DNA from: Ramlibacter henchirensis
GTDB lineage: Bacteria; Pseudomonadota; Gammaproteobacteria; Burkholderiales; Burkholderiaceae_C
Direction of reading: 5' to 3'
Assembly (NCBI RefSeq): GCF_004682015.1
Contig: NZ_SMLM01000003.1
Coordinates: forward strand, 558,001 to 622,000
Length of the DNA: 64,000 nucleotides
Shown: positions 1 to 64,000 of the stretch, piece by piece
How the letters are laid out: every line of letters starts with the position of its first letter
How positions within the stretch are numbered: the stretch's first letter is position 1
Made by a program: the position numbers and the translations under genes
The notes under the pieces: generated by a model
The model's database searches: none
Seen by the model: only the letters and a program-made list of their open reading frames with translations
Told to the model about the DNA's origin: nothing

Positions 1-47
1 ATACACTTCGCGGCTTCCCTTCCGACCGCCCCTCCAGCAGGCACTGA

Positions 48-2312
48 ATGAAATTCCGCTTTCCCATCGTCATCATCGACGAAGACTACCGGTCCGAGAA
101 CATGTCGGGCCTGGGCATCCGCGCCCTGGCGCAGGCGATCGAGACCGAGGGCATGGAGGTCCTGGGCGTCACCAGTTACGGCGACCTGGCCCAGTTCGCG
201 CAGCAGCAGAGCCGCGCCAGCGCCTTCATCCTGTCGATCGACGACGAGGAGTTCTCGCCGGGCCCGGACCTGGACCCGGCGGTGCTGAACCTGCGCAACT
301 TCATCGTGGAGGTGCGGCGCAAGAACAGCGACGTGCCGATCTACATCTACGGCGAGACCAAGACCTCCCAGCACCTGCCCAACGACGTGCTGCGCGAGCT
401 CCATGGCTTCATCCACATGTACGAAGACACGCCGGAGTTCATGGCGCGCCACATCATCCGGGAGGCCAAGTCCTACCTGGAGGGCATCCAGCCGCCGTTC
501 TTCAAGGCGCTGCTGGATTACGCGGAGGACGGCTCCTATTCCTGGCACTGCCCTGGGCATTCGGGCGGCGTGGCCTTCCTGAAAAGCCCGATCGGCCAGA
601 TGTTCCACCAGTTCTTCGGCGAGAACATGCTGCGCGCCGACGTCTGCAACGCGGTGGACGAACTCGGGCAGCTGCTGGACCACACCGGTCCGGTGGCGGC
701 CAGCGAGCGCAACGCGGCGCGGATCTTCAACGCCGACCATTGCTTCTTCGTGACGAACGGAACGTCCACGTCCAACAAGATGGTCTGGCACCACACCGTG
801 GCGCCGGGCGACGTGGTGGTGGTGGACCGCAACTGCCACAAGTCGATCCTGCACTCGATCATCATGACCGGGGCGATCCCCGTGTTCATGAAGCCGACGC
901 GCAACCACTTCGGCATCATCGGGCCGATCCCCCAGAGCGAATTCACGCCCGAGGCGATCAAGGCCAAGATCCGCGCCAACCCGCTGCTGGCGGGCATCGA
1001 CCCGGACCAGGTCAAGCCGCGGATCATGACGCTGACCCAGTCCACCTACGACGGCGTCCTCTACAACACCGAAACGATCAAGGGCATGCTGGACGGCTAC
1101 GTCGACGCGCTGCACTTCGACGAGGCCTGGCTGCCGCACGCGGCCTTCCACCCGTTCTACGGGCCGTTCCATGCCATGGGCAAGAAGCGGGCGCGGCCGG
1201 AGAAGTCGCTGGTCTACGCGACGCAGTCCATCCACAAGCTGCTGGCCGGCATCAGCCAGGCCAGCCACGTGCTGGTGCAGGACGCCAAGAACAACAAGCT
1301 GGACCGCCACCTGTTCAACGAGGCGTTCCTGATGCACACCTCGACCAGCCCGCAGTACTCGATCATCGCCAGCTGCGACGTGGCCGCCGCGATGATGGAG
1401 CCGCCCGGCGGCACGGCGCTGGTCGAAGAAAGCATCCAGGAGGCGCTGGACTTCCGCCGGGCCATGCGCAAGGTGGACCAGGAGTACGGCAAGGACTGGT
1501 GGTTCAAGGTCTGGGGCCCGGACCGCCTGGCCGAGGATGGCATCGGCCGTGCCGACGACTGGATCATCAAGGGCGAGGCGCGCACCGCCAAGTGGCACGG
1601 CTTCGGCAACCTGGCCGAGGGCTTCAACATGCTGGACCCGATCAAGTCCACCGTGGTCACGCCCGGCCTGGACCTGAACGGCAAGTTCGCCAAGACCGGC
1701 ATCCCGGCCTCGATCGTCACCCGCTTCCTGGCCGAGCACGGGATCATCGTGGAGAAGACCGGCCTCTACAGCTTCTTCATCATGTTCACCATCGGCATCA
1801 CCAAGGGCCGGTGGAACACGCTGCTGACGGCGCTGCAGCAGTTCAAGGACGACTACGCGCGCAACCAGCCGATGTGGCGGATCCTGCCGGAGTTCTGCGC
1901 CCAGTACCCGCGCTATGAACGCATGGGCCTTGCCGACCTGTGCCAGCACGTGCACGAGCTCTACGCCAAGTACGACATCGCCCGGCTCACCACCGACATG
2001 TACCTGTCGGACCTGACGCCCGCGATGAAGCCCAGCGACGCCTACGCCCACATCGCCCACCGCAAGACCGAGCGGGTGGAGATCGACGAACTGGAGGGCA
2101 GGGTGACGACTTCCCTCGTGACGCCTTACCCGCCGGGCATCCCCCTGCTGATCCCGGGCGAGGTCTTCAACCGCAAGATCGTCGACTACCTGAAGTTCTC
2201 GCGCGAGTTCAACGCCAGCTGCCCGGGCTTCGAGACCGACATCCACGGGCTGGTGGAGGAGGCCGGGGCGGACGGCAAGACGCGCTTCTTCGCGGACTGC
2301 GTGAAGCGCTGA
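48..2312 (+). CDS. Orn/Lys/Arg decarboxylase (PLP, class I type)
   Basis: Cytosolic PLP-dependent basic amino-acid decarboxylase of the prokaryotic Orn/Lys/Arg family, 754 residues, close to E. coli AdiA (about 755). The N-terminal wing domain (about 1-130) is response-regulator-like. The PLP-binding large domain carries the Schiff-base lysine in SIHKLLAG (K397) and the aspartate in HFDEAW (D358). A C-terminal domain follows from about 600. Only 47 bases precede the ATG and no clear Shine-Dalgarno is seen. Arginine, lysine or ornithine cannot be separated by eye. The gene converges on ligE with 12 bases between them. The family call is certain; the substrate is open. Confidence 0.93.
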   Translation: MKFRFPIVIIDEDYRSENMSGLGIRALAQAIETEGMEVLGVTSYGDLAQFAQQQSRASAFILSIDDEEFSPGPDLDPAVLNLRNFIVEVRRKNSDVPIYIYGETKTSQHLPNDVLRELHGFIHMYEDTPEFMARHIIREAKSYLEGIQPPFFKALLDYAEDGSYSWHCPGHSGGVAFLKSPIGQMFHQFFGENMLRADVCNAVDELGQLLDHTGPVAASERNAARIFNADHCFFVTNGTSTSNKMVWHHTVAPGDVVVVDRNCHKSILHSIIMTGAIPVFMKPTRNHFGIIGPIPQSEFTPEAIKAKIRANPLLAGIDPDQVKPRIMTLTQSTYDGVLYNTETIKGMLDGYVDALHFDEAWLPHAAFHPFYGPFHAMGKKRARPEKSLVYATQSIHKLLAGISQASHVLVQDAKNNKLDRHLFNEAFLMHTSTSPQYSIIASCDVAAAMMEPPGGTALVEESIQEALDFRRAMRKVDQEYGKDWWFKVWGPDRLAEDGIGRADDWIIKGEARTAKWHGFGNLAEGFNMLDPIKSTVVTPGLDLNGKFAKTGIPASIVTRFLAEHGIIVEKTGLYSFFIMFTIGITKGRWNTLLTALQQFKDDYARNQPMWRILPEFCAQYPRYERMGLADLCQHVHELYAKYDIARLTTDMYLSDLTPAMKPSDAYAHIAHRKTERVEIDELEGRVTTSLVTPYPPGIPLLIPGEVFNRKIVDYLKFSREFNASCPGFETDIHGLVEEAGADGKTRFFADCVKR

Positions 2313-2324
2313 GAGGCGCTGCCG

Positions 2325-3197
2325 TCAGCTGCCCAGGTCCGGACGCGCGCGCAGGAAGGTGGGGAAGCGGGGGACGCCGGCCTCGGTCAATCCGCGATAG
2401 CGGTACGTCACCCAGCTGCCCACGGACGGCGGACGCTGCCGCTGCGCGTCGCTGAACCCGGAGCCGAGTCGGAAGCGCACACCTTCCGCCGATTCGACCA
2501 GCAACGCGCCCAGGACGCCCTCGTGCCGGCCGTTGCCGGGCAGGTGCCCGAGCACCCGCGCGTCGGCATCCAGCGAAGTCTTGTATTTGAGGAGGTCGGG
2601 GCTGCGGCCCGGGCGGTAGAGGGAATCCCAGCGGTGCAGCATCAGGCCTTCGCCGCCGTCACGCACGGTGCGCTCCAGCCGCGCCCGCAGTGCGGCAGGA
2701 TCACCCAACGTGGCCTGCTGCACCAGCTGCAGCCGCTCGCCGCCTCCGAATGGAAGCGCACCCAGGGCCCGGTGGCGTTCCCGAAACGTGCCCGGATGCG
2801 CCGGCAAGTCGAACACCATGTAGCGCATGCGGCGCCAGGCCGCGGCGTCCGGTGTGCGGGTCCGGGCCGTACCCACCGCTGATTCGAAGCGGCCGCGCCC
2901 GGCCCAGAGCTCGCCATCCAGGGGCTGTGCCGGCCAGCCGGCGGTGAACCAGGGTGGCGCGACGACCGGTTCGCCGCCTCGCGTCCACAGCGCCTGCCCG
3001 TCCCAGTAGCCGCGCAGGCCGTCGTACTTCTCGCTGACGCCAAACTGCGCCAGGTCGACGCCGGGTTCGTAGGGCTGCGCCAGCATCAGCGCGGGCGGGC
3101 CGGCCTGGGCCTCCCCCGCGCGCAGGCAAGCGGCGGCCGCGAGCAAGGCGATGGCTTCGCGGCGCGACAGCTTCGCGCCGGGTGTTGGATCGTTCAA
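2325..3197 (-). CDS. ligE: Periplasmic-type ATP-dependent DNA ligase (LigE-like)
   Basis: Minimal ATP-dependent DNA ligase, 290 residues: a nucleotidyltransferase core plus OB fold with no extra DNA-binding domain. The adenylation motif is EKYDG (K57); DGE follows at 94-96, EGLML at 183-187 (motif IV) and LLKYK at 202-206 (motif V). The N-terminus has a twin-arginine-like stretch (SRREA, 11-15), a hydrophobic run and an AQA-type cleavage site near 32, so export is likely, as described for LigE proteins. The start is TTG, chosen because GGAGG lies 6 bases upstream and the signal peptide begins there. It lies 30 bases behind fabI and is probably co-transcribed. Family certain; periplasmic location inferred. 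Confidence 0.85.
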   Translation of the reverse strand: MNDPTPGAKLSRREAIALLAAAACLRAGEAQAGPPALMLAQPYEPGVDLAQFGVSEKYDGLRGYWDGQALWTRGGEPVVAPPWFTAGWPAQPLDGELWAGRGRFESAVGTARTRTPDAAAWRRMRYMVFDLPAHPGTFRERHRALGALPFGGGERLQLVQQATLGDPAALRARLERTVRDGGEGLMLHRWDSLYRPGRSPDLLKYKTSLDADARVLGHLPGNGRHEGVLGALLVESAEGVRFRLGSGFSDAQRQRPPSVGSWVTYRYRGLTEAGVPRFPTFLRARPDLGS

Positions 3198-3200
3198 GGT

Positions 3201-3222
3201 GCACCTCCTGAAAAGGAGGCGC
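3201..3222 (-). promoter_or_regulatory. Hairpin sequestering the ligE ribosome binding site
   Basis: On the minus strand GCGCCTCC (3222-3215) can pair with GGAGGTGC (3208-3201) across a six-base loop TTTTCA. This gives an 8-bp stem with one G-U pair. The whole Shine-Dalgarno GGAGG sits in the 3' arm, 6 bases from the TTG start of ligE. The pairing is seen directly; a role in limiting or tuning ligE translation is inference. Confidence 0.55.
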
Positions 3223-3227
3223 CGATG

Positions 3228-4019
3228 CTAGGCGGCGGGTTCCGCGATGCCACCCACCACTTGGCTGAAGCCGCCGTCGACATACGTGATCTCGGCGGAG
3301 ACGCCGCCCGCCAGGTCCGACAGCAGGAACGCGGCGACGTTGCCCACGTCCTCGATCGTCACGTTGCGGCGGATCGGCGAGGTCTCGGCCACGACCGACA
3401 GGATCTTGCCGAAACCCTTGATGCCGCTGGCGGCCAGCGTCTTGATCGGGCCGGCGCTGATGCCGTTGACGCGGATGCCCTTGGGGCCGAGCGACTCGGC
3501 CAGGTAGCGCACCGAAGCTTCCAGCGACGCCTTGGCCAGGCCCATGGTGTTGTAGTTCGGGACGGTGCGGATCGCGCCCAGGTAGGTCAGGGTCAGCAGC
3601 GACGCCTTGTCGTTGAGCATGGGCGCCGCGGCCTTGGCCATCGCGGGGAAGCTGTACGCGCTGATGTCGTGCGCGATGCGGAACGCCTCGCGCGACAGGC
3701 CTTCCAGGAAGTCGCCGGCGATCGCCTCGCGCGGCGCGTAGCCGATGGCGTGCACGAAGCCGTCGAACTTCGGCCAGTGGGCCGACAGGTCGGAGAACAG
3801 CTTCGCGATCTGGGCGTCGTCGCCCACGTCGCAGTCGAACACCAGCTTCGAGCCGAACTCCCCGGCGAATTCGGTGATGCGGTCCTTGAAGCGCTCGCCC
3901 ACGTAGCTGAAGGCCAGCTCGGCCCCCTGCGCGTGGCAGGCCTTGGCGATGCCGTAGGCGATCGAGCGGTTGGACAGCACGCCCGTGATCAACAATTTCT
4001 TGCCGGAGAGGAAGCCCAT
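3228..4019 (-). CDS. fabI: Enoyl-[acyl-carrier-protein] reductase (NADH) FabI
   Basis: Last reductive step of the type II fatty-acid elongation cycle: trans-2-enoyl-ACP to acyl-ACP with NADH. 263 residues, the usual FabI length. The Rossmann start is [18 protein letters not shown], and the catalytic residues Y146, Y156 and K163 have the same numbers as in E. coli FabI. The frame opens further upstream, but the extra 47 codons overlap yejA and are unlike FabI; the ATG at 4019 gives the canonical MGFLSGKK start. It is divergent from yejA with only 37 bases between start codons, and ligE follows on the same strand. Confidence 0.96.
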
Positions 4020-4056
4020 GCGTCTTGCGTGTTGAAAAAATCGGCAGAATTGTCTC

Positions 4057-5853
4057 ATGCGAGGTTGGCTGGTCCTGCTGGCGTCCCTGGTGGCCGCGCC
4101 CGCCTGGGCGGCCCATGCGTATGCGCAGTTCGGGGACATCAAGTACGGCCCGGACTTCACCCACTTCTCCTACGTCAATCCGCAGGCGCCCAAGGGCGGC
4201 GAGATCCGGATGGTGCCGCCCACGCGGCCGACCAACTTCGACAAGTTCAACCCGTTCACGCTCAAGGGCACGCCGCCGTACGGCATCGGCGCGCTGATGT
4301 TCGACAGCCTGCTGACCGGCAACTCCGACGAGCCCACCACCGCCTACGGCCTGCTGGCCGAGGACGTCGAGGCGGCCCCGGACGGCCGCTCCGCCACCTT
4401 CCGGCTGCGGCCGCAGGCGCGTTTCCACGACGGCAAGCCGGTGCTGGCGGCGGACGTGGTGCATTCGTTCCGCACGCTGATCAGCAAGGAAGCGGCGCCG
4501 CAGTACCGCACCATCTACGCCGAAGTGCGGCAGGCGGTGGCGGTCGACGACCGCACCGTGCGCTTCGAGTTCGAGTCGCCCAACCCGGAGCTGCCGCTGG
4601 TGGTGGGCGGCATGCCGGTCTTCAGCCGCGAGTGGGGCAAAGGCAAGCCGTTCGACCAGATCGTGTCCGAGGTGCCGATCGGCTCCGGCCCCTACCGCAT
4701 CGCCAACCCGCGCATGGGCCGCGACATCACCTACCAGCGCGACCCGGACTACTGGGCGAAGGACCTGCCGGTGCGGCGCGGTCACTACAACTTCGACCGC
4801 ATCAGCTTCAAGATCTACCTGGACGAAACCGCCCGTTTCGAGGGCCTCAAATCCGGCGAATTCGACTTCCTGCGCGAGTTCACCTCGCGCAACTGGGCCC
4901 GCCAGTACAAGGGCAAGCAGTTCGACAGCGGCGAGCTGAAGAAAGCCACTTTCGAGAACAGCAACCCCGGCGACTTCCAGGGGTACGTGTTCAACCTGCG
5001 CAATCCGAAGTTCCAGGACATCCGCGTGCGCAAGGCGCTCACGCTGGCGATGGACTTCGAGTGGATGAACCGGCAGCTGTTCTACGGCCTGTACAAGCGC
5101 GTGCAGGGCTATTTCCCGAACAGCGACTTCCATGCCGAGGGCCTGCCCAAGCCGGACGAACTGGCGCTGCTCGAGCGGCTTCGCGACAAGGTGCGTCCGG
5201 AGGTGTTCGGCCCGATGCCGATCTCGCCGAGCACCTTGCCGCCGCGCAGCCTGCGCGAGAACCTGCGTGAAGCCCAGGCCCTGTTGCGGGACGCGGGATG
5301 GACGTATCGCGAAGGCGCGCTGCGCAACGAGAAGGGTGAGCCCTTCGTCATCGAGTTCCTGAACGACCAGCCGGGCCTGGTGCGCATCGTCGCGCCGTTC
5401 GAGCAGGCGCTGGCCAAGCTGGGCATCGGCTGGGTCTACCGGCAGGTGGACTTCTCGCTGAGCAAGGAGCGGATGGACAAGTTCGAGTTCGAGCTGACCA
5501 GCCGCCGCATCCCCGGCATGGTGGCGCCCGGCGGCGAGCTGCTCGAGTACTTCGGCTCGCGCGCGGCCACGACACCGGGGTCGGCCAACTACTGGGGCAT
5601 CGCCGATGCGGCGGTGGACGAACTGCTGCAGAAGGTGGTGCAGGCCAAGACCCGGGCGGAGCTGAGCGCCGCGATGCGCGCGCTCAATCGCGTGCTCTCG
5701 CACGGCCACTATTCGATCCCCCACTACTACAGCGGCGCGTTCTTCATCGGCTACCGCGCGCGCCGCTTCGTGCTGCCGCCGGTGATCCCGCCTTACTACG
5801 AGGCCGACGCCTGGGCGATGTCCACCTGGTGGGCTTCGCCGGAGAACCGCTGA
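4057..5853 (+). CDS. yejA: Oligopeptide ABC transporter, periplasmic binding protein YejA
   Basis: Family 5 (SBP_bac_5) extracellular solute-binding protein, 598 residues. The signal peptide is [18 protein letters not shown], cleaved near residue 18. The mature protein opens with YejA-like features (the [10 protein letters not shown] region, then APKGGE). It should deliver oligopeptides, including microcin C-like peptides in E. coli, to the YejBEF transporter that follows. The next gene starts 3 bases after its stop, so it heads an operon. Substrate range here is unknown. Confidence 0.92.
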
Positions 5854-5856
5854 CCC

Positions 5857-6891
5857 ATGACCGCCTACATCCTCAAGCGGCTGCTGCTCATGGTGCCCAC
5901 CCTGCTGGGCGTGCTGCTGGTCACGTTTGCCATCGTGCAGTTCGTGCCGGGCGGGCCGGTGGAGCAGATGGTCGCGCAGCTGCAGGGCCGCGATTCGGGC
6001 GGCGAGCGGGCGGCGGCCGTCGGCGCCGGGTATCGCGGACGGCAAGGCATCGACGACAAGCGCATCGCCGAGATCCGGCAGCTGTACGGCTTCGACAAGC
6101 CGGCCCACGAGCGCTTCTTCCAGATGCTCGGGCAGTTCGCCCGCTTCGACCTGGGGCGCAGCTTCTACCAGCACAAGGACGTGTGGGAGCTGGTGAAGGA
6201 GAAGCTGCCGGTGTCCATCAGCCTGGGGCTGTGGACCTTCTTTCTCAGTTACCTGATAGCGGTGCCGCTCGGCGTGGCCAAGGCGGTGAGGGCCGGCACG
6301 CGCTTCGATTTCGTCACCACGCTGATCGTGCTGGTGGGCTACGCGATCCCGGGCTTCGTGCTGGGCGTGGCGCTGCTGGTGGTGTTCGGCGGGCAGCTGC
6401 AGTGGTTCCCTCTGCGGGGCCTGACGTCGGCCAACTGGGACCAGCTCAGCTGGGGCGGCAGGATCGTGGACTACCTGTGGCACATCGCCTTGCCGGTCAC
6501 CGCCATGGTGTTCGGCAGCTTCGCCGTGACGGCCATGCTGACCAAGAACGCCTTCCTGGAGGAGATCCGCAAGCAGTACGTCCTGACCGCGCGCGCCAAG
6601 GGGCTGGACGAGCGGCGGGTGCTGTGGAAGCACGTGTTCCGCAATGCGCTGATCCCGATCATCACGGGCTTTCCGGCGGCCTTCATCGGCGCGTTCTTCA
6701 CCGGATCGCTCCTGATCGAGACGCTGTTCTCGCTCGACGGCCTGGGCCTGCTGAGTTACGAGAGCGTGATCCGGCGCGACTACCCGGTGGTGCTGGGCAC
6801 GCTCTATCTCTTCACCCTGATCGGGCTGGTGACCAAGCTGATCAGCGACCTTTCCTACGTGCTGGTGGATCCCCGTGTCAAATTCGACTAA
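5857..6891 (+). CDS. yejB: Oligopeptide ABC transporter permease YejB
   Basis: Inner-membrane permease of the DppB/OppB type, 344 residues. The first membrane helix is in MTAYILKRLLLMVPTLLGVL, followed by a periplasmic loop and five more helices. The EAA-type loop that contacts the ATPase is around AKGLDERRVLWKHVFRNAL (about residues 248-266). The end, LVDPRVKFD, is typical of the family. It pairs with YejE. A GC-rich repeat element follows the stop directly. Confidence 0.94.
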   Translation: MTAYILKRLLLMVPTLLGVLLVTFAIVQFVPGGPVEQMVAQLQGRDSGGERAAAVGAGYRGRQGIDDKRIAEIRQLYGFDKPAHERFFQMLGQFARFDLGRSFYQHKDVWELVKEKLPVSISLGLWTFFLSYLIAVPLGVAKAVRAGTRFDFVTTLIVLVGYAIPGFVLGVALLVVFGGQLQWFPLRGLTSANWDQLSWGGRIVDYLWHIALPVTAMVFGSFAVTAMLTKNAFLEEIRKQYVLTARAKGLDERRVLWKHVFRNALIPIITGFPAAFIGAFFTGSLLIETLFSLDGLGLLSYESVIRRDYPVVLGTLYLFTLIGLVTKLISDLSYVLVDPRVKFD

Positions 6892-6969
6892 CCCCCCCGA
6901 AGCGGCCATCGGCCGCCTCCCCCCCGGGGGGGCGCCACCAGCGGCCCGGCAAAGCCGGTTCCGCGGTGG
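6892..6969 (+). repeat. REP-like palindromic element between yejB and yejE
   Basis: Three nested dyads fill the yejB-yejE gap. GCGGCC/GGCCGC lies at 6902-6916. Seven C followed by seven G lie at 6919-6932. A long hairpin at 6935-6969 pairs CCACC(A)GCGG with CCGCGGTGG around an inner CCGGC-AAA-GCCGG stem. From memory it resembles a recurrent intergenic repeat of Comamonadaceae genomes; I see no second copy in this window. It could stabilise the upstream mRNA or stall transcription within the operon. Confidence 0.65.
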
Positions 6970-6994
6970 CCCTGGTAGCCGTCCTGCAGTATCT

Positions 6995-8014
6995 GTGTCT
7001 CCGGGCCAGCGCGCGTGGCAGCGCTTCCGCCGCAACCGCCTTGGTTTCTTCAGCCTGGTGATCTTCTCGGTGCTGGTGGTCCTGAGCCTGTTCGCCGAGG
7101 TGCTGTCCAACGACAAGCCGCTGCTGGTGCGCTACGAGGGCAGCCTGTACTTCCCGCTGGTGCGCGACTACCCGGAAACGACTTTCGGTGGCGACTTCCA
7201 TACGCCCACGGACTACCTGGACCCGTTCATCCAGAACAAGCTGGCCCAGGGCGGCAACTGGGCGATCTACCCGCCCAACCGGTACGGACCGAAGACGCTG
7301 AACTATTTCGCCAGCAGCCCGAATCCGGCGGCGCCGTCGCGCGAGAACCTGCTGGGCAGCGACGACCGCGGGCGCGACCTGCTGGCGCAATTGATCTACG
7401 GCTTTCGGGTCAGCGTGCTGTTCGGGCTGGCGCTGACGGCCATCGGCGTGGTGCTGGGCGTGCTGACCGGCGCGATCCAGGGCTTTTTCGGCGGCAAGAC
7501 CGACCTGGCGTTCCAGCGCTTCATCGAGATATGGGGCTCGATGCCGGAGCTGTACCTCCTCATCATCTTTTCGGCAGTGTTCGCCCCCAGCGTGGCGCTG
7601 CTGCTGATCCTGCTGTCGCTGTTCGGCTGGATGGGGCTGTCCGATTACGTGCGCGCCGAGTTCCTGCGCAATCGCCAGATGGACTACGTGCGCGCCGCGC
7701 GGGCGCTGGGCGTGGGCAACGGCCGGATCATGTGGCGGCACATCCTGCCCAACAGCATGACCCCGGTGGTCACCTTCCTGCCGTTCCGCATGAGCGCCGC
7801 CATCCTGGCGCTCACTTCGCTCGATTTCCTGGGGCTGGGCGTGCCGCCCGGAACACCGTCGCTCGGTGAATTGCTCAATCAGGGCAAGGCCAACCTGGAC
7901 GCCTGGTGGATCTCGATCTCCACGTTCGCGGTGCTGTCGATCACGCTGCTGCTCCTGACGTTCATGGGCGACGCGCTGCGCGATGCGCTGGATCCCAGGA
8001 AGGACTCCTCGTGA
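6995..8014 (+). CDS. yejE: Oligopeptide ABC transporter permease YejE
   Basis: Second inner-membrane permease of the Yej importer (DppC/OppC type). From GTG 6995 it is 339 residues; E. coli YejE is about 341. The beginning (SPGQRAWQRFRRNR) aligns with the start of E. coli YejE, followed by a first helix, a large periplasmic loop and five C-terminal helices. The EAA loop is near RAARALGVGNGRIMWRHILP. The frame is open back to a GTG at 6875, but those 40 extra codons are translated repeat element, so I prefer 6995. The stop overlaps the yejF start (GTGA). Confidence 0.9.
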   Translation: MSPGQRAWQRFRRNRLGFFSLVIFSVLVVLSLFAEVLSNDKPLLVRYEGSLYFPLVRDYPETTFGGDFHTPTDYLDPFIQNKLAQGGNWAIYPPNRYGPKTLNYFASSPNPAAPSRENLLGSDDRGRDLLAQLIYGFRVSVLFGLALTAIGVVLGVLTGAIQGFFGGKTDLAFQRFIEIWGSMPELYLLIIFSAVFAPSVALLLILLSLFGWMGLSDYVRAEFLRNRQMDYVRAARALGVGNGRIMWRHILPNSMTPVVTFLPFRMSAAILALTSLDFLGLGVPPGTPSLGELLNQGKANLDAWWISISTFAVLSITLLLLTFMGDALRDALDPRKDSS

Positions 8015-9621
8015 GCCACGAACCCCTCCTGGACGTCGCCGGCCTGCGCGTCGCCTTCGGCGGCAAGGAAGTCGTCCACGGCGTCGACTTCCGCATCCGC
8101 CAGGGCGAAAAGCTCGCGCTCGTCGGCGAGTCGGGATCAGGCAAGACCGTCACCGCGCTGTCGCTCCTCGGCCTGGTGCAGAACGCCACGGTGACGGGCT
8201 CCGCCGTGTTGCAGCCCCGCACGCCCGGGCAAGCGCCGAAGGACCTCCTGGCTTTGCCCGAGCGCGAGCTGCTGGGCATCCGCGGCGACGACATCGCCAT
8301 GATCTTCCAGGAGCCGATGACGGCGCTGAACCCGCTCTACACGGTGGGCGACCAGGTGGCCGAGGTGCTGGAACTCAAACAGGCCCTGACCCGCCGGCAG
8401 GCCTGGCAGGCGGCGGTCGAAGCCCTGGCCGCCACCGGCATCCCGGAGCCCGAACGCCGCGCCCTGGCGTATCCGCATCAGCTGTCCGGCGGTCAGCGCC
8501 AGCGGGCGATGATCGCGATGGCCCTCGCCAGCAGGCCGCGCCTGCTGCTGGCGGACGAACCGACCACCGCCCTCGACGTCACGCTGCGCGGGCAGATCCT
8601 GGCCTTGCTCGCCGAGCTGCAGCGGCAGACCGGCATGGCAGTCCTGCTGATCACTCACGACCTGAACCTGGTCCGCAAGTTCGCGGACCGTGTGGCCGTG
8701 ATGGAGAACGGCCACCTGGTGGAGGAGGGCGGCGTCAACGTCGTCTTCTCGCATCCGCAGCACGCGTATACGAAGAAGCTGATCGACAGCCGGCCTCGCC
8801 GCGAAGTCCATGAAGGCGCGAACGGTGATGACGAGGTGATGAGGGCCGACGGCCTGCGGGTCTCGTACCCGGTGCCGGTGCCAGGGGTGCGCGGCTGGTT
8901 CCGTCGCGGCCAGTTCATCGCCGTGCAAGGGGCGAGCTTCGGCATCCCGGCGCGCCGCACCCTGGGTGTGGTGGGCGAATCCGGCTCGGGCAAGTCCACG
9001 CTGGCTTTGGCGGCGCTGGGCCTCATCCCGCACCGGGGAGAGCTGGACGTCGTCGGCCACCAGTGGGGCCCGCACTCCGCGGCCAACAAGGCCGCGCGGC
9101 GGCAGGTGCAGGTCGTGTTCCAGGATCCGTTCTCGTCGCTCTCGCCCCGCATGACGGTCGAAGAGATCGTCGGCGAAGGCCTGCTGGTACACGAGCCGGA
9201 GCTGGGCACTCCCGGCCGGCGCGAACGCGTGCTGTCCGCGCTGGCCGACGTGGGGCTTACCGAAAAGCAATTCCCCGGGCTGCTGGACCGGTACCCGCAC
9301 GAGTTCTCCGGCGGCCAGCGCCAGCGGCTGGCCATCGCCCGTGCCCTGATCGTCGGGCCGCGGCTGCTCGTCCTCGATGAGCCTACGAGCGCGCTGGACG
9401 TCACGATCCAGAAGCAGGTGCTCGGGCTGTTGCAGAGACTCCAGCGCGAGAAAGGGCTGGCCTACCTGCTGATCACGCACGACGTCGACGTGATCCGCGC
9501 GATGGCGCATGAAGTGCTCGTGATGAAGGACGGCCAGGTGCTGGAATCGGGCCCCGTCGACCAGGTGCTGGGTCGTCCGTCGCACGACTACACCCGCGCG
9601 CTCGTGGCCGCCGCTTCCTGA
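8011..9621 (+). CDS. yejF: Oligopeptide ABC transporter, fused dual ATPase YejF
   Basis: 536-residue ATPase with two complete ABC domains in one chain, powering YejBE. Domain 1 has Walker A GESGSGKT at 39-46 and signature LSGGQRQR. Domain 2 has Walker [10 protein letters not shown] around 322-330 and signature FSGGQRQR. Both have Walker B LLADEPT / LVLDEPT. The GTG start at 8011 overlaps the yejE stop; the 35 codons upstream in frame lie inside yejE and are not ABC-like. arfB begins 2 bases after the stop. Confidence 0.95.
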
Positions 9622-9623
9622 GC

Positions 9624-10043
9624 ATGGTGCTCGAGCGCAGGCGAACGGTCATCCCGCCGGAAGAGGTGGAGATCACCGCGGTCCGGTCGCAGGGCGCGGG
9701 CGGCCAGAACGTCAACAAGGTCTCCAGCGCGATCCACCTGCGCTACGACATCCGCGCGTCGTCGCTGCCGCCCGACCACAAGGCCCGCTTGCTGGCTCTG
9801 CAGGACAAGCGGATCAGCCGCTGGGGCGTGCTGGTGCTCAAGGCCCAGACGCATCGCAGCCAGGACATGAACCGGGCCGAAGCCTGGGAGCGCCTGCAGG
9901 AGCTGGTGGACAGCGTGGCCGAGCCGCCGCACTTGAGAAAGCCGACGCGGCTCCCAGCTTCGGCAGGCCGCCGGCGCTTGGCGGACAAACGTCGGCGGGC
10001 CGACGTGAAGCTCATGCGTTCTGGGCGCGACCCGCTCGGCTGA
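9624..10043 (+). CDS. arfB: Alternative ribosome-rescue factor ArfB (YaeJ)
   Basis: Peptidyl-tRNA hydrolase that frees ribosomes stalled on non-stop mRNA independently of tmRNA. 139 residues; the catalytic GGQ is at 26-28 in a release-factor domain-3 fold. The C-terminus is rich in Arg and Lys (about 108-135), as expected for the tail that enters the empty mRNA channel. It follows yejF by 2 bases, so it is probably read from the same transcript. smpB, the tmRNA partner, is also in this window, so both rescue routes are encoded. Confidence 0.93.
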
Positions 10044-10058
10044 ACCGCTCCTTTCCGG

Positions 10059-10087
10059 TTGCGCAGGCGGTCCCCTCGCGGTACAAT
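10059..10087 (+). promoter_or_regulatory. Sigma70-type promoter of the rimP-nusA-infB operon
   Basis: TTGCGC (10059-10064) and TACAAT (10082-10087) are separated by exactly 17 bp, just after the arfB stop. Transcription would start near 10094, giving a leader of about 100 bases before rimP. Confidence 0.7.
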
Positions 10088-10107
10088 CTTTGCTTCACGA
10101 CCAGGAC

Positions 10108-10136
10108 GGGCGGGTACTCACCGGCCCTTTTTTTTT
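10108..10136 (+). terminator. Leader terminator (attenuator) upstream of rimP
   Basis: GGGCGGGT (10108-10115) pairs with ACCGGCCC (10120-10127) around a four-base loop, with one G-G mismatch. Nine T follow at once (10128-10136), a classic intrinsic terminator shape. It lies about 15 bases after the predicted transcription start and before the rimP start, so it terminates or attenuates the operon itself. Premature terminators in rimP leaders are known in other Proteobacteria; control by NusA is inference. Confidence 0.7.
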
Positions 10137-10195
10137 GCCCGTCGCCTTTTGGCGTCCGGACCTGGTCGCGAGGCTTGCAAGGGATAGACGCGAAC

Positions 10196-10762
10196 GTGGC
10201 GCTGCAGGACATCGCCCAGCAAACCGTGACCGGCCTGGGATACGAGCTGGTGGAGATAGAACGCTCCGCCGGCGGCCTGCTGCGCGTGACGATCGACCTG
10301 CCCTGGAAGCCGGGGCAGGAAAATTTCGTGAACGTCGAGGACTGCGAGAAGGTCACGCGGCAGCTGCAGTACGCGCTGGAAGTCGAGGGCATCGACTACA
10401 AGCGGCTGGAGGTGTCCTCGCCGGGGCTGGACCGGCCGTTGCGCAGCGAGCGCGACTTCGAGCGCTTCGCCGGCGAGGTGGTGGACATCACCCTGAAGTC
10501 GCCGGTGGGTGCGGCCGGCGCGGGCCAGGTCGCGGCCAACCGCAAGAAGTTCCGGGGCCAGCTGGGGCGCGGCGAGAACGGCGCCTGGCAACTGGTGTGG
10601 AGCGACGAGCCCGAGCCCAAGCCGGGCCAGCGCGTCAGCCGCAAGAAGGAGCCGGCGCCGCTGCAGGCGATCGGCTTCATGCTGGACGAATTGAAGGAGG
10701 CGCGGCTCGCGCCGGTAGTGGATTTCAAGGGCCGCAGGCCCAGGCAGACAGGAGAGTCGTGA
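10196..10762 (+). CDS. rimP: Ribosome maturation factor RimP
   Basis: Assists 30S assembly. 188 residues from GTG 10196 ([22 protein letters not shown]), which matches the start of beta-proteobacterial RimP; the frame also has a TTG at 10175, which I reject as less conserved. The N-terminal domain ends near residue 90. The C-terminal SH3-like domain contains a longer insert around [20 protein letters not shown] than in E. coli. It overlaps nusA by one base (TGATG), implying translational coupling. Confidence 0.93.
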
Positions 10763-12255
10763 TGAATCGCGAATTGTTGATGCTGGTCGAAGCGATCTCG
10801 CGCGAGAAGAACGTGGAGCGTGACGTGGTGTTCGGCGCCGTGGAGTCGGCGCTGGCCCAGGCCACCAAGAAGCTGTACGAGGGCGACGTGGACATCCGCG
10901 TGGCGATCGACCGCGACAGCGGCGAGTACGAGACTTTCCGCCGCTGGCTGGTGGTGCCCGACAGCCAGGGCCTGCAGAACCCCGACGCCGAGGAACTCCT
11001 CATGGACGCCCGCGAGCGCGTGGACGACGTCGATGAGGGCGACTACATCGAGGAGCCGGTCGACTCGCTGCCCATCGGCCGCATCGGCGCCATGGCCGCC
11101 AAGCAGGTGATCCTGCAGAAGATCCGCGACGCCGAGCGCGAGATGCTGCTGAACGACTTCATGTCGCGCGGCGACAAGATCTTCGTCGGCACGGTCAAGC
11201 GCATGGACAAGGGCGACATCATCGTGGAGAGCGGCCGCGTCGAAGGCCGGCTGCGCCGCGGCGAGATGATCCCCAAGGAGAACCTGCGCAACGGCGACCG
11301 CGTGCGCGCCATGATCATGGAGGTGGACCTGACGCTGCGCGGCGCGCCCATCATCCTGTCGCGGGCGGCCCCGGAGTTCATGATCGAGCTGTTCCGCCAG
11401 GAAGTGCCCGAGATCGAGCAGGGCCTGCTGGAGATCAAGAGCTGCGCCCGCGACCCCGGCTCGCGCGCCAAGATCGCCGTCCTGTCGCACGACAAGCGCG
11501 TCGACCCGATCGGCACCTGCGTCGGCGTGCGCGGCACCCGCGTGAACGCGGTCACGAACGAGCTGGCCGGCGAGCGTGTCGACATCGTGCTGTGGTCGGA
11601 GGACCCGGCGCAGTTCGTCATCGGCGCGCTGGCGCCTGCCAACGTCACCTCCATCGTCGTCGACGAGGAGAAGCACGCGATGGACGTGGTGGTCGACGAG
11701 GAGAACCTCGCCATCGCCATCGGCCGCGGCGGGCAGAACGTGCGCCTGGCTTCCGAGCTCACGGGCTGGAAGATCAACATCATGGACGCCAACGAGTCGG
11801 CCCAGAAGCAGGCCGAGGAGCAGAGCGGCCTGCGCACGCTGTTCATGGAAAAGCTCGATGTCGACGAGGAAATCGCCGACATCCTGATCGTCGAGGGCTT
11901 CACCAGCCTGGAAGAAGTGGCCTATGTGCCGATCCAGGAGATGCTGGAGATCGAGTCCTTCGACGAGGAAACCGTCAACGAGCTGCGCGCCCGCGCGAAG
12001 GACGCGCTGCTCACCATGGAGATCGCCCGCGAGGAGAGCGTCGAGGAGGTGTCGCAGGATTTGCGCGACCTCGACGGCCTGAACCCGCAGCTGATCGCCA
12101 GGCTGGCCGAGGCCGGCGTGCAGACCCGCGACGAGCTGGCCGATCTGGCCGTCGACGAGTTGACCGAGATTACCGGCCAGTCCGCGGACGAGGCCAAAGC
12201 CCTGATCATGAAAGCGCGCGAACACTGGTTCACCGGTGCGACCGCGCAAGCGTGA
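10762..12255 (+). CDS. nusA: Transcription termination/antitermination factor NusA
   Basis: RNA-polymerase-bound elongation, pausing and termination factor, 497 residues. Order: N-terminal polymerase-binding domain (1 to about 130), S1 domain (about 135-200), KH1 and KH2 (about 200-345, including [12 protein letters not shown] and [14 protein letters not shown]), then two C-terminal acidic/helix-hairpin-helix repeats, as in gamma- and beta-proteobacteria. The ATG at 10762 overlaps the rimP stop. In E. coli NusA represses its own operon; the leader terminator upstream would suit such control. Confidence 0.97.
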
Positions 12256-12278
12256 CGTGATGGAGGGTTCAAGAACAT

Positions 12279-15131
12279 ATGTCCAGTACCACCGTCGCCG
12301 AGTTCGCCAGCGAACTCAAGAAATCACCCCAGACGCTGCTTGAACAGCTGCGCAGCGCAGGCGTGGCCAAGTCCGCGCCGACCGACGCGTTGTCCGAGGC
12401 CGACAAGCAGAAGCTGCTCGGCTTCCTGCAGGCCAGCCACGGCACGGCCTCGCCCGAGCGCAAGAAGATCACCCTGGTCAAGAAGTCGACCAGCGAGATC
12501 AAGCAGGCCGACGCCAGCGGCAAGGCCCGCACCATCCAGGTGGAAGTCCGCAAGAAGCGCACCTTCGTCAAGCGCGAAGAGGGCGGCGACACCGCCGTCG
12601 TCGAAGCGCCCGAGGCCGAGCTGCGTGAGCCGCCGTCGCCCCGTGCCGACGACGCCGAACTCGCCCGCCGCGAGGAAGAAGCGCGCCGCCAGGCCGAACT
12701 GATCCGCCGCCAGGAGGAAGACCTGGCCGAGAAGCGGCGCCTGCGCGAGGAGCAGGAGCGCCGCGAGCGCGAGGCCGAGGAACGCGCCGCCGCGTACGCC
12801 GCCAACGAAGAACAGAAGAAGGCCGCCCAGACCCAGGCGGAGGCCGAAGCCAGCGCCGAGGCTGCGGCTGCCGCTGCGGCCCGCGCCGCGGCGGCGGCGG
12901 AAGCCCGTGCGCGCGCGGATGCCGAATCCAAGGCCCGCGCCGACGAGGAAGCCGCGCGCGCCAAGGACCTCGAGGAACGCCGCCGCAAGGCGTTGGCGGA
13001 AGCCGAGGCCATCCGCGCCATGATGGCCGCGCCCAAGAAGGTGCTGGTCGCCAAGAAGCCCGAGGAAGCCAAGCCGGTCGCCAAGCCCGGCGACGCGGCC
13101 AAGCCGGCCGCCAAGGGCACGCTGCACAAGCCCGCCGTCACCGCGCGCGCCACCCCGGGCGCCGCGCCCGCCGGCCCCGGTGCCGGCAAGGAAGTCAAGT
13201 CGGCCAAGCTGTCCTCCAGCTGGGCCGCCGATCCGGCCAAGAAGAAGGGCATCCCGACCCGCGGCGACTCCTCGGGCGGCGTGGGCCGCAACAGCTGGCG
13301 CGGGGGCCCGCGCGGCCGCCGCGGCAATGACCGCGACCAGCGCGACGACTCGCCGCAGATCCAGCTCGAGCAGCGCGTCATCGAAGTGCACGTGCCGGAA
13401 ACCATCACGGTCGCCGAGCTGGCCCACAAGATGGCCGTCAAGGCTTCGGAAGTGATCAAGGCGCTGATGAAGATGGGCCAGATGGTCACCATCAACCAGC
13501 CGCTGGACCAGGACACGGCCATGATCGTGGTCGAGGAAATGGGCCACAAGGCGGTCACGGCCGCCCTGGACGACCCCGAGGCGTTCACCGAAGAGGAAGT
13601 CGGCCAGGCCAACGCCGAGGCGCTTTCGCGCGCCCCGGTGGTCACCGTCATGGGCCACGTCGACCACGGCAAGACCTCGCTGCTGGACTACATCCGCCGC
13701 GCCAAGGTGGCGGCGGGCGAAGCCGGCGGCATCACCCAGCACATCGGCGCGTACCACGTGGAAACGCCGCGCGGCACGATCTCGTTCCTGGACACCCCGG
13801 GCCACGAGGCGTTCACCGCCATGCGTGCCCGCGGCGCGCAGGCCACCGACATCGTCATCCTGGTGGTGGCGGCCGACGACGGCGTGATGCCGCAGACGAA
13901 GGAAGCGGTCAAGCACGCCAAGGCGGCGGGCGTTCCCATCGTCGTGGCGGTCAACAAGATCGACAAGCCCGGCGCCAACCCCGACCGCGTCAAGCAGGAG
14001 CTGGTGGCCGAGGAGGTCGTGCCCGAGGAATACGGCGGCGATTCGCCCTTCGTCAGCGTCTCGGCCATCACCGGCCAGGGCATCGACGACCTGCTCGAGC
14101 AGGTGCTGCTGCAGGCCGAAGTGCTGGAACTCAAGGCGCCGGTGGATGCCGCCGCCAAGGGCCTGGTCATCGAAGCGCAGCTGGACAAGGGCCGCGGTCC
14201 CGTGGCCACGGTGCTGGTGCAGTCCGGAACGCTGAAGGTGGGCGACGTGGTGCTCGCGGGCCAGACCTACGGCCGCGTGCGCGCCATGCTCGACGAGAAC
14301 GGCAAGACCATCAAATCGGCCGGCCCGTCCATCCCGGTGGAGATCCAGGGCCTGACCGAGGTGCCGCAGGCGGGCGACGAGTTCATGGTGCTGACCGACG
14401 AGCGCCGCGCGCGCGAGATCGCGACCTACCGCGCGGGCAAGTTCCGCAACACCAAGCTGGCCAAGCAGCAGGCCGCCAAGCTGGAGAACATGTTCTCGGA
14501 CATGACGGCCGGCGAGGTGAAGACGCTGCCGATCATCGTCAAGGCCGACGTGCAGGGTTCGCAGGAAGCGCTGTCGCAGTCGCTGGTCAAGCTGTCGACC
14601 GAGGAGGTCAAGGTGCAGCTGGTCTACGCGGCCGTGGGCGGCATCAGCGAGTCCGACATCAACCTGGCCATCGCTTCCAAGGCGGTGATCATCGGCTTCA
14701 ACGTGCGTGCCGACGCCGGCGCGCGCAAGCTGGCCGAGGGCAACGGCATCGACATCCGCTACTACAACATCATCTACGACGCGGTGGACGACCTGAAGGC
14801 CGCCATGTCCGGGATGCTGGCGCCCGAGAAGAGGGAAGAGGTCATCGGCACCGCCGAGATCCGCACCGTCTTCGTGGCGTCCAAGATCGGCACGGTGGCC
14901 GGCTCGTACGTCACGTCGGGCGTGGTCACGCGCAGCGCGCATTTCCGCCTGCTGCGCGACAACGTGGTGGTCTACACCGGCGAGATCGAGTCGCTCAAGC
15001 GGATGAAGGACGACGTGCGCGAAGTCAAGGAAGGCTTCGAGTGCGGCATCAAGCTGAAGAACTACAACGACATCAAGGAAGGCGACCAGCTGGAAGTCTT
15101 CGAGATCAAGGAAGTGGCTCGGACGCTGTAA
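12279..15131 (+). CDS. infB: Translation initiation factor IF-2
   Basis: GTPase that brings initiator fMet-tRNA to the 30S subunit. 950 residues. The N-terminal IF2_N segment (1-55) leads into a long, low-complexity Ala/Glu/Arg/Lys-rich coiled region (about 100-290) and a Gly/Arg-rich patch. A second IF2_N follows at about 370-420. The G domain has GHVDHGKT at 459-466, DTPGHEAF and NKID; the beta-barrel, domain 3 and the tRNA-binding C2 domain follow. A GGAGG stands upstream of the ATG, 23 bases after nusA. Confidence 0.98.
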
Positions 15132-15149
15132 GGCGGATAGCCGATCGCG

Positions 15150-15246
15150 GAAAGCGCAGAAAGGCCGCAGAAAGCACGAAAAGAGATCCCGAAGGATTCG
15201 CGGCTCTCCTGCGCTTTCTGCCCGTGATTTCAGCGTTTTCTGCGTT
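15150..15246 (+). repeat. CGCAGAAA-unit palindromic repeat, copy 1
   Basis: The infB-rbfA gap (15132-15262) holds CGCAGAAA units at 15155-15162 and 15166-15173. Inverted partners are GCTTTCTGC at 15213-15221 (9 bp perfect with 15167-15175) and TTTCTGCG at 15237-15244 (8 bp with 15155-15162). The same unit builds the longer element at 56268-56362. From memory such CGCAG(A/G)AA arrays are common between genes in Burkholderiales. It separates infB from rbfA and may reduce read-through. Confidence 0.7.
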
Positions 15247-15262
15247 CCTGCCCCGTTTCCCC

Positions 15263-15628
15263 ATGCCGAAGAAGAGCACCAAGCCCAACCGCAGCTACCA
15301 GGTGGCCGACCAGATCCAGCGCGATCTGGCCGAGCTCATCCGCGAGATAAAGGATCCGCGGCTGGGCATGGTCACGATCAACTCGGTGGAGGTCACGCCC
15401 GATTACGCCCACGCCAAGGTGTTCTTCAGCGTGCTCGTGGGCAACCCGCAGGAATGCGAGGACGCCCTCAACCACGCCGCCGGCTTCCTGCGCAACGGCC
15501 TCTTCAAGCGCCTGCACATCCACACCGTCCCCACGCTGCACTTCCAGTTCGACCGCACCACCGAGCGTGCCGCCGACATGAACGCGCTGATCGCCAAGGC
15601 GGTCTCTTCCCGCAGCAAGGACGACTAG
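15263..15628 (+). CDS. rbfA: Ribosome-binding factor A (RbfA)
   Basis: Single KH-type domain protein for late 30S maturation and 16S 5' processing. 121 residues. The core runs from [18 protein letters not shown] through [28 protein letters not shown] to [17 protein letters not shown]. The ATG at 15263 was chosen because the open frame upstream runs through the infB end and the repeat element. It is followed 2 bases later by the TTG start of truB. Confidence 0.95.
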
Positions 15629-15630
15629 GT

Positions 15631-16592
15631 TTGAAAGCGCCACGCACCAGGGTGCAGCGGCGCCCTGTGCATGGGGTGCTGCTGCTCGACAAGCCCAAGG
15701 GTCTGTCCAGCAACGACGCGCTGCAGAAATGCAAGTGGCTGCTGCGGGCGGAGAAGGGCGGCCACACGGGCACGCTCGACCCGCTGGCGACCGGGGTGCT
15801 CCCCCTGTGCTTCGGCGCAGCGACCAAGTTCAGCCAGCTTCACTTGGAAGCGGACAAGACCTATGAAGCCGTGGCCGTGCTTGGCGTGAAGACCAGCACC
15901 GGCGACGCGGAAGGGCAAGTGGTTGCCGAGCGTCCGGTCTGGGGGATCAGCGCCGAGCAGCTGGGGGCCGTTCAGCGGCAATTCACCGGCCGCATCCGCC
16001 AGCTCCCGCCGATGCACAGCGCGTTGAAGAAGGACGGCAAGGCCTTGTACGAATACGCGCGCGCCGGCGAGGAGGTCGCCCGCGAGCCGCGCGACGTCAC
16101 CATCCATGCCCTAGAGCTCTCGCTGGCCGAGGACGCCGGCCGCCCGGCGGTCCGGTTGATCGCGAGGGTGAGCAAGGGCACCTACATCCGCACGCTCGGC
16201 GAGGAGATCGGCGAGGCCCTCGGCTGCGGGGCGCACCTTTCGCTGCTGCGGCGCACGGCGACCGGTCCTTTCGGCGTCGCCCGCTGCGTCACGCTTGAAG
16301 CCTTCGAGGCCTCGGACGAGGACGAGCGCGAAGCGGCGCTGCTGCCGCCCGAAGCCCTTCTCGAAGGTCACTCGCGCGTCACGCTCGACGCCGAAGATGC
16401 GGGCCGGTTCCTGTCCGGCCTGCGCCGGCGGGGCGCATGGCCCGACATGTCCGCCGTGGCCGTCTTCGGCCGGAACCCGCCGGCGCTCCTGGGCACCGCC
16501 CACGTGCGCGCCGGTGAACTGATCCCCGGGCGTCTGCTGAGCCCGATCGAAATCCAGCAAATCCTGCAGTCGCCAACCGCGACCACGACCCC

Positions 16593-16596
<4 letters not shown>
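15631..16596 (+). CDS. truB: tRNA pseudouridine(55) synthase TruB
   Basis: Makes pseudouridine 55 in the T loop of tRNAs. 321 residues from a TTG at 15631 ([22 protein letters not shown]), 2 bases after the rbfA stop; GTG 15652 is an alternative but would remove conserved residues. The catalytic aspartate is in [14 protein letters not shown] (D50). KTYEA and the [12 protein letters not shown] region follow, with a C-terminal PUA-like part. The stop overlaps the typA start (ATGA). Confidence 0.95.
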
Positions 16597-18428
<1,832 letters not shown>

Positions 18429-18462
18429 AAGCCCTGGACCGGCGCTTCCTCCAACAACAAGA

Positions 18463-19341
18463 ATGAAGCTCAAGCTCTCCCACACGCAAGCGGTGTTCCT
18501 GATGGTCGCGGTGACCCTGATGTGGTCCATCGCCGGCGTCATCACGCGCCACCTGGAGCAGGCCCGCAGCTTCGAGATCACCTTCTGGCGCAGCTTCTTC
18601 ACCGTGCTGTCGCTGCTGGTGATCCTGCCGTTCTTCCAGGGCCGTGCCGTGTTCGGGAAGATCCGCTCCGGCGGGGCGGCCCTGTGGCTGTCGGGCCTGT
18701 GCTGGAGCGTGATGTTCACGGCCTTCATGGTCGCGCTCACCCTTACCAGCGTGGCCAATGTGCTGGTGACGATGGCGGTCGGCCCGTTCCTGACGGCATT
18801 GGTCGCCCGCATCTTCATCGGCCACCGCATCCCGGGGCGCACCTGGCTGGCCATCCTGGTGGCCGGCGCCGGCATCGCCTGGATGTATGGCGCGCAGGTG
18901 TCCGGCGGGCAGCTGGCCGGCACGCTGGTGGCGCTGTGCGTGCCGCTCGCAGGCGCTGTGAACTGGACGATCACGCAGCGTTCGCACGCGCATGGGGCCG
19001 ATGTCGACTTGGTGCCGGCCGTGCTGGTGGGCGCGGTGATCTCCTCGCTGGCCACGTTGCCGCTCGCGATGCCGTTCGCGGCCTCCTGGCACGACATCGG
19101 GCTGCTGGCGCTGCTGGGCCTGGTGCAACTCGCGATTCCCTGTGCGCTGTCCGTGGTCTGCGCCCGCGTGCTCAAGGCGCCGGAGATCGCCCTGCTGGCG
19201 CTGCTGGAGGTGATCTTCGGAATCCTGCTCGCCTGGGTAGGCGCGGACGAGGTGCCGACGCAGACCGTGCTGGCGGGCGGCGCGCTGGTGATCGGCGCGC
19301 TGGTGATGAACGAAGTGGTGGGGTGGAGGCGACGCGCATGA
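18463..19341 (+). CDS. DMT superfamily (EamA) transporter
   Basis: Inner-membrane drug/metabolite exporter-like protein, 292 residues. Ten predicted helices are arranged as two EamA repeats (about 1-140 and 150-290). The ATG at 18463 begins MKLKLSHTQAVFLMVAVTLMWS, right at helix 1; in-frame codons upstream are charged and not membrane-like. The last codons overlap the next start (ATGA), coupling it to an acyl-CoA enzyme. Substrate unknown. Confidence 0.88.
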   Translation: MKLKLSHTQAVFLMVAVTLMWSIAGVITRHLEQARSFEITFWRSFFTVLSLLVILPFFQGRAVFGKIRSGGAALWLSGLCWSVMFTAFMVALTLTSVANVLVTMAVGPFLTALVARIFIGHRIPGRTWLAILVAGAGIAWMYGAQVSGGQLAGTLVALCVPLAGAVNWTITQRSHAHGADVDLVPAVLVGAVISSLATLPLAMPFAASWHDIGLLALLGLVQLAIPCALSVVCARVLKAPEIALLALLEVIFGILLAWVGADEVPTQTVLAGGALVIGALVMNEVVGWRRRA

Positions 19342-20399
19342 GCGATGTCATCGCGGAAATCGCGGGCAAGGCCGGCCGCATCACGCTGAACCGGCCCAGG
19401 GCGCTGAACGCGCTCTCGCTGGCGATGATCCGCGAGCTCACGGCCACGCTGCGGGCCTGGCGCGATGATCCGCGGGTGGAGGTGGTCACGGTCCGCGGCG
19501 TCGGCAAGGAAGGCCCGTTCGGCGCCTTCTGCGCGGGCGGCGACATCCGTTTCTTCCACTCGGCCGCGCTGGCCGGCGACCCGCAGCTGGGCGACTTCTT
19601 CACCGAGGAATACACGCTCAACCACCTCGTGCATCACTACCCCAAGCCGTACGCGGCTTTCATGGACGGCATCGTGATGGGCGGCGGCATGGGGATCTCG
19701 CAAGGGGCCCGCTGCCGCATCGTCACCGAGCGCACGAAGATGGCCATGCCCGAGACCAACATCGGCCTGTTCCCGGACGTGGGCGGCGGCTATTTCCTGT
19801 CGCGATGCCCCGGCCGCCTGGGCGAGTACCTGGCGCTCACGGGCGAGGTGATCGGCGCGGCCGACGCGGTGGACGCGCGGCTGGCGGACGTGGTGGTGGA
19901 CTCGGATGGATTGCCGGGATTGTGGGAACGGCTGTCGACCGAGGGCGCCGCGGCCGTGCCGACGCCGCACCGCGTCGAGGGCTCGAAGCTGGCCGATCAC
20001 CGGCCGGAGATCGACCGCGTGTTCGCATTGCCGACCGTCCGAGCGATCGTGGCCGAACTCGAGACAGGCGCGACCGACTGGAGCCGGCACACCGCTGCCG
20101 CCCTGCGCAAACGCTCCCCGCTGATGCTGCACGTCGTGCTGGAACAGGTGCGCCGCGCGCGCAGCATGAACCTGGCCGACGACCTGCGCATGGAGCGCGA
20201 CCTGGTGCACCACTGCTTCCACCTGCGGCCCGGCGCGGCCGGCGAGACGGTGGAGGGGATCCGCGCGCTGGCCATCGACAAGGACCACGTGCCCCGCTGG
20301 AATCCGCCCCGCATCGAGGACGTGACGCCGGAAATGGTCGCGCCGTTCTTCCGCAGCCCCTGGCCCGCGAACGAGCATCCGCTGCGCCGGCTGGACTGA
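19338..20399 (+). CDS. Enoyl-CoA hydratase/isomerase family; likely 3-hydroxyisobutyryl-CoA hydrolase
   Basis: Crotonase-fold enzyme, 353 residues, the length of HIBCH-type hydrolases (valine catabolism). Oxyanion-hole segments are CAGGDIR and MGGGMGIS. PETNIGLFPDVGGGYFLSR is the HIBCH-type motif, with the catalytic Glu/Asp in PET...PD. The longer C-terminal helical part also fits HIBCH better than plain hydratases. It is coupled to the DMT gene by ATGA and converges on the anti-sigma gene with 4 bases between stops. Exact substrate inferred. Confidence 0.85.
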   Translation: MSDVIAEIAGKAGRITLNRPRALNALSLAMIRELTATLRAWRDDPRVEVVTVRGVGKEGPFGAFCAGGDIRFFHSAALAGDPQLGDFFTEEYTLNHLVHHYPKPYAAFMDGIVMGGGMGISQGARCRIVTERTKMAMPETNIGLFPDVGGGYFLSRCPGRLGEYLALTGEVIGAADAVDARLADVVVDSDGLPGLWERLSTEGAAAVPTPHRVEGSKLADHRPEIDRVFALPTVRAIVAELETGATDWSRHTAAALRKRSPLMLHVVLEQVRRARSMNLADDLRMERDLVHHCFHLRPGAAGETVEGIRALAIDKDHVPRWNPPRIEDVTPEMVAPFFRSPWPANEHPLRRLD

Positions 20400-20403
20400 C
20401 GGA

Positions 20404-21225
20404 TCAGAGCTGGCGGTAGACGCTGTTCGCCAGTGGCAGCAGCTCCGCGCGGGCGAGCCGGCCGGCCAGCGCATACCCGAAACCCTGGTCCACCCAGTAG
20501 AAGCTGGAGGCTTCGCCTTCAGTGGTGAACCGGAACGCGGTTTCGCCCGTCGCGGGGGCGCCGTTCCTGCCCGGCGTGACGGCGCCGACGTACAGCGTGA
20601 TGCGCTCGGCGCGCGCGTTCTGATACATGAACTGCGCGCGGGCGCCCTGTTCGCCGGGGAGCAGACGGCCGCCCACGAGTTCATAGCCCTGCGCCGTGAG
20701 GTCCGGGATCTTCAACGGCCGGCCCAGGCGCTTGGACAGCCACTGGACCAGGTGCTCCTGTTCGGCCACCGACACTTCAACCGGATGCCGCACCTCCGGC
20801 GCATAGACCCTGTGCGCGACGACCGCCTGCCGGCCGAAGTCGGCCAGGGGCCTTGCACGCGCGACAGAGCTGGATCCCTGACTGCCCCACTCTCCGTGGG
20901 CGAGCCAACCGGCGCCGAACGCAACCAGCACCGAAGCGGCCACCCCGCCCCACTGCTGCCACCGGTGGACCTGTATGCCTCGCTGTCCCATCCGGCCCGC
21001 GGCTTGCGCCAGGGCCGGGGGCACCGGTTCCTGCAGCACGTCGTCGTGCAGGGCGCGGAGCAGCTCGCGCTGCTCCTGCCAGTCCTGCAGCGCCTGCGCC
21101 GCGGCTGGATCCGTGGCGAGCTGCGCCCGCAGTTCGGCGGCGGCGTGCGGGTCGAGCTGGCCGTCGACCAGCGCGTGCAGCCGGGCTTCGTCGGGAGAAG
21201 AGGGGTCCTTTTTCATCCAGTTCAT
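20404..21225 (-). CDS. Membrane anti-sigma factor for the adjacent ECF sigma
   Basis: 273 residues. The cytoplasmic anti-sigma domain (about 10-75, with RLHALVDGQLD) lacks the His-x3-Cys-x2-Cys zinc motif, so it is a zinc-free type. One membrane helix lies around 90-108 (GGVAASVLVAFGAGWL). A periplasmic domain of about 160 residues follows, with a repeated pattern (QGYELVGGRLLPGE). The start overlaps the sigma gene stop (ATGA), the usual sigma/anti-sigma coupling. The signal sensed is unknown. Confidence 0.88.
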   Translation of the reverse strand: MNWMKKDPSSPDEARLHALVDGQLDPHAAAELRAQLATDPAAAQALQDWQEQRELLRALHDDVLQEPVPPALAQAAGRMGQRGIQVHRWQQWGGVAASVLVAFGAGWLAHGEWGSQGSSSVARARPLADFGRQAVVAHRVYAPEVRHPVEVSVAEQEHLVQWLSKRLGRPLKIPDLTAQGYELVGGRLLPGEQGARAQFMYQNARAERITLYVGAVTPGRNGAPATGETAFRFTTEGEASSFYWVDQGFGYALAGRLARAELLPLANSVYRQL

Positions 21226-21737
21226 TTCATGCGCTTGAGCGGCACGATCGCGGCGCTCGAACGCGGGCCGGCATCCATCAATTCGCGCAGCCGGGTGCGC
21301 GCCCGGGACAACCGCGACATCACCGTGCCCACCGGCGTGCCGGTGATGCGCGCGACGTCCTCATAGCCCAGGTCCTGCAAGGTCACGAGCAGCAGCACCT
21401 CGCGCTGCTCCTCGGGCAGCCGCATCAGGCAGCGCTGCAGGTCCAGCAGCTGGTCGGGCGCCGAGGACGGGGCCACCAGCTCGGAATCGGCCTCCTCGAT
21501 GTCCAGGCGGTGGCCCGCCTGCCGCACGGCGCGCCGCACGCCGTCCACGAACAGGTTGTGCATCACCGTGAACAGCCAGGCGCGCAGGTCGCTGCCGGCG
21601 CGCCACAGCTGCCAGCGGCCGCAGGCCCGCTCCAGCGTGTCCTGCACCAGGTCGTCGGCCGCCCACGGGTCGCCCGTCAGCGCCCGCGCGTAGCGGCGCA
21701 GGTGCGGGATCTGTCCTTCGAGGTCGGCGGGCTGCAT
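21222..21737 (-). CDS. ECF-family RNA polymerase sigma factor
   Basis: 171 residues: Sigma70 region 2 (YARALTGDPWAADDLVQDTLERAC, RAWLFTVMHNLFVD) and region 4 (LPEEQREVLLLVTLQDLGYEDVA, then VGTVMSRLSRARTRLRE). The ATG at 21737 is chosen because the frame upstream is low-complexity and runs antisense through the lipoprotein gene. It follows the lipoprotein by 41 bases and overlaps the anti-sigma. It probably drives its own operon from the GGAATAA/CGTT promoter. Confidence 0.93.
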   Translation of the reverse strand: MQPADLEGQIPHLRRYARALTGDPWAADDLVQDTLERACGRWQLWRAGSDLRAWLFTVMHNLFVDGVRRAVRQAGHRLDIEEADSELVAPSSAPDQLLDLQRCLMRLPEEQREVLLLVTLQDLGYEDVARITGTPVGTVMSRLSRARTRLRELMDAGPRSSAAIVPLKRMK

Positions 21738-21778
21738 CGGCCAGAGGCTATCCCAACCAGCGCCGGCCAGGCTCGGCT

Positions 21779-22171
21779 TCAGGGGCGGGCGAGACGCCAG
21801 ACGTTGTTGACGTTGTCGCCGGTCTTGTCGCCGGGCTTGGTGTCCTTGACCCAGTAGTAGAGCGGCTTGCCCTTGTAGGCCCACTGCTTGGCGCCGTCGT
21901 CGCGCGTCACCACGGTCCAGTCGCCGGAGTTGCTCGCGCTGCCCTGGGCCATCAGCGGCGGCCAGGCAGTGGCGCATTGGCCGTTGCAGACGGACTTGCC
22001 GCTGCCGGACGAGTCGCGGTCGAAGGTGTACAGCGTCATGCCGTTCGGACCGACGAGCACGCCGTCCGACACCTTGGCGGGCGCCGTGCCGTTGGCCATG
22101 GAGGCGCAGGCGACGAGGCCGGCGCCAAGCACGATGGCGGCCATGCGGGTGGGAAGCGAGGACAGGACCAT
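21779..22171 (-). CDS. Small lipoprotein with secreted repeat domains (PF03640/COG4315)
   Basis: 130 residues. The lipobox is LVACA, with the lipidated Cys at 22 after a hydrophobic leader. Two repeats of the secreted-repeat family follow: GPNGMTLYTFDRD...GKSVCNGQCATAWPPL and the later AYKGKPLYYWVKD...VNNVWRL. The biochemical role of this family is unknown. First gene of the ECF sigma/anti-sigma operon, so it is a likely member of that stress regulon. Confidence 0.88.
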   Translation of the reverse strand: MVLSSLPTRMAAIVLGAGLVACASMANGTAPAKVSDGVLVGPNGMTLYTFDRDSSGSGKSVCNGQCATAWPPLMAQGSASNSGDWTVVTRDDGAKQWAYKGKPLYYWVKDTKPGDKTGDNVNNVWRLARP

Positions 22172-22203
22172 TGGGTTTCTCCGGTGTTGTTCCTGCCCGG
22201 ATG

Positions 22204-22229
22204 AACGAAGCCGCCGCGCCGTTTATTCC
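22204..22229 (-). promoter_or_regulatory. Candidate ECF-sigma promoter of the lipoprotein/sigma/anti-sigma operon
   Basis: On the minus strand GGAATAA (22229-22223) and CGTT (22207-22204) have 16 bases between GGAATA and CGTT, the layout of many ECF promoters. Predicted transcription would start near 22197, about 25 bases before the lipoprotein ATG. Autoregulation is inferred. Confidence 0.6.
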
Positions 22230-22244
22230 GCGCCCGCCAAAAAG

Positions 22245-22718
22245 TCAGCGGTGGCGGCTCTTCATTGCGCGCTCGACCTCGCGCTTGCCTTCGCGATCCT
22301 TGATGGTGTCGCGCTTGTCGTGTTCGGCCTTGCCCTTGGCCAGCGCGATCTCGCACTTCACCCGGCCGTCTTTCCAGTGCAGGTTGATCGGCACCAGCGT
22401 GTAGCCCTTCTGCTCGACCTTGCCGACGAGCCGCCGGATCTGGTCCTTGTGCATCAGCAGCTTGCGGCTGCGCAAGCTCTCCGGATTGACGTGGGTGGAG
22501 GCGGTCTTGAGCGGGTTGATCTGGCAGCCGATGATGAAGAGCTCGCCGTTCCTGATGACCACGTAGCCGTCGGTGAGCTGGACCTTGCCTTCGCGCAGCG
22601 CCTTCACCTCCCAGCCCTGCAGCACCATGCCGGCCTCGAACCGCTCCTCGAAGAAGTAGTTGTAGGCAGCTTTCTTGTTCTCGGCGATGCGTGCGGCGCC
22701 GTCTTGCTTGGTGGCCAT
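22245..22718 (-). CDS. smpB: SsrA-binding protein SmpB
   Basis: tmRNA partner in trans-translation. 157 residues with the conserved core [31 protein letters not shown] and [13 protein letters not shown]. The basic C-terminal tail ([21 protein letters not shown]) mimics the codon-anticodon helix in the A site. It is divergent from ratA, a common arrangement. The ssrA gene itself is not in this window. Confidence 0.97.
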
Positions 22719-22787
22719 GGACTGACAGATGGGGGACGCGGGCCCTCTCTACAATCCCGCGCAGGCCCGCAGGGCCCCGCATTCTGT

Positions 22788-23228
22788 ATGAAAACCGTCC
22801 ACCGCTCAGTTCTCATCTGGTTCAGCGCGGAAGAGATGTACAGGCTGGTCACCGACGTGGCGCAATACCCGAAGTTCCTGCCCTGGTGCGACCACGCCAA
22901 GGTTCTGGAGCAGGACGATCACGGGATGAAGGCGGAGATCGGCATCGCGTTCAGCGGCATCCGCCAAAGCTTCGTCACGCGCAACGAACACGTGCCGGGG
23001 CGCCGCGTGGCGATGAAGCTCGTGGACGGGCCGTTCTCGAATCTCGATGGCCGCTGGAATTTCGTGCCCGTGGGCAGCGACGGCCAGCGCGCCTGCAAGG
23101 TGGAACTGGACCTGAACTACGGCTTCAAGAGCGGCGCGCTCGCGGCGATGGTGGGGCCGGTCTTCGATCGCATCGCGGGCAGCCTGGTCGATGCTTTCGT
23201 CAAGCGCGCCGAACACGTCTACGGCTGA
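22788..23228 (+). CDS. ratA: RatA-like START/SRPBCC domain protein
   Basis: 146-residue polyketide-cyclase/START-fold protein of the RatA/COQ10 family, with the typical start MKTVHRSVLIWFSAEEMYRLVTDVAQYPKFLPWC. E. coli RatA was reported to block 70S association; relatives act in ubiquinone binding, so the true role may be respiratory. A TACAAT hexamer at 22750-22755 is a likely -10, but I see no convincing -35. It overlaps rnfH by one base (TGATG). Confidence 0.88.
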   Translation: MKTVHRSVLIWFSAEEMYRLVTDVAQYPKFLPWCDHAKVLEQDDHGMKAEIGIAFSGIRQSFVTRNEHVPGRRVAMKLVDGPFSNLDGRWNFVPVGSDGQRACKVELDLNYGFKSGALAAMVGPVFDRIAGSLVDAFVKRAEHVYG

Positions 23229-23542
23229 TGCCGCGCGTCACCGTCTGTCATTCGCCCGGGCCGCGCCAGGTTCGCGAGCAGGTTCTGGACCTTGCGGACG
23301 GCGCCACGGTCGCGGATGCCTTGCGTTGCTGCGGCCTCTCGCCGGCCGAGGGTGAAATCGTGGGGATCTGGGGCCGGCGGGCCGACGATGCCCAGGTGCT
23401 TCGAGACGGTGATCGCGTGGAGCTGGTCCGGCCGCTGCAGGTGGACCCGAAGGTGGCGCGCCGGGAGCGATTCCGGCGGCAGGGCAGCCGCGCCGCGGGC
23501 CTGTTCTCGGGACGCCGCCCGGGCGCGAAGCCTGGCTACTAG
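23228..23542 (+). CDS. rnfH: RnfH-family ubiquitin-fold protein
   Basis: 104 residues, beta-grasp fold of the RnfH family (formerly UPF0125). The core covers VTVCHSPGPRQVREQVLDL, GIWGRRADDAQVLRDGDRVELVRPL and the conserved DPKVARRERFRRQG tail. The ratA-rnfH pair is conserved in proteobacteria; function is not settled. Its TAG stop shares the CTAG tetranucleotide with the stop of the opposite-strand DUF4124 gene. Confidence 0.88.
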   Translation: MPRVTVCHSPGPRQVREQVLDLADGATVADALRCCGLSPAEGEIVGIWGRRADDAQVLRDGDRVELVRPLQVDPKVARRERFRRQGSRAAGLFSGRRPGAKPGY

Positions 23543-24051
23543 GCCGGCTTGCAGTCGCTCGCGATGATGCCCTCGATGCGCTTGAGCTCGCTCTGGCGCT
23601 GGCTGTCGTCGACGACCTCGCGCTCGCCCTTCGCGTTGATGCGGGCGATGCGCTGCCCCGAGTCGTAAGTGGCCTTCGCCTGGCGGGCGCGGGCGCAGTT
23701 GTCGGCTTGCACCTTGGCCTGGGCTTCGGCGGCCGCCTTGGTCTTCTCGGCCTCGGCGGCCTCGGCCTGCTTACGGCGGTCTTCCAGCGCCTTGTCCTTG
23801 CCGATGATTTTCGGCGCGCTGGCCGCCGCCGCGGTTTGGGCAGCCACCGGCGTGGCCTGCGGCTCCGCGGTCGCGGATGCGGACGACTTCATGCCCGGCT
23901 GACGCAGGATCTTGCCGGGAGGCGTCTCCGGCGGCGGCGCCTTGTCGCTGAAGACCTTGCGGCCGTGCTGGTCGAGGTACATCCACTGCGCGGAGGCGAG
24001 GACCGGGAGGGCACAGAGGCCGGCGAGGGCGAGGGCGCGAAGGGCGGTCAT
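23539..24051 (-). CDS. DUF4124-containing exported protein
   Basis: 170 residues. The signal peptide MTALRALALAGLCALPVLASA is followed by the DUF4124 core (QWMYLDQHGRKVFSDKAPP). An Ala-rich linker, an Ala/Glu/Lys-rich predicted coiled coil (about 100-135) and a small C-terminal segment (DDSQRQSELKRIEGI) complete it. Probably periplasmic; function unknown. The ATG at 24051 is chosen for the signal peptide; TACACT (24063-24058, minus strand) so close to it hints at a very short leader. Confidence 0.82.
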   Translation of the reverse strand: MTALRALALAGLCALPVLASAQWMYLDQHGRKVFSDKAPPPETPPGKILRQPGMKSSASATAEPQATPVAAQTAAAASAPKIIGKDKALEDRRKQAEAAEAEKTKAAAEAQAKVQADNCARARQAKATYDSGQRIARINAKGEREVVDDSQRQSELKRIEGIIASDCKPA

Positions 24052-24163
24052 GGGGCCAGTGTAGTGGGGCGGCTCAGCCGTTGAAAGCCGCGCGCGCATC
24101 CGCACGAGCACTGCGTCACGCCGGGGCCACAGCCGGGCACTGGGGTTAGTACCAAGTGCCTGA

Positions 24164-25660
<1,497 letters not shown>

Positions 25661-25662
25661 CC

Positions 25663-25730
25663 ACTCTGGCCAGAGTTGTGAAGTCTGGCCTGAACGGCTA
25701 GAATGGCCAGACTTCCACATTTCTGGCCAG
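25663..25730 (+). promoter_or_regulatory. vapBC promoter with triple TCTGGCCAG operator
   Basis: TTGTGA (25676-25681) and TAGAAT (25699-25704) with a 17-bp spacer form the promoter. Around it lie a perfect palindrome ACTCTGGCCAGAGT (25663-25676), an inverted repeat AAGTCTGGCC (25681-25690) / GGCCAGACTT (25705-25714) that flanks the -10, and a third TTCTGGCCAG (25721-25730). This is the expected layout for autorepression by a VapB-VapC complex; that role is inferred. Confidence 0.78.
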
Positions 25731-25732
25731 CC

Positions 25733-25981
25733 ATGCAGCGTACCGGCATCTACGAAGCCAAGAACAACTTCTCCGCCCTGATCGAGATGGTCGAGAAGGG
25801 CGAGGAGGTCCGCATCACCCGCCACGGCAAGGAGGTGGTGCGCATGGTGCCGGTCCGTCGCCGGCCCGTGATCACGGACGAGCAGATCAGCCGTGAACTG
25901 GAGCAGATTGACGCCCTGCACCGCACGATCGCCCCCGGCCCCGGCTGGCGGGAACTGCGCGACGAAGGCCGGCAGGAATGA
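25733..25981 (+). CDS. vapB: Antitoxin, Phd/YefM (VapB-like) type
   Basis: 82 residues. The N-terminal Phd/YefM-like DNA-binding part (GIYEAKNNFSALIEMVEKGE, then ITRHGKEVVRMVP) is followed by a C-terminal region expected to wrap the toxin. The ATG at 25733 is preferred over an upstream start at 25703, because the latter would lie inside the promoter/operator. Its end overlaps vapC by 4 bases (ATGA), the usual antitoxin-toxin coupling. Confidence 0.9.
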   Translation: MQRTGIYEAKNNFSALIEMVEKGEEVRITRHGKEVVRMVPVRRRPVITDEQISRELEQIDALHRTIAPGPGWRELRDEGRQE

Positions 25982-26412
25982 CCGCCTTCGTCCTGGACGC
26001 CTCGGTCACCGCCGCATGGCTCCTTCCCGACGAGGCCAGCGAGCACACGAGGCGCCTGTACGCCTTGATCCGGCGGGACGAAGTGGACCCGCAGGCCCCC
26101 AACCTCTGGCAATGGGAGTGCGCCAACATCATCGCCAACGGCGTGCGGCGCGGCCGGATCCCGACCTCCAGCGTGGAGGGCCTTTGGAGCGTGCTGGAGG
26201 CGGTGCGCCATCGGGTCGAACTGCACGAACTCGCTCCTGCGCAGCACAAGGCATCGCTCGCCGTGGCGCTCGATGCCGGGCTTTCGGCCTACGACGCGGG
26301 CTACATGTGGCTCGCGCGATCGCTCAACCTGCCGCTGCTGACGTTCGACCGCCGACTTTCCGAGGCCGCGCCCGCCTGCGGCGTGCGCCTGCTGGACATC
26401 GCTTCCCTCTGA
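25978..26412 (+). CDS. vapC: PIN-domain ribonuclease toxin VapC
   Basis: 144-residue PIN-domain toxin. The four acidic metal-binding residues are all present: D7 (VLDAS), E47 (WECANI), D106 (AYDAGY) and D124 (TFDRRL), so it should be an active nuclease. VapC toxins usually cut tRNA or the rRNA sarcin loop; the target here is unknown. It ends 4 bases before guaA, so guaA may be partly read from the vapBC promoter. Confidence 0.92.
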
Positions 26413-26416
26413 CCTC

Positions 26417-28030
<1,614 letters not shown>

Positions 28031-28115
28031 TCGCCGGTTTCGCATCGCACTGATGCGGAATCGGCGGTGCGTGCGGCTGGAGTTGTCGCTACATTTGCGC
28101 CGAGGAGGACCTCGC

Positions 28116-28736
28116 ATGTACCAGCCACCGCACTTCCGCTCGGAGGACCCCGCGATCGCCGCGGACCTGATGCGCGCGTATCCGTTCGCCAGCCTGGTCT
28201 CGGTGGACGACACCGGCTTCCCGTTCGTGACCCACCTGCCGCTCCATCTGGAGGAAAGGGAAGGGCGGTTCGTGCTGTTCGGACACTGCGCCAAGCCCAA
28301 TCCGCACTGGCGCTACCTGAAGGAAAGGCCGCAGGCGCTGGCGGTCTTCATGGGGCCGCATGCCTACCTCAGTCCCAAGGTCTACCCGGACCGGCAGCGC
28401 GTGCCGTCCTGGAATTACCTGACCGTCCATTGCCGCGTGCGGGCCCAGATGGTGGAGGAGCCGGCGGCGAAGGACGCGCTCCTGAAAAAGCTGATCGGCG
28501 ACCATGAGCCCGCCTACGCCGAGCAGTGGCGCAGCCTGGGCGACGAGTTCGCCCAGAAGATGCTGGCGGGGATCGTGGGCTTCGAGCTGCACGTGGAACA
28601 GTGGTCCTGCAAGCTCAAGATCAACCAGCACCGGCCCGAATCGCACGCGAACCTGCGCGAGGCTTACGGGGCCGGCAACGAGGACGAACGGGAACTTGCT
28701 GCATGGATGAAGCGGCTTGGAATGGAGGGCAGGTGA
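28116..28736 (+). CDS. FMN-binding PaiB-like protein
   Basis: 206 residues of the PaiB/FMN-binding split-barrel family (negative transcriptional regulator in Bacillus; other members bind FMN or haem). Conserved segments are MYQPPHF, the FASLVSVDD / FPFVTHLPLH region, and GPHAYLSPKVY...VPSWNY. The ATG at 28116 has GAGGAGG upstream. It overlaps the next small gene by one base. Regulatory function is not shown. Confidence 0.86.
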   Translation: MYQPPHFRSEDPAIAADLMRAYPFASLVSVDDTGFPFVTHLPLHLEEREGRFVLFGHCAKPNPHWRYLKERPQALAVFMGPHAYLSPKVYPDRQRVPSWNYLTVHCRVRAQMVEEPAAKDALLKKLIGDHEPAYAEQWRSLGDEFAQKMLAGIVGFELHVEQWSCKLKINQHRPESHANLREAYGAGNEDERELAAWMKRLGMEGR

Positions 28737-28957
28737 TGCGCGCGGTGTTTGGAATCCTCAGTCTTGTCGTGGTGGTCGCCATCGTGGGCGTGCTCGCGAA
28801 GAAGCAGCTTTCGGCGGGAGTCGCTCCCGCGGCAGCGGCAGGCACTGATTCGGCGGCGGCTCGCCCGGCAACGCCCCAGCAGCAGGTCAAGCAGTTCGAA
28901 CAGGCCGTGCAGGGGGCGATTCAGCCGGCGCGGGCCATGCCCAGCGACGACAAGTGA
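28736..28957 (+). CDS. Small single-pass membrane protein, unknown
   Basis: 73 residues. The N-terminal hydrophobic helix (AVFGILSLVVVVAIVGVLA, about 3-21) is followed by an Ala/Gln-rich tail with QQQVKQFEQAVQGAIQ. I do not recognise a family. It is coupled at both ends: its start overlaps the paiB-like stop (TGATG) and its stop overlaps the tadA start (GTGA), so it is very likely translated. Confidence 0.75.
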   Translation: MRAVFGILSLVVVVAIVGVLAKKQLSAGVAPAAAAGTDSAAARPATPQQQVKQFEQAVQGAIQPARAMPSDDK

Positions 28958-30339
28958 GCGCCGCCGCCCGCGACGAAGGCTTCATGCGCGAAGCGCTGGC
29001 GCAGGCCGGCCTGGCGCTCGCAGCGGGCGAAGTGCCGGTCGGCGCGGTGGTGGTGCAGGGCGATCGCGTGGTCGGACGAGGCCACAACCGCCCGGTGGCG
29101 GGGCACGATCCCACGGCTCACGCCGAGATCATGGCGCTGCGCGAGGCCGCGGCCGCGCTCGGCAACTACCGCCTGGACGGCTGCGAACTCTTCGTCACGC
29201 TGGAGCCGTGCGCCATGTGCTCCGGAGCGATGCTGCACGCCCGGCTCAAGCGGGTGGTCTTCGGCGCGCCCGATCCCAAGACCGGCGCTGCGGGCTCGGT
29301 GCTGAACCTGTTCGAGGAGCGCCGCCTCAATCACCGCACGCAATCGACGGGAGGCGTGCTGGCGGCCGAATGCGGGGAGCCGATCACCCGCTTTTTCGCC
29401 TCGCGGCGGCAGGAGGCGCGGAGCACCCAACATCCCTTGCGCGAGGACGCCGTGCGCACGCCGCAGGAGCGGTTCGCCGGCCTGCCCGGTTATCCGTGGG
29501 CGCCGCAGTACCTGAGCGACCTGCCGTCGCTGCGCGGGCTGCGGATGCACTACCTGGACGAAGGCCCGAAGGAGGCGCCGATCACCTGGCTGTGCCTGCA
29601 CGGCAACCCGGCCTGGAGCTACCTGTACCGCAAGATGATGCCGGTGTTTCTCGCCGAGGGGCATCGCGTGGTCGCACCCGACATGATCGGCTTCGGCAAG
29701 AGCGACAAGCCGAAGAAGGATTCGGCCCACGGTTTCGGGTTCCACCGGCAGATGCTGCTGGAGTTCGTCGAGCGCCTGGACCTCCACGACATCGTGCTCG
29801 TGGTGCAGGACTGGGGCGGCCTGCTCGGGCTGACGCTGCCGATGGAAGCGCCCGGCCGCTACCGCGGGCTGCTGGTGATGAACACGGTGCTGGCCACCGG
29901 CGAGGTGCCGCTCAGCGAAGGCTTCCTGGCCTGGCGCGAGATGTGCGCGCGCAATCCGGAGTTCGACGTGGCCAGGCTGTTCGCGCGCGGCAATCCGCAC
30001 CTGAGCCCGCAGGAATGCGCGGCCTACAACGCGCCTTTCCCGGACCGCGGCCATCGCGCGGCGCTGCGGGCCTTTCCGCCCATGGTGCCGGAGTTCCCGC
30101 ATTCGGAAGGCGCGGAGGTCTCGCGGCGCGCGCGCGACTTCTGGCGCGACGACTGGCAGGGCCGCAGCTTCATGGCGATCGGCGCGCAGGACCCGGTGCT
30201 CGGGCCGCCGGTGATGCATGCGCTGCGAGCGCAGATCCGCGGCTGCCCCGAACCGATGGTGCTGCAGCAGGCCGGCCACTTCGTGCCGGAGCATGGCGAG
30301 GAGATCGCGCGCCGGGCAGTGGGATACTTCCGGCCGTGA
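28954..30339 (+). CDS. tadA: Fusion: tRNA adenosine(34) deaminase TadA + haloalkane dehalogenase
   Basis: 461-residue single open frame. Residues 1 to about 152 are a complete TadA: HAE with H56/E58, and PCAMC with C86/C89 for zinc. It makes inosine 34 in tRNA-Arg. After a short linker (about 153-170), residues 171-461 are a full haloalkane dehalogenase of the DhlA (HLD-I) type: nucleophile D286 with halide-binding W287 (QDWGG), second halide Trp W327, acid D413 (GAQDPVLGPP), base H442 (AGHFVPEHGE). Two usually separate enzymes are joined. A GTG start overlaps the upstream stop. Confidence 0.9.
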   Translation: MSAAARDEGFMREALAQAGLALAAGEVPVGAVVVQGDRVVGRGHNRPVAGHDPTAHAEIMALREAAAALGNYRLDGCELFVTLEPCAMCSGAMLHARLKRVVFGAPDPKTGAAGSVLNLFEERRLNHRTQSTGGVLAAECGEPITRFFASRRQEARSTQHPLREDAVRTPQERFAGLPGYPWAPQYLSDLPSLRGLRMHYLDEGPKEAPITWLCLHGNPAWSYLYRKMMPVFLAEGHRVVAPDMIGFGKSDKPKKDSAHGFGFHRQMLLEFVERLDLHDIVLVVQDWGGLLGLTLPMEAPGRYRGLLVMNTVLATGEVPLSEGFLAWREMCARNPEFDVARLFARGNPHLSPQECAAYNAPFPDRGHRAALRAFPPMVPEFPHSEGAEVSRRARDFWRDDWQGRSFMAIGAQDPVLGPPVMHALRAQIRGCPEPMVLQQAGHFVPEHGEEIARRAVGYFRP

Positions 30340-31256
30340 CCGACCGCTCGCGCATCTACATCTTTTCCCCCTCCAGTGCCGTTCGAGACAAACCCGCCGT
30401 CCGGCGCGGCATCGCCCGCCTGCGGGCACTGGGCCATGAAGTCGAACTCGATCCGGCTACGTTCGCCACCCACATGCGCTTTGCGGGTGACGACGATACG
30501 CGGCTGGCGGCGATCGGCCGCGCGGCGGCGAGCGGCGCGGACATCGCGCTGATCACACGCGGCGGCTACGGCCTCACGCGGCTTTTGCCGCGTCTGCCGT
30601 ACAAGGCGATCGCGAAGGCGGTTCGCGGTGGAACGCGCTTCGTGGGCCTGAGCGACTTCACTGCATTCCAGTGTGCGGTGCTGGCGAAAACCGGCAGCGT
30701 CACCTGGGCGGGCCCCGCCGTCGGCGAGGATTTCGGCGTCGAAGGCGAGCCCGACGACATCATGCAGGCCTGCTTCGAGGACCTGTCCAGCGGGCAAGGC
30801 GAGGGCGCGGGCTGGCAGTTGCCGGCATCTGAGCGGGTGGAGGGATTCCGTCCTTTCAAGGGTCTGCTCTGGGGCGGCAATCTCGCGATCCTGGCGACCC
30901 TGGTCGGTACGCCATGGCTGCCGAAGGTCCGCGGCGGCATCCTGTTCATCGAGGACGTTTCGGAGCACCCGTACCGCGTCGAGCGCATGCTCACGCAGAT
31001 GCTCTATGCCGGCGTTTTGCAGCAGCAGAAGGCCATCGTGTTCGGCCAGTTCAACAACTACAAGCTGGTGCCGCACGACAAGGGCTTTCGCATGAAGACC
31101 GTCGTCGAATGGCTGCGGACGCAGGTCAAGGCGCCTGTGTTCACCGGCCTGCCTTTCGGGCATGTGCCGACGAAGGTGGCGCTTCCGGTGGGCGCCGAAG
31201 TCCACCTGGCGGTGGAGGGGCGCGACGCTTTCCTACTCTGGGGGCACCGGCACTAG
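30336..31256 (+). CDS. ldcA: LD-carboxypeptidase (peptidase S66, LdcA-like)
   Basis: 306 residues. Cytosolic murein-recycling enzyme that removes the terminal D-Ala from tetrapeptides. The S66 serine is in GLSDFTA (S106, same number as E. coli LdcA); the Glu lies in the IEDVSEHPYRVERML region (E206) and the His in GLPFGHVPTK (H276). ITRGGYGLTRLLP is also typical. The GTG start overlaps the tadA-fusion stop. Last gene of this plus-strand operon. Confidence 0.92.
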   Translation: MTDRSRIYIFSPSSAVRDKPAVRRGIARLRALGHEVELDPATFATHMRFAGDDDTRLAAIGRAAASGADIALITRGGYGLTRLLPRLPYKAIAKAVRGGTRFVGLSDFTAFQCAVLAKTGSVTWAGPAVGEDFGVEGEPDDIMQACFEDLSSGQGEGAGWQLPASERVEGFRPFKGLLWGGNLAILATLVGTPWLPKVRGGILFIEDVSEHPYRVERMLTQMLYAGVLQQQKAIVFGQFNNYKLVPHDKGFRMKTVVEWLRTQVKAPVFTGLPFGHVPTKVALPVGAEVHLAVEGRDAFLLWGHRH

Positions 31257-31268
31257 CCGGCCCGGAGT

Positions 31269-31610
31269 TCAGCCGAAAAGCGGGCTGGGGCGCGACGTCA
31301 GGCTCCCGGGCAGCAGGCCCCGGAACATGTCGGTGATGCCGCGGACCTGGCGCCGGGCCTGCGCCTCGCCGTGCATGCCGGCCAGCACCGCCATCAGATC
31401 CCCGCGCAAGTACCAGAGCGCCTGCAGGTCCGTGGCGTAGCGGATCCGCCGGATGACGTGCGGATGGCGCGGGCCATCGTCGCCGTCAATCAACTCGAGC
31501 ATCTGCTCCCGGATGTCCTCCAGGCGGTTGTCCAGGAGCGATTCGCTCGGTTGCGAGTGACCCAGAAGCCCGTAAAGGCTGTTGCGAAGACTTGGTGTGA
31601 TCCAGCTCAT
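31269..31610 (-). CDS. Hypothetical protein
   Basis: 113 residues from ATG 31610. I do not recognise the family. Helical and charged, with RLEDIREQMLELIDGDDG and RYATDLQALWYLRGDLMAVLAGMHGE as the most protein-like parts. No signal peptide or membrane helix. The frame is open upstream to 31871, but that part is in lower-GC, non-coding-looking DNA. It stands alone between convergent ldcA and the long intergenic region. Confidence 0.65.
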   Translation of the reverse strand: MSWITPSLRNSLYGLLGHSQPSESLLDNRLEDIREQMLELIDGDDGPRHPHVIRRIRYATDLQALWYLRGDLMAVLAGMHGEAQARRQVRGITDMFRGLLPGSLTSRPSPLFG

Positions 31611-31895
31611 GACTGCCACTTTTGGTCCCTGATGTGCCGTAAATCGACAGCGGGCTGACAAGGTAGGTCCGGGCTCTTCAGGAAGCAAGGCCAGAAAGTG
31701 AACTACTTCACAAGCTTTCGAAGGGCTAGCCCGGCAGTTGGTAACCAAACATGGAGGCTTTGCAGGGTGTTTCTGCCAAGTAGTACGTTGGTATTGCCGT
31801 CTAGGTGCAAGCGGGCGGCCCGCATCCAGCTGCGGTCCCCGCGCAATTTGACATAATGCACATCGTATCAACTCAGAACGACAGCAAAAAGCCGC
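31611..31895. other. Intergenic region, lower GC, no gene seen
   Basis: 285 bases of visibly lower GC than the rest of the window. It holds a dyad GTGAACTACTTCAC (31698-31711) and a TTGACA hexamer (31848-31853) without a matching -10. It must contain the promoter of the minus-strand gene ending at 31269. No RNA gene is recognised. Confidence 0.5.
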
Positions 31896-32555
31896 TCACC
31901 ACTTGCCCTTGGGCTGCTGGCCCCGGATGTGCGCCGCGATCAGCTCCGCCGCATCCGGCCGGTTCCCGCGCCGGGCGAAATCAATCGCCGTCATCCCGAG
32001 CTTGTTCTTCATGGCCGTGTCCGCGCCGGCCTCGAGCAGCAGCTTGACCGCCGCGGTCGTGCCGTAGTGCGCCGCCATCATCAGCGGCGTGGTCCCGTTG
32101 GGCGACTCCGCGTCGATGAACGCATGGTGCTCCAGCAGGAATTCCATGATCTCCAGGTGCCCGCCGGTCGCCGCGTAATGCAGCGGCGCCCAGCCAGGCT
32201 TGTTGATGTCGGCATCGCGCTCGACAAGCTTCTTGACCATGGCCATGTGGCCCTTCAGCGCCGCAATCATCAGCGGGCTTTCGTCGTTGGCATTTCGGGC
32301 TTCGACATTGGTCTTGGGCCAGTCGATCAGCGCCTGCGCCGCCTTCAGCGAGCCTTCCCGCAGCGCCAGGTAGAGGCCGTGCTGTCCGTCCGGGCTGGGC
32401 GTGTTGGGGTCGAATCCACGCTGCAGGAGCTGGGTGATCGCCGGGCCGTCGTCCTGCTTGATGGCCGCGAAGAAGTCTTCGTAGGAACCGGCATGGGCCA
32501 GAGAAACCCAAGCGGAAACATAGAGGTAAACGGCGAACCTGAAGTACTTTCTCAT
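31896..32555 (-). CDS. Exported ankyrin-repeat protein
   Basis: 219 residues. The signal peptide [22 protein letters not shown] is cleaved near 22. About five ankyrin repeats follow (for example [40 protein letters not shown] and [20 protein letters not shown]). Probably periplasmic; partner unknown. Its start overlaps the tatD stop, so it is translated after tatD. Confidence 0.85.
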
Positions 32556-33358
32556 GTTCGCACCCCCGCGAAAAGCCGCTCGAAATTGCGGCTCGTCAGC
32601 TCCGCGATGGCTTCCAGCGGCACCCCCCGGACCTCCGCGATCTGCCGCGCCACATAGGGAACCAGCGACGGATCATTGGTCTTTCCCCGGTACGGCACCG
32701 GCGCCAGGTACGGGCTGTCGGTTTCGATCAGCAGCCGGTCCTCGGGCACAAAGGCGGCGACTTCCCGCAGGTCGGCCGCATTCTTGAAGGTCACGATCCC
32801 GGAAAACGAAACGTAGAAGCCGAGGTCCAGCGCAGCGCGCGCCACTTCGGCGGTTTCGGTGAAGCAATGGAACACGCCCCCCGCGCTGCCAGGGGACCCG
32901 TCTTCGCCCTCCTCCTTCAGGATCGCGATGGTGTCCTGCGACGCCGCGCGGGTGTGGATCACCAGCGGCTTGCGGCATTGCCGAGCGGCCCGGATGTGCG
33001 TGCGGAAGCGCTTCCGCTGCCATTCCAGATCGGCCACGCTGCGTCCGCCCTTGCGCTCATCCATCTGGTAATAGTCCAGGCCGGTCTCGCCGATCGCGAC
33101 CACCTTCGGCCGCGCGGCACGGTCCAGAAGGTCGTCCAGGCTCGGCTCCGTGACTCCCTCGTTGTCCGGATGAACGCCCACCGTGGCCCAGAAGTTGCCG
33201 TAGTCCATCGCGAGCGCGTGGACAGTCTCGAACTCCTCGAGCGTCGTACAGATGCAAAGGGCTGTGTCCACCTGCGCCTGCGCCATGGCGGCGCGGATCT
33301 CGGCCAAGCGGTTGGACAGTTCAGGAAAGCTCAGGTGACAGTGCGAATCGACGAACAT
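32552..33358 (-). CDS. TatD-family metal-dependent hydrolase
   Basis: 268-residue TIM-barrel metallohydrolase (TatD/YcfH type DNase or D-aminoacyl-tRNA deacylase relatives). Metal ligands are visible in FVDSHCHL (H6, H8), IGETGLDYY (Glu), VIHTRAA (His), GVFHCFT (His) and [10 protein letters not shown] (Asp). The ATG at 33358 gives the standard MFVDSHCH start. It is followed by the ankyrin gene with a 4-base overlap. Confidence 0.92.
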
Positions 33359-33400
33359 CCGTCGATGATGCACCAGCGCCCGCGCGGTCCGCGGGCGGGA

Positions 33401-33757
33401 TCAGATGGTCTGGGTGGGCCGCTCGGAGGCCAGGTGCCCGCCCAGGATCTCCTCGATCTTGAGCTTGAGCAGCTTGGACTTTTCGTCGGCCGGGAACCGG
33501 ACGCCGACGCCCTGGGTGCGGTTGGCCGCCGCCCGAGGCGGTGTCACCCAGGCCACCTTGCCGGCCACGGGGTAGCGCTGCGGGTCGTCCGGCAGCGAGA
33601 GCAGCACGTAGACGTCGTCGCCCAGCTTGTAGTCGCGCGTGGTGGGAATGAACACGCCGCCGTCCGCGAAGAGCGGGATGTACGCCGCGTACAGCGCCGC
33701 CTTCTCCTTGATGGCGAGCTGGATGACGCTGGGGCGGGGCGTGGAGGGGGTGCTCAT
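33401..33757 (-). CDS. pilZ: PilZ-domain protein
   Basis: 118 residues, the size and pattern of the type IV pilus PilZ protein (SVIQLAIKEKAALYAAYIPLFADGGVFIPT, then YPVAGKVAWVTP). As in PilZ itself, the RxxxR and (D/N)xSxxG c-di-GMP motifs are not evident, so it may not bind c-di-GMP. It sits next to holB, the usual location of pilZ in proteobacteria. Role in twitching motility inferred. Confidence 0.88.
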   Translation of the reverse strand: MSTPSTPRPSVIQLAIKEKAALYAAYIPLFADGGVFIPTTRDYKLGDDVYVLLSLPDDPQRYPVAGKVAWVTPPRAAANRTQGVGVRFPADEKSKLLKLKIEEILGGHLASERPTQTI

Positions 33758-33774
33758 GGGCAAGGCTGAACGGA

Positions 33775-34770
33775 TCAGCTTGCCGAGTGTAGGGCCGACC
33801 GCGCCCGGCTCACAAGCGATTCGAGCATCAGGCCGGCGTTGAACGGGTGTTCCGCTGTTTTTTGTTCCTGCGCGAGTTCACGCCACCACGCGGTGAGCGA
33901 CTCGTAGCTGCCCGTGCGGGGCAGGTCGGTGGGATCGAAGAAGCGCGGGGCTGCGCCGGCGCGAGCGGCGAGCATGTCGTGGCAAACCTTCTGCAGGACG
34001 TCGATGGCCTCGGCCGGCGTGCAGTCGCCCAGGGCGGCAACATCGCCGCGCGAGATCGCCTTCGGCAGCTGGGCCCAGGCCTTCGCACTGCGACCGGCTT
34101 GCGCGAGCGCCAGCGCCTGTTCCGGGCGGCCGCCGGCAGCGCGCAACAGCACGGGCACGTCGGCCGCCGGCACGCCCTGCTCCGCCAGCCAGGCCTCGCT
34201 CTGCGCCGGCTCGGGCCAGCGCATCGTGTGTCCCAGGCAGCGGCTGCGGATCGTGGGCAGCAGCTGGTGGGCCGCCTCGCTGGCCAGCACGAAGCGCACG
34301 TCGCCCGGCGGCTCCTCCAGCGTCTTGAGCAACGCGTTGGCGGTGACCGTGTTCATCCGCTCGGCCGGATAGACCAGCACGGCCTTGCCGCGCCCGCGAG
34401 CGCTGGTGCGCTGGGCGAACTCGATGGCATCGCGCATCGCCTCGACGCGGATCTCGCGGCTCGGCTTGCGCTTCTTGTCGTCCAGTTCCTGCTGCGCCTT
34501 CTCCGGCAGCGGCCAGCCCAGCGCCTGCATCGCCGTCTCCGGCATCAGCACGCTCAGGTCGGCATGGGTCCGGACTTCGACGGCGTGGCAGCTCCCGCAG
34601 GCGCCGCAAGCGCCTTGCGGTGTCGGCTGCTCACAGAGCCAGGCCCGCGCGAGCTCCAGCGCCAGCGCGTACTGGCCCAATCCCGAGGGACCCTGCAGCA
34701 GCCAAGCGTGTCCGCGCTGCGCCAGCAAGACCTCGGCTTGCTGCGTGATCCAGGGGGCGGTCGCGCTCAT
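33775..34770 (-). CDS. holB: DNA polymerase III subunit delta'
   Basis: Clamp-loader subunit, 331 residues. The P-loop is degenerate (GPSGLGQ, no GKT), as normal for delta', which does not hydrolyse ATP. A zinc module with CGACGSC follows. [11 protein letters not shown] and IRSRC are typical AAA+ sensor segments. The ATG at 34770 overlaps the tmk stop by 4 bases; the frame extends to a GTG at 34779 but ATG is preferred. Confidence 0.94.
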
Positions 34771-35411
34771 GCCAGCCACCCCTTTCGCCGAACCGCATCC
34801 AGCACCTGCTGCCAGACCTGCTCACGCGGAAGGCTGCCGTCGATGCGTGCGAAGCGCCCCGGATCACCCGCGGCACGCCGGGCGTAGCCGTCGGCGACCT
34901 TGCGGAAGAACTCCACCGGCTGCGACTCGAACCGGTCCGGCGCCCTCGCCCCTGCGAGCCGCTGCGCGGCCGCCTCCGGCGACAGCTCGAACCACATCGT
35001 GAGCTGCGGCTGCCGCAGCTGCCCTGCCGGCAATGCGTCCACCGCCTGGACCCAACGCTCCAGTTGAGCCAGCACCGCGAGGTCGAAGCCGCGACCGCCG
35101 CCCTGGTAGGCGAAGGTGGCATCGGTAAATCGGTCGCACAGCACCACCTCGCCGCGCGCGAGCGCCGGCTCGATCACCTGCTGCAGGTGGTCGCGGCGCG
35201 CGGCGAACATCAGCAGCGCCTCGGTGAGCGGGTCCATCGCGGTGTTCAAGGCCAGAACGCGAAGCTGCTCGGCCAAGGGTGTGCCGCCGGGCTCGCGCGT
35301 GAGCGTCACGCTGCGGCCTGCGTCGCGGAAGGCTTGCGCGAGCGCCTCCACGTGGGTCGACTTGCCGGCGCCATCGATGCCTTCGAAGCTGATGAAGAGG
35401 CCGGCCGTCAC
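34767..35411 (-). CDS. tmk: Thymidylate kinase
   Basis: Phosphorylates dTMP to dTDP. 214 residues. The P-loop is [11 protein letters not shown] (about 9-19). The DR(F/Y) motif is in [14 protein letters not shown]; the LID region follows. Start and stop overlap mltG and holB by 4 bases each, a tightly coupled mltG-tmk-holB-pilZ order common in beta-proteobacteria. Confidence 0.96.
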
Positions 35412-36403
35412 TGGCCCCTCTGGTAACGGTTCACGGCGCGGTTGTGCTCGTCGAGCGTCTCGCTGAATTGGCTGCTGCCGTCCCCCCGCGCCACGAAGTA
35501 CAGCGCCTTGCTCGGCGCCGGCTGCACCGCCGCGATCAGCGCGGCCTTGCCCGGCATCGCGATCGGCGTGGGCGGCAGGCCGGCTCGCGTGTAGGTGTTC
35601 CAGGGCGTGTCGGTCTGCAGGTCGACCTTGCGCAGGTTGCCGTTGAACGCCGCGCCCATGCCGTAGATCACCGTGGGATCGGTCTGCAGCGCCATGCCGA
35701 TGCGCAGCCGGTTGTTGAACACGGCCGAGATCAGCGGCCGGTCCGCGCCGCGGCCGGTTTCCTTCTCGACGATGCTGGCCAGGATCAACGCCTCCTCGGG
35801 CGACTTGACCACGGCCTGCGGCGAGCGCTGTGCCCAGGCGTCCTGCAGGCGGCGGTCCATGGCACGCATCGCACGACGCAGCAGCGCCGTGTCGGTGCTG
35901 CCCTTCGCGTAGGTGTAGGTATCGGGGAAGAAGCGCCCTTCCGGATGCTGGCCCGCCCGGCCCAGCAGCGCCATCATCGCCGTGTCATCCAGCTTTCCCG
36001 CTTCCTGCCGCAGGCTCTCCTCCTTGGCCAGCGCGGCGCGCAGCTGGCGGATGTTCCAGCCTTCGACCAGCGTGATCGCGCGCAGGCTTTCCTCGCCGCG
36101 CGCCAGTTTCGAGAGCAGCCGGCGAGGCGTGATGCCCGCCTCCAGCTCGTAGCTGCCGGCCTTGATCTGACGCGCCTGCCCCGAGAGGCGGAAGAAGGCA
36201 TAGAGCAGCTCCGGGTTGACCTTCACGCCCGCATCGCTCACCGCCTGCGCGACGCCGCGCGGCAGCGTGCCGGGCTCGATGGAAAGGTCGACGGATGGCG
36301 CCGGAAGCCGCAGCGGCTGGTGGACCCACCACCAGCCCGCGCCGGCGGCGGCCAGCAGGGCCAGCACGCCGAGCAGGAAGACCGTCTTGAGCAAGCGTGC
36401 CAC
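35408..36403 (-). CDS. mltG: Endolytic murein transglycosylase MltG (YceG)
   Basis: 331 residues. An N-terminal membrane anchor (about 7-27) is followed by a LysM-like region (about 42-105) and the YceG catalytic domain with glutamate E213 in [29 protein letters not shown] is the hallmark segment. It cuts nascent glycan chains in the periplasm. Divergent from ygfZ with 48 bases between starts. Confidence 0.95.
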
Positions 36404-36451
36404 TGTCCCTGATCACCCGAATGGAATTCGAGCGGCCATGATAATGGAGCG

Positions 36452-37369
36452 ATGGTCCACCCTCTCGAAGGCCGCTGCGCACTGTCGCATCTAGGCGTGA
36501 TCCGGGCGCAAGGCGAGGACGCCGCGCGCTTCCTGCACAACCAGCTCACCCAGGATTTCGCGCTGCTGCCGCCGGGCCAGGCGCGGCTGGCGGCTTTCTG
36601 CAGCGCCAAGGGCCGCATGCTGGCCAGTTTCGTGGGCGTGCCCTCGGGTCCCGAGCAGATCCTGCTGGTCACCTCGCGTGACCTGCTCGCGCCCACGCTC
36701 AAGCGGCTCTCGATGTTCGTTCTCCGGTCCAAGGCGAAGCTCAGCGACGCATCGGCGGACTTCTCGCTGTTCGGCCTTGCGGGGGATGCGGCGGTCGAGG
36801 CGCTGCAGGGCCCGGGGGAGCCGTGGACCGTGCGCCAGTCCGGCGCCGCCCAGGTCGTGTCGCTGTACCCCGCGGACGGCCAGCCGCGAGCGCTCTGGAT
36901 CGCCCCCGCGGGTGAGCCGGCCCCGCCGGGCGCCGATCTGCCCTTCGAAACCTGGCAGTGGGGCGAGGTGCGCAGCGGCATCGCCACGATCACCGCACCG
37001 GTGACCGAGGCCTTCGTGCCGCAGATGCTCAACTACGAATCCGTCGGCGGCGTGAACTTCAAGAAGGGCTGCTACCCCGGCCAGGAAATCGTCGCGCGCA
37101 GCCAGTTCCGCGGCACCCTCAAGCGGCGCGGCTACGTGGTGCACGGGCCGGCCCCGATGCAGGCCGGCCAGGAGGTGTTCCACGAGAGCGACCCGTCGCA
37201 GCCGGTCGGCACGGTGGCCGAAGCGGCGCCGGCGCCGCAAGGCGGCTGGGACGCGATCGTCTCCATGCAGACGACGGCTGCGGAAGGCGGGCGCCTGAAC
37301 GTGGGCAGCCCCGACGGCCCGATCCTCGATCGGCTGCCCCTCCCCTACCCGCTGCTCGCGGACGTCTGA
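36452..37369 (+). CDS. ygfZ: Folate-binding protein YgfZ (Fe-S maturation / tRNA modification)
   Basis: 305 residues, GcvT-like fold. The signature KGCYPGQEIVAR holds C207. YgfZ uses tetrahydrofolate and supports the repair or function of some Fe-S enzymes such as MiaB. The usual ygfZ/mltG divergence is present. Its TGA stop is followed directly by the complement of the opposite-strand stop (TGATCA). Confidence 0.93.
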   Translation: MVHPLEGRCALSHLGVIRAQGEDAARFLHNQLTQDFALLPPGQARLAAFCSAKGRMLASFVGVPSGPEQILLVTSRDLLAPTLKRLSMFVLRSKAKLSDASADFSLFGLAGDAAVEALQGPGEPWTVRQSGAAQVVSLYPADGQPRALWIAPAGEPAPPGADLPFETWQWGEVRSGIATITAPVTEAFVPQMLNYESVGGVNFKKGCYPGQEIVARSQFRGTLKRRGYVVHGPAPMQAGQEVFHESDPSQPVGTVAEAAPAPQGGWDAIVSMQTTAAEGGRLNVGSPDGPILDRLPLPYPLLADV

Positions 37370-39580
37370 TCAGCGCTCGACGCGGGGCCGCAGCGCCGGC
37401 GGCACTTGCGCCAGGATCGCGCCCCGGCGCGCCGCGGGCGCGAGGGCCAGTGCCTCGCGCCAGCTGTCCACCGCCTTCGCCTCGTCCCTCAAAGCCCGGA
37501 ACTGGAAGTCGGCCAGCAGCAGCAGGCTGTCGGCGCGCGCCGCCGGGTAGTCCTTCAGCAGGACGTCCATTGCTTCGCCGAGCAGCGAAGCGTCGCCCGT
37601 GCGCCAGCCGATCAGGAAGGCGTTTCGCAGCAGGTCCACGTCGTGGAAGCCTTCGCGGATCGCAGTGCGTGCGAGCTCGATGGCCCGAGCGTCCTGGCCC
37701 TGGCGCGAAAGCATGATCACCTCGAGCGAGCGCACCGAAGGCGCATCCGGCGAGATCGCCTTCGCGTGCTCGAGCGTCTGCATCGCTTCTTTCGGCCGGC
37801 CCAGCTGTGCATGTGCGCGCGCCACGTTCGTGAGGATGGCCACCACGTGCGGCCGCGATTCGAGCACCGATTCCCAGATCCAGGCGGCGTTCTTCCAGTC
37901 GCCCCAGCCGGCCAGTTCGTCCGCGACCAGCGGCGTGATCTTGCGGTAGTGCGGATTGATCGCGATCGCCTCGCGGGTCAGCTGCAGCATCCGCGCCTTG
38001 GACGGCTCCCATTGGGGCGCGCCCGGGCGGCCGGACGCGGTGATCTGCAGCGCGATGCTGGCGGCCTGCACGATCTTGCGCTCGCACTCGGCGGCCTGGT
38101 GCGTGATGTAGGCGGCCAGCACGGTGCAGGCGCCTGCGCCCGCCAGGGCGGCTGTCGACCAGCCGCGTGTCCACGGGAAGGCGACCGGAGCAGTCCGCCC
38201 TTGCACGCGCAAGCGCGCGTCCGATGCTGCCACCACGCCCAAGGCCAGCGCGAACAGCGCGCCCGTCGCAGCCATCCGCCACGGAAATCCCACATTGCTG
38301 ACGACCAGCATTGCGAGCAGGGTGCACAGCGCGGTGGCGCGCCAAGGCCCCTCCTCGCGCGACTCGGCATCGCCGGCGTGCCAGGTGCGCCACGCCGCCT
38401 GCAGCAGCCAGCCGAACAGTCCGGCCAGGAACACCAGGCCCGCCAGCCCGTATTCGGCGAGCGCCTGCAGCACCTCGTTGTGCACGTAATAGTCGGTCTC
38501 CACCTGCGTGCCGCGGGGGAGGTACAGCGGGATCTGCACCTCCCACGCCCCGGCGCCCACACCCGTGACCGGCCGGTCGGCGATCATGCCCAGCGTCGCC
38601 TTCCACATCACCATCCGTATGCCCAGCGATTCATCGCCGGGCGCGATGGAGGCGGTGCGTTGCAGGCCCCGCACCAGCGGCGTGTCGCCGCGGCCCTCCG
38701 CCAGCAGGCGGTCGTTGCCGCTCGGGATCATGCCCAGGCCGAGCACACCGGCGAGCAGGACGCCCGCGGCCAGCGCGCGCCGGGCGGTGTCCCACCCGGC
38801 CATCGCAAACCCGTCCCGGTATCGCCACAGCATGAAGGGCAGCACGACCAGCAACTGCAGCCACAACGCGAGCAGCGCTGCGCGCGTGCCGGTCATGAGC
38901 ACGGTCACGATCACCAGCGCCGTGCTGGCCGACAGCAGCGCGATGGCCGCGCTCTGCCGGGCCCGTGCGAGCAGCAGCGCCGAGAAAGGCAAGGTGCACA
39001 CCACGAACTCGGCGAAGAAGTTGCGGTTGACGAAGGTCGACGCCGGCGGCGGGCCCTGCGGGAAGAAGCGCCAGTCCACCCAGAACTGCAGCGCCGCCCA
39101 CAGGGAACACAGCACCGCACCGCCGTGGATGCCCCAAGCAACCAAAGGCAGCCGCGATTGCGTGAACGTGTTCAGTCCGAGCCACACCAGCAGCGCGAAC
39201 ACGAACCAGCGGATCGCTTCGACACCCGCCAGGTAGGTGTGCGACCAGGCCATGCTGCCGATCGCGCAGGCCATCAGCAGCAGGGGCAACCAGATCACGG
39301 GATGCCACAGCACCGGCTGCGGCCGCCGGCGCCGCTCGAAGAAGAAGACCAGTGAGGCGATCAGCGCGCCGAAGGAAACGATGATGGACTTGAGCGTGTC
39401 CTGCAGCATCAGCTCGTTGGGCACGCCCAACGCGGGCGCGAGCAGCATGATGGCCGCGAGCAGCAACGCGACCGTGCCCGATCCTCCTTGGCTGCGAGCC
39501 GCCAGGGGTGGCGCTGCCGCCGCAGGCCCGGGCGCCGCCATCGTTGCGGCTGCAGCGACGCGCGGCTTCTTCCTGGCCAT
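37370..39580 (-). CDS. Wzy/O-antigen-ligase family membrane protein with C-terminal TPR region
   Basis: 736 residues. About 11-12 predicted helices (about 35-470) contain the Wzy_C/O-antigen ligase core (the large periplasmic loop around RMVMWKATLGMIADRPVTGVGAG...VHNEVLQALAEYG). The C-terminal third (about 500-730) is soluble and TPR-like (LTNVARAHAQLGRPKEAMQ and neighbours). This layout matches the Wzy_C families including PglL-type protein O-oligosaccharyltransferases; ligase versus PglL cannot be decided by eye. It stands alone, without polysaccharide genes around it. Confidence 0.85.
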   Translation of the reverse strand: MARKKPRVAAAATMAAPGPAAAAPPLAARSQGGSGTVALLLAAIMLLAPALGVPNELMLQDTLKSIIVSFGALIASLVFFFERRRRPQPVLWHPVIWLPLLLMACAIGSMAWSHTYLAGVEAIRWFVFALLVWLGLNTFTQSRLPLVAWGIHGGAVLCSLWAALQFWVDWRFFPQGPPPASTFVNRNFFAEFVVCTLPFSALLLARARQSAAIALLSASTALVIVTVLMTGTRAALLALWLQLLVVLPFMLWRYRDGFAMAGWDTARRALAAGVLLAGVLGLGMIPSGNDRLLAEGRGDTPLVRGLQRTASIAPGDESLGIRMVMWKATLGMIADRPVTGVGAGAWEVQIPLYLPRGTQVETDYYVHNEVLQALAEYGLAGLVFLAGLFGWLLQAAWRTWHAGDAESREEGPWRATALCTLLAMLVVSNVGFPWRMAATGALFALALGVVAASDARLRVQGRTAPVAFPWTRGWSTAALAGAGACTVLAAYITHQAAECERKIVQAASIALQITASGRPGAPQWEPSKARMLQLTREAIAINPHYRKITPLVADELAGWGDWKNAAWIWESVLESRPHVVAILTNVARAHAQLGRPKEAMQTLEHAKAISPDAPSVRSLEVIMLSRQGQDARAIELARTAIREGFHDVDLLRNAFLIGWRTGDASLLGEAMDVLLKDYPAARADSLLLLADFQFRALRDEAKAVDSWREALALAPAARRGAILAQVPPALRPRVER

Positions 39581-39592
39581 TGCGGCCGCCGC

Positions 39593-40465
39593 TCAGCGCG
39601 CCTGAAGCGGCAGCGGCGCGGACATCTCGATGTGCGGGATGCCGGCTTCGTCGAAGGGCTCCCCCTGGGGCTGGAACCCGAGCCGGCGGTAGAAGTCCTC
39701 GGCGGTCCTCTGCGCATGCAGCACGACGCGCGTGTCACCGTGAGCCGCGGCCGCGTCCGACAGCGCCTGCAGCACCTGCCGCCCCAGCCCGCTTCCGCGC
39801 AGCACCTGGTGCACGGCCATGCGGCCGACCTTGGCTTCGCCGGGACGCGCCTGCAGCAACCGGCCGGTAGCCACGGGTTGGCCGAGCCGGTTGTAGGCGA
39901 CGGCATGCACCGCGTCCTCATCCGCCTCGTCCCATTCCATCTCGGCGGGGATGCGCTGTTCTTCGACGAAGACGCTGGTGCGGATCGCGGATGCATCCTT
40001 GCCCAGATCGGCCCAGCGGCCCGTGCGCACCTCCACCACCGGTTCGCCGGCCTCGAAGCCGGTCAGGATCGCCCGCAGCGCCTGCGGCACCGGCCGCGAC
40101 GTCTGCGTCGCGGGGTCGGCGAAGACATAGACCAGCTCGCAGGTGATGAGGAGTTGCTCGCCACGGAAGATCGCGCCCTGGAATGCCATGGACGAATTGC
40201 CGATGCGGCCGCAGCGCAGCCCCACGTCGAGCATGTCGTCCATGCGGGCCGAGGCGTTGAATTCCACCGTCGCCTTCTTGACGTAGAGGTCGCCGTCCAG
40301 CTGGTGCATGGCTTCCTCGTACGGCAAGGCCAGCGCGCGCCAGTAGTCGGCCACCGCGGTGTCGAAGTACATCAGGTAGTGCGCGTTGAAGACGATCTTT
40401 TGCATGTCCACCTCGGCCCAGCGCACGCGCAGGCGGTGGAAGAAGCGGAATTCGTTTCGTTTCAT
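39593..40465 (-). CDS. Fusion: YbgC/FadM thioesterase + GNAT acetyltransferase
   Basis: 290 residues. Residues 1 to about 135 are a hotdog acyl-CoA thioesterase of the YbgC/FadM type (RVRWAEVDMQKIVFNAHYLMYFD, with D20 as catalytic Asp). Residues about 145-290 are a GNAT acetyltransferase (FVEEQRIPAEMEWDEAD, then VGRMAVHQVLRGSGLGRQVL as the acetyl-CoA binding loop). Both halves look complete. It overlaps the esterase gene by 4 bases (ATGA). Confidence 0.9.
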   Translation of the reverse strand: MKRNEFRFFHRLRVRWAEVDMQKIVFNAHYLMYFDTAVADYWRALALPYEEAMHQLDGDLYVKKATVEFNASARMDDMLDVGLRCGRIGNSSMAFQGAIFRGEQLLITCELVYVFADPATQTSRPVPQALRAILTGFEAGEPVVEVRTGRWADLGKDASAIRTSVFVEEQRIPAEMEWDEADEDAVHAVAYNRLGQPVATGRLLQARPGEAKVGRMAVHQVLRGSGLGRQVLQALSDAAAAHGDTRVVLHAQRTAEDFYRRLGFQPQGEPFDEAGIPHIEMSAPLPLQAR

Positions 40466-41415
40466 GGTGTGCGCAAGGCGTTGGCGAGGGCCCGGGCGGC
40501 GGCGGCATGGGCCTCGCGGGCTTCAGGGAGCGCGCGGCCCATCTTGATGAACTCGTGGGTGACGCCGCGCCAGACCTCCAGCTCGACGGCCACCCCCGCG
40601 CCGCGCAGTTTATCCGCGTAGGCGATGCCTTCGTCGAACAACGGATCGCATTCGGCCAGGCCTATCCACGTCGGCGCGACACCCTCGACGTCGGACGCGT
40701 TCAGCGGCGCGAATCGCCAGTCGTCGCGCTGCGCCGGCTCGATGTACTGGCCGAAGAAGTAGTCGATGTGGGCCTGCTCGAGCACGAGGCCGCGCCCATA
40801 CCGCCGGTGCGAGCCGCTGTCCTGCCGCGCCGCCGTGCCGGGATAGAACAGCAGCTGCAGGGCCAGCGGCAGCCCTGCGTCCCGCGCGCGGATCGCGTTC
40901 ACGGCCGCCAGCGTGCCGCCTGCGCTGTCACCGCCGACGGCTATGCGCGCGCCACCGAAACCCAACACCGGGCGCTGCTCCGCCAGCCAGCACAGGCCGG
41001 CCCACGCGTCCTCCACCGCGACGGGGAACCGGTGCTCCGGCGCGAGCCGGTAGCCCAGCGAGAGCACGGCGCAACCCGAGAGCGCCGTGAGCTCGCGGCA
41101 GAGGATGTCGTGGGTGGCGACGCTGCCGATGGTGAAGCCCCCTCCATGCAGGTACAGCAGCACGCCAGGAGGCGCACCGTCGAGCTGGTACAGCCTGGCC
41201 GGCAATCGAGCGCCGTCGCCCGCCGGAATTTCGAGGTCCTGCACGTGCGGCAAGGCGCGGCGCGGCAGCTCCAGCACTTCGGCCGAAACCTCGTAGGCCG
41301 CCCGCGCCGCCTGCGGCGATAGCTCGTGAAGAGGCTGCTGCCGCACCCGGGACATGCGCTCGAGCAGCGAGCGCATCCTGGGGGCCAGTTCCGGGATTTC
41401 CGGGAGGTAGGTCAC
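40462..41415 (-). CDS. Alpha/beta-hydrolase, hormone-sensitive-lipase (type IV esterase) family
   Basis: 317 residues. Oxyanion motif HGGGF (90-94), nucleophile in GDSAGG (S164), acid D257 (AECDPLFDEG) and base H287 (VTHEF) are all present. A cap helix precedes the core. The GTG at 41415 gives the usual length; the open frame continues far upstream only as antisense of the Fe-ADH gene. Likely hydrolyses short or medium acyl esters; substrate unknown. Confidence 0.88.
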   Translation of the reverse strand: MTYLPEIPELAPRMRSLLERMSRVRQQPLHELSPQAARAAYEVSAEVLELPRRALPHVQDLEIPAGDGARLPARLYQLDGAPPGVLLYLHGGGFTIGSVATHDILCRELTALSGCAVLSLGYRLAPEHRFPVAVEDAWAGLCWLAEQRPVLGFGGARIAVGGDSAGGTLAAVNAIRARDAGLPLALQLLFYPGTAARQDSGSHRRYGRGLVLEQAHIDYFFGQYIEPAQRDDWRFAPLNASDVEGVAPTWIGLAECDPLFDEGIAYADKLRGAGVAVELEVWRGVTHEFIKMGRALPEAREAHAAAARALANALRTP

Positions 41416-41475
41416 GCTGACGTCGGTTTGCGGCTCGGATACAGTCGAACGGCATCTTAGGACAGCGACCGCACC

Positions 41476-42612
41476 ATGGCCCTCATCAACTACGTCACCC
41501 AGATCCAGTTCGACTTCGGCGCCGTGCGCCTGCTGCAGGACGAATGCAAGCGCGTGGGCATCACCCGCCCCCTGGTGGTCACCGATCCCGGCGTCAAGGC
41601 CGCGGGCGTGCTGCAGAAGGCGCTGGACGCGCTCGGGCCGCTGCCGTATGCAGTGTTCGACCAGACGCCTTCCAACCCCACCGAAGCGGCGGTGCGCGCG
41701 GCCGCCAGGATCTACCAGGAGCAGCGTTGCGACGGCCTCATCGCCGTGGGCGGCGGCTCGTCCATCGACTGCGCCAAGGGCGTGGCGATCGCCGCGACGC
41801 ATGAAGGTCCCCTCACCCACTACGCCACCATCGAGGGCGGCTCGCCGCGCATCAGCGAGAAAACCGCGCCGCTGATCGCCGTGCCCACCACGAGCGGCAC
41901 CGGCAGCGAAGTGGCCCGGGGCGCGATCATCATCGTCGACGACGGCCGCAAGCTCGGCTTCCACTCGCCGCACCTGATCCCGCGCACCGCGATCTGCGAC
42001 CCCGAGCTCACGCTCGGCCTGCCGCCAAAGCTGACGGCCGCCACCGGCATGGACGCCATCGCCCACTGCATGGAGACCTTCATGTCGGCCGCCTTCAACC
42101 CGCCCGCCGACGGCATCGCGCTGGACGGCCTGGAGCGCGGCTGGGCCAACATCGAGCGCGCCACCCGCAACGGCAGCGACCGCGAGGCGCGCTCCCAGCT
42201 GATGAGCGCTTCGATGCAGGGCGCCATGGCGTTCCAGAAGGGCCTGGGCTGCGTGCATTCGCTCAGCCACAGCCTGGGCGGCGTCAACCCGCAGCTGCAC
42301 CACGGCACGCTCAACGCCATGTTCCTGCCGGCCGTCGTGCGCTTCAACGCGCAGGCCGAGTCGGTTCAGAAGGAGCGCCGCCTGGAGCGCATGGCGCATG
42401 CGATGGGGCTGTCCTCCGCAGGCGACATCCCCGATGCGATCCGCGACATGAACGCCCGCCTGGGTCTGCCCAAGGGCCTGGCCGAGATGGGCGTGCAGCG
42501 CGATTGGTTCGACAAGATCATCAAGAACGCGCTGGCCGACCACTGCCACAAGACCAATCCGCGCATCGCGGATGCGAAGGACTACGAGCGGATGCTCGCC
42601 GAGTCGCTCTGA
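41476..42612 (+). CDS. Iron-containing alcohol dehydrogenase
   Basis: 378 residues, group III Fe-ADH family. The NAD-binding GGGSSIDCAKG is followed by TTSGTGSE. The metal site is in GMDAIAHCME (Asp and His), GCVHSLSHSLGG (His) and PQLHHGTLN (His). Divergent from the esterase and convergent with the patatin gene (1 base between stops). Substrate not predictable. Confidence 0.9.
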   Translation: MALINYVTQIQFDFGAVRLLQDECKRVGITRPLVVTDPGVKAAGVLQKALDALGPLPYAVFDQTPSNPTEAAVRAAARIYQEQRCDGLIAVGGGSSIDCAKGVAIAATHEGPLTHYATIEGGSPRISEKTAPLIAVPTTSGTGSEVARGAIIIVDDGRKLGFHSPHLIPRTAICDPELTLGLPPKLTAATGMDAIAHCMETFMSAAFNPPADGIALDGLERGWANIERATRNGSDREARSQLMSASMQGAMAFQKGLGCVHSLSHSLGGVNPQLHHGTLNAMFLPAVVRFNAQAESVQKERRLERMAHAMGLSSAGDIPDAIRDMNARLGLPKGLAEMGVQRDWFDKIIKNALADHCHKTNPRIADAKDYERMLAESL

Positions 42613-42613
42613 T

Positions 42614-43711
42614 CTAGAGCGCTTCCACGCGGCCCGGGTCCGGCCGCTCCAGCCACTGCGAGAACTCTTCGGCCAGCTGCGCGCTGGCCGAGGCCGCGGC
42701 CTGCCACACCTTCATGCGCGAGGCGAGGTCGGTGCCGTACCGCGCGAAGTCCCTGCGGTCCGGCAGCCTGCCATTTGGCAGCCCGCGAACCCACTCGGGA
42801 TCAGGCGCCAGCACTACCGTGTTCTCCAGGAACGCCGTCGCGCCGTGCCGCCAGCGCCAGGCCTTGTCCAGCCAGCCCGGCACGACCGCTTTCTGGAAAT
42901 GCGGGTACAGCACGAGCCCCTGCGGATGTGCCGCCGCGTAATTGAGGTGCAGGTGGTAGTCGGTGATGCCGCCGTCCCAGTAGGCGCCGCGCGGCGCGCC
43001 GGGGATGTCGTGGATCGCCTGTAGCACGAAAGGAATCGAGCAGCTCGCCTGCAAGGCCGGATGGAAGTTCTCTTCGGTCAGGTGCACCTGGCGCGTGCTG
43101 AAGTCCTGCTCGTCGAATGGCAGGCTGAGCGCCTCCGGGTCCGGTCCTGACGAAAACACCACCCGCTCCAGCCAGGCGCACAGCGCCCGGCGGTGCAGGC
43201 TGTTGGAAAGGTAGGCGCCCAGGTAGCCCACCGGCGTGCCGAAGCGGTGTTCGCGCGACAGCAGGTGGCGGCCGCGCGAGGTGACGATGTGCAGCCGGTA
43301 CCGCGGATGGTCCAGCACCTGCCGCACGCGGCCGCCGTAGAAGGACGCGAGGTTCTCCGAAAATCGCTGGCTCACGTGCCGGGCCGTCGGCGTCTTACGT
43401 CCGGGCTCCAGCTCGTAGTCCTGCGCGATGTAGTCGCGCTCGAGCCGTTCGAAGGCGGGGATCGCCTCGTCGAGGCAGGCCGTGGCCATCCGCCACGCGC
43501 CGATCGAAGCGCCGACCAGGTGCACCGGCTGCTGCGAGCGAGGCAGCCATTCGCCGAAGATGAAGCGGTCGAGCGGCCCCAGCACCAGGCCCTTGGGCCC
43601 GCCCGCAGCGCCCGGGATGACGCTGATGTCCTGCGGACGCAGCCCGTGCTGCTCGATGTGGCGTCGCGCGCGCGGCCCGGCGTGGATCCTGAGCGCGCGC
43701 GCCGCGGCCAT
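42614..43711 (-). CDS. Patatin-like phospholipase
   Basis: 365 residues. The Ser-Asp dyad is visible: GASIG (S69) and the DGG motif D246-G248. The glycine-rich oxyanion loop is PGAAGGPKG (33-41). No signal peptide, so probably cytosolic. 5 bases separate its stop side from tex start side context; both run on the minus strand. Acyl hydrolase on phospholipid is the family role; actual substrate unknown. Confidence 0.86.
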   Translation of the reverse strand: MAAARALRIHAGPRARRHIEQHGLRPQDISVIPGAAGGPKGLVLGPLDRFIFGEWLPRSQQPVHLVGASIGAWRMATACLDEAIPAFERLERDYIAQDYELEPGRKTPTARHVSQRFSENLASFYGGRVRQVLDHPRYRLHIVTSRGRHLLSREHRFGTPVGYLGAYLSNSLHRRALCAWLERVVFSSGPDPEALSLPFDEQDFSTRQVHLTEENFHPALQASCSIPFVLQAIHDIPGAPRGAYWDGGITDYHLHLNYAAAHPQGLVLYPHFQKAVVPGWLDKAWRWRHGATAFLENTVVLAPDPEWVRGLPNGRLPDRRDFARYGTDLASRMKVWQAAASASAQLAEEFSQWLERPDPGRVEAL

Positions 43712-43716
43712 GGGCC

Positions 43717-46038
43717 CTACTTGCGAACCTGCTGCAGTTTCGCGAAGGCGCCCGCCATCGCGGTGTTCAACTGCTGGTTGCTGGGTGCGCGCTGGCCCCG
43801 GCCCGCGCCTTCGAAGCGGTTGTCGCGCGGGCCATCGCGCCGCGGCGTGCCCTTGGCGTCCATCTTCATGGTCAGGCTGATGCGCTTGCGGGCGGCGTCC
43901 ACTTCCAGCACCTTGACCTTGACGATGTCGCCGGTCTTGACCACCTCGCGCGCGTCATTGACGAAGCGGTTGGACAGCTGGCTCACGTGCACGAGGCCGT
44001 CCTGGTGCACGCCGAGGTCGACGAAGGCGCCGAACTGCGCCACGTTGCTCACCGTGCCCTCCAGCACCATGCCTTCCTTCAGGTCGGCGATGTCTTCCAC
44101 GCCGTCGTTGAAGCGGGCGACCCTGAAGTCGGGGCGCGGGTCGCGGCCGGGTTTCTCGAGTTCGGTGAGGATGTCGCGCACCGTGATGACGCCGAAGCGC
44201 TCGTTGGCGAACAGCTCCGGCTTGAGCGTCTTGAGCATCTCGGCGCGACCCATGAGCTCGGCGACGGGCTTGCCGGTCGCGGCGATCATCTTCTCCACCA
44301 CCGGATAGGTCTCGGGGTGCACGCCGGTCATGTCCAGCGGGTTCTGGCCCTCGCGGATCCGCAGGAAGCCGGCGCTCTGTTCGAAGGTCTTGGCGCCCAG
44401 CCCGCTCACTTCCAGCAGCTGCTGGCGGCTGCGGAACGCGCCGTTGGCTTCGCGCCAGCGCACGAGCGACTTGGCCACGGACGATGTCAGCCCCGACACG
44501 CGCGTGAGCAGCGGCACGCTGGCCGTGTTGAGGTCCACGCCCACCGAGTTCACGCAGTCCTCGACCACCGCGTCCAGCGTGCGCGCCAGTTCCGTCTGGT
44601 TGACGTCGTGCTGGTACTGCCCGACGCCGATGGACTTGGGATCGATCTTCACCAGCTCGGCCAGCGGGTCCTGCAGCCGCCGCGCGATGCTGGCCGCGCC
44701 GCGCAGGCTGACGTCCACGTCCGGCATCTCCTGCGAGGCGAACTCGCTGGCCGAATAGACGGAGGCGCCGGCTTCGCTGACCACGATCCGCTGCAGGCCT
44801 TCGACCCGCTTGCCGAGGTCGGCCGCGAGCTTGTCCGTCTCACGGCTGGCCGTGCCGTTGCCGATGGCGACCAGGTTCACGCCGTGCTTGCGGCACAGGC
44901 GCTCCAGCGTGTGGAGGGAGCCGTCCCAGTCGCGGCGCGGCTCGTGCGGATAGACGGTGGCCGTGTCCACCAGCTTGCCGGTGGCGTCGACCACCGCGAC
45001 CTTCACGCCGGTGCGGATGCCCGGGTCCAGGCCCATCACCACCTTCGGCCCCGCCGGCGCGGCGAGCAGCAGGTCGCGCAGGTTGTCGGCGAAGACCTTG
45101 ATCGCGACCTTCTCCGCTTCTTCGCGCAGCCGCGTGAACAGGTCGCGTTCGAGCGACAGCGACAGCTTCACGCGCCAGGTCCAGGCCACGCACTTGCGCA
45201 GCAGATCGTCGGCGGGCCGGCCCTGGTGCGACCAGCCCAGCTGCAGCGCGATCTTCCCTTCCGCGATCGAAGGCTTGCCGGGCTCCGGCTCGACCGGCAG
45301 GGCGAGCTTGGCATCGAGGATCTCGAGCTGGCGGCCGCGGAACACCGCCAGGGCGCGATGCGAAGGCACTCGGCCGATCGGCTCGTCGTAGTCGAAGTAG
45401 TCGCGGAACTTGGCGACGTCCGGGTTGTTCTCGTCCTTGCCCGCGGCCAGCTTGCTGCGAAAGAGTCCTTCCTGCCACAGCCATTCGCGCAGGGACTGCA
45501 CGAGCGCGGGCTCTTCGGCCCAGCGCTCGGACAGGATGTCGCGCACGCCGTCGAGGACAGCCGCGACGGTGGTGAAGTCCTCGCCGCCCTCGCCCTTCTC
45601 GGCCTTGACGAATGCCTGGGCTTGGGCCGCAGTGTCCAGCCCTGGATCGGCGAACAGCTTGTCCGCCAGCGGTTCGATGCCGGCTTCTCGCGCGATCTGG
45701 CCCTTGGTGCGGCGCTTGGGCTTGAAGGGCAGGTAGAGGTCTTCCAGCTCCTGCTTGGTCGGCGCGGCCTCGAAGGCGGCGCGCAGCTCGGGCGTGAGCT
45801 TTCCCTGTTCCTCGACGCTTCGGATCACCGCCTCGCGGCGCTCTTCCAGCTCGCGCAGGTAGCCCAGCCGGAACTGCAGTTCACGCAGCTGCACGTCGTC
45901 GAGGCCGCCAGTGGCTTCCTTGCGGTAGCGGGCGATGAAGGGGACCGTGGCGCCGCCGTCGAGCAGGTCGACGGCCGCCCGCACCTGCTGTTCGCCGACG
46001 CGGATCTCGGCGGCGATCTGGCGGGTGATCTTGTTCAT
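43717..46038 (-). CDS. tex: Tex RNA-binding transcription accessory protein
   Basis: 773 residues. The N-terminal Tex helix-turn-helix part runs from MNKITRQIAAEIRVGEQQV. The YqgF/RNase H-like domain is in the middle (VVMGLDPGIRTGVKVAVVD). Helix-hairpin-helix motifs lie at about 500-600, and a C-terminal S1 domain (about 645-715; VLEGTVSNVAQFGAFVDLGVHQDGLVH) binds RNA. The ATG at 46038 was chosen; codons upstream in frame are not Tex-like. Confidence 0.95.
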   Translation of the reverse strand: MNKITRQIAAEIRVGEQQVRAAVDLLDGGATVPFIARYRKEATGGLDDVQLRELQFRLGYLRELEERREAVIRSVEEQGKLTPELRAAFEAAPTKQELEDLYLPFKPKRRTKGQIAREAGIEPLADKLFADPGLDTAAQAQAFVKAEKGEGGEDFTTVAAVLDGVRDILSERWAEEPALVQSLREWLWQEGLFRSKLAAGKDENNPDVAKFRDYFDYDEPIGRVPSHRALAVFRGRQLEILDAKLALPVEPEPGKPSIAEGKIALQLGWSHQGRPADDLLRKCVAWTWRVKLSLSLERDLFTRLREEAEKVAIKVFADNLRDLLLAAPAGPKVVMGLDPGIRTGVKVAVVDATGKLVDTATVYPHEPRRDWDGSLHTLERLCRKHGVNLVAIGNGTASRETDKLAADLGKRVEGLQRIVVSEAGASVYSASEFASQEMPDVDVSLRGAASIARRLQDPLAELVKIDPKSIGVGQYQHDVNQTELARTLDAVVEDCVNSVGVDLNTASVPLLTRVSGLTSSVAKSLVRWREANGAFRSRQQLLEVSGLGAKTFEQSAGFLRIREGQNPLDMTGVHPETYPVVEKMIAATGKPVAELMGRAEMLKTLKPELFANERFGVITVRDILTELEKPGRDPRPDFRVARFNDGVEDIADLKEGMVLEGTVSNVAQFGAFVDLGVHQDGLVHVSQLSNRFVNDAREVVKTGDIVKVKVLEVDAARKRISLTMKMDAKGTPRRDGPRDNRFEGAGRGQRAPSNQQLNTAMAGAFAKLQQVRK

Positions 46039-46179
46039 GGGTACTGCTGGGCTGCCAACGAAGCGCGCGAGTTTGCCACAGGGAACGCACAGCAAAACGG
46101 GACTGTGGCTGACATCGGGAGAACTTGCGCATTCCAAGAATCGTTTCATCCCGTTGTTGCATTTTTCCTGGAGAACCCC

Positions 46180-46746
46180 ATGCGCGCCCGAATGATCATC
46201 CTGGTGCTCGTGATCCTGGCCGTGGCTGGATTCGCGGCACAGAACTGGCCGGAAATCAACCGGACCTCGACGCTGAACTTCGGCGTCGTGCAAGCCGATG
46301 CCCCGATGGGCCTGATCCTGCTGACGCTGCTCGGGCTGACGCTACTGGTGTTCCTGGCGACGGCGGCCACCATGCGCAGCCGCAACCTGGTCGAATCGCG
46401 CCAGTACGCCAAGGACATCCACGTGCAGCGCGAGCTGGCGGAGAAGGCCGAAGTCTCGCGCTTCACCGACCTGCGGCAGATGCTGGACAGCCACCTTCGC
46501 GACGAGAAGCAGCGCGAGAGCGTCGCCCATTCGGAGCTGGAGCGCAGCATGGCGCAGCACCAGCGCGAACTTCGCAACCAGCTGGAGCAGATGTACCACC
46601 TGCTCACGTCCCGGCTCAGCGAGCTGGAGCGGCGGCTCGACTCGCGCCCGGGCCGGGTGGAGCGGGTCGAGGAGGTTCAGCCGACGCGCGTCGTCGAGCC
46701 GGCGCCTGCCATGCACTCGCCGCAGCAGGGGCGCGAGCGGGTCTAG
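46180..46746 (+). CDS. LapA-like membrane protein with coiled coil
   Basis: 188 residues. Two membrane helices (about 3-20 and 43-65) form the lipopolysaccharide assembly protein A-like region. A long charged, probably coiled-coil domain (about 75-165, RQMLDSHLRDEKQRES and onward) follows. No clear function is assigned. Divergent from tex; its stop codon shares CTAG with that of the ogt gene on the other strand. Confidence 0.72.
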   Translation: MRARMIILVLVILAVAGFAAQNWPEINRTSTLNFGVVQADAPMGLILLTLLGLTLLVFLATAATMRSRNLVESRQYAKDIHVQRELAEKAEVSRFTDLRQMLDSHLRDEKQRESVAHSELERSMAQHQRELRNQLEQMYHLLTSRLSELERRLDSRPGRVERVEEVQPTRVVEPAPAMHSPQQGRERV

Positions 46747-47300
46747 GCCTCGTCGAACAAGCCGGGGCCCTGCGGACTGAGCACGGCCCTCTCGATCTCG
46801 AGCAGCCGCAGCTTCGTCACAGCCCCACCTTCGGCCGAGAAGCCACCGCTCGCGCCGTGCGCGGCGAGGATGCGGTGGCACGGCACGACCGGCGCAAATG
46901 GGTTGTGCCCCAAGGCTTGGCCGACGGCGCGTGACGCTCCGGCATCCCCGAGCTCACGCGCCAGTTCGCCGTACGTCTTCACCTTGCCCGGCGCAATCGC
47001 GCGGGCCGCTTCGTACACACGCTGCTGGAACGGCGGCACGCCTTCGTAGTCCAGCTCGACGTCCAGCATCGGATCGCGCTCGCCCTGCAGGAGCTTGTGC
47101 ACACGCCCGATCACGGCGGCGATGACCGGAGGTGGTGCGGACTCCGGCACGTCGCCGCCGCGGCGGCGCAGCCTCGCCAGCGTCTTCTCGTCAGTGCTCT
47201 CCGGCAACTGCACGGCCTGCACCGCTCCCGCCGCCGTCCACGCGATACCGCAGCGGCCGATCGCGGTGTCGAACAGGCAGCAGCCAACCGCACTGGCCAT
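46743..47300 (-). CDS. ogt: Methylated-DNA-[protein]-cysteine S-methyltransferase
   Basis: 185 residues. Suicidal repair of O6-alkylguanine: the acceptor cysteine is in PVVPCHRI (C141). VYEAARAIAPGKVKTYGELA is the DNA-binding recognition helix region, and the Asn hinge is in GHNPFAPV. It is the last gene of the lipid-metabolism run, 5 bases after the SDR; aidB lies three genes upstream. Confidence 0.93.
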   Translation of the reverse strand: MASAVGCCLFDTAIGRCGIAWTAAGAVQAVQLPESTDEKTLARLRRRGGDVPESAPPPVIAAVIGRVHKLLQGERDPMLDVELDYEGVPPFQQRVYEAARAIAPGKVKTYGELARELGDAGASRAVGQALGHNPFAPVVPCHRILAAHGASGGFSAEGGAVTKLRLLEIERAVLSPQGPGLFDEA

Positions 47301-47305
47301 CGAGA

Positions 47306-48211
47306 TCAGCTTTCGCGCAAGGCCGCGCGCAGCTGCGTGCCGACCTCGGGCCGCTCGAGGAAGGGGTCGGGCGGATTGCGGATGTCGACGATCGCCTCCA
47401 TCCGGCTGCGCACGTTGCCCAGTGCCTTGGGGTGGCTGAAGATGTAGAACTGGTCGGCGGCGATGGCGTCGAACACCTTCTGCGCCACTTCCGGCGCCGT
47501 GACCTTGCCCGAGCTCACCGCCTTGTCGCTCATGGCCTGGCCGATCAGCTGGCTCTTCGTCGGCTTCGCGGCCGGCAGCTCGCCCGGCCGGTTGCGCTGG
47601 CTCTGGTGGATGCCGGTCGGCACGAAGTACGGGCACAGCACGCTCGCGCCGATCTGGTCGGTGACCAGGCGCAGGTCCTGGTACAGCGTCTCGGTCAGGC
47701 TCACGACGGCATGCTTGCTCACGTTGTAGATGCCCATGTTCGGCGGCGTGAGCAGGCCGGCCATGCTGGCGGTGTTCACGATGTGGCCCTGCCACTTCGG
47801 GTCGGCCTTGGCCGCGGCCAGCATCATCGGCGTGAACAGGCGCACCCCGTGCACCACGCCCCAGACGTTGACGCCCAGCACCCACTCCCAGTCGGCGATG
47901 CTGTTCTCCCAGACCAGGCCGCCGGCACCGACGCCCGCGTTGTTGAAGACGAAATGCGGCGCACCGAAACGCTCCTGCACGGCCTTCGCCAGCGCCTCCA
48001 TCTCCGCGGCCTTGGACACGTCGACACGGCGCGCAAGCACCTGGGCACCGGCCTGGCGCATCTCGGCCTCGGCCTTGTCCAGCGCGTCCTGCTGCACGTC
48101 CACCAGCACCAGGTTCATGCCCAGCCGGGCGCCGATGCGGGCGCATTCCAGGCCGAAGCCCGAGCCGCCGCCGGTGAGGACGGCGGTCTTGCCTTTGAAA
48201 TCCGAGATCAT
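47306..48211 (-). CDS. Short-chain dehydrogenase/reductase
   Basis: 301 residues, classical SDR. Cofactor motif TGGGSGFG (13-20), NNAG (90-93), active residues S149, Y162 and K166 (YNVSK). The C-terminus is longer than in minimal SDRs. The start overlaps the GST gene stop (ATGA). Substrate unknown; it belongs to the fatty-acid/acyl-CoA gene run. Confidence 0.9.
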   Translation of the reverse strand: MISDFKGKTAVLTGGGSGFGLECARIGARLGMNLVLVDVQQDALDKAEAEMRQAGAQVLARRVDVSKAAEMEALAKAVQERFGAPHFVFNNAGVGAGGLVWENSIADWEWVLGVNVWGVVHGVRLFTPMMLAAAKADPKWQGHIVNTASMAGLLTPPNMGIYNVSKHAVVSLTETLYQDLRLVTDQIGASVLCPYFVPTGIHQSQRNRPGELPAAKPTKSQLIGQAMSDKAVSSGKVTAPEVAQKVFDAIAADQFYIFSHPKALGNVRSRMEAIVDIRNPPDPFLERPEVGTQLRAALRES

Positions 48212-49155
48212 GTCGGGTCTGCCTTTCTGAGCACGTAGCCGATGCGGGGGAAATGGACGTGGATGGCGCCGATGCGAGGGTCTTCGCGGCGGATGCTGTA
48301 GTGCGTGCGCGTCGCCGCCATCAACACGCCTTCGGTGGGCTCGGGACCGAAGGCCTCCGCAGTGATGGTCACCCGCGTGCCCAGCGGGATGCCGTGGTCG
48401 TCCTGGAATGCGCTGTCCACCAGCAGGTTCTGGCCCGGCGGCAGCGGCTCGGCGCGCTCGGCCACGGTGAGCGCATCCTCGGGCGACAGCTTCTCGAAAC
48501 GGCCGTGCCCGAGCGCCGACATGCGCTCCATCCACTCCAGCAGCGAAGGCGTGGCCTGCAGGATGTCGGCCAGCACGGGCGTGCGCATGCGGGTGAACCA
48601 CAGCGGGTGGTACGCCGCGAAGTCGGCCACGCAGGGTTCGGCGCCGAACAGGAAGTCGTGCTCGTCGGCCATGTGGGCGACGCGCCGCAGGTAGGAGCGA
48701 TAGGCCGAAGTGGCGTCGCCCAGGCGCAGCTGCGTCATGTTGGTCCGCATCGCCTTGCGGTCGGCGAAGAACGCCTGCCCGATCTCCGGGGTCGGGAACA
48801 GCTGCGCGGCGCCGCGGGGCTGGCTGCTGTACGTCATCGCGGCCCAGAACAGCGTGGTGTCGGCCCACTGCGCGAAGATGCGCGCCACGCCCTTGATGTG
48901 CGGCGGGTACAGCGCAGGCTCGGGCTGCACGTGCTCCAGCACGTCGCAGATCAGCGCCGTGTCGCAATAGATGTCGGCGCCGACCTGCAGCACGGGCGCG
49001 CGGCGGTAGCCGCCGGTCAGCGTCACGAGATCGGGCTTGGGCATGACGGCCGGGACGCGGACCGATTCCCAGGGCAGCTTCTTGTGGCCGAGGATCAGGC
49101 GCACCTTTTCCGAGAACGGGGACTCCGGGTAGTGGTGCAGGATCAGTTCCGTCAT
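48208..49155 (-). CDS. Glutathione S-transferase family protein
   Basis: 315 residues. The N-terminal thioredoxin-fold GST domain starts LILHHYPESPFSEKVRLILGHK, with the Ser of PFSEK as likely catalytic residue. An all-helical C-terminal domain (about 95-215) follows. A further about 90 residues form a beta-rich extension (SAFQDDHGIPLGTRVTI...), unlike minimal GSTs. Encoded between aidB and the SDR. Function unclear. Confidence 0.85.
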   Translation of the reverse strand: MTELILHHYPESPFSEKVRLILGHKKLPWESVRVPAVMPKPDLVTLTGGYRRAPVLQVGADIYCDTALICDVLEHVQPEPALYPPHIKGVARIFAQWADTTLFWAAMTYSSQPRGAAQLFPTPEIGQAFFADRKAMRTNMTQLRLGDATSAYRSYLRRVAHMADEHDFLFGAEPCVADFAAYHPLWFTRMRTPVLADILQATPSLLEWMERMSALGHGRFEKLSPEDALTVAERAEPLPPGQNLLVDSAFQDDHGIPLGTRVTITAEAFGPEPTEGVLMAATRTHYSIRREDPRIGAIHVHFPRIGYVLRKADPT

Positions 49156-49169
49156 GCAGGTCCTTGTCT

Positions 49170-50852
49170 TCAGCGCGGCATGGCCCGCGCGAGCAGGGTG
49201 TCGAAGTCGGTGCGGCCGCCCAGGGTGCCGAAGGCCTGACCCCAGTCGCCGCCGAGGCGCGAGTCGCAGAAGGCCGCGAACACCGCCGACGGCGCGGATT
49301 GGTACAGCAGCGCGGCCTGCACGGCCAGCGCCACGTCCTGTGCCAGCCGGCGGGCCTCGGTCTCGGTGGCCATCTCCTCGACGCGGGTCGGCAGGGCCGC
49401 CGCCATCCGGTCGAGCGCCGCATGCGCACCGCGCGCCGGGGCGAGTTCCTGCGCCAGCGCCGCGGCGGCGTCGGCCTTACGCAACGCGCGCAGCAGGTCC
49501 AGCGCCATGATGTTGCCGGCGCCTTCCCAGATCGAGTTGAGCGGCATCTCGCGGTAGATGCGCGCCATCACGCCTTCGCCGCCCTCCTCCACGTAGCCGT
49601 TGCCGCCCAGGCATTCCATCGCTTCCTGGGCGAAATGGCTGCCGCGCTTGCAGATCCAGAACTTGGCCACGGGCGTGAGCAGGCGCGCCATCGCGGCCTC
49701 GTGCGCGTCGCCCCGGCGATCGAACGCGCGGGCGAGGCGGATGGCCAGGGCGGTCGCAGCTTCGCTTTCCAGCGCCAGGTCGGCCAGCACGTTGCGCATC
49801 AGCGGTTGCTCGATCAGGCGCTTGCCGAAGGCCTGACGCTGCGAGGTGTGGTTCAGCGCCAGCGCGAGCGCGTGGCGCATCAGGCCGCCGGTGCCCAGCG
49901 CGCAATCCAGGCGCGTCATCGTGCCCATCTCCAGGATCTGGGGCACGCCGCGGCCTTCGTCGCCCACCAGCCAGGCGGTAGCGCCTTCGAACTCCACCTC
50001 GGAACTGGCGTTGGCCTTGTTGCCCAGCTTGTCCTTGAGGCGCTGGATGCGGATGGCATTGAGGCTGCCGTCCGGCAGCACGCGCGGCAGGAAGAGGCAA
50101 GAAAGGCCCGAGTTCGTCTGCGCGAGGATCAGGAACGCGTCGCACATGGGGGCGGAGAAGAACCACTTGTGGCCGGTGACGCGCATGCGCTGGCCCCAGT
50201 CGTCACTGCCGGCCGGCTCGGCGCGCGTGGTGTTGGCCCGCACGTCGGAGCCGCCCTGCTTCTCCGTCATGCCCATACCCATGGTGACGCCGGGCTTGTC
50301 GCGCCACGGCTTCAGTTGCGGGTTGTAGAGACGGCTGGTGAGCTTCGGCGCCCAGTCCCGGTAGATCGCGGCGTTGCTGCGCAGGGCGGGGGTGACCGCG
50401 TAGGTCATGGAGATGGGGCACAGGACCGAGGGCTCGAGCTCGGTGAAGAGCATGAAGCCGGCGGCGCGAAGGACGTGCGGGGAGCCAGCACCCGTCCCTT
50501 CACCGGCGGCAGGAGGGACTGGGGCGCCGGCCCACGGCGTGCCGTGCAGGCCCGCCTCGACCGCGGCGGACATCAGCGCGTGGTAGCTGGGATGGAACTC
50601 CACGACATCGACGCGGCGGCCGAAGCGGTCGTGCGTGCGCAGCTGCGGCGCGTGGACGTTCGCGAGCCGGGCATGGGTCTGCATCTCAGCGGTGCCCAGA
50701 CGCGCGCCGAGTGCGGACAGCGGCGCGGTGTCCAGGCCGGGCGCGTTGAACTTCAGCGCGTCGCGCAGCGCGGCGTTGTCTGCGAACAGGTCGTAGCCGA
50801 CCAGCGGCTCCGGCTGGTTGAAGACCTCGTGGGTGGCGAGCATGTCAGGCAC
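49170..50852 (-). CDS. aidB: AidB-like acyl-CoA dehydrogenase
   Basis: 560 residues of the AidB branch of acyl-CoA dehydrogenases. GMGMTEKQGGSDVRANTTRAE and the tail of the catalytic domain (NSIWEGAGNIMALDLLRAL) are typical, followed by the AidB-specific C-terminal domain. AidB is part of the adaptive response to alkylating agents in E. coli and binds DNA with that domain. The start is GTG 50852 with AGGAGG close upstream; ATG 50843 is possible. Confidence 0.9.
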   Translation of the reverse strand: MPDMLATHEVFNQPEPLVGYDLFADNAALRDALKFNAPGLDTAPLSALGARLGTAEMQTHARLANVHAPQLRTHDRFGRRVDVVEFHPSYHALMSAAVEAGLHGTPWAGAPVPPAAGEGTGAGSPHVLRAAGFMLFTELEPSVLCPISMTYAVTPALRSNAAIYRDWAPKLTSRLYNPQLKPWRDKPGVTMGMGMTEKQGGSDVRANTTRAEPAGSDDWGQRMRVTGHKWFFSAPMCDAFLILAQTNSGLSCLFLPRVLPDGSLNAIRIQRLKDKLGNKANASSEVEFEGATAWLVGDEGRGVPQILEMGTMTRLDCALGTGGLMRHALALALNHTSQRQAFGKRLIEQPLMRNVLADLALESEAATALAIRLARAFDRRGDAHEAAMARLLTPVAKFWICKRGSHFAQEAMECLGGNGYVEEGGEGVMARIYREMPLNSIWEGAGNIMALDLLRALRKADAAAALAQELAPARGAHAALDRMAAALPTRVEEMATETEARRLAQDVALAVQAALLYQSAPSAVFAAFCDSRLGGDWGQAFGTLGGRTDFDTLLARAMPR

Positions 50853-51879
50853 GGGACCTCCTCGGTGCGAACACCTGGCGCCAGGTGTCCGCGAAATCGC
50901 GCACCTCGGCGGATTCGAGCGCGCCCTTCTCCACCAGCAACCGGTGCAGCGCCGGCAGGGAGTAGTGCGGCACGGCCGGGTACAGGTGGTGCTCCACGTG
51001 GTAGTTGACGTGGTGCGGGAACAGCACCAGCCGCCCGAGCCAGTTCCCGAACGACCCGGCAGTGCGGTTCGTGCGTGCGGCGGTAAGCGGCGAGCTCAGG
51101 TCCTGCGCCGCGCCGTGCTCGCAGATCGCGCGCAGCCGCAGGATGGGCTGCAGGACCGTCACGAGCGGCACGACCCACAGGACCAGGTACATCAGCAATC
51201 CGCGCGACCCGCCCACCGCGAACGCCAGCAGCGGCGCGGCCAGATGGAACCCCACGACCCACAACCGATCAGCCCGCGCGGCGGCGCGAAGCTGCGGCGA
51301 GGTGTCGTCCAGCGGGCGGATCTCGCGATTCGTCTCCGCGTTGATCGCCGGCGCACCGAAGAAGTACTTGTAGGTCTTCCAAGCGTTCAGCCCGAACAGG
51401 TCCTGCACCAGCTTGTTGAGCAGGTAGGCCCTGCCTCTCGGATAGCCACCGTGGATGGCCGTGTCCGGGTCTTCGTCGGTGTAGAGGTTGTTGTGGTGCA
51501 GCCGGTGCGTGACGCGGTAGGTGCACATGGAGACGCCGCCGATCATGCCGATGAAGCGCCCGGCCAGGTCGTTGGCGATGCGGCCGGTGAACAGCCGGTA
51601 GTGCGCCGCCTCGTGCGCCAGGACGAACAGGCCGTGCTGCGCGATGCCGATCACCACGATGGACAGCAGCATCCAGACGCTTGGCCAGGTGGCGATCGCG
51701 AGCCAGATCGCCAGTGCGATCAGCCCGAACGTGTGGACGATGGAGAGCAGCGACCGCCAGGTGGACAGGCGCGTGAGCGGCGCCAGTTCCTCTGGCCGCA
51801 GCAGCCGCCGCGCCTGGGCGTTGCGCGAGCCCGGCGCGCGGTGGTCGTCGCGGAACTCCTCGCCCTGGCGCGCTTGCAC
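50845..51879 (-). CDS. Membrane fatty-acid desaturase
   Basis: 344 residues. Histidine boxes are HEAAH (89-93), HRLHH (125-129) and HVEHH (294-298), with extra His in CEHG (255) and PHH (289-290). Membrane helices flank them (about 47-82, 105-118, 206-245). This is the diiron integral-membrane desaturase/hydroxylase family. GTG start. It overlaps the aidB start by 8 bases. Regiochemistry and substrate unknown. Confidence 0.9.
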   Translation of the reverse strand: MQARQGEEFRDDHRAPGSRNAQARRLLRPEELAPLTRLSTWRSLLSIVHTFGLIALAIWLAIATWPSVWMLLSIVVIGIAQHGLFVLAHEAAHYRLFTGRIANDLAGRFIGMIGGVSMCTYRVTHRLHHNNLYTDEDPDTAIHGGYPRGRAYLLNKLVQDLFGLNAWKTYKYFFGAPAINAETNREIRPLDDTSPQLRAAARADRLWVVGFHLAAPLLAFAVGGSRGLLMYLVLWVVPLVTVLQPILRLRAICEHGAAQDLSSPLTAARTNRTAGSFGNWLGRLVLFPHHVNYHVEHHLYPAVPHYSLPALHRLLVEKGALESAEVRDFADTWRQVFAPRRSRA

Positions 51880-51886
51880 GGCCGCC

Positions 51887-52903
51887 TCAGACCAGCTGGA
51901 CGAGCTGCTTGCCGAAGTTGCGGCCGCGCAGCATGCCGAGGAAGGCCTCGGGCGCAGACTCCAGGCCCCTGGCGATCGTCTCGCGCGGCCGCAGCTTGCC
52001 GCTGCCGACCAGCTCGCCCAGTTCCTTCAGGGCGTCGGGCCAGACCTCCAGGTGCTCGCTGACGATGAAGCCTTCGACCCGCATCCGGTTGGTCAGGATC
52101 AGCTGCGGATGCTGCATCGGGATGGGATGGCCTTCGTAGCCGGCGATCATCCCGCACATGGCGATGCGGGCGAATGCATTGGCGCGAAGCATCACCGCAT
52201 CCAGCACCAGGCCGCCGACGTTCTCGAAGTAGCCGTCGACGCCGCCGGGGCACGCTTCCTTCAGGGCACCGGCGAGCGAGGTTGCATCGCGGTGCTGCTT
52301 GTAGTCGACGCAAGCGTCGAAGCCGAGTTCGTCGGTGACGTAGCGGCATTTCGCGGGGCCGCCCGCCACGCCCACGGCGCGGGCGCCGCGCGCCTTCGCG
52401 AGCACGCCGACCGCGCTGCCGACGGCGCCGCTGGCCGCGCTGACGACCACCGTCTGGCCCGGCTTGGGATCGATGATCTTCACCAGGCCGTACCAGGCGG
52501 TGACGCCCGGCATGCCGACCGCGCCGAGGTAGTGCGAGATCGGCACATGCGTCGTGTCGACCTTGCGCAGCGCGCCGGGCTGGCCGGCGTCGACCACGCT
52601 GTACTCCTGCCACCCGCCCATCCCCTGCACCTTGTCGCCGGGCTGGTACTTGGGATGCCGGCTCTCCACGACTTCGCCGACGGTGCCGCCGATCATCACC
52701 TGCCCCAGCGGCTGCGGCTGCGCATAGCTCTTGCCCTCGTTCATCCGCCCGCGCATGTAGGGATCGAGGCTCAGGAAATGGTGGCGGACCAGCACCTGGC
52801 CGTCGCGCAAGGGCGGCGTGTCCTCGGCGATCAGCCGGAAGTTGGTGGTGCTGGCTTCGCCGTGCGGGCGGTTGTCCAGCAGGATCTGGCGGTTGCGGGG
52901 CAT
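51887..52903 (-). CDS. NADP-dependent MDR oxidoreductase (CurA/leukotriene B4 12-hydroxydehydrogenase type)
   Basis: 338 residues, zinc-free medium-chain reductase. The N-terminus MPRNRQILLDNRPHGE, the HFLSLDPYMRGRM segment and the cofactor motif SAASGAVGSAVG are diagnostic of the CurA/PTGR family, which reduces alpha,beta-unsaturated carbonyls with NADPH. The ATG at 52903 is chosen over frame extension toward 52978. It lies 13 bases downstream of the thioesterase. Confidence 0.9.
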   Translation of the reverse strand: MPRNRQILLDNRPHGEASTTNFRLIAEDTPPLRDGQVLVRHHFLSLDPYMRGRMNEGKSYAQPQPLGQVMIGGTVGEVVESRHPKYQPGDKVQGMGGWQEYSVVDAGQPGALRKVDTTHVPISHYLGAVGMPGVTAWYGLVKIIDPKPGQTVVVSAASGAVGSAVGVLAKARGARAVGVAGGPAKCRYVTDELGFDACVDYKQHRDATSLAGALKEACPGGVDGYFENVGGLVLDAVMLRANAFARIAMCGMIAGYEGHPIPMQHPQLILTNRMRVEGFIVSEHLEVWPDALKELGELVGSGKLRPRETIARGLESAPEAFLGMLRGRNFGKQLVQLV

Positions 52904-52916
52904 GGTGCGGACTCCT

Positions 52917-53348
52917 TCAGTCGGTGCGGATCGGGTCGAGGCTCTGCGTGCTCCTGGGCCCGACCGGCAGCCGCGCAACGTACTTGAAGGTGCCGGTGGC
53001 GTGGGCGCAGGCGCGGCCCGACTCGTCGTAGATCGTGGATTCGGCGAAGGCCATGGTGGCCGTGCGGTGGATCAGGCGCCCCCTGGCGGTGAGGCGGCCG
53101 CGCGCGGCCTGCATGAAGGTGGTCTTCATTTCGATCGTCACCACGCCCATGTCCGGCTGCACGCTGCGGGCGGCGGTGGCCATCGACACATCGTGCAGGG
53201 TCATGGACGCGCCGCCGTGCACGACGCCGAAGGAGTTCAGGTGCTCCGGCCGCGCGTCGAACACGATCTCCGACTCGCCGCCCTCGAAGCGGGTGAGCTC
53301 GAAGCCGAGATGCGAGACGAACGGGATGTTGACGCCGAAACCGCGCAT
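52917..53348 (-). CDS. PaaI-family hotdog thioesterase
   Basis: 143 residues. HGG motif H44-G46 and the catalytic acid D53 (SFGVVHGGASMTLHD). The rest (GVVTIEMKTTFMQAARG, ESTIYDESGRACAHATGTFKYV) matches PaaI/YdiI-like acyl-CoA thioesterases. It begins one base after the SDR stop on the same strand. Confidence 0.9.
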   Translation of the reverse strand: MRGFGVNIPFVSHLGFELTRFEGGESEIVFDARPEHLNSFGVVHGGASMTLHDVSMATAARSVQPDMGVVTIEMKTTFMQAARGRLTARGRLIHRTATMAFAESTIYDESGRACAHATGTFKYVARLPVGPRSTQSLDPIRTD

Positions 53349-54140
53349 CTAGCCCCCCGTGACCACGCTGACGCCGCCATCCACCGCCAGCCACTGGCCG
53401 GTGATGTGCTTGCCCGCGTCCGAAGCGAAGAGCAGCGCCGTGCCCTTGAGGTCCTCGTCGTCGCCCAATCTTTGCAACGGCGCGTGAGCGGCCAGCTTCT
53501 CCTCGCCGAGACGCTCGAGCGTTCCGCGCGTCATCTTGCTGGGGAAGAAGCCCGGGCAGATGGCGTTGACGGTGATGTTGTACTTGCCCCATTCGCAGCC
53601 CAGCGCGCGGGTGAAGTTGATGACGGCGCCCTTGGACGTGTTGTAGGCCAGGGTCTGCATCTCCGGCGGGTTGCCGCCCAGGCCGGCGATCGAGGCGATG
53701 TTGATGATGCGGCCGTAGCGGCGCGGGATCATGCTCTTCTTCGCGATGTGCTGGCTGAGGATGAAGTAGCCCCGCACGTTCAGGTTCATCAGCTTGTCCC
53801 AGGCTTCGACCGGATGATCCTCCGCGGGGGCGCCCCAGGCAGCGCCGGCGTTGTTCACCAGGATGTGGACGTCGCCCATGCGCTGCATCGTCTCGTCGGC
53901 GAGGCGGCGGATGTCCTCTTCCTTCGAGGCGTCGGCCGCGATCCAGCGGGTGTCGATGCCCGCGGCCTGCAGCTCGGCGGCCGCTTCTTCCAGGTCGCCG
54001 GCCTTGCGCGAGCTCAGCATGATCTTCGCGCCCGCCTCGCCCAGCGCATGGGCCAGTTGCAGGCCGAGGCCGCGCGAGCCTCCGGTCACGAGCGCAGTCT
54101 TGCCCGTCAGGTCGAACAGCTGCTGGATCGTTCGGGTCAT
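53349..54140 (-). CDS. SDR family oxidoreductase
   Basis: 263 residues, classical SDR. TGGSRGLG (19-26), NNAG (96-99), S150, Y166 and K170. Similar in size and pattern to gluconate 5-dehydrogenase or 3-ketoacyl reductases. Its start overlaps the small membrane gene's stop by 4 bases. The acyl-CoA context suggests a 3-hydroxyacyl or related substrate; not proven. Confidence 0.9.
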   Translation of the reverse strand: MTRTIQQLFDLTGKTALVTGGSRGLGLQLAHALGEAGAKIMLSSRKAGDLEEAAAELQAAGIDTRWIAADASKEEDIRRLADETMQRMGDVHILVNNAGAAWGAPAEDHPVEAWDKLMNLNVRGYFILSQHIAKKSMIPRRYGRIINIASIAGLGGNPPEMQTLAYNTSKGAVINFTRALGCEWGKYNITVNAICPGFFPSKMTRGTLERLGEEKLAAHAPLQRLGDDEDLKGTALLFASDAGKHITGQWLAVDGGVSVVTGG

Positions 54141-54388
54141 CGCGTGTCTCTTGGTTGTCGTTCGTCCGATGATTGTGCGCCGCCGGGCGGTGTCTCGCGC
54201 AGCCGCGAGCGGACCCAGATCAGCACGACGCCGGCGGCGACGGCGATGCCGCCGAGCACCCCGAGCGACCAGCCCGCGATCAGATGCGCCCCGCCGGTGG
54301 CCAGGCCGAGGATCACGGCGAAGAGGCCGCCATAGATGAGCAGCCAGACGAGCCGCTCGACCCAGGCCAGGGCGCGCGCGGACGCCAT
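54137..54388 (-). CDS. Small two-helix membrane protein
   Basis: 83 residues. Two hydrophobic helices (about 11-33 and 39-61) sit between short polar ends (WVERLVWLLIYGGLFAVI, LGVLGGIAVAAGVVLIWV). I do not recognise a family. It fits exactly between the acyl-CoA dehydrogenase (2 bases) and the SDR (ATGA overlap), so it is very probably real. Confidence 0.75.
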   Translation of the reverse strand: MASARALAWVERLVWLLIYGGLFAVILGLATGGAHLIAGWSLGVLGGIAVAAGVVLIWVRSRLRETPPGGAQSSDERQPRDTR

Positions 54389-54390
54389 TC

Positions 54391-56223
54391 TCAGAACGCC
54401 TCTTCCGGCATCTGGGCGCAGGTGGGATCGCGGGTCTCGACCACGGCCAGCCAGGCCGGGACCTTGGGCAGCTCGTAGTGGAAGAAGTAGCGGGCGGCGT
54501 GGACGCGCCCGACGTGCGCCGGCGTTCGCGCCTGCTCTTGCGCGGGGACGGTGAGCAGCACGTCCAGCCACATCCACGCGATGACCAGGTGCCCGAAGGC
54601 CTGCATGTAGGGCACGGCGTTCGCGAGCGCCGCCGAGGGGTCACCCGTCGCCCAAGCTGCCTTGGTGGCGGCGCCCACACGCTGCAAGGCCTTGGCCAGC
54701 GCATTGGCGTGCTCTGCGAGGTGCGGGCGCTGCAGGGCCGCTTCGATCGTCGCGTTGATGCGGCCGGCCAGCAGCTGCAGGCCGCGGCCGCCTTCCATCA
54801 CCACCTTGCGCCCGAGCAGGTCGGCCGCCTGGATGCCGTGCGTGCCCTCGTGGATCATGTTCAGGCGCTGGTCGCGCCAGTACTGCTCGACCGGGAAGTC
54901 GCGCGTGTAGCCGTAGCCGCCGTGCACCTGGATGGCGAGCGAATTGGCCTCCAGGCAGAACTCGCTCGGCCAGCTCTTGGCGATGGGCGTCAGCACTTCC
55001 AGCAGCAGGCGCGCTTCGTCCGCCGCCTCCGGCGCGCCGGTGTGCTGTTCGTCGACCAGGCGGGCGCAGTACAGCATCAGCGCCAATGCGCCTTCGCCGT
55101 ACGACTTCTGCGCGAGCAGCATCCGCTTGACGTCGGCGTGCTCGATGATGCGCACCTGCGGCTGCCCAGGGTCCTTGCCGGCGGGCCCCACGGGCCGCCC
55201 TTGCGGACGCTGCTTCGCGTAATCGAGCGAGGCGTAGTAGCCCGCCAGCCCGAGGGCCGTGGCGGCCATGCCGATGCCGATGCGCGCCTCGTTCATCATG
55301 TGGAACATGCAGCGAAGGCCTTCGCCGGGTTTGCCGACCAAGTAGCCGATCGCGCCCGCCCCGCCTCGCACCGGGAACTTGCCTTCGCCGAAATTCAGCA
55401 GCGTGTTGGTGGTGCCGCGCCAGCCCAGCTTGTGGTTCAGGCCGGCCAGCGCGATGTCGTTGCGCTCGCCGGTGAGCTGGCCGTCGGGGCCGACCAGTTT
55501 CTTGGGCACGAGGAAGAGCGAGATGCCGCGGGTGCCGGCCACCAGCTTGCCGTCCGGACCCGGGATCTTGGCGAGCACGAGGTGGACGATGTTCTCGGTG
55601 AGTTCATGTTCGCCGGCCGAGATCCACATCTTGTTGCCGCGAACGCGGTAGCGCGGTCCGAGCGGGTCGCTCTCGAAATCCGGGCCGTCGGGCGTGGCGC
55701 GCGTGGCCACGTCGGAGAGCGACGAGCCGGCCTGCGGCTCGGATAGGCACATGGTCCCGGAGAACCGCCCGTTGAACTCGTTCAGCGCAAACACCTGTTT
55801 CTGCAGGTCGGTGCCGTGCGCCATCAGCAGGTTGGCATTGCCCACCGTGAGCAGGCCGCCGCCGATGCTGACCGAGGCGACCGCGAAGAACGCACCGGCC
55901 GCCGCTTCCACCGTGTAGGGAAGCTGCATGCCGCCGATGTCGTAGTCCTGCGCGGCGCTGAGCATGCCGGACTCGGCGTAGGCCTCCCAGGCCTGTTTGG
56001 TGGCGGCCGGCAGCACCACCTTCTCGCCGTCGAAGCGCGGCTCCTCGGTGTCGACCAGCCGGTTGTGCGGCGCGTACTTCTCCCGCGCGATCCTCTCGCA
56101 GGTGTCCAGCACCGCGTCGAAGGTGTCGCGCGAGTGGTCGGAGAAGCGCGAACGCTGCGAGAGCTGGTCGACCTTGAGCCAGTCGTACAGCAGGAAGTCG
56201 ACGACGGGGCGGAGCGAGGACAT
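54391..56223 (-). CDS. Acyl-CoA dehydrogenase, long (about 600 aa) type
   Basis: 610 residues, FAD enzyme of the long acyl-CoA dehydrogenase class with an extra C-terminal domain. Marks are MCLSEPQAGSSLSDVATRA and KMWISAGEHELTENIVHLVLAK. FAD and tail contacts lie in VHGGYGYTRDFPVEQYWRDQRLNMIHEGT, with the Glu in this last segment as probable catalytic base region. First step of beta-oxidation on a presently unknown chain length. Confidence 0.92.
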   Translation of the reverse strand: MSSLRPVVDFLLYDWLKVDQLSQRSRFSDHSRDTFDAVLDTCERIAREKYAPHNRLVDTEEPRFDGEKVVLPAATKQAWEAYAESGMLSAAQDYDIGGMQLPYTVEAAAGAFFAVASVSIGGGLLTVGNANLLMAHGTDLQKQVFALNEFNGRFSGTMCLSEPQAGSSLSDVATRATPDGPDFESDPLGPRYRVRGNKMWISAGEHELTENIVHLVLAKIPGPDGKLVAGTRGISLFLVPKKLVGPDGQLTGERNDIALAGLNHKLGWRGTTNTLLNFGEGKFPVRGGAGAIGYLVGKPGEGLRCMFHMMNEARIGIGMAATALGLAGYYASLDYAKQRPQGRPVGPAGKDPGQPQVRIIEHADVKRMLLAQKSYGEGALALMLYCARLVDEQHTGAPEAADEARLLLEVLTPIAKSWPSEFCLEANSLAIQVHGGYGYTRDFPVEQYWRDQRLNMIHEGTHGIQAADLLGRKVVMEGGRGLQLLAGRINATIEAALQRPHLAEHANALAKALQRVGAATKAAWATGDPSAALANAVPYMQAFGHLVIAWMWLDVLLTVPAQEQARTPAHVGRVHAARYFFHYELPKVPAWLAVVETRDPTCAQMPEEAF

Positions 56224-56267
56224 CTTCTACGCGGGCTTTTTGGGTTGGGCAGAAGGGATGAACTCCC

Positions 56268-56362
56268 GTACGCAGAATGCGCGGAAAGGACGCAGAAAGC
56301 GCAGAAACCTTAGACCGGTTTTTTCTGCGTCTCTCTGCGTCCTTTCTGCGTTTTCTGCGTAC
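56268..56362 (-). repeat. CGCAGAAA-unit palindromic repeat, copy 2
   Basis: Near-complete inverted repeat in the thiolase/ACAD gap (56224-56374). The ends GTACGCAGAA (56268-56277) and TTCTGCGTAC (56353-56362) are perfect. Inside, AAAGGACGCAGA (56285-56296) matches TCTGCGTCCTTT (56334-56345) over 12 bp, and further CGCAGAAA units occur at 56291-56298 and 56300-56307. It is built from the same unit as 15150-15246. It can form a long hairpin in RNA. Confidence 0.78.
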
Positions 56363-56374
56363 TGATGTCCGATT

Positions 56375-57550
<1,176 letters not shown>

Positions 57551-57571
57551 GGGAGGCCTTTCAGGAGGAAA

Positions 57572-59047
57572 TCAGACGGCGGGGGAATTCAGGTTGGACA
57601 GCAGCAGGTGGTAGAACCGCACCAGCTCGGCCAGGTTGGCAACGGAGATCCGTTCATTGATGCCGTGCAGCCGGGGAATGTCCTGCGGCTTCACGCGGAC
57701 CGGAGCGAAGCGGTAGATCTGCTCGGCGACCGGCTGGAAGTGGTGCGAGTCGGTCCCGGTGAGCACGAGTGCGGGCGACACCACGACGCCGGGGAACTGC
57801 GAGCGCAACGTGCGCTGCAGGACCTGGTAGGCCGGCGTGTCGGTGCGCGAGATCGGCGACGGATCGACGGCGCCCGGAACCATGGACACCTGCACGCCGG
57901 GGCCGGCCTTGGAGCGAACGTGCTCCAGCATGCCCTGGACCGTGTCGCCGGGCAGCAGGCGGAAATTGACCACGGCCTCGGCGGTGCCGGGAAGCACGTT
58001 GTCCTTGTTGCCCGCGTTGACCACCGTCAACGCGGTGGTCGTGCGCAGGAGCGCATTGGTCGAGTTGGCCTTTTCCAGCTGCGGCCGCACGACCGGCTCG
58101 AACAGCCAGAGGTTGGAGAGCGCCACCCGCTGGAAGCCGCCGAACTCCGGGGCCAGCGTCTCGAACATCTCCCGTCCCACGCCGCGCAGCGACGCGGGAC
58201 GCTGCTCCACGTCCAGGCGGTGCAGCGCCGAGGCGATCTGGCCGATGGCGCTGGTGCCCGCCGCGGGCGGCATCGACGCGTGCCCCGGGGCGCCGGACGC
58301 CTTCAGCAGCACCGACAGGTAGCCCTTTTCGGCGAGGCCGATCAGCGCAACCGGCTTGGCCAGGTTGGGGATCACGCCCTCGGTGAGCACCGATCCTTCA
58401 TCCAGCACGAACTCGAAGCGCACCTGCCGCTGCTGGAACAGCTTGACGATCTCCAGCGCCCCTCGCAAGCCGTTGACTTCCTCGTCATGGCCGAAGGCGA
58501 GGTACACGGTCTGCCGCGGCTGGAAGTTGGCCGCAAGCAGCATCTCCACCGCCTCGAGCTGCGCGATCACCCGGCTCTTGTCGTCCCACGCGCCCCGGCC
58601 CCACACGTAACCGCCCTGCACGGCTCCCGCGAACGGCGGCGCCTCCCATTTGTCTTCGGTGCCCGGCGAGACCGGCACCACGTCCTGGTGCGCCATCAGC
58701 AGGATCGGACGCGCCTTGGGATCGCTGCCGCGCCAGGTGTAGAGCAGGCTGTAGCCGCCGACCGTCTCGAGCTGCAGCCGCTCGTGCACGAGCGGGAAGC
58801 GCTCGCGCAGGAAGGCATGGAGCTTGCGGAACTCGGCCCCGCTCGCATCGGCATCCTCCCGACTGGCGATCGTCCGGAAACGCACGGCCCCCGACAGCTT
58901 GTCGGCAACCGCCTTCTCGTCGACGGCGAGCGGCCGCGCGGCGGCGACATCGATCTGCCGCGAGCCCTGGCGCAGCGTGTTCACGGCCACCACGGCCGCG
59001 AGCAGCAGGACGAGGCCCAGGACGACGAGGACGATGCGCTTGATCAT
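57572..59047 (-). CDS. M20 peptidase of the carboxypeptidase S / PM20D1 type
   Basis: 491 residues. An N-terminal membrane anchor (about 4-23) leaves the catalytic part outside the cytosol. Metal and catalytic residues are H120, D122 (MAHQDVV), D155 (WDDKSR), E189/E190 (GHDEE) and D216 (LDEGS). The stretch LWLFEPVV, then STNALLRTTTALTVV and DNVLPGTAEAVVNFRLLPGD, closely resembles human PM20D1, which hydrolyses or forms N-acyl amino acids. It lies inside the beta-oxidation run, between the FadB-like gene and thiolase. Hydrolysis of an N-acyl amino acid is inferred. Confidence 0.88.
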   Translation of the reverse strand: MIKRIVLVVLGLVLLLAAVVAVNTLRQGSRQIDVAAARPLAVDEKAVADKLSGAVRFRTIASREDADASGAEFRKLHAFLRERFPLVHERLQLETVGGYSLLYTWRGSDPKARPILLMAHQDVVPVSPGTEDKWEAPPFAGAVQGGYVWGRGAWDDKSRVIAQLEAVEMLLAANFQPRQTVYLAFGHDEEVNGLRGALEIVKLFQQRQVRFEFVLDEGSVLTEGVIPNLAKPVALIGLAEKGYLSVLLKASGAPGHASMPPAAGTSAIGQIASALHRLDVEQRPASLRGVGREMFETLAPEFGGFQRVALSNLWLFEPVVRPQLEKANSTNALLRTTTALTVVNAGNKDNVLPGTAEAVVNFRLLPGDTVQGMLEHVRSKAGPGVQVSMVPGAVDPSPISRTDTPAYQVLQRTLRSQFPGVVVSPALVLTGTDSHHFQPVAEQIYRFAPVRVKPQDIPRLHGINERISVANLAELVRFYHLLLSNLNSPAV

Positions 59048-59087
59048 CGGAGGGAAGCGGGCCGCATGGCGCGGCCCGCAGACGGCA

Positions 59088-61190
59088 TCAGCCGTTGAAC
59101 CCCTTGCCTTCGGCGACCAGCTTCCTGATCAGCGGCGCCGGCTCCCAGAACTTCGCGTCGTCGCGCGGGTTCTGCTGGAAGCGCTTCATGGCCTGCATCA
59201 CGTTGAACAGGCCCACCTGGTCGGCGTACAGCATCGGGCCGCCGCGGTGCACCGGGAAGCCGTAACCCGTGAGGTAGACCATGTCGATGTCGCTGGCCTT
59301 GGACGCGATGCCCTCCTCCAGGATGTGCGCGCCTTCGTTGACCAGCGAGAACACCAGGCGCTGCACGATCTCGTCGTCGGAGATCTTGCGCGGCTCGATG
59401 CCCTGCTCCTTGCGGTGCGCCGCCACCATGTCCTCGACCAGCCTGGACGGGATGGCGTCGCGCTTGCCTTGCTGGTAGTCGTACCAGCCGGCACCGGTCT
59501 TCTGGCCGAAGCGCCCGAGCTCGCACAGCTTGTCGGCGGTCCTGCTGTACTTCATGTCCGGCCGCTCCTGCGCCCGACGCTTGCGGATCGCCCAGCCGAT
59601 GTCGTTGCCGGCCAGGTCGCCCATGCGGAAGGGGCCCATGGCGAAACCGAACTTCTCGATCGCCCTGTCCACCTGCTGCGGCGTGGCGCCTTCGTCCAGC
59701 AGGAAGCCGGCCTGGCGGCTGTACTGCTCGATCATGCGGTTGCCGATGAAGCCGTCGCAGACGCCGGAGACCACGGCGGTCTTCTTGATCTTCTTGGCGA
59801 TGGCCATCACGGTGGCGAGCACGTCCTTGGCCGTCTTCTCGCCGCGCACCACCTCCAGCAGCTTCATCACGTTGGCCGGGCTGAAGAAGTGCATGCCGAC
59901 CACGTCCTGGGGCCGCTTGGTGAACGAGGCGATCTTGTTGACGTCCAGCGTGGAGGTGTTGCTGGCCAGGATCGCGCCGGGCTTCATCACCTTGTCCAGC
60001 GTCTCGAAGACCGTCTGCTTGACGCCCATGTCCTCGAACACCGCCTCGATCACCAGGTCCGCGTCCTTCAGGTCCTCGTACTTGAGCGTGGTGGACAGCA
60101 GGGACATGCGCTGGTCGTACTTGTCCTGTTTGAGCTTGCCCTTCTTGACCTGGGCCTCGTAGTTCTTGCGCATGGTGGCGGTGCCGCGGTCCAGCGCTTC
60201 CTGCTTCATCTCGAGGATGGTCACCGGGATGCCGGCGTTGAGGAAGTTCATCGAGATGCCGCCCCCCATGGTGCCCGCGCCGATGACCGCCACCTTCCTG
60301 ATCTCGCGCTTGGGCGTGTCCTCGGGGACGTCGGGGATCTTCGAGGCGGCGCGCTCGGCCATGAAGATGTGCCGCAGGGCGCGGCTCTCGGGCGTGAGCA
60401 TCAGGTTCATGAACGTCTCGCGTTCGGCCAGCATGCCCTCGTCGAACTTCTTCTTGGTCGCCGCTTCGACGGCGTCGACGCACTTGACGGGCGCCGGGAA
60501 GTTCTTGGCCATGCCCTTGACCATGTTGCGCGCGAACTGGAAGTACGCGTCGCCCATCGGGTGCTTGCAAGGCAGGTCTCGCACGCGCGGCAGCGGGCGC
60601 TTGCCGGCCACTTCGCGGGCGAAGGCCAGGGCCTCGTCCAGCAGCGAGTCGGCCGACTTGGCCAGGCGGTCGAACAGCTTCTGGCCCGGCTGGGCGAACA
60701 GGAGCTCGCTCTTGACGGCCTCGCCCGAGACGATCATGTTGAGCGCCGTCTCCACGCCCATCACCCGCGGCAGGCGCATCGTGCCGCCGGCGCCGGGGAT
60801 CAGGCCCAGCTTCACCTCGGGCAGCGCCACGTTGCAGTCGGGCGCGGCGATGCGGTAGTGGCAGCCCAGCGAGAGCTCCAGCCCGCCGCCCATGGCGATC
60901 GAATGCACCGCGGCCACGACCGGCTTTGTTGAGTTCTCGACCGCCAGGATCACCGACAGCAGGTTGGGTTCGGCGATCGCCTTGGGCGACCCGAACTCCC
61001 GGATGTCCGCGCCGCCCGAGAACGCCTTGCCGGCGCCGGTGATGACGATGGCTTTCACGGCCGCATCGGCCTGCGCCTTCTCCAGGCCGGCGGTGATGCC
61101 CTGCCGGGTGGCCAGGCCCAGCCCGTTGACCGGCGGGTTGTTCAGCGTGATGACGGCGACGTCGCCATGCACCTTGTATTCAGCGGTCAT
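59088..61190 (-). CDS. Multifunctional enoyl-CoA hydratase / 3-hydroxyacyl-CoA dehydrogenase (FadB/FadJ-like)
   Basis: 700 residues. The N-terminal crotonase domain (1 to about 190) has SGGADIREF, GGGLE with E105, and LPEVKLG with E125, the two hydratase glutamates. The HAD domain starts near 297 with the NAD motif VIGAGTMGG (302-310); the HFFSPANVMKL region holds the catalytic His; the C-terminal dimerisation domain follows. Steps 2 and 3 of beta-oxidation. First gene of the minus-strand run, preceded by a palindromic operator candidate and GAAGGAAG as RBS. Confidence 0.94.
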   Translation of the reverse strand: MTAEYKVHGDVAVITLNNPPVNGLGLATRQGITAGLEKAQADAAVKAIVITGAGKAFSGGADIREFGSPKAIAEPNLLSVILAVENSTKPVVAAVHSIAMGGGLELSLGCHYRIAAPDCNVALPEVKLGLIPGAGGTMRLPRVMGVETALNMIVSGEAVKSELLFAQPGQKLFDRLAKSADSLLDEALAFAREVAGKRPLPRVRDLPCKHPMGDAYFQFARNMVKGMAKNFPAPVKCVDAVEAATKKKFDEGMLAERETFMNLMLTPESRALRHIFMAERAASKIPDVPEDTPKREIRKVAVIGAGTMGGGISMNFLNAGIPVTILEMKQEALDRGTATMRKNYEAQVKKGKLKQDKYDQRMSLLSTTLKYEDLKDADLVIEAVFEDMGVKQTVFETLDKVMKPGAILASNTSTLDVNKIASFTKRPQDVVGMHFFSPANVMKLLEVVRGEKTAKDVLATVMAIAKKIKKTAVVSGVCDGFIGNRMIEQYSRQAGFLLDEGATPQQVDRAIEKFGFAMGPFRMGDLAGNDIGWAIRKRRAQERPDMKYSRTADKLCELGRFGQKTGAGWYDYQQGKRDAIPSRLVEDMVAAHRKEQGIEPRKISDDEIVQRLVFSLVNEGAHILEEGIASKASDIDMVYLTGYGFPVHRGGPMLYADQVGLFNVMQAMKRFQQNPRDDAKFWEPAPLIRKLVAEGKGFNG

Positions 61191-61213
61191 GAAGCTTCCT
61201 TCGGATAAGAAAA

Positions 61214-61237
61214 GAACGATCGTTCGATTCGATTCTA
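61214..61237 (-). promoter_or_regulatory. Palindromic operator and -10 before the FadB-like gene
   Basis: The perfect 12-bp palindrome GAACGATCGTTC (61214-61225) lies just downstream of a minus-strand TAGAAT (61237-61232), where it would block early transcription. The -35 region is not convincing. The form suggests a TetR-family repressor, as often controls fatty-acid genes, but no regulator gene is in the window. Confidence 0.6.
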
Positions 61238-61360
61238 GGGGGGCGGATGGGGCCCGGCGAGAGGCTTGTCACGGCAGGGACAACCGCTCGGGGCCCTGCG
61301 AGCCTTCACGATTTTGCCCCGCAGGAGCCGCAATCGTGTCATCCTTGCGACCTGGCTCGG

Positions 61361-61377
61361 CGGTAGCAGCTCTACCG
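61361..61377 (+). promoter_or_regulatory. Inverted repeat upstream of the acyl synthase gene
   Basis: CGGTAG and CTACCG (6-bp perfect arms, 5-base centre CAGCT) lie 44 bases before the ATG at 61422, in the divergent region. It could be an operator half-pair or an RNA hairpin in the leader. Nothing else supports either reading. Confidence 0.35.
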
Positions 61378-61421
61378 CAGTTGCGCAAGACAAATCAATC
61401 ACTATCGAGGAGGGAATTTCA

Positions 61422-62087
61422 ATGCAGGCCATCCAGACCGTCTCCACCGTCGCAGCGCGCCAGCAGGTCATCCCGCTCGAGCCGCCGAGGCCGGCCGCGG
61501 CGCAGCTGAGCATTCGCGTGCTGCACACGCCCGAGGAGCGGATGGAGATTGCGCACCTGCGCCAGCACGCCGATTTCCGTTCCGAGTACGAACTCGATCC
61601 CGGGCTCGCGGCCTTTGAGTCGGTGAAGGATGCGCTGGGCATCGTGATGGCGATCAGCCTCGACGACGAGGTGATCGCCACGATCCGTTTCATTCCCACA
61701 GGGCACGGCGTGACGCTCACCGAGCGCTTCTGGCCCGACCTGATCACGCAGCCGGCCATCCTCGGCTCGACCAGCTGGGAGGTGGGGCGCCTGGTCATGG
61801 CCCCGGAACACCGCCGGGCCGACCTGCTGCCTCGATGCATGTCGATGGCTCTGGTCGAATTGCTGCAGCTGGTGAAGGTGGACCACATGCACGCGTCCTG
61901 CCTCACGGCGATGACGCGGCTGTACCGCCGCTTCGGCTTCGGCACGCACGCCGTCCGCAGCAAGGGCGGCAAGCACTGCGCGCTGATCCATGGCACGGTC
62001 GCCGAAGTGGCGAAGGCCCTGAAAGTGTCGATCCCGGTTCGTGCCCGCACCGTTGCGTCGTACGAAGAGGCTCACCTGCTACAGTGA
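61422..62087 (+). CDS. LuxI/FeeM-like GNAT N-acyl synthase (candidate signal synthase)
   Basis: 221 residues, GNAT fold. Features recall LuxI and the N-acyl amino acid synthase FeeM: R47, then IATIRFIPTGHG with R89 (compare LuxI RLLPT), and SWEVGRLVMAPEHRR with E120 and R123 (compare LuxI E..R). ALVELLQLVKVDHMHASCLT and the RFGFGTHA region follow as in long-chain acyl transferases. GAGGAGGG precedes the ATG. The hybrid kinase starts 112 bases downstream. It may join an acyl chain from ACP or CoA to an amino acid or related acceptor. The product is unknown; a plain acetyltransferase is possible. Confidence 0.72.
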   Translation: MQAIQTVSTVAARQQVIPLEPPRPAAAQLSIRVLHTPEERMEIAHLRQHADFRSEYELDPGLAAFESVKDALGIVMAISLDDEVIATIRFIPTGHGVTLTERFWPDLITQPAILGSTSWEVGRLVMAPEHRRADLLPRCMSMALVELLQLVKVDHMHASCLTAMTRLYRRFGFGTHAVRSKGGKHCALIHGTVAEVAKALKVSIPVRARTVASYEEAHLLQ

Positions 62088-62199
62088 GCTCTGCCGCAAG
62101 AACAAAGACAAAGCGAGGGAGGATGGGCAGGCCGCGGGGCCGCTCCGGCGGCAGCGGGCGCCGCGTCGGCAGCCTTCCCCTTCGCGCCAGGAACTCCGC

Positions 62200-64000
62200 A
62201 TGAAGTCGTACCTGCGCAGGCTGCTCGACCGCTACCGCGAGCACCACGACATGGACCGGCCGCTGCTCCAGTGGATCGGTGTCGTGGGCTGCATTGCCTT
62301 CCCGCTGTTCTATGCGATCCGGCTCGCAACCGGCTCGCCGGGCTGGGACGACCTGCCGTTCCGGGCCGTGGCCGCGGTGCTCTGCCTGGGTCTGGCCGTG
62401 CGACGCTGGTGGCCTGCCACCTTGGCGCCGTACTACATCGGCTACTCGTATGGCGTGGTGTTCTACTGCCTGTCCTTCCTGCTGTCCTTCAGCATGCTGA
62501 AGAACCTGGGCGGCACGCCCTACGTCGTGAACATGGTGATCGGGGCGGTGCTGATCATCCTGCTGGCCGACTGGCGCAACACCATCGTCATGCTGGTGGG
62601 CGGCTACCTGCTCGCCATGCTGGCCCTGTGGCTCACGGAGCCGGCCGCTCACATCCCGCGGGACTTCGTGTTCGCCGCAGCGGGCTCGGTGCTGCTAGTG
62701 GTCGGCGGGGCGCTTTCGCACCAAGGCCAGAAACGGGTCGAGCTGCAGCGCATGCGTCGCGTCTACTCCGGGCTCGCAGGTTCGGTGGCCCACGAGATGC
62801 GCAGTCCGCTCGCCCAGGTCCGCCATGCGCTGGACAACATCGCCGGCGCGCTGACGCAGTCGCAGTCGGCGAGCGGGACGCGATTGGCTCCTGAACAGCT
62901 GCGGGTGGTGCTCGCCACCGTCCAGCAAGGCCGGGATGCGGTCAGCCGCGGCCTGCAGGCCATCGACCTCACGCTGCAGCAGTTGCAGCCCGCGCCGCTG
63001 GAACCCGGCCGCGTCCAGCCCGTCCGCGCCCTCGCTTGTGTGCAGCAGGCTGTGCAGGCCTATGCCTACCAGGACGAGGGCCAGCGCGCGCGCGTCCTCG
63101 TGGAAGACCGCGGGGACTTTGTCTTCCGCGGCGACCCGACGGCGCTGGAACTCGTGCTCTTCAACCTGCTGAAGAACGCGCTCTACTACGTTCCCCTGCA
63201 CCCCGTGATGGCCGTCACGATCACGGTGGCCGCCGACCCCACGCCGCGCATCGTCGTGCGCGACACGGGCCCGGGCATCGCCCCCGCCTTGCTGCCGCGC
63301 CTTTTCGACGAGTTCGAGACTGCGGGCAAGGCAGAAGGGACAGGGCTCGGCCTGACGTTCTGCCGCCGCGCCATGCGCGCGATGGGCGGCGAGATCGGCT
63401 GCCGGACAGAGCTCGGATCGTTCACCGAGTTCACGCTGACCTTTCCGCCAATGGACGCCAGCGCCGCCGCGCGCGCGAGCACGGGGCCGCAGGCCGTCCT
63501 GACCGGCAAGACCCTGCTCGTCGTCGACGACCAGGCCCTGAACCGTTCCATCCTGCGCGCCCTGTGCCTTACCTTGGACCTGCACGTGATCGAGGCCGAG
63601 CATGGCCAGCAAGTGCTGGACCTGCTGCGCGGTGGCACCGTCCCGGATGCGATCCTGATGGACGTGAACATGCCGGGGCTCGACGGACTGCAGACCACCC
63701 GGGCGATGCGCGCCCTGCCCGGCCGAGCGGGCCGCGTGCCGGTCGTGGCCGTCACGGCCAACGATTCACCCGCCGTGCAGGAGACGGCCTCGGCAGCGGG
63801 CCTGCAGGCCGTGCTGGCAAAGCCGGTGGACGCGGCTGCGCTGGGGCGCACGCTCTCGCGCGTTCTCGCGCCCCTGGCCGGCGAACTGACGTCGTCGCCC
63901 GTGCCCCCGGACTCGCCCGCGGCGCTGCTGGACGCGGGTCGCATCGACGACTTCCGCCGGATGGGGCTGCTGGACGAACTGGTGCCCGAATCGCTGACCG
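62200..64000 (+). CDS. CqsS-like hybrid sensor histidine kinase (partial, runs off the window)
   Basis: Open from ATG 62200 to the window end: 600 codons, no stop. Six predicted helices (about 24-180) resemble the CqsS sensor region, with WIGVVG...FPLFY, FRAVAAVLCLGLAVRRW and VLIILLADWRNTIVML. H box SVAHEMRSPL (H198), N box LFNLLKNALYY (N326), G boxes DTGPGI (355-360) and GTGLGL (380-385). The receiver domain has D443/D444, phospho-acceptor D488 (LMDVNMPG), T519 and K541. The last residues look like the start of an HPt domain. Expected to read a diffusible signal and pass phosphate to a regulator outside the window. Confidence 0.88.
   Translation, partial: MKSYLRRLLDRYREHHDMDRPLLQWIGVVGCIAFPLFYAIRLATGSPGWDDLPFRAVAAVLCLGLAVRRWWPATLAPYYIGYSYGVVFYCLSFLLSFSMLKNLGGTPYVVNMVIGAVLIILLADWRNTIVMLVGGYLLAMLALWLTEPAAHIPRDFVFAAAGSVLLVVGGALSHQGQKRVELQRMRRVYSGLAGSVAHEMRSPLAQVRHALDNIAGALTQSQSASGTRLAPEQLRVVLATVQQGRDAVSRGLQAIDLTLQQLQPAPLEPGRVQPVRALACVQQAVQAYAYQDEGQRARVLVEDRGDFVFRGDPTALELVLFNLLKNALYYVPLHPVMAVTITVAADPTPRIVVRDTGPGIAPALLPRLFDEFETAGKAEGTGLGLTFCRRAMRAMGGEIGCRTELGSFTEFTLTFPPMDASAAARASTGPQAVLTGKTLLVVDDQALNRSILRALCLTLDLHVIEAEHGQQVLDLLRGGTVPDAILMDVNMPGLDGLQTTRAMRALPGRAGRVPVVAVTANDSPAVQETASAAGLQAVLAKPVDAAALGRTLSRVLAPLAGELTSSPVPPDSPAALLDAGRIDDFRRMGLLDELVPESLT

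Follow-up and report, generated by a model that had tools for sequence, protein, structure and literature searches.

The window analyzed here, a stretch of 64,000 nucleotides from Ramlibacter henchirensis (positions 558001-622000 of contig C3 in a 4.79-Mb genome, G000), carries near its end two genes on the same strand, one for a FeeM/LuxI-type GNAT N-acyl synthase and one for a CqsS-type hybrid histidine kinase. The synthase reading frame runs from an ATG at 61422 to a stop codon ending at 62087 (+) and encodes 221 residues in a single open frame, a form that we call type 1. As read from the sequence, a Shine-Dalgarno-like GAGGAGGGA at 61407..61415 (+) provides a good ribosome-binding site. 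The kinase begins 112 bases past the synthase stop, with an ATG at 62200, and occupies 62200..64000 (+). The window end cuts it after residue 600 of 698; the full 698-residue protein lies in the contig (2201-4297 of the wider host stretch, L003) and ends at about 64296. The next gene, on the opposite strand, is ABC-transporter-like by eye, and on this reading no LqsR-type regulator stands beside the kinase.

Divergent to the synthase lies a gene that appears fadB-like by eye (59088-61190, -). About 24 bases before it is a perfect palindrome, GAACGATCGTTC (61214-61225), present as a single copy in the window. Either GAACGGTCGTTC or GAACGAGCGTTC occurred in the same region of loci L005, L006, L008, and L089, and the palindrome was not found in that region of L007 or L009. 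It is possibly the operator of a fatty-acid regulator.

Curated family models placed the synthase with FeeM. The protein scored 37.5 bits against the FeeM model (PF21926; cut-off 27), 12.7 bits against the LuxI model Autoind_synth (PF00765; cut-off 24), and 18.5 bits against the general Acetyltransf_1 model (cut-off 20.7). NCBIfam returned no families at E 10, in a release from which the PEP-CTERM/exosortase acyltransferase model is perhaps absent. An earlier note, made from the letters alone, had described the protein as LuxI/FeeM-like. By these models it is a member of the FeeM family and not of LuxI, nor does it fall among ordinary acetyltransferases. A search of the plasmid collection with the synthase gave no match.

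The FeeM fold was present in the predicted structural model, whose best structural matches were LasI, FeeM, and TofI, with 14-20% sequence identity to FeeM in the structural alignments. Arg89, Glu120, and Arg123, which the note had singled out as landmarks, are all found at those positions and were invariant across a 53-row alignment; we take them to be the LuxI core residues (R...E..R). As predicted from its family, the product of the enzyme is most likely an N-acyl amino acid.

Two other activities have to be weighed against this prediction. The first is LuxI chemistry, in which the synthase would make an acyl-homoserine lactone (AHL) that is sensed by the kinase instead of by a LuxR protein. 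LuxM and LuxN offer a precedent, as there an AHL-type signal is sensed by a kinase, although it is made by an unrelated enzyme. Given the Autoind_synth score under its cut-off and the passed FeeM cut-off, we regard this chemistry as rather unlikely. The second is protein modification: the GNAT protein would be a regulator and not a signal maker, with the kinase or some other protein as its acylation target. Gene pairing can also be compatible with kinase modification, or with lipid homeostasis. However, the FeeM assignment, the first ranks taken by acyl synthases among the structural matches, and the subthreshold Acetyltransf_1 score leave protein acylation with a probability close to negligible.

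Residues 1-188 of the kinase (62200..62763, +) form a CqsS/LqsS-type sensor domain. A six-row profile of this domain (A3) was compared by hhalign with a profile of ten CqsS/LqsS-type sensors (A7), and the two aligned over 189 columns with one gap (probability 99.9, E 7.4e-33). The ten sensors include those of two Vibrio kinases (L119 and L120), the gene of each adjoining a CqsA-like gene. Judged by profile, the sensor is homologous to those of Vibrio CqsS and the LqsS type. The CqsS-like membrane sensor of the earlier note was thus borne out, here as in the sensor tree described below. The structural model contains six long helices (residues 20-44, 52-66, 73-101, 106-122, 125-146, and 154-193), which we take to be membrane-spanning. 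At least five proteins among the sensor-kinase homologues listed are named CqsS by JGI. Searched alone against NCBIfam, the sensor of the window kinase matched nothing, and that of its paralogue in the host gave one weak match below cut-off. A sequence search of the PDB with the sensor profile returned a viral polyprotein as its sole match (E 0.17), which was rejected.

The remainder of the protein is that of a hybrid kinase, as the note had also read it. A putative phospho-accepting His198 (codon 62791..62793, +) lies in the motif VAHEMRSPL; HisKA scored 13.4 bits here (cut-off 26.9) and fell below the Pfam cut-off in the paralogue as well. The HATPase domain (residues 311-416; 63130..63447, +) matched PF02518 with 76.7 bits (E 2e-21), and the receiver domain (residues 440-548, with Asp488; 63517..63843, +) matched PF00072 with 74.9 bits (E 7e-21), both over cut-off. 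An HPt-like His626 is found at the C-terminal end, beyond the window. Pfam did not call an HPt domain in the window kinase, and the paralogue scored 23.5 bits against a cut-off of 24.6. Among NCBIfam models, the whole kinase scored best to LuxN, via the kinase core and far under cut-off.

Linkage of synthase and kinase genes

For all 70 FeeM-like domain rows, a homologous kinase gene followed on the same strand at a distance of no more than 1 kb. Subtracting seven duplicate rows and two second pieces leaves 61 distinct genes (66 loci), every one of them paired. As all 70 rows and all 61 genes have the kinase, its adjacency to the synthase is no chance, and the linkage that the earlier note had proposed from a single locus is conserved at every synthase gene examined. 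The kinase lay no more than 300 bases downstream in 57 of the 61 genes. In the other four (L088, L091, L154, and L167) the gap was about 740-750 bases. The gap gene of L088 (6214-6885) and L091 (7207-7878) encodes an iron-containing redox enzyme (PF14518), and the reading frames in the gaps of L154 and L167 look like it by eye; the enzyme possibly performs a signal-tailoring step. In Ramlibacter monticola, the synthase-kinase pair occurs twice, as a tandem (L008:9929-15102).

The distribution of the pair was patchy across the family, genus, and order samples. The synthase search of the family sample found 12 places in 10 of 299 genomes, with the kinase next to the synthase at all 12, and the six loci of the named collection held seven synthase genes, again all paired with a kinase. 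Within the genus sample, the synthase was present in 43 of 60 genomes. An order-wide search with the GNAT profile, which scored at most the best eight first-look candidates per genome, matched the genome of origin alone at E 1e-8 (1/399).

The host genome encodes two FeeM-family genes at E 0.01, each paired with a kinase of this kind. Neither the CqsA-type model NF005526 (at E 1e-40) nor the LuxR ligand-binding domain PF03472 (at E 0.01) found a match in it. The host kinases have no other synthase of the searched families as a partner.

Other partners of the sensor family

Searches with the sensor alone, counting the genome of origin each time, gave matches in 16 of 369 genomes of the class, 13 of 250 of the order, and 20 of 299 of the family. 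The 28 sensor places in the family divided into 14 strong ones, which represent 13 genes (one is apparently divided between two contigs), and 14 weak ones. A FeeM-like gene accompanied 12 of the 13 strong genes and a degraded remnant the last, while a CqsA/LqsA-like gene was nearby at 13 of the 14 weak places and neither synthase at the remaining one. None of the 28 family places had both synthase types beside one sensor. The 29 sensor loci of the class and order samples included 14 with a CqsA/LqsA-like gene and none with a FeeM-like gene. The other 15, some on short contigs, had neither synthase in the fetched stretch, which indicates that the sensor does not always stand beside a synthase. 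Ten sensor-neighbor genes, chosen by length, were scored against NF005526, the alpha-hydroxyketone-type autoinducer synthase family; nine were over its cut-off, and the tenth was efflux-transporter-like.

In a tree of 73 sensors, the 25 FeeM-linked sensors formed a single clade with a support of 100/100. The tree was ordered by midpoint rooting, and beyond the FeeM clade several of its forks lack firm order. Because the FeeM-linked sensors are one clade, the exchange of synthase is best read as one event.

The company kept by the sensor also bears on what its kinase might monitor. FeeM-type enzymes give long-chain, surfactant-like products, and the present enzyme could similarly make an envelope N-acyl amino lipid, with the kinase following the state of the membrane and not population density. 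This would suit the gene neighborhood, as all seven type 1 loci examined have homologues of one fatty-acid-oxidation-type gene alongside, with a palindrome near the start of that gene in five of them. Many members of the sensor family, however, adjoin dedicated autoinducer synthases, and we consider a role confined to membrane lipids decidedly unlikely.

Two single loci depart from the common arrangement. On a plasmid of Paraburkholderia caribensis (L122:2852-6493), a KAS-III-type gene is directly followed by one for a hybrid kinase that has this sensor; the KAS-III protein may be a third type of synthase partner. At L123 (G055:C71), the kinase is retained beside a degraded synthase remnant and is a possible eavesdropper.

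Frame break in the second synthase gene

The second synthase-kinase pair of the host lies outside the window, on the other strand and about 13 kb from the window synthase (L003:12556-15744). After it come genes for a receiver-kinase and for an AMP-binding protein of the acyl-CoA-ligase type. The N-terminal and catalytic halves of its synthase are in different frames, with the second half at -1 and the junction at GAAAAAAAAG. This frame break was found in 43 distinct genes (47 rows, of which four are duplicates). The N-terminal half matched its profile at E 2.7e-9 or better in the 35 of these genes that lay outside the profile-building set. The 36 bases that precede the tract showed weak codon-position bias (29.5, 34.2, and 36.3% of differences), so the coding nature of the N-terminal half rests on these profile matches.

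A tree was built from 59 synthase genes, leaving out L179 and L182, in which the tract is present but further breaks occur. All 13 type 1 genes in it are single-frame. Of the 46 genes of type 2, the type of the second pair, 43 have the tract at the same codon and in the same -1 relation, with nine adenines only in L084. The three in-frame type 2 genes (L167, L088, and L010) are nested in the tree and look like separate losses of the tract. Slipping by -1 on A AAA AAA would produce E-K-K-R-D, the residues of the in-frame relative L010.

Frame breaks of this kind can reflect decay or assembly error without any programmed frameshifting. Truly broken copies do exist, in L179 and L182 with their extra breaks and in L123, where only a remnant is left. 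No conserved hairpin was found downstream of the tract (mean z -0.25 over 43 sequences, seven below -1), and the weak codon-position bias likewise fits decay. Against this stand the fixed codon and -1 relation of the tract across 43 of 46 clade members, in which both halves match their profiles. The tract also keeps lysine as AAA, although four neighboring genes in the host contig (L003) use AAA for just 5 of their 94 Lys codons. All 41 runs of at least eight A or T in 196,842 bases from 49 genus loci are at the tract site, and two single-contig genomes (G272 and G1103) are among the tract carriers. Taken with these observations, decay or assembly error retains a slim chance. A restart of the catalytic half was considered in place of frameshifting and provisionally rejected, as visual inspection showed no start codon in a constant position.

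The conserved A8 tract between two recognizable halves instead points to a programmed -1 frameshift. The slipping machinery could be the ribosome or the polymerase. Frameshifting would likely place a fixed or regulated limit on the synthase made per message. Baranov et al. (PMC1088944) argue that a nine-A/T run whose length is kept among homologues very likely serves in slippage, and that in some organisms eight As may suffice for productive slippage. Programmed frameshifting or slippage at A-tracts is described for dnaX and IS elements in PMC3711429 and PMC1088944. As in those cases, an A-tract joins two frames in a fixed relation in the second pair, but the gene concerned here encodes a homologue of signal synthases. 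The main text of PMC3711429 mentions neither acetyltransferase nor GNAT nor Ramlibacter. The window itself contains a single run of at least eight A or T, a T9 run at 10128-10136.

A predicted N-acyl signal and its proposed sensor

We consider it probable that the GNAT synthase and the CqsS-type hybrid kinase constitute a two-gene quorum-sensing-type module with a predicted N-acyl signal. The enzyme would draw a fatty-acyl chain from acyl-ACP or acyl-CoA and link it to an amine which, as in FeeM, is most likely that of an amino acid. The resulting lipophilic N-acyl signal would exit the cell or partition into membranes, where the six-helix domain of the adjacent kinase would sense it. Sensing would change the kinase/phosphatase balance and alter the flow of phosphate from His198 to Asp488 of the receiver, then probably to the C-terminal HPt site at His626, and on to a response regulator. 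We infer the sensing and relay steps from the protein families and the gene pairing. The product as ligand of the kinase, its chemistry, the direction of signaling, the quorum-sensing function, and the output are likewise proposed.

The sensors of the two modules differ at a position of potential relevance to the signal. According to PMC3285556, a residue in the last CqsS helix (Cys170 in V. cholerae, Phe175 in V. harveyi) sets the choice of tail length. The aligned residue of the window kinase is Ser173 (codon 62716..62718, +), and the V. campbellii kinase L119 has Phe175. Among rows from A8-tract loci, 45 of 49 had Phe at this position (three gaps and one Val), while the remaining 20 rows had Ser (13), Phe (4), Thr (2), or Tyr (1); both counts include duplicates. 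By analogy with CqsS, each module may favor a chain length of its own.

Several known systems share features with the proposed module. In Vibrio CqsA/CqsS, a homologous sensor is similarly carried on a hybrid kinase and the synthase gene is adjacent (L119 and L120). The present pair has a GNAT N-acyl synthase in place of an NF005526-type enzyme, and its kinase ends HPt-like. It would work like CqsA/CqsS yet is no member of that system, because the CqsA partner is absent from the genome. The LqsA/LqsS/LqsR system and the LqsA-linked kinases of Burkholderiales belong to the same sensor family, and LqsA-linked kinases share their bacterial family with the FeeM pair and coexist with it in some genomes (G134, G164, and G109). 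These kinases are mostly 420-480 residues long by eye and are often followed by an LqsR-like regulator of about 340 residues, whereas the window kinase is a hybrid with no such gene adjoining. The FeeM N-acyl amino acid synthase has its Pfam family and fold in common with the window synthase; to our knowledge, FeeM belongs to no kinase pair.

In LuxM/LuxN and AinS/AinR, an N-acyl signal is sensed by a hybrid membrane kinase, which is the arrangement proposed here, and the core of the window kinase is most LuxN-like in NCBIfam. Its sensor, however, is CqsS-type, and the synthase is unrelated to LuxM. In the Ralstonia PhcB/PhcS/PhcR system, as covered in PMC10653808, the synthase adjoins the sensor kinase and PhcR is a receiver-kinase, the same domain make-up as the gene that follows the second pair. 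PhcB is a methyltransferase in that account, whereas the window synthase is a GNAT protein.

The components of the module are of known kinds, and their combination would be a variant of two-component quorum sensing. Among the literature matches listed, neither this combination of synthase and kinase nor a frameshift in such a synthase was described; these matches comprised titles and the starts of abstracts, and the absence carries little weight. Together, the window synthase and its CqsS-type sensor kinase are probably an undescribed cell-to-cell signaling system. We lean slightly toward a broader proposal, that of a separate quorum-sensing class within the Comamonadaceae whose CqsS-family receptor swapped its alpha-hydroxyketone synthase once for one of the LuxI/FeeM type. 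The circuit would then have duplicated into two modules with different ligand pockets (mostly Ser/Thr/Tyr versus Phe where chain length is set), one of which would meter its signal by a programmed -1 frameshift within the synthase gene. If this is correct, a swap of synthase can redirect one receptor family, CqsS/LqsS, to signals of unrelated chemistry, and a so far unstudied group of soil bacteria gains a signal open to testing. In the second module, signal supply would have a built-in limiter, and we know of no earlier case of a signal-synthase homologue made by programmed frameshifting. Automatic annotation could easily take the frameshifted synthase for a pseudogene.
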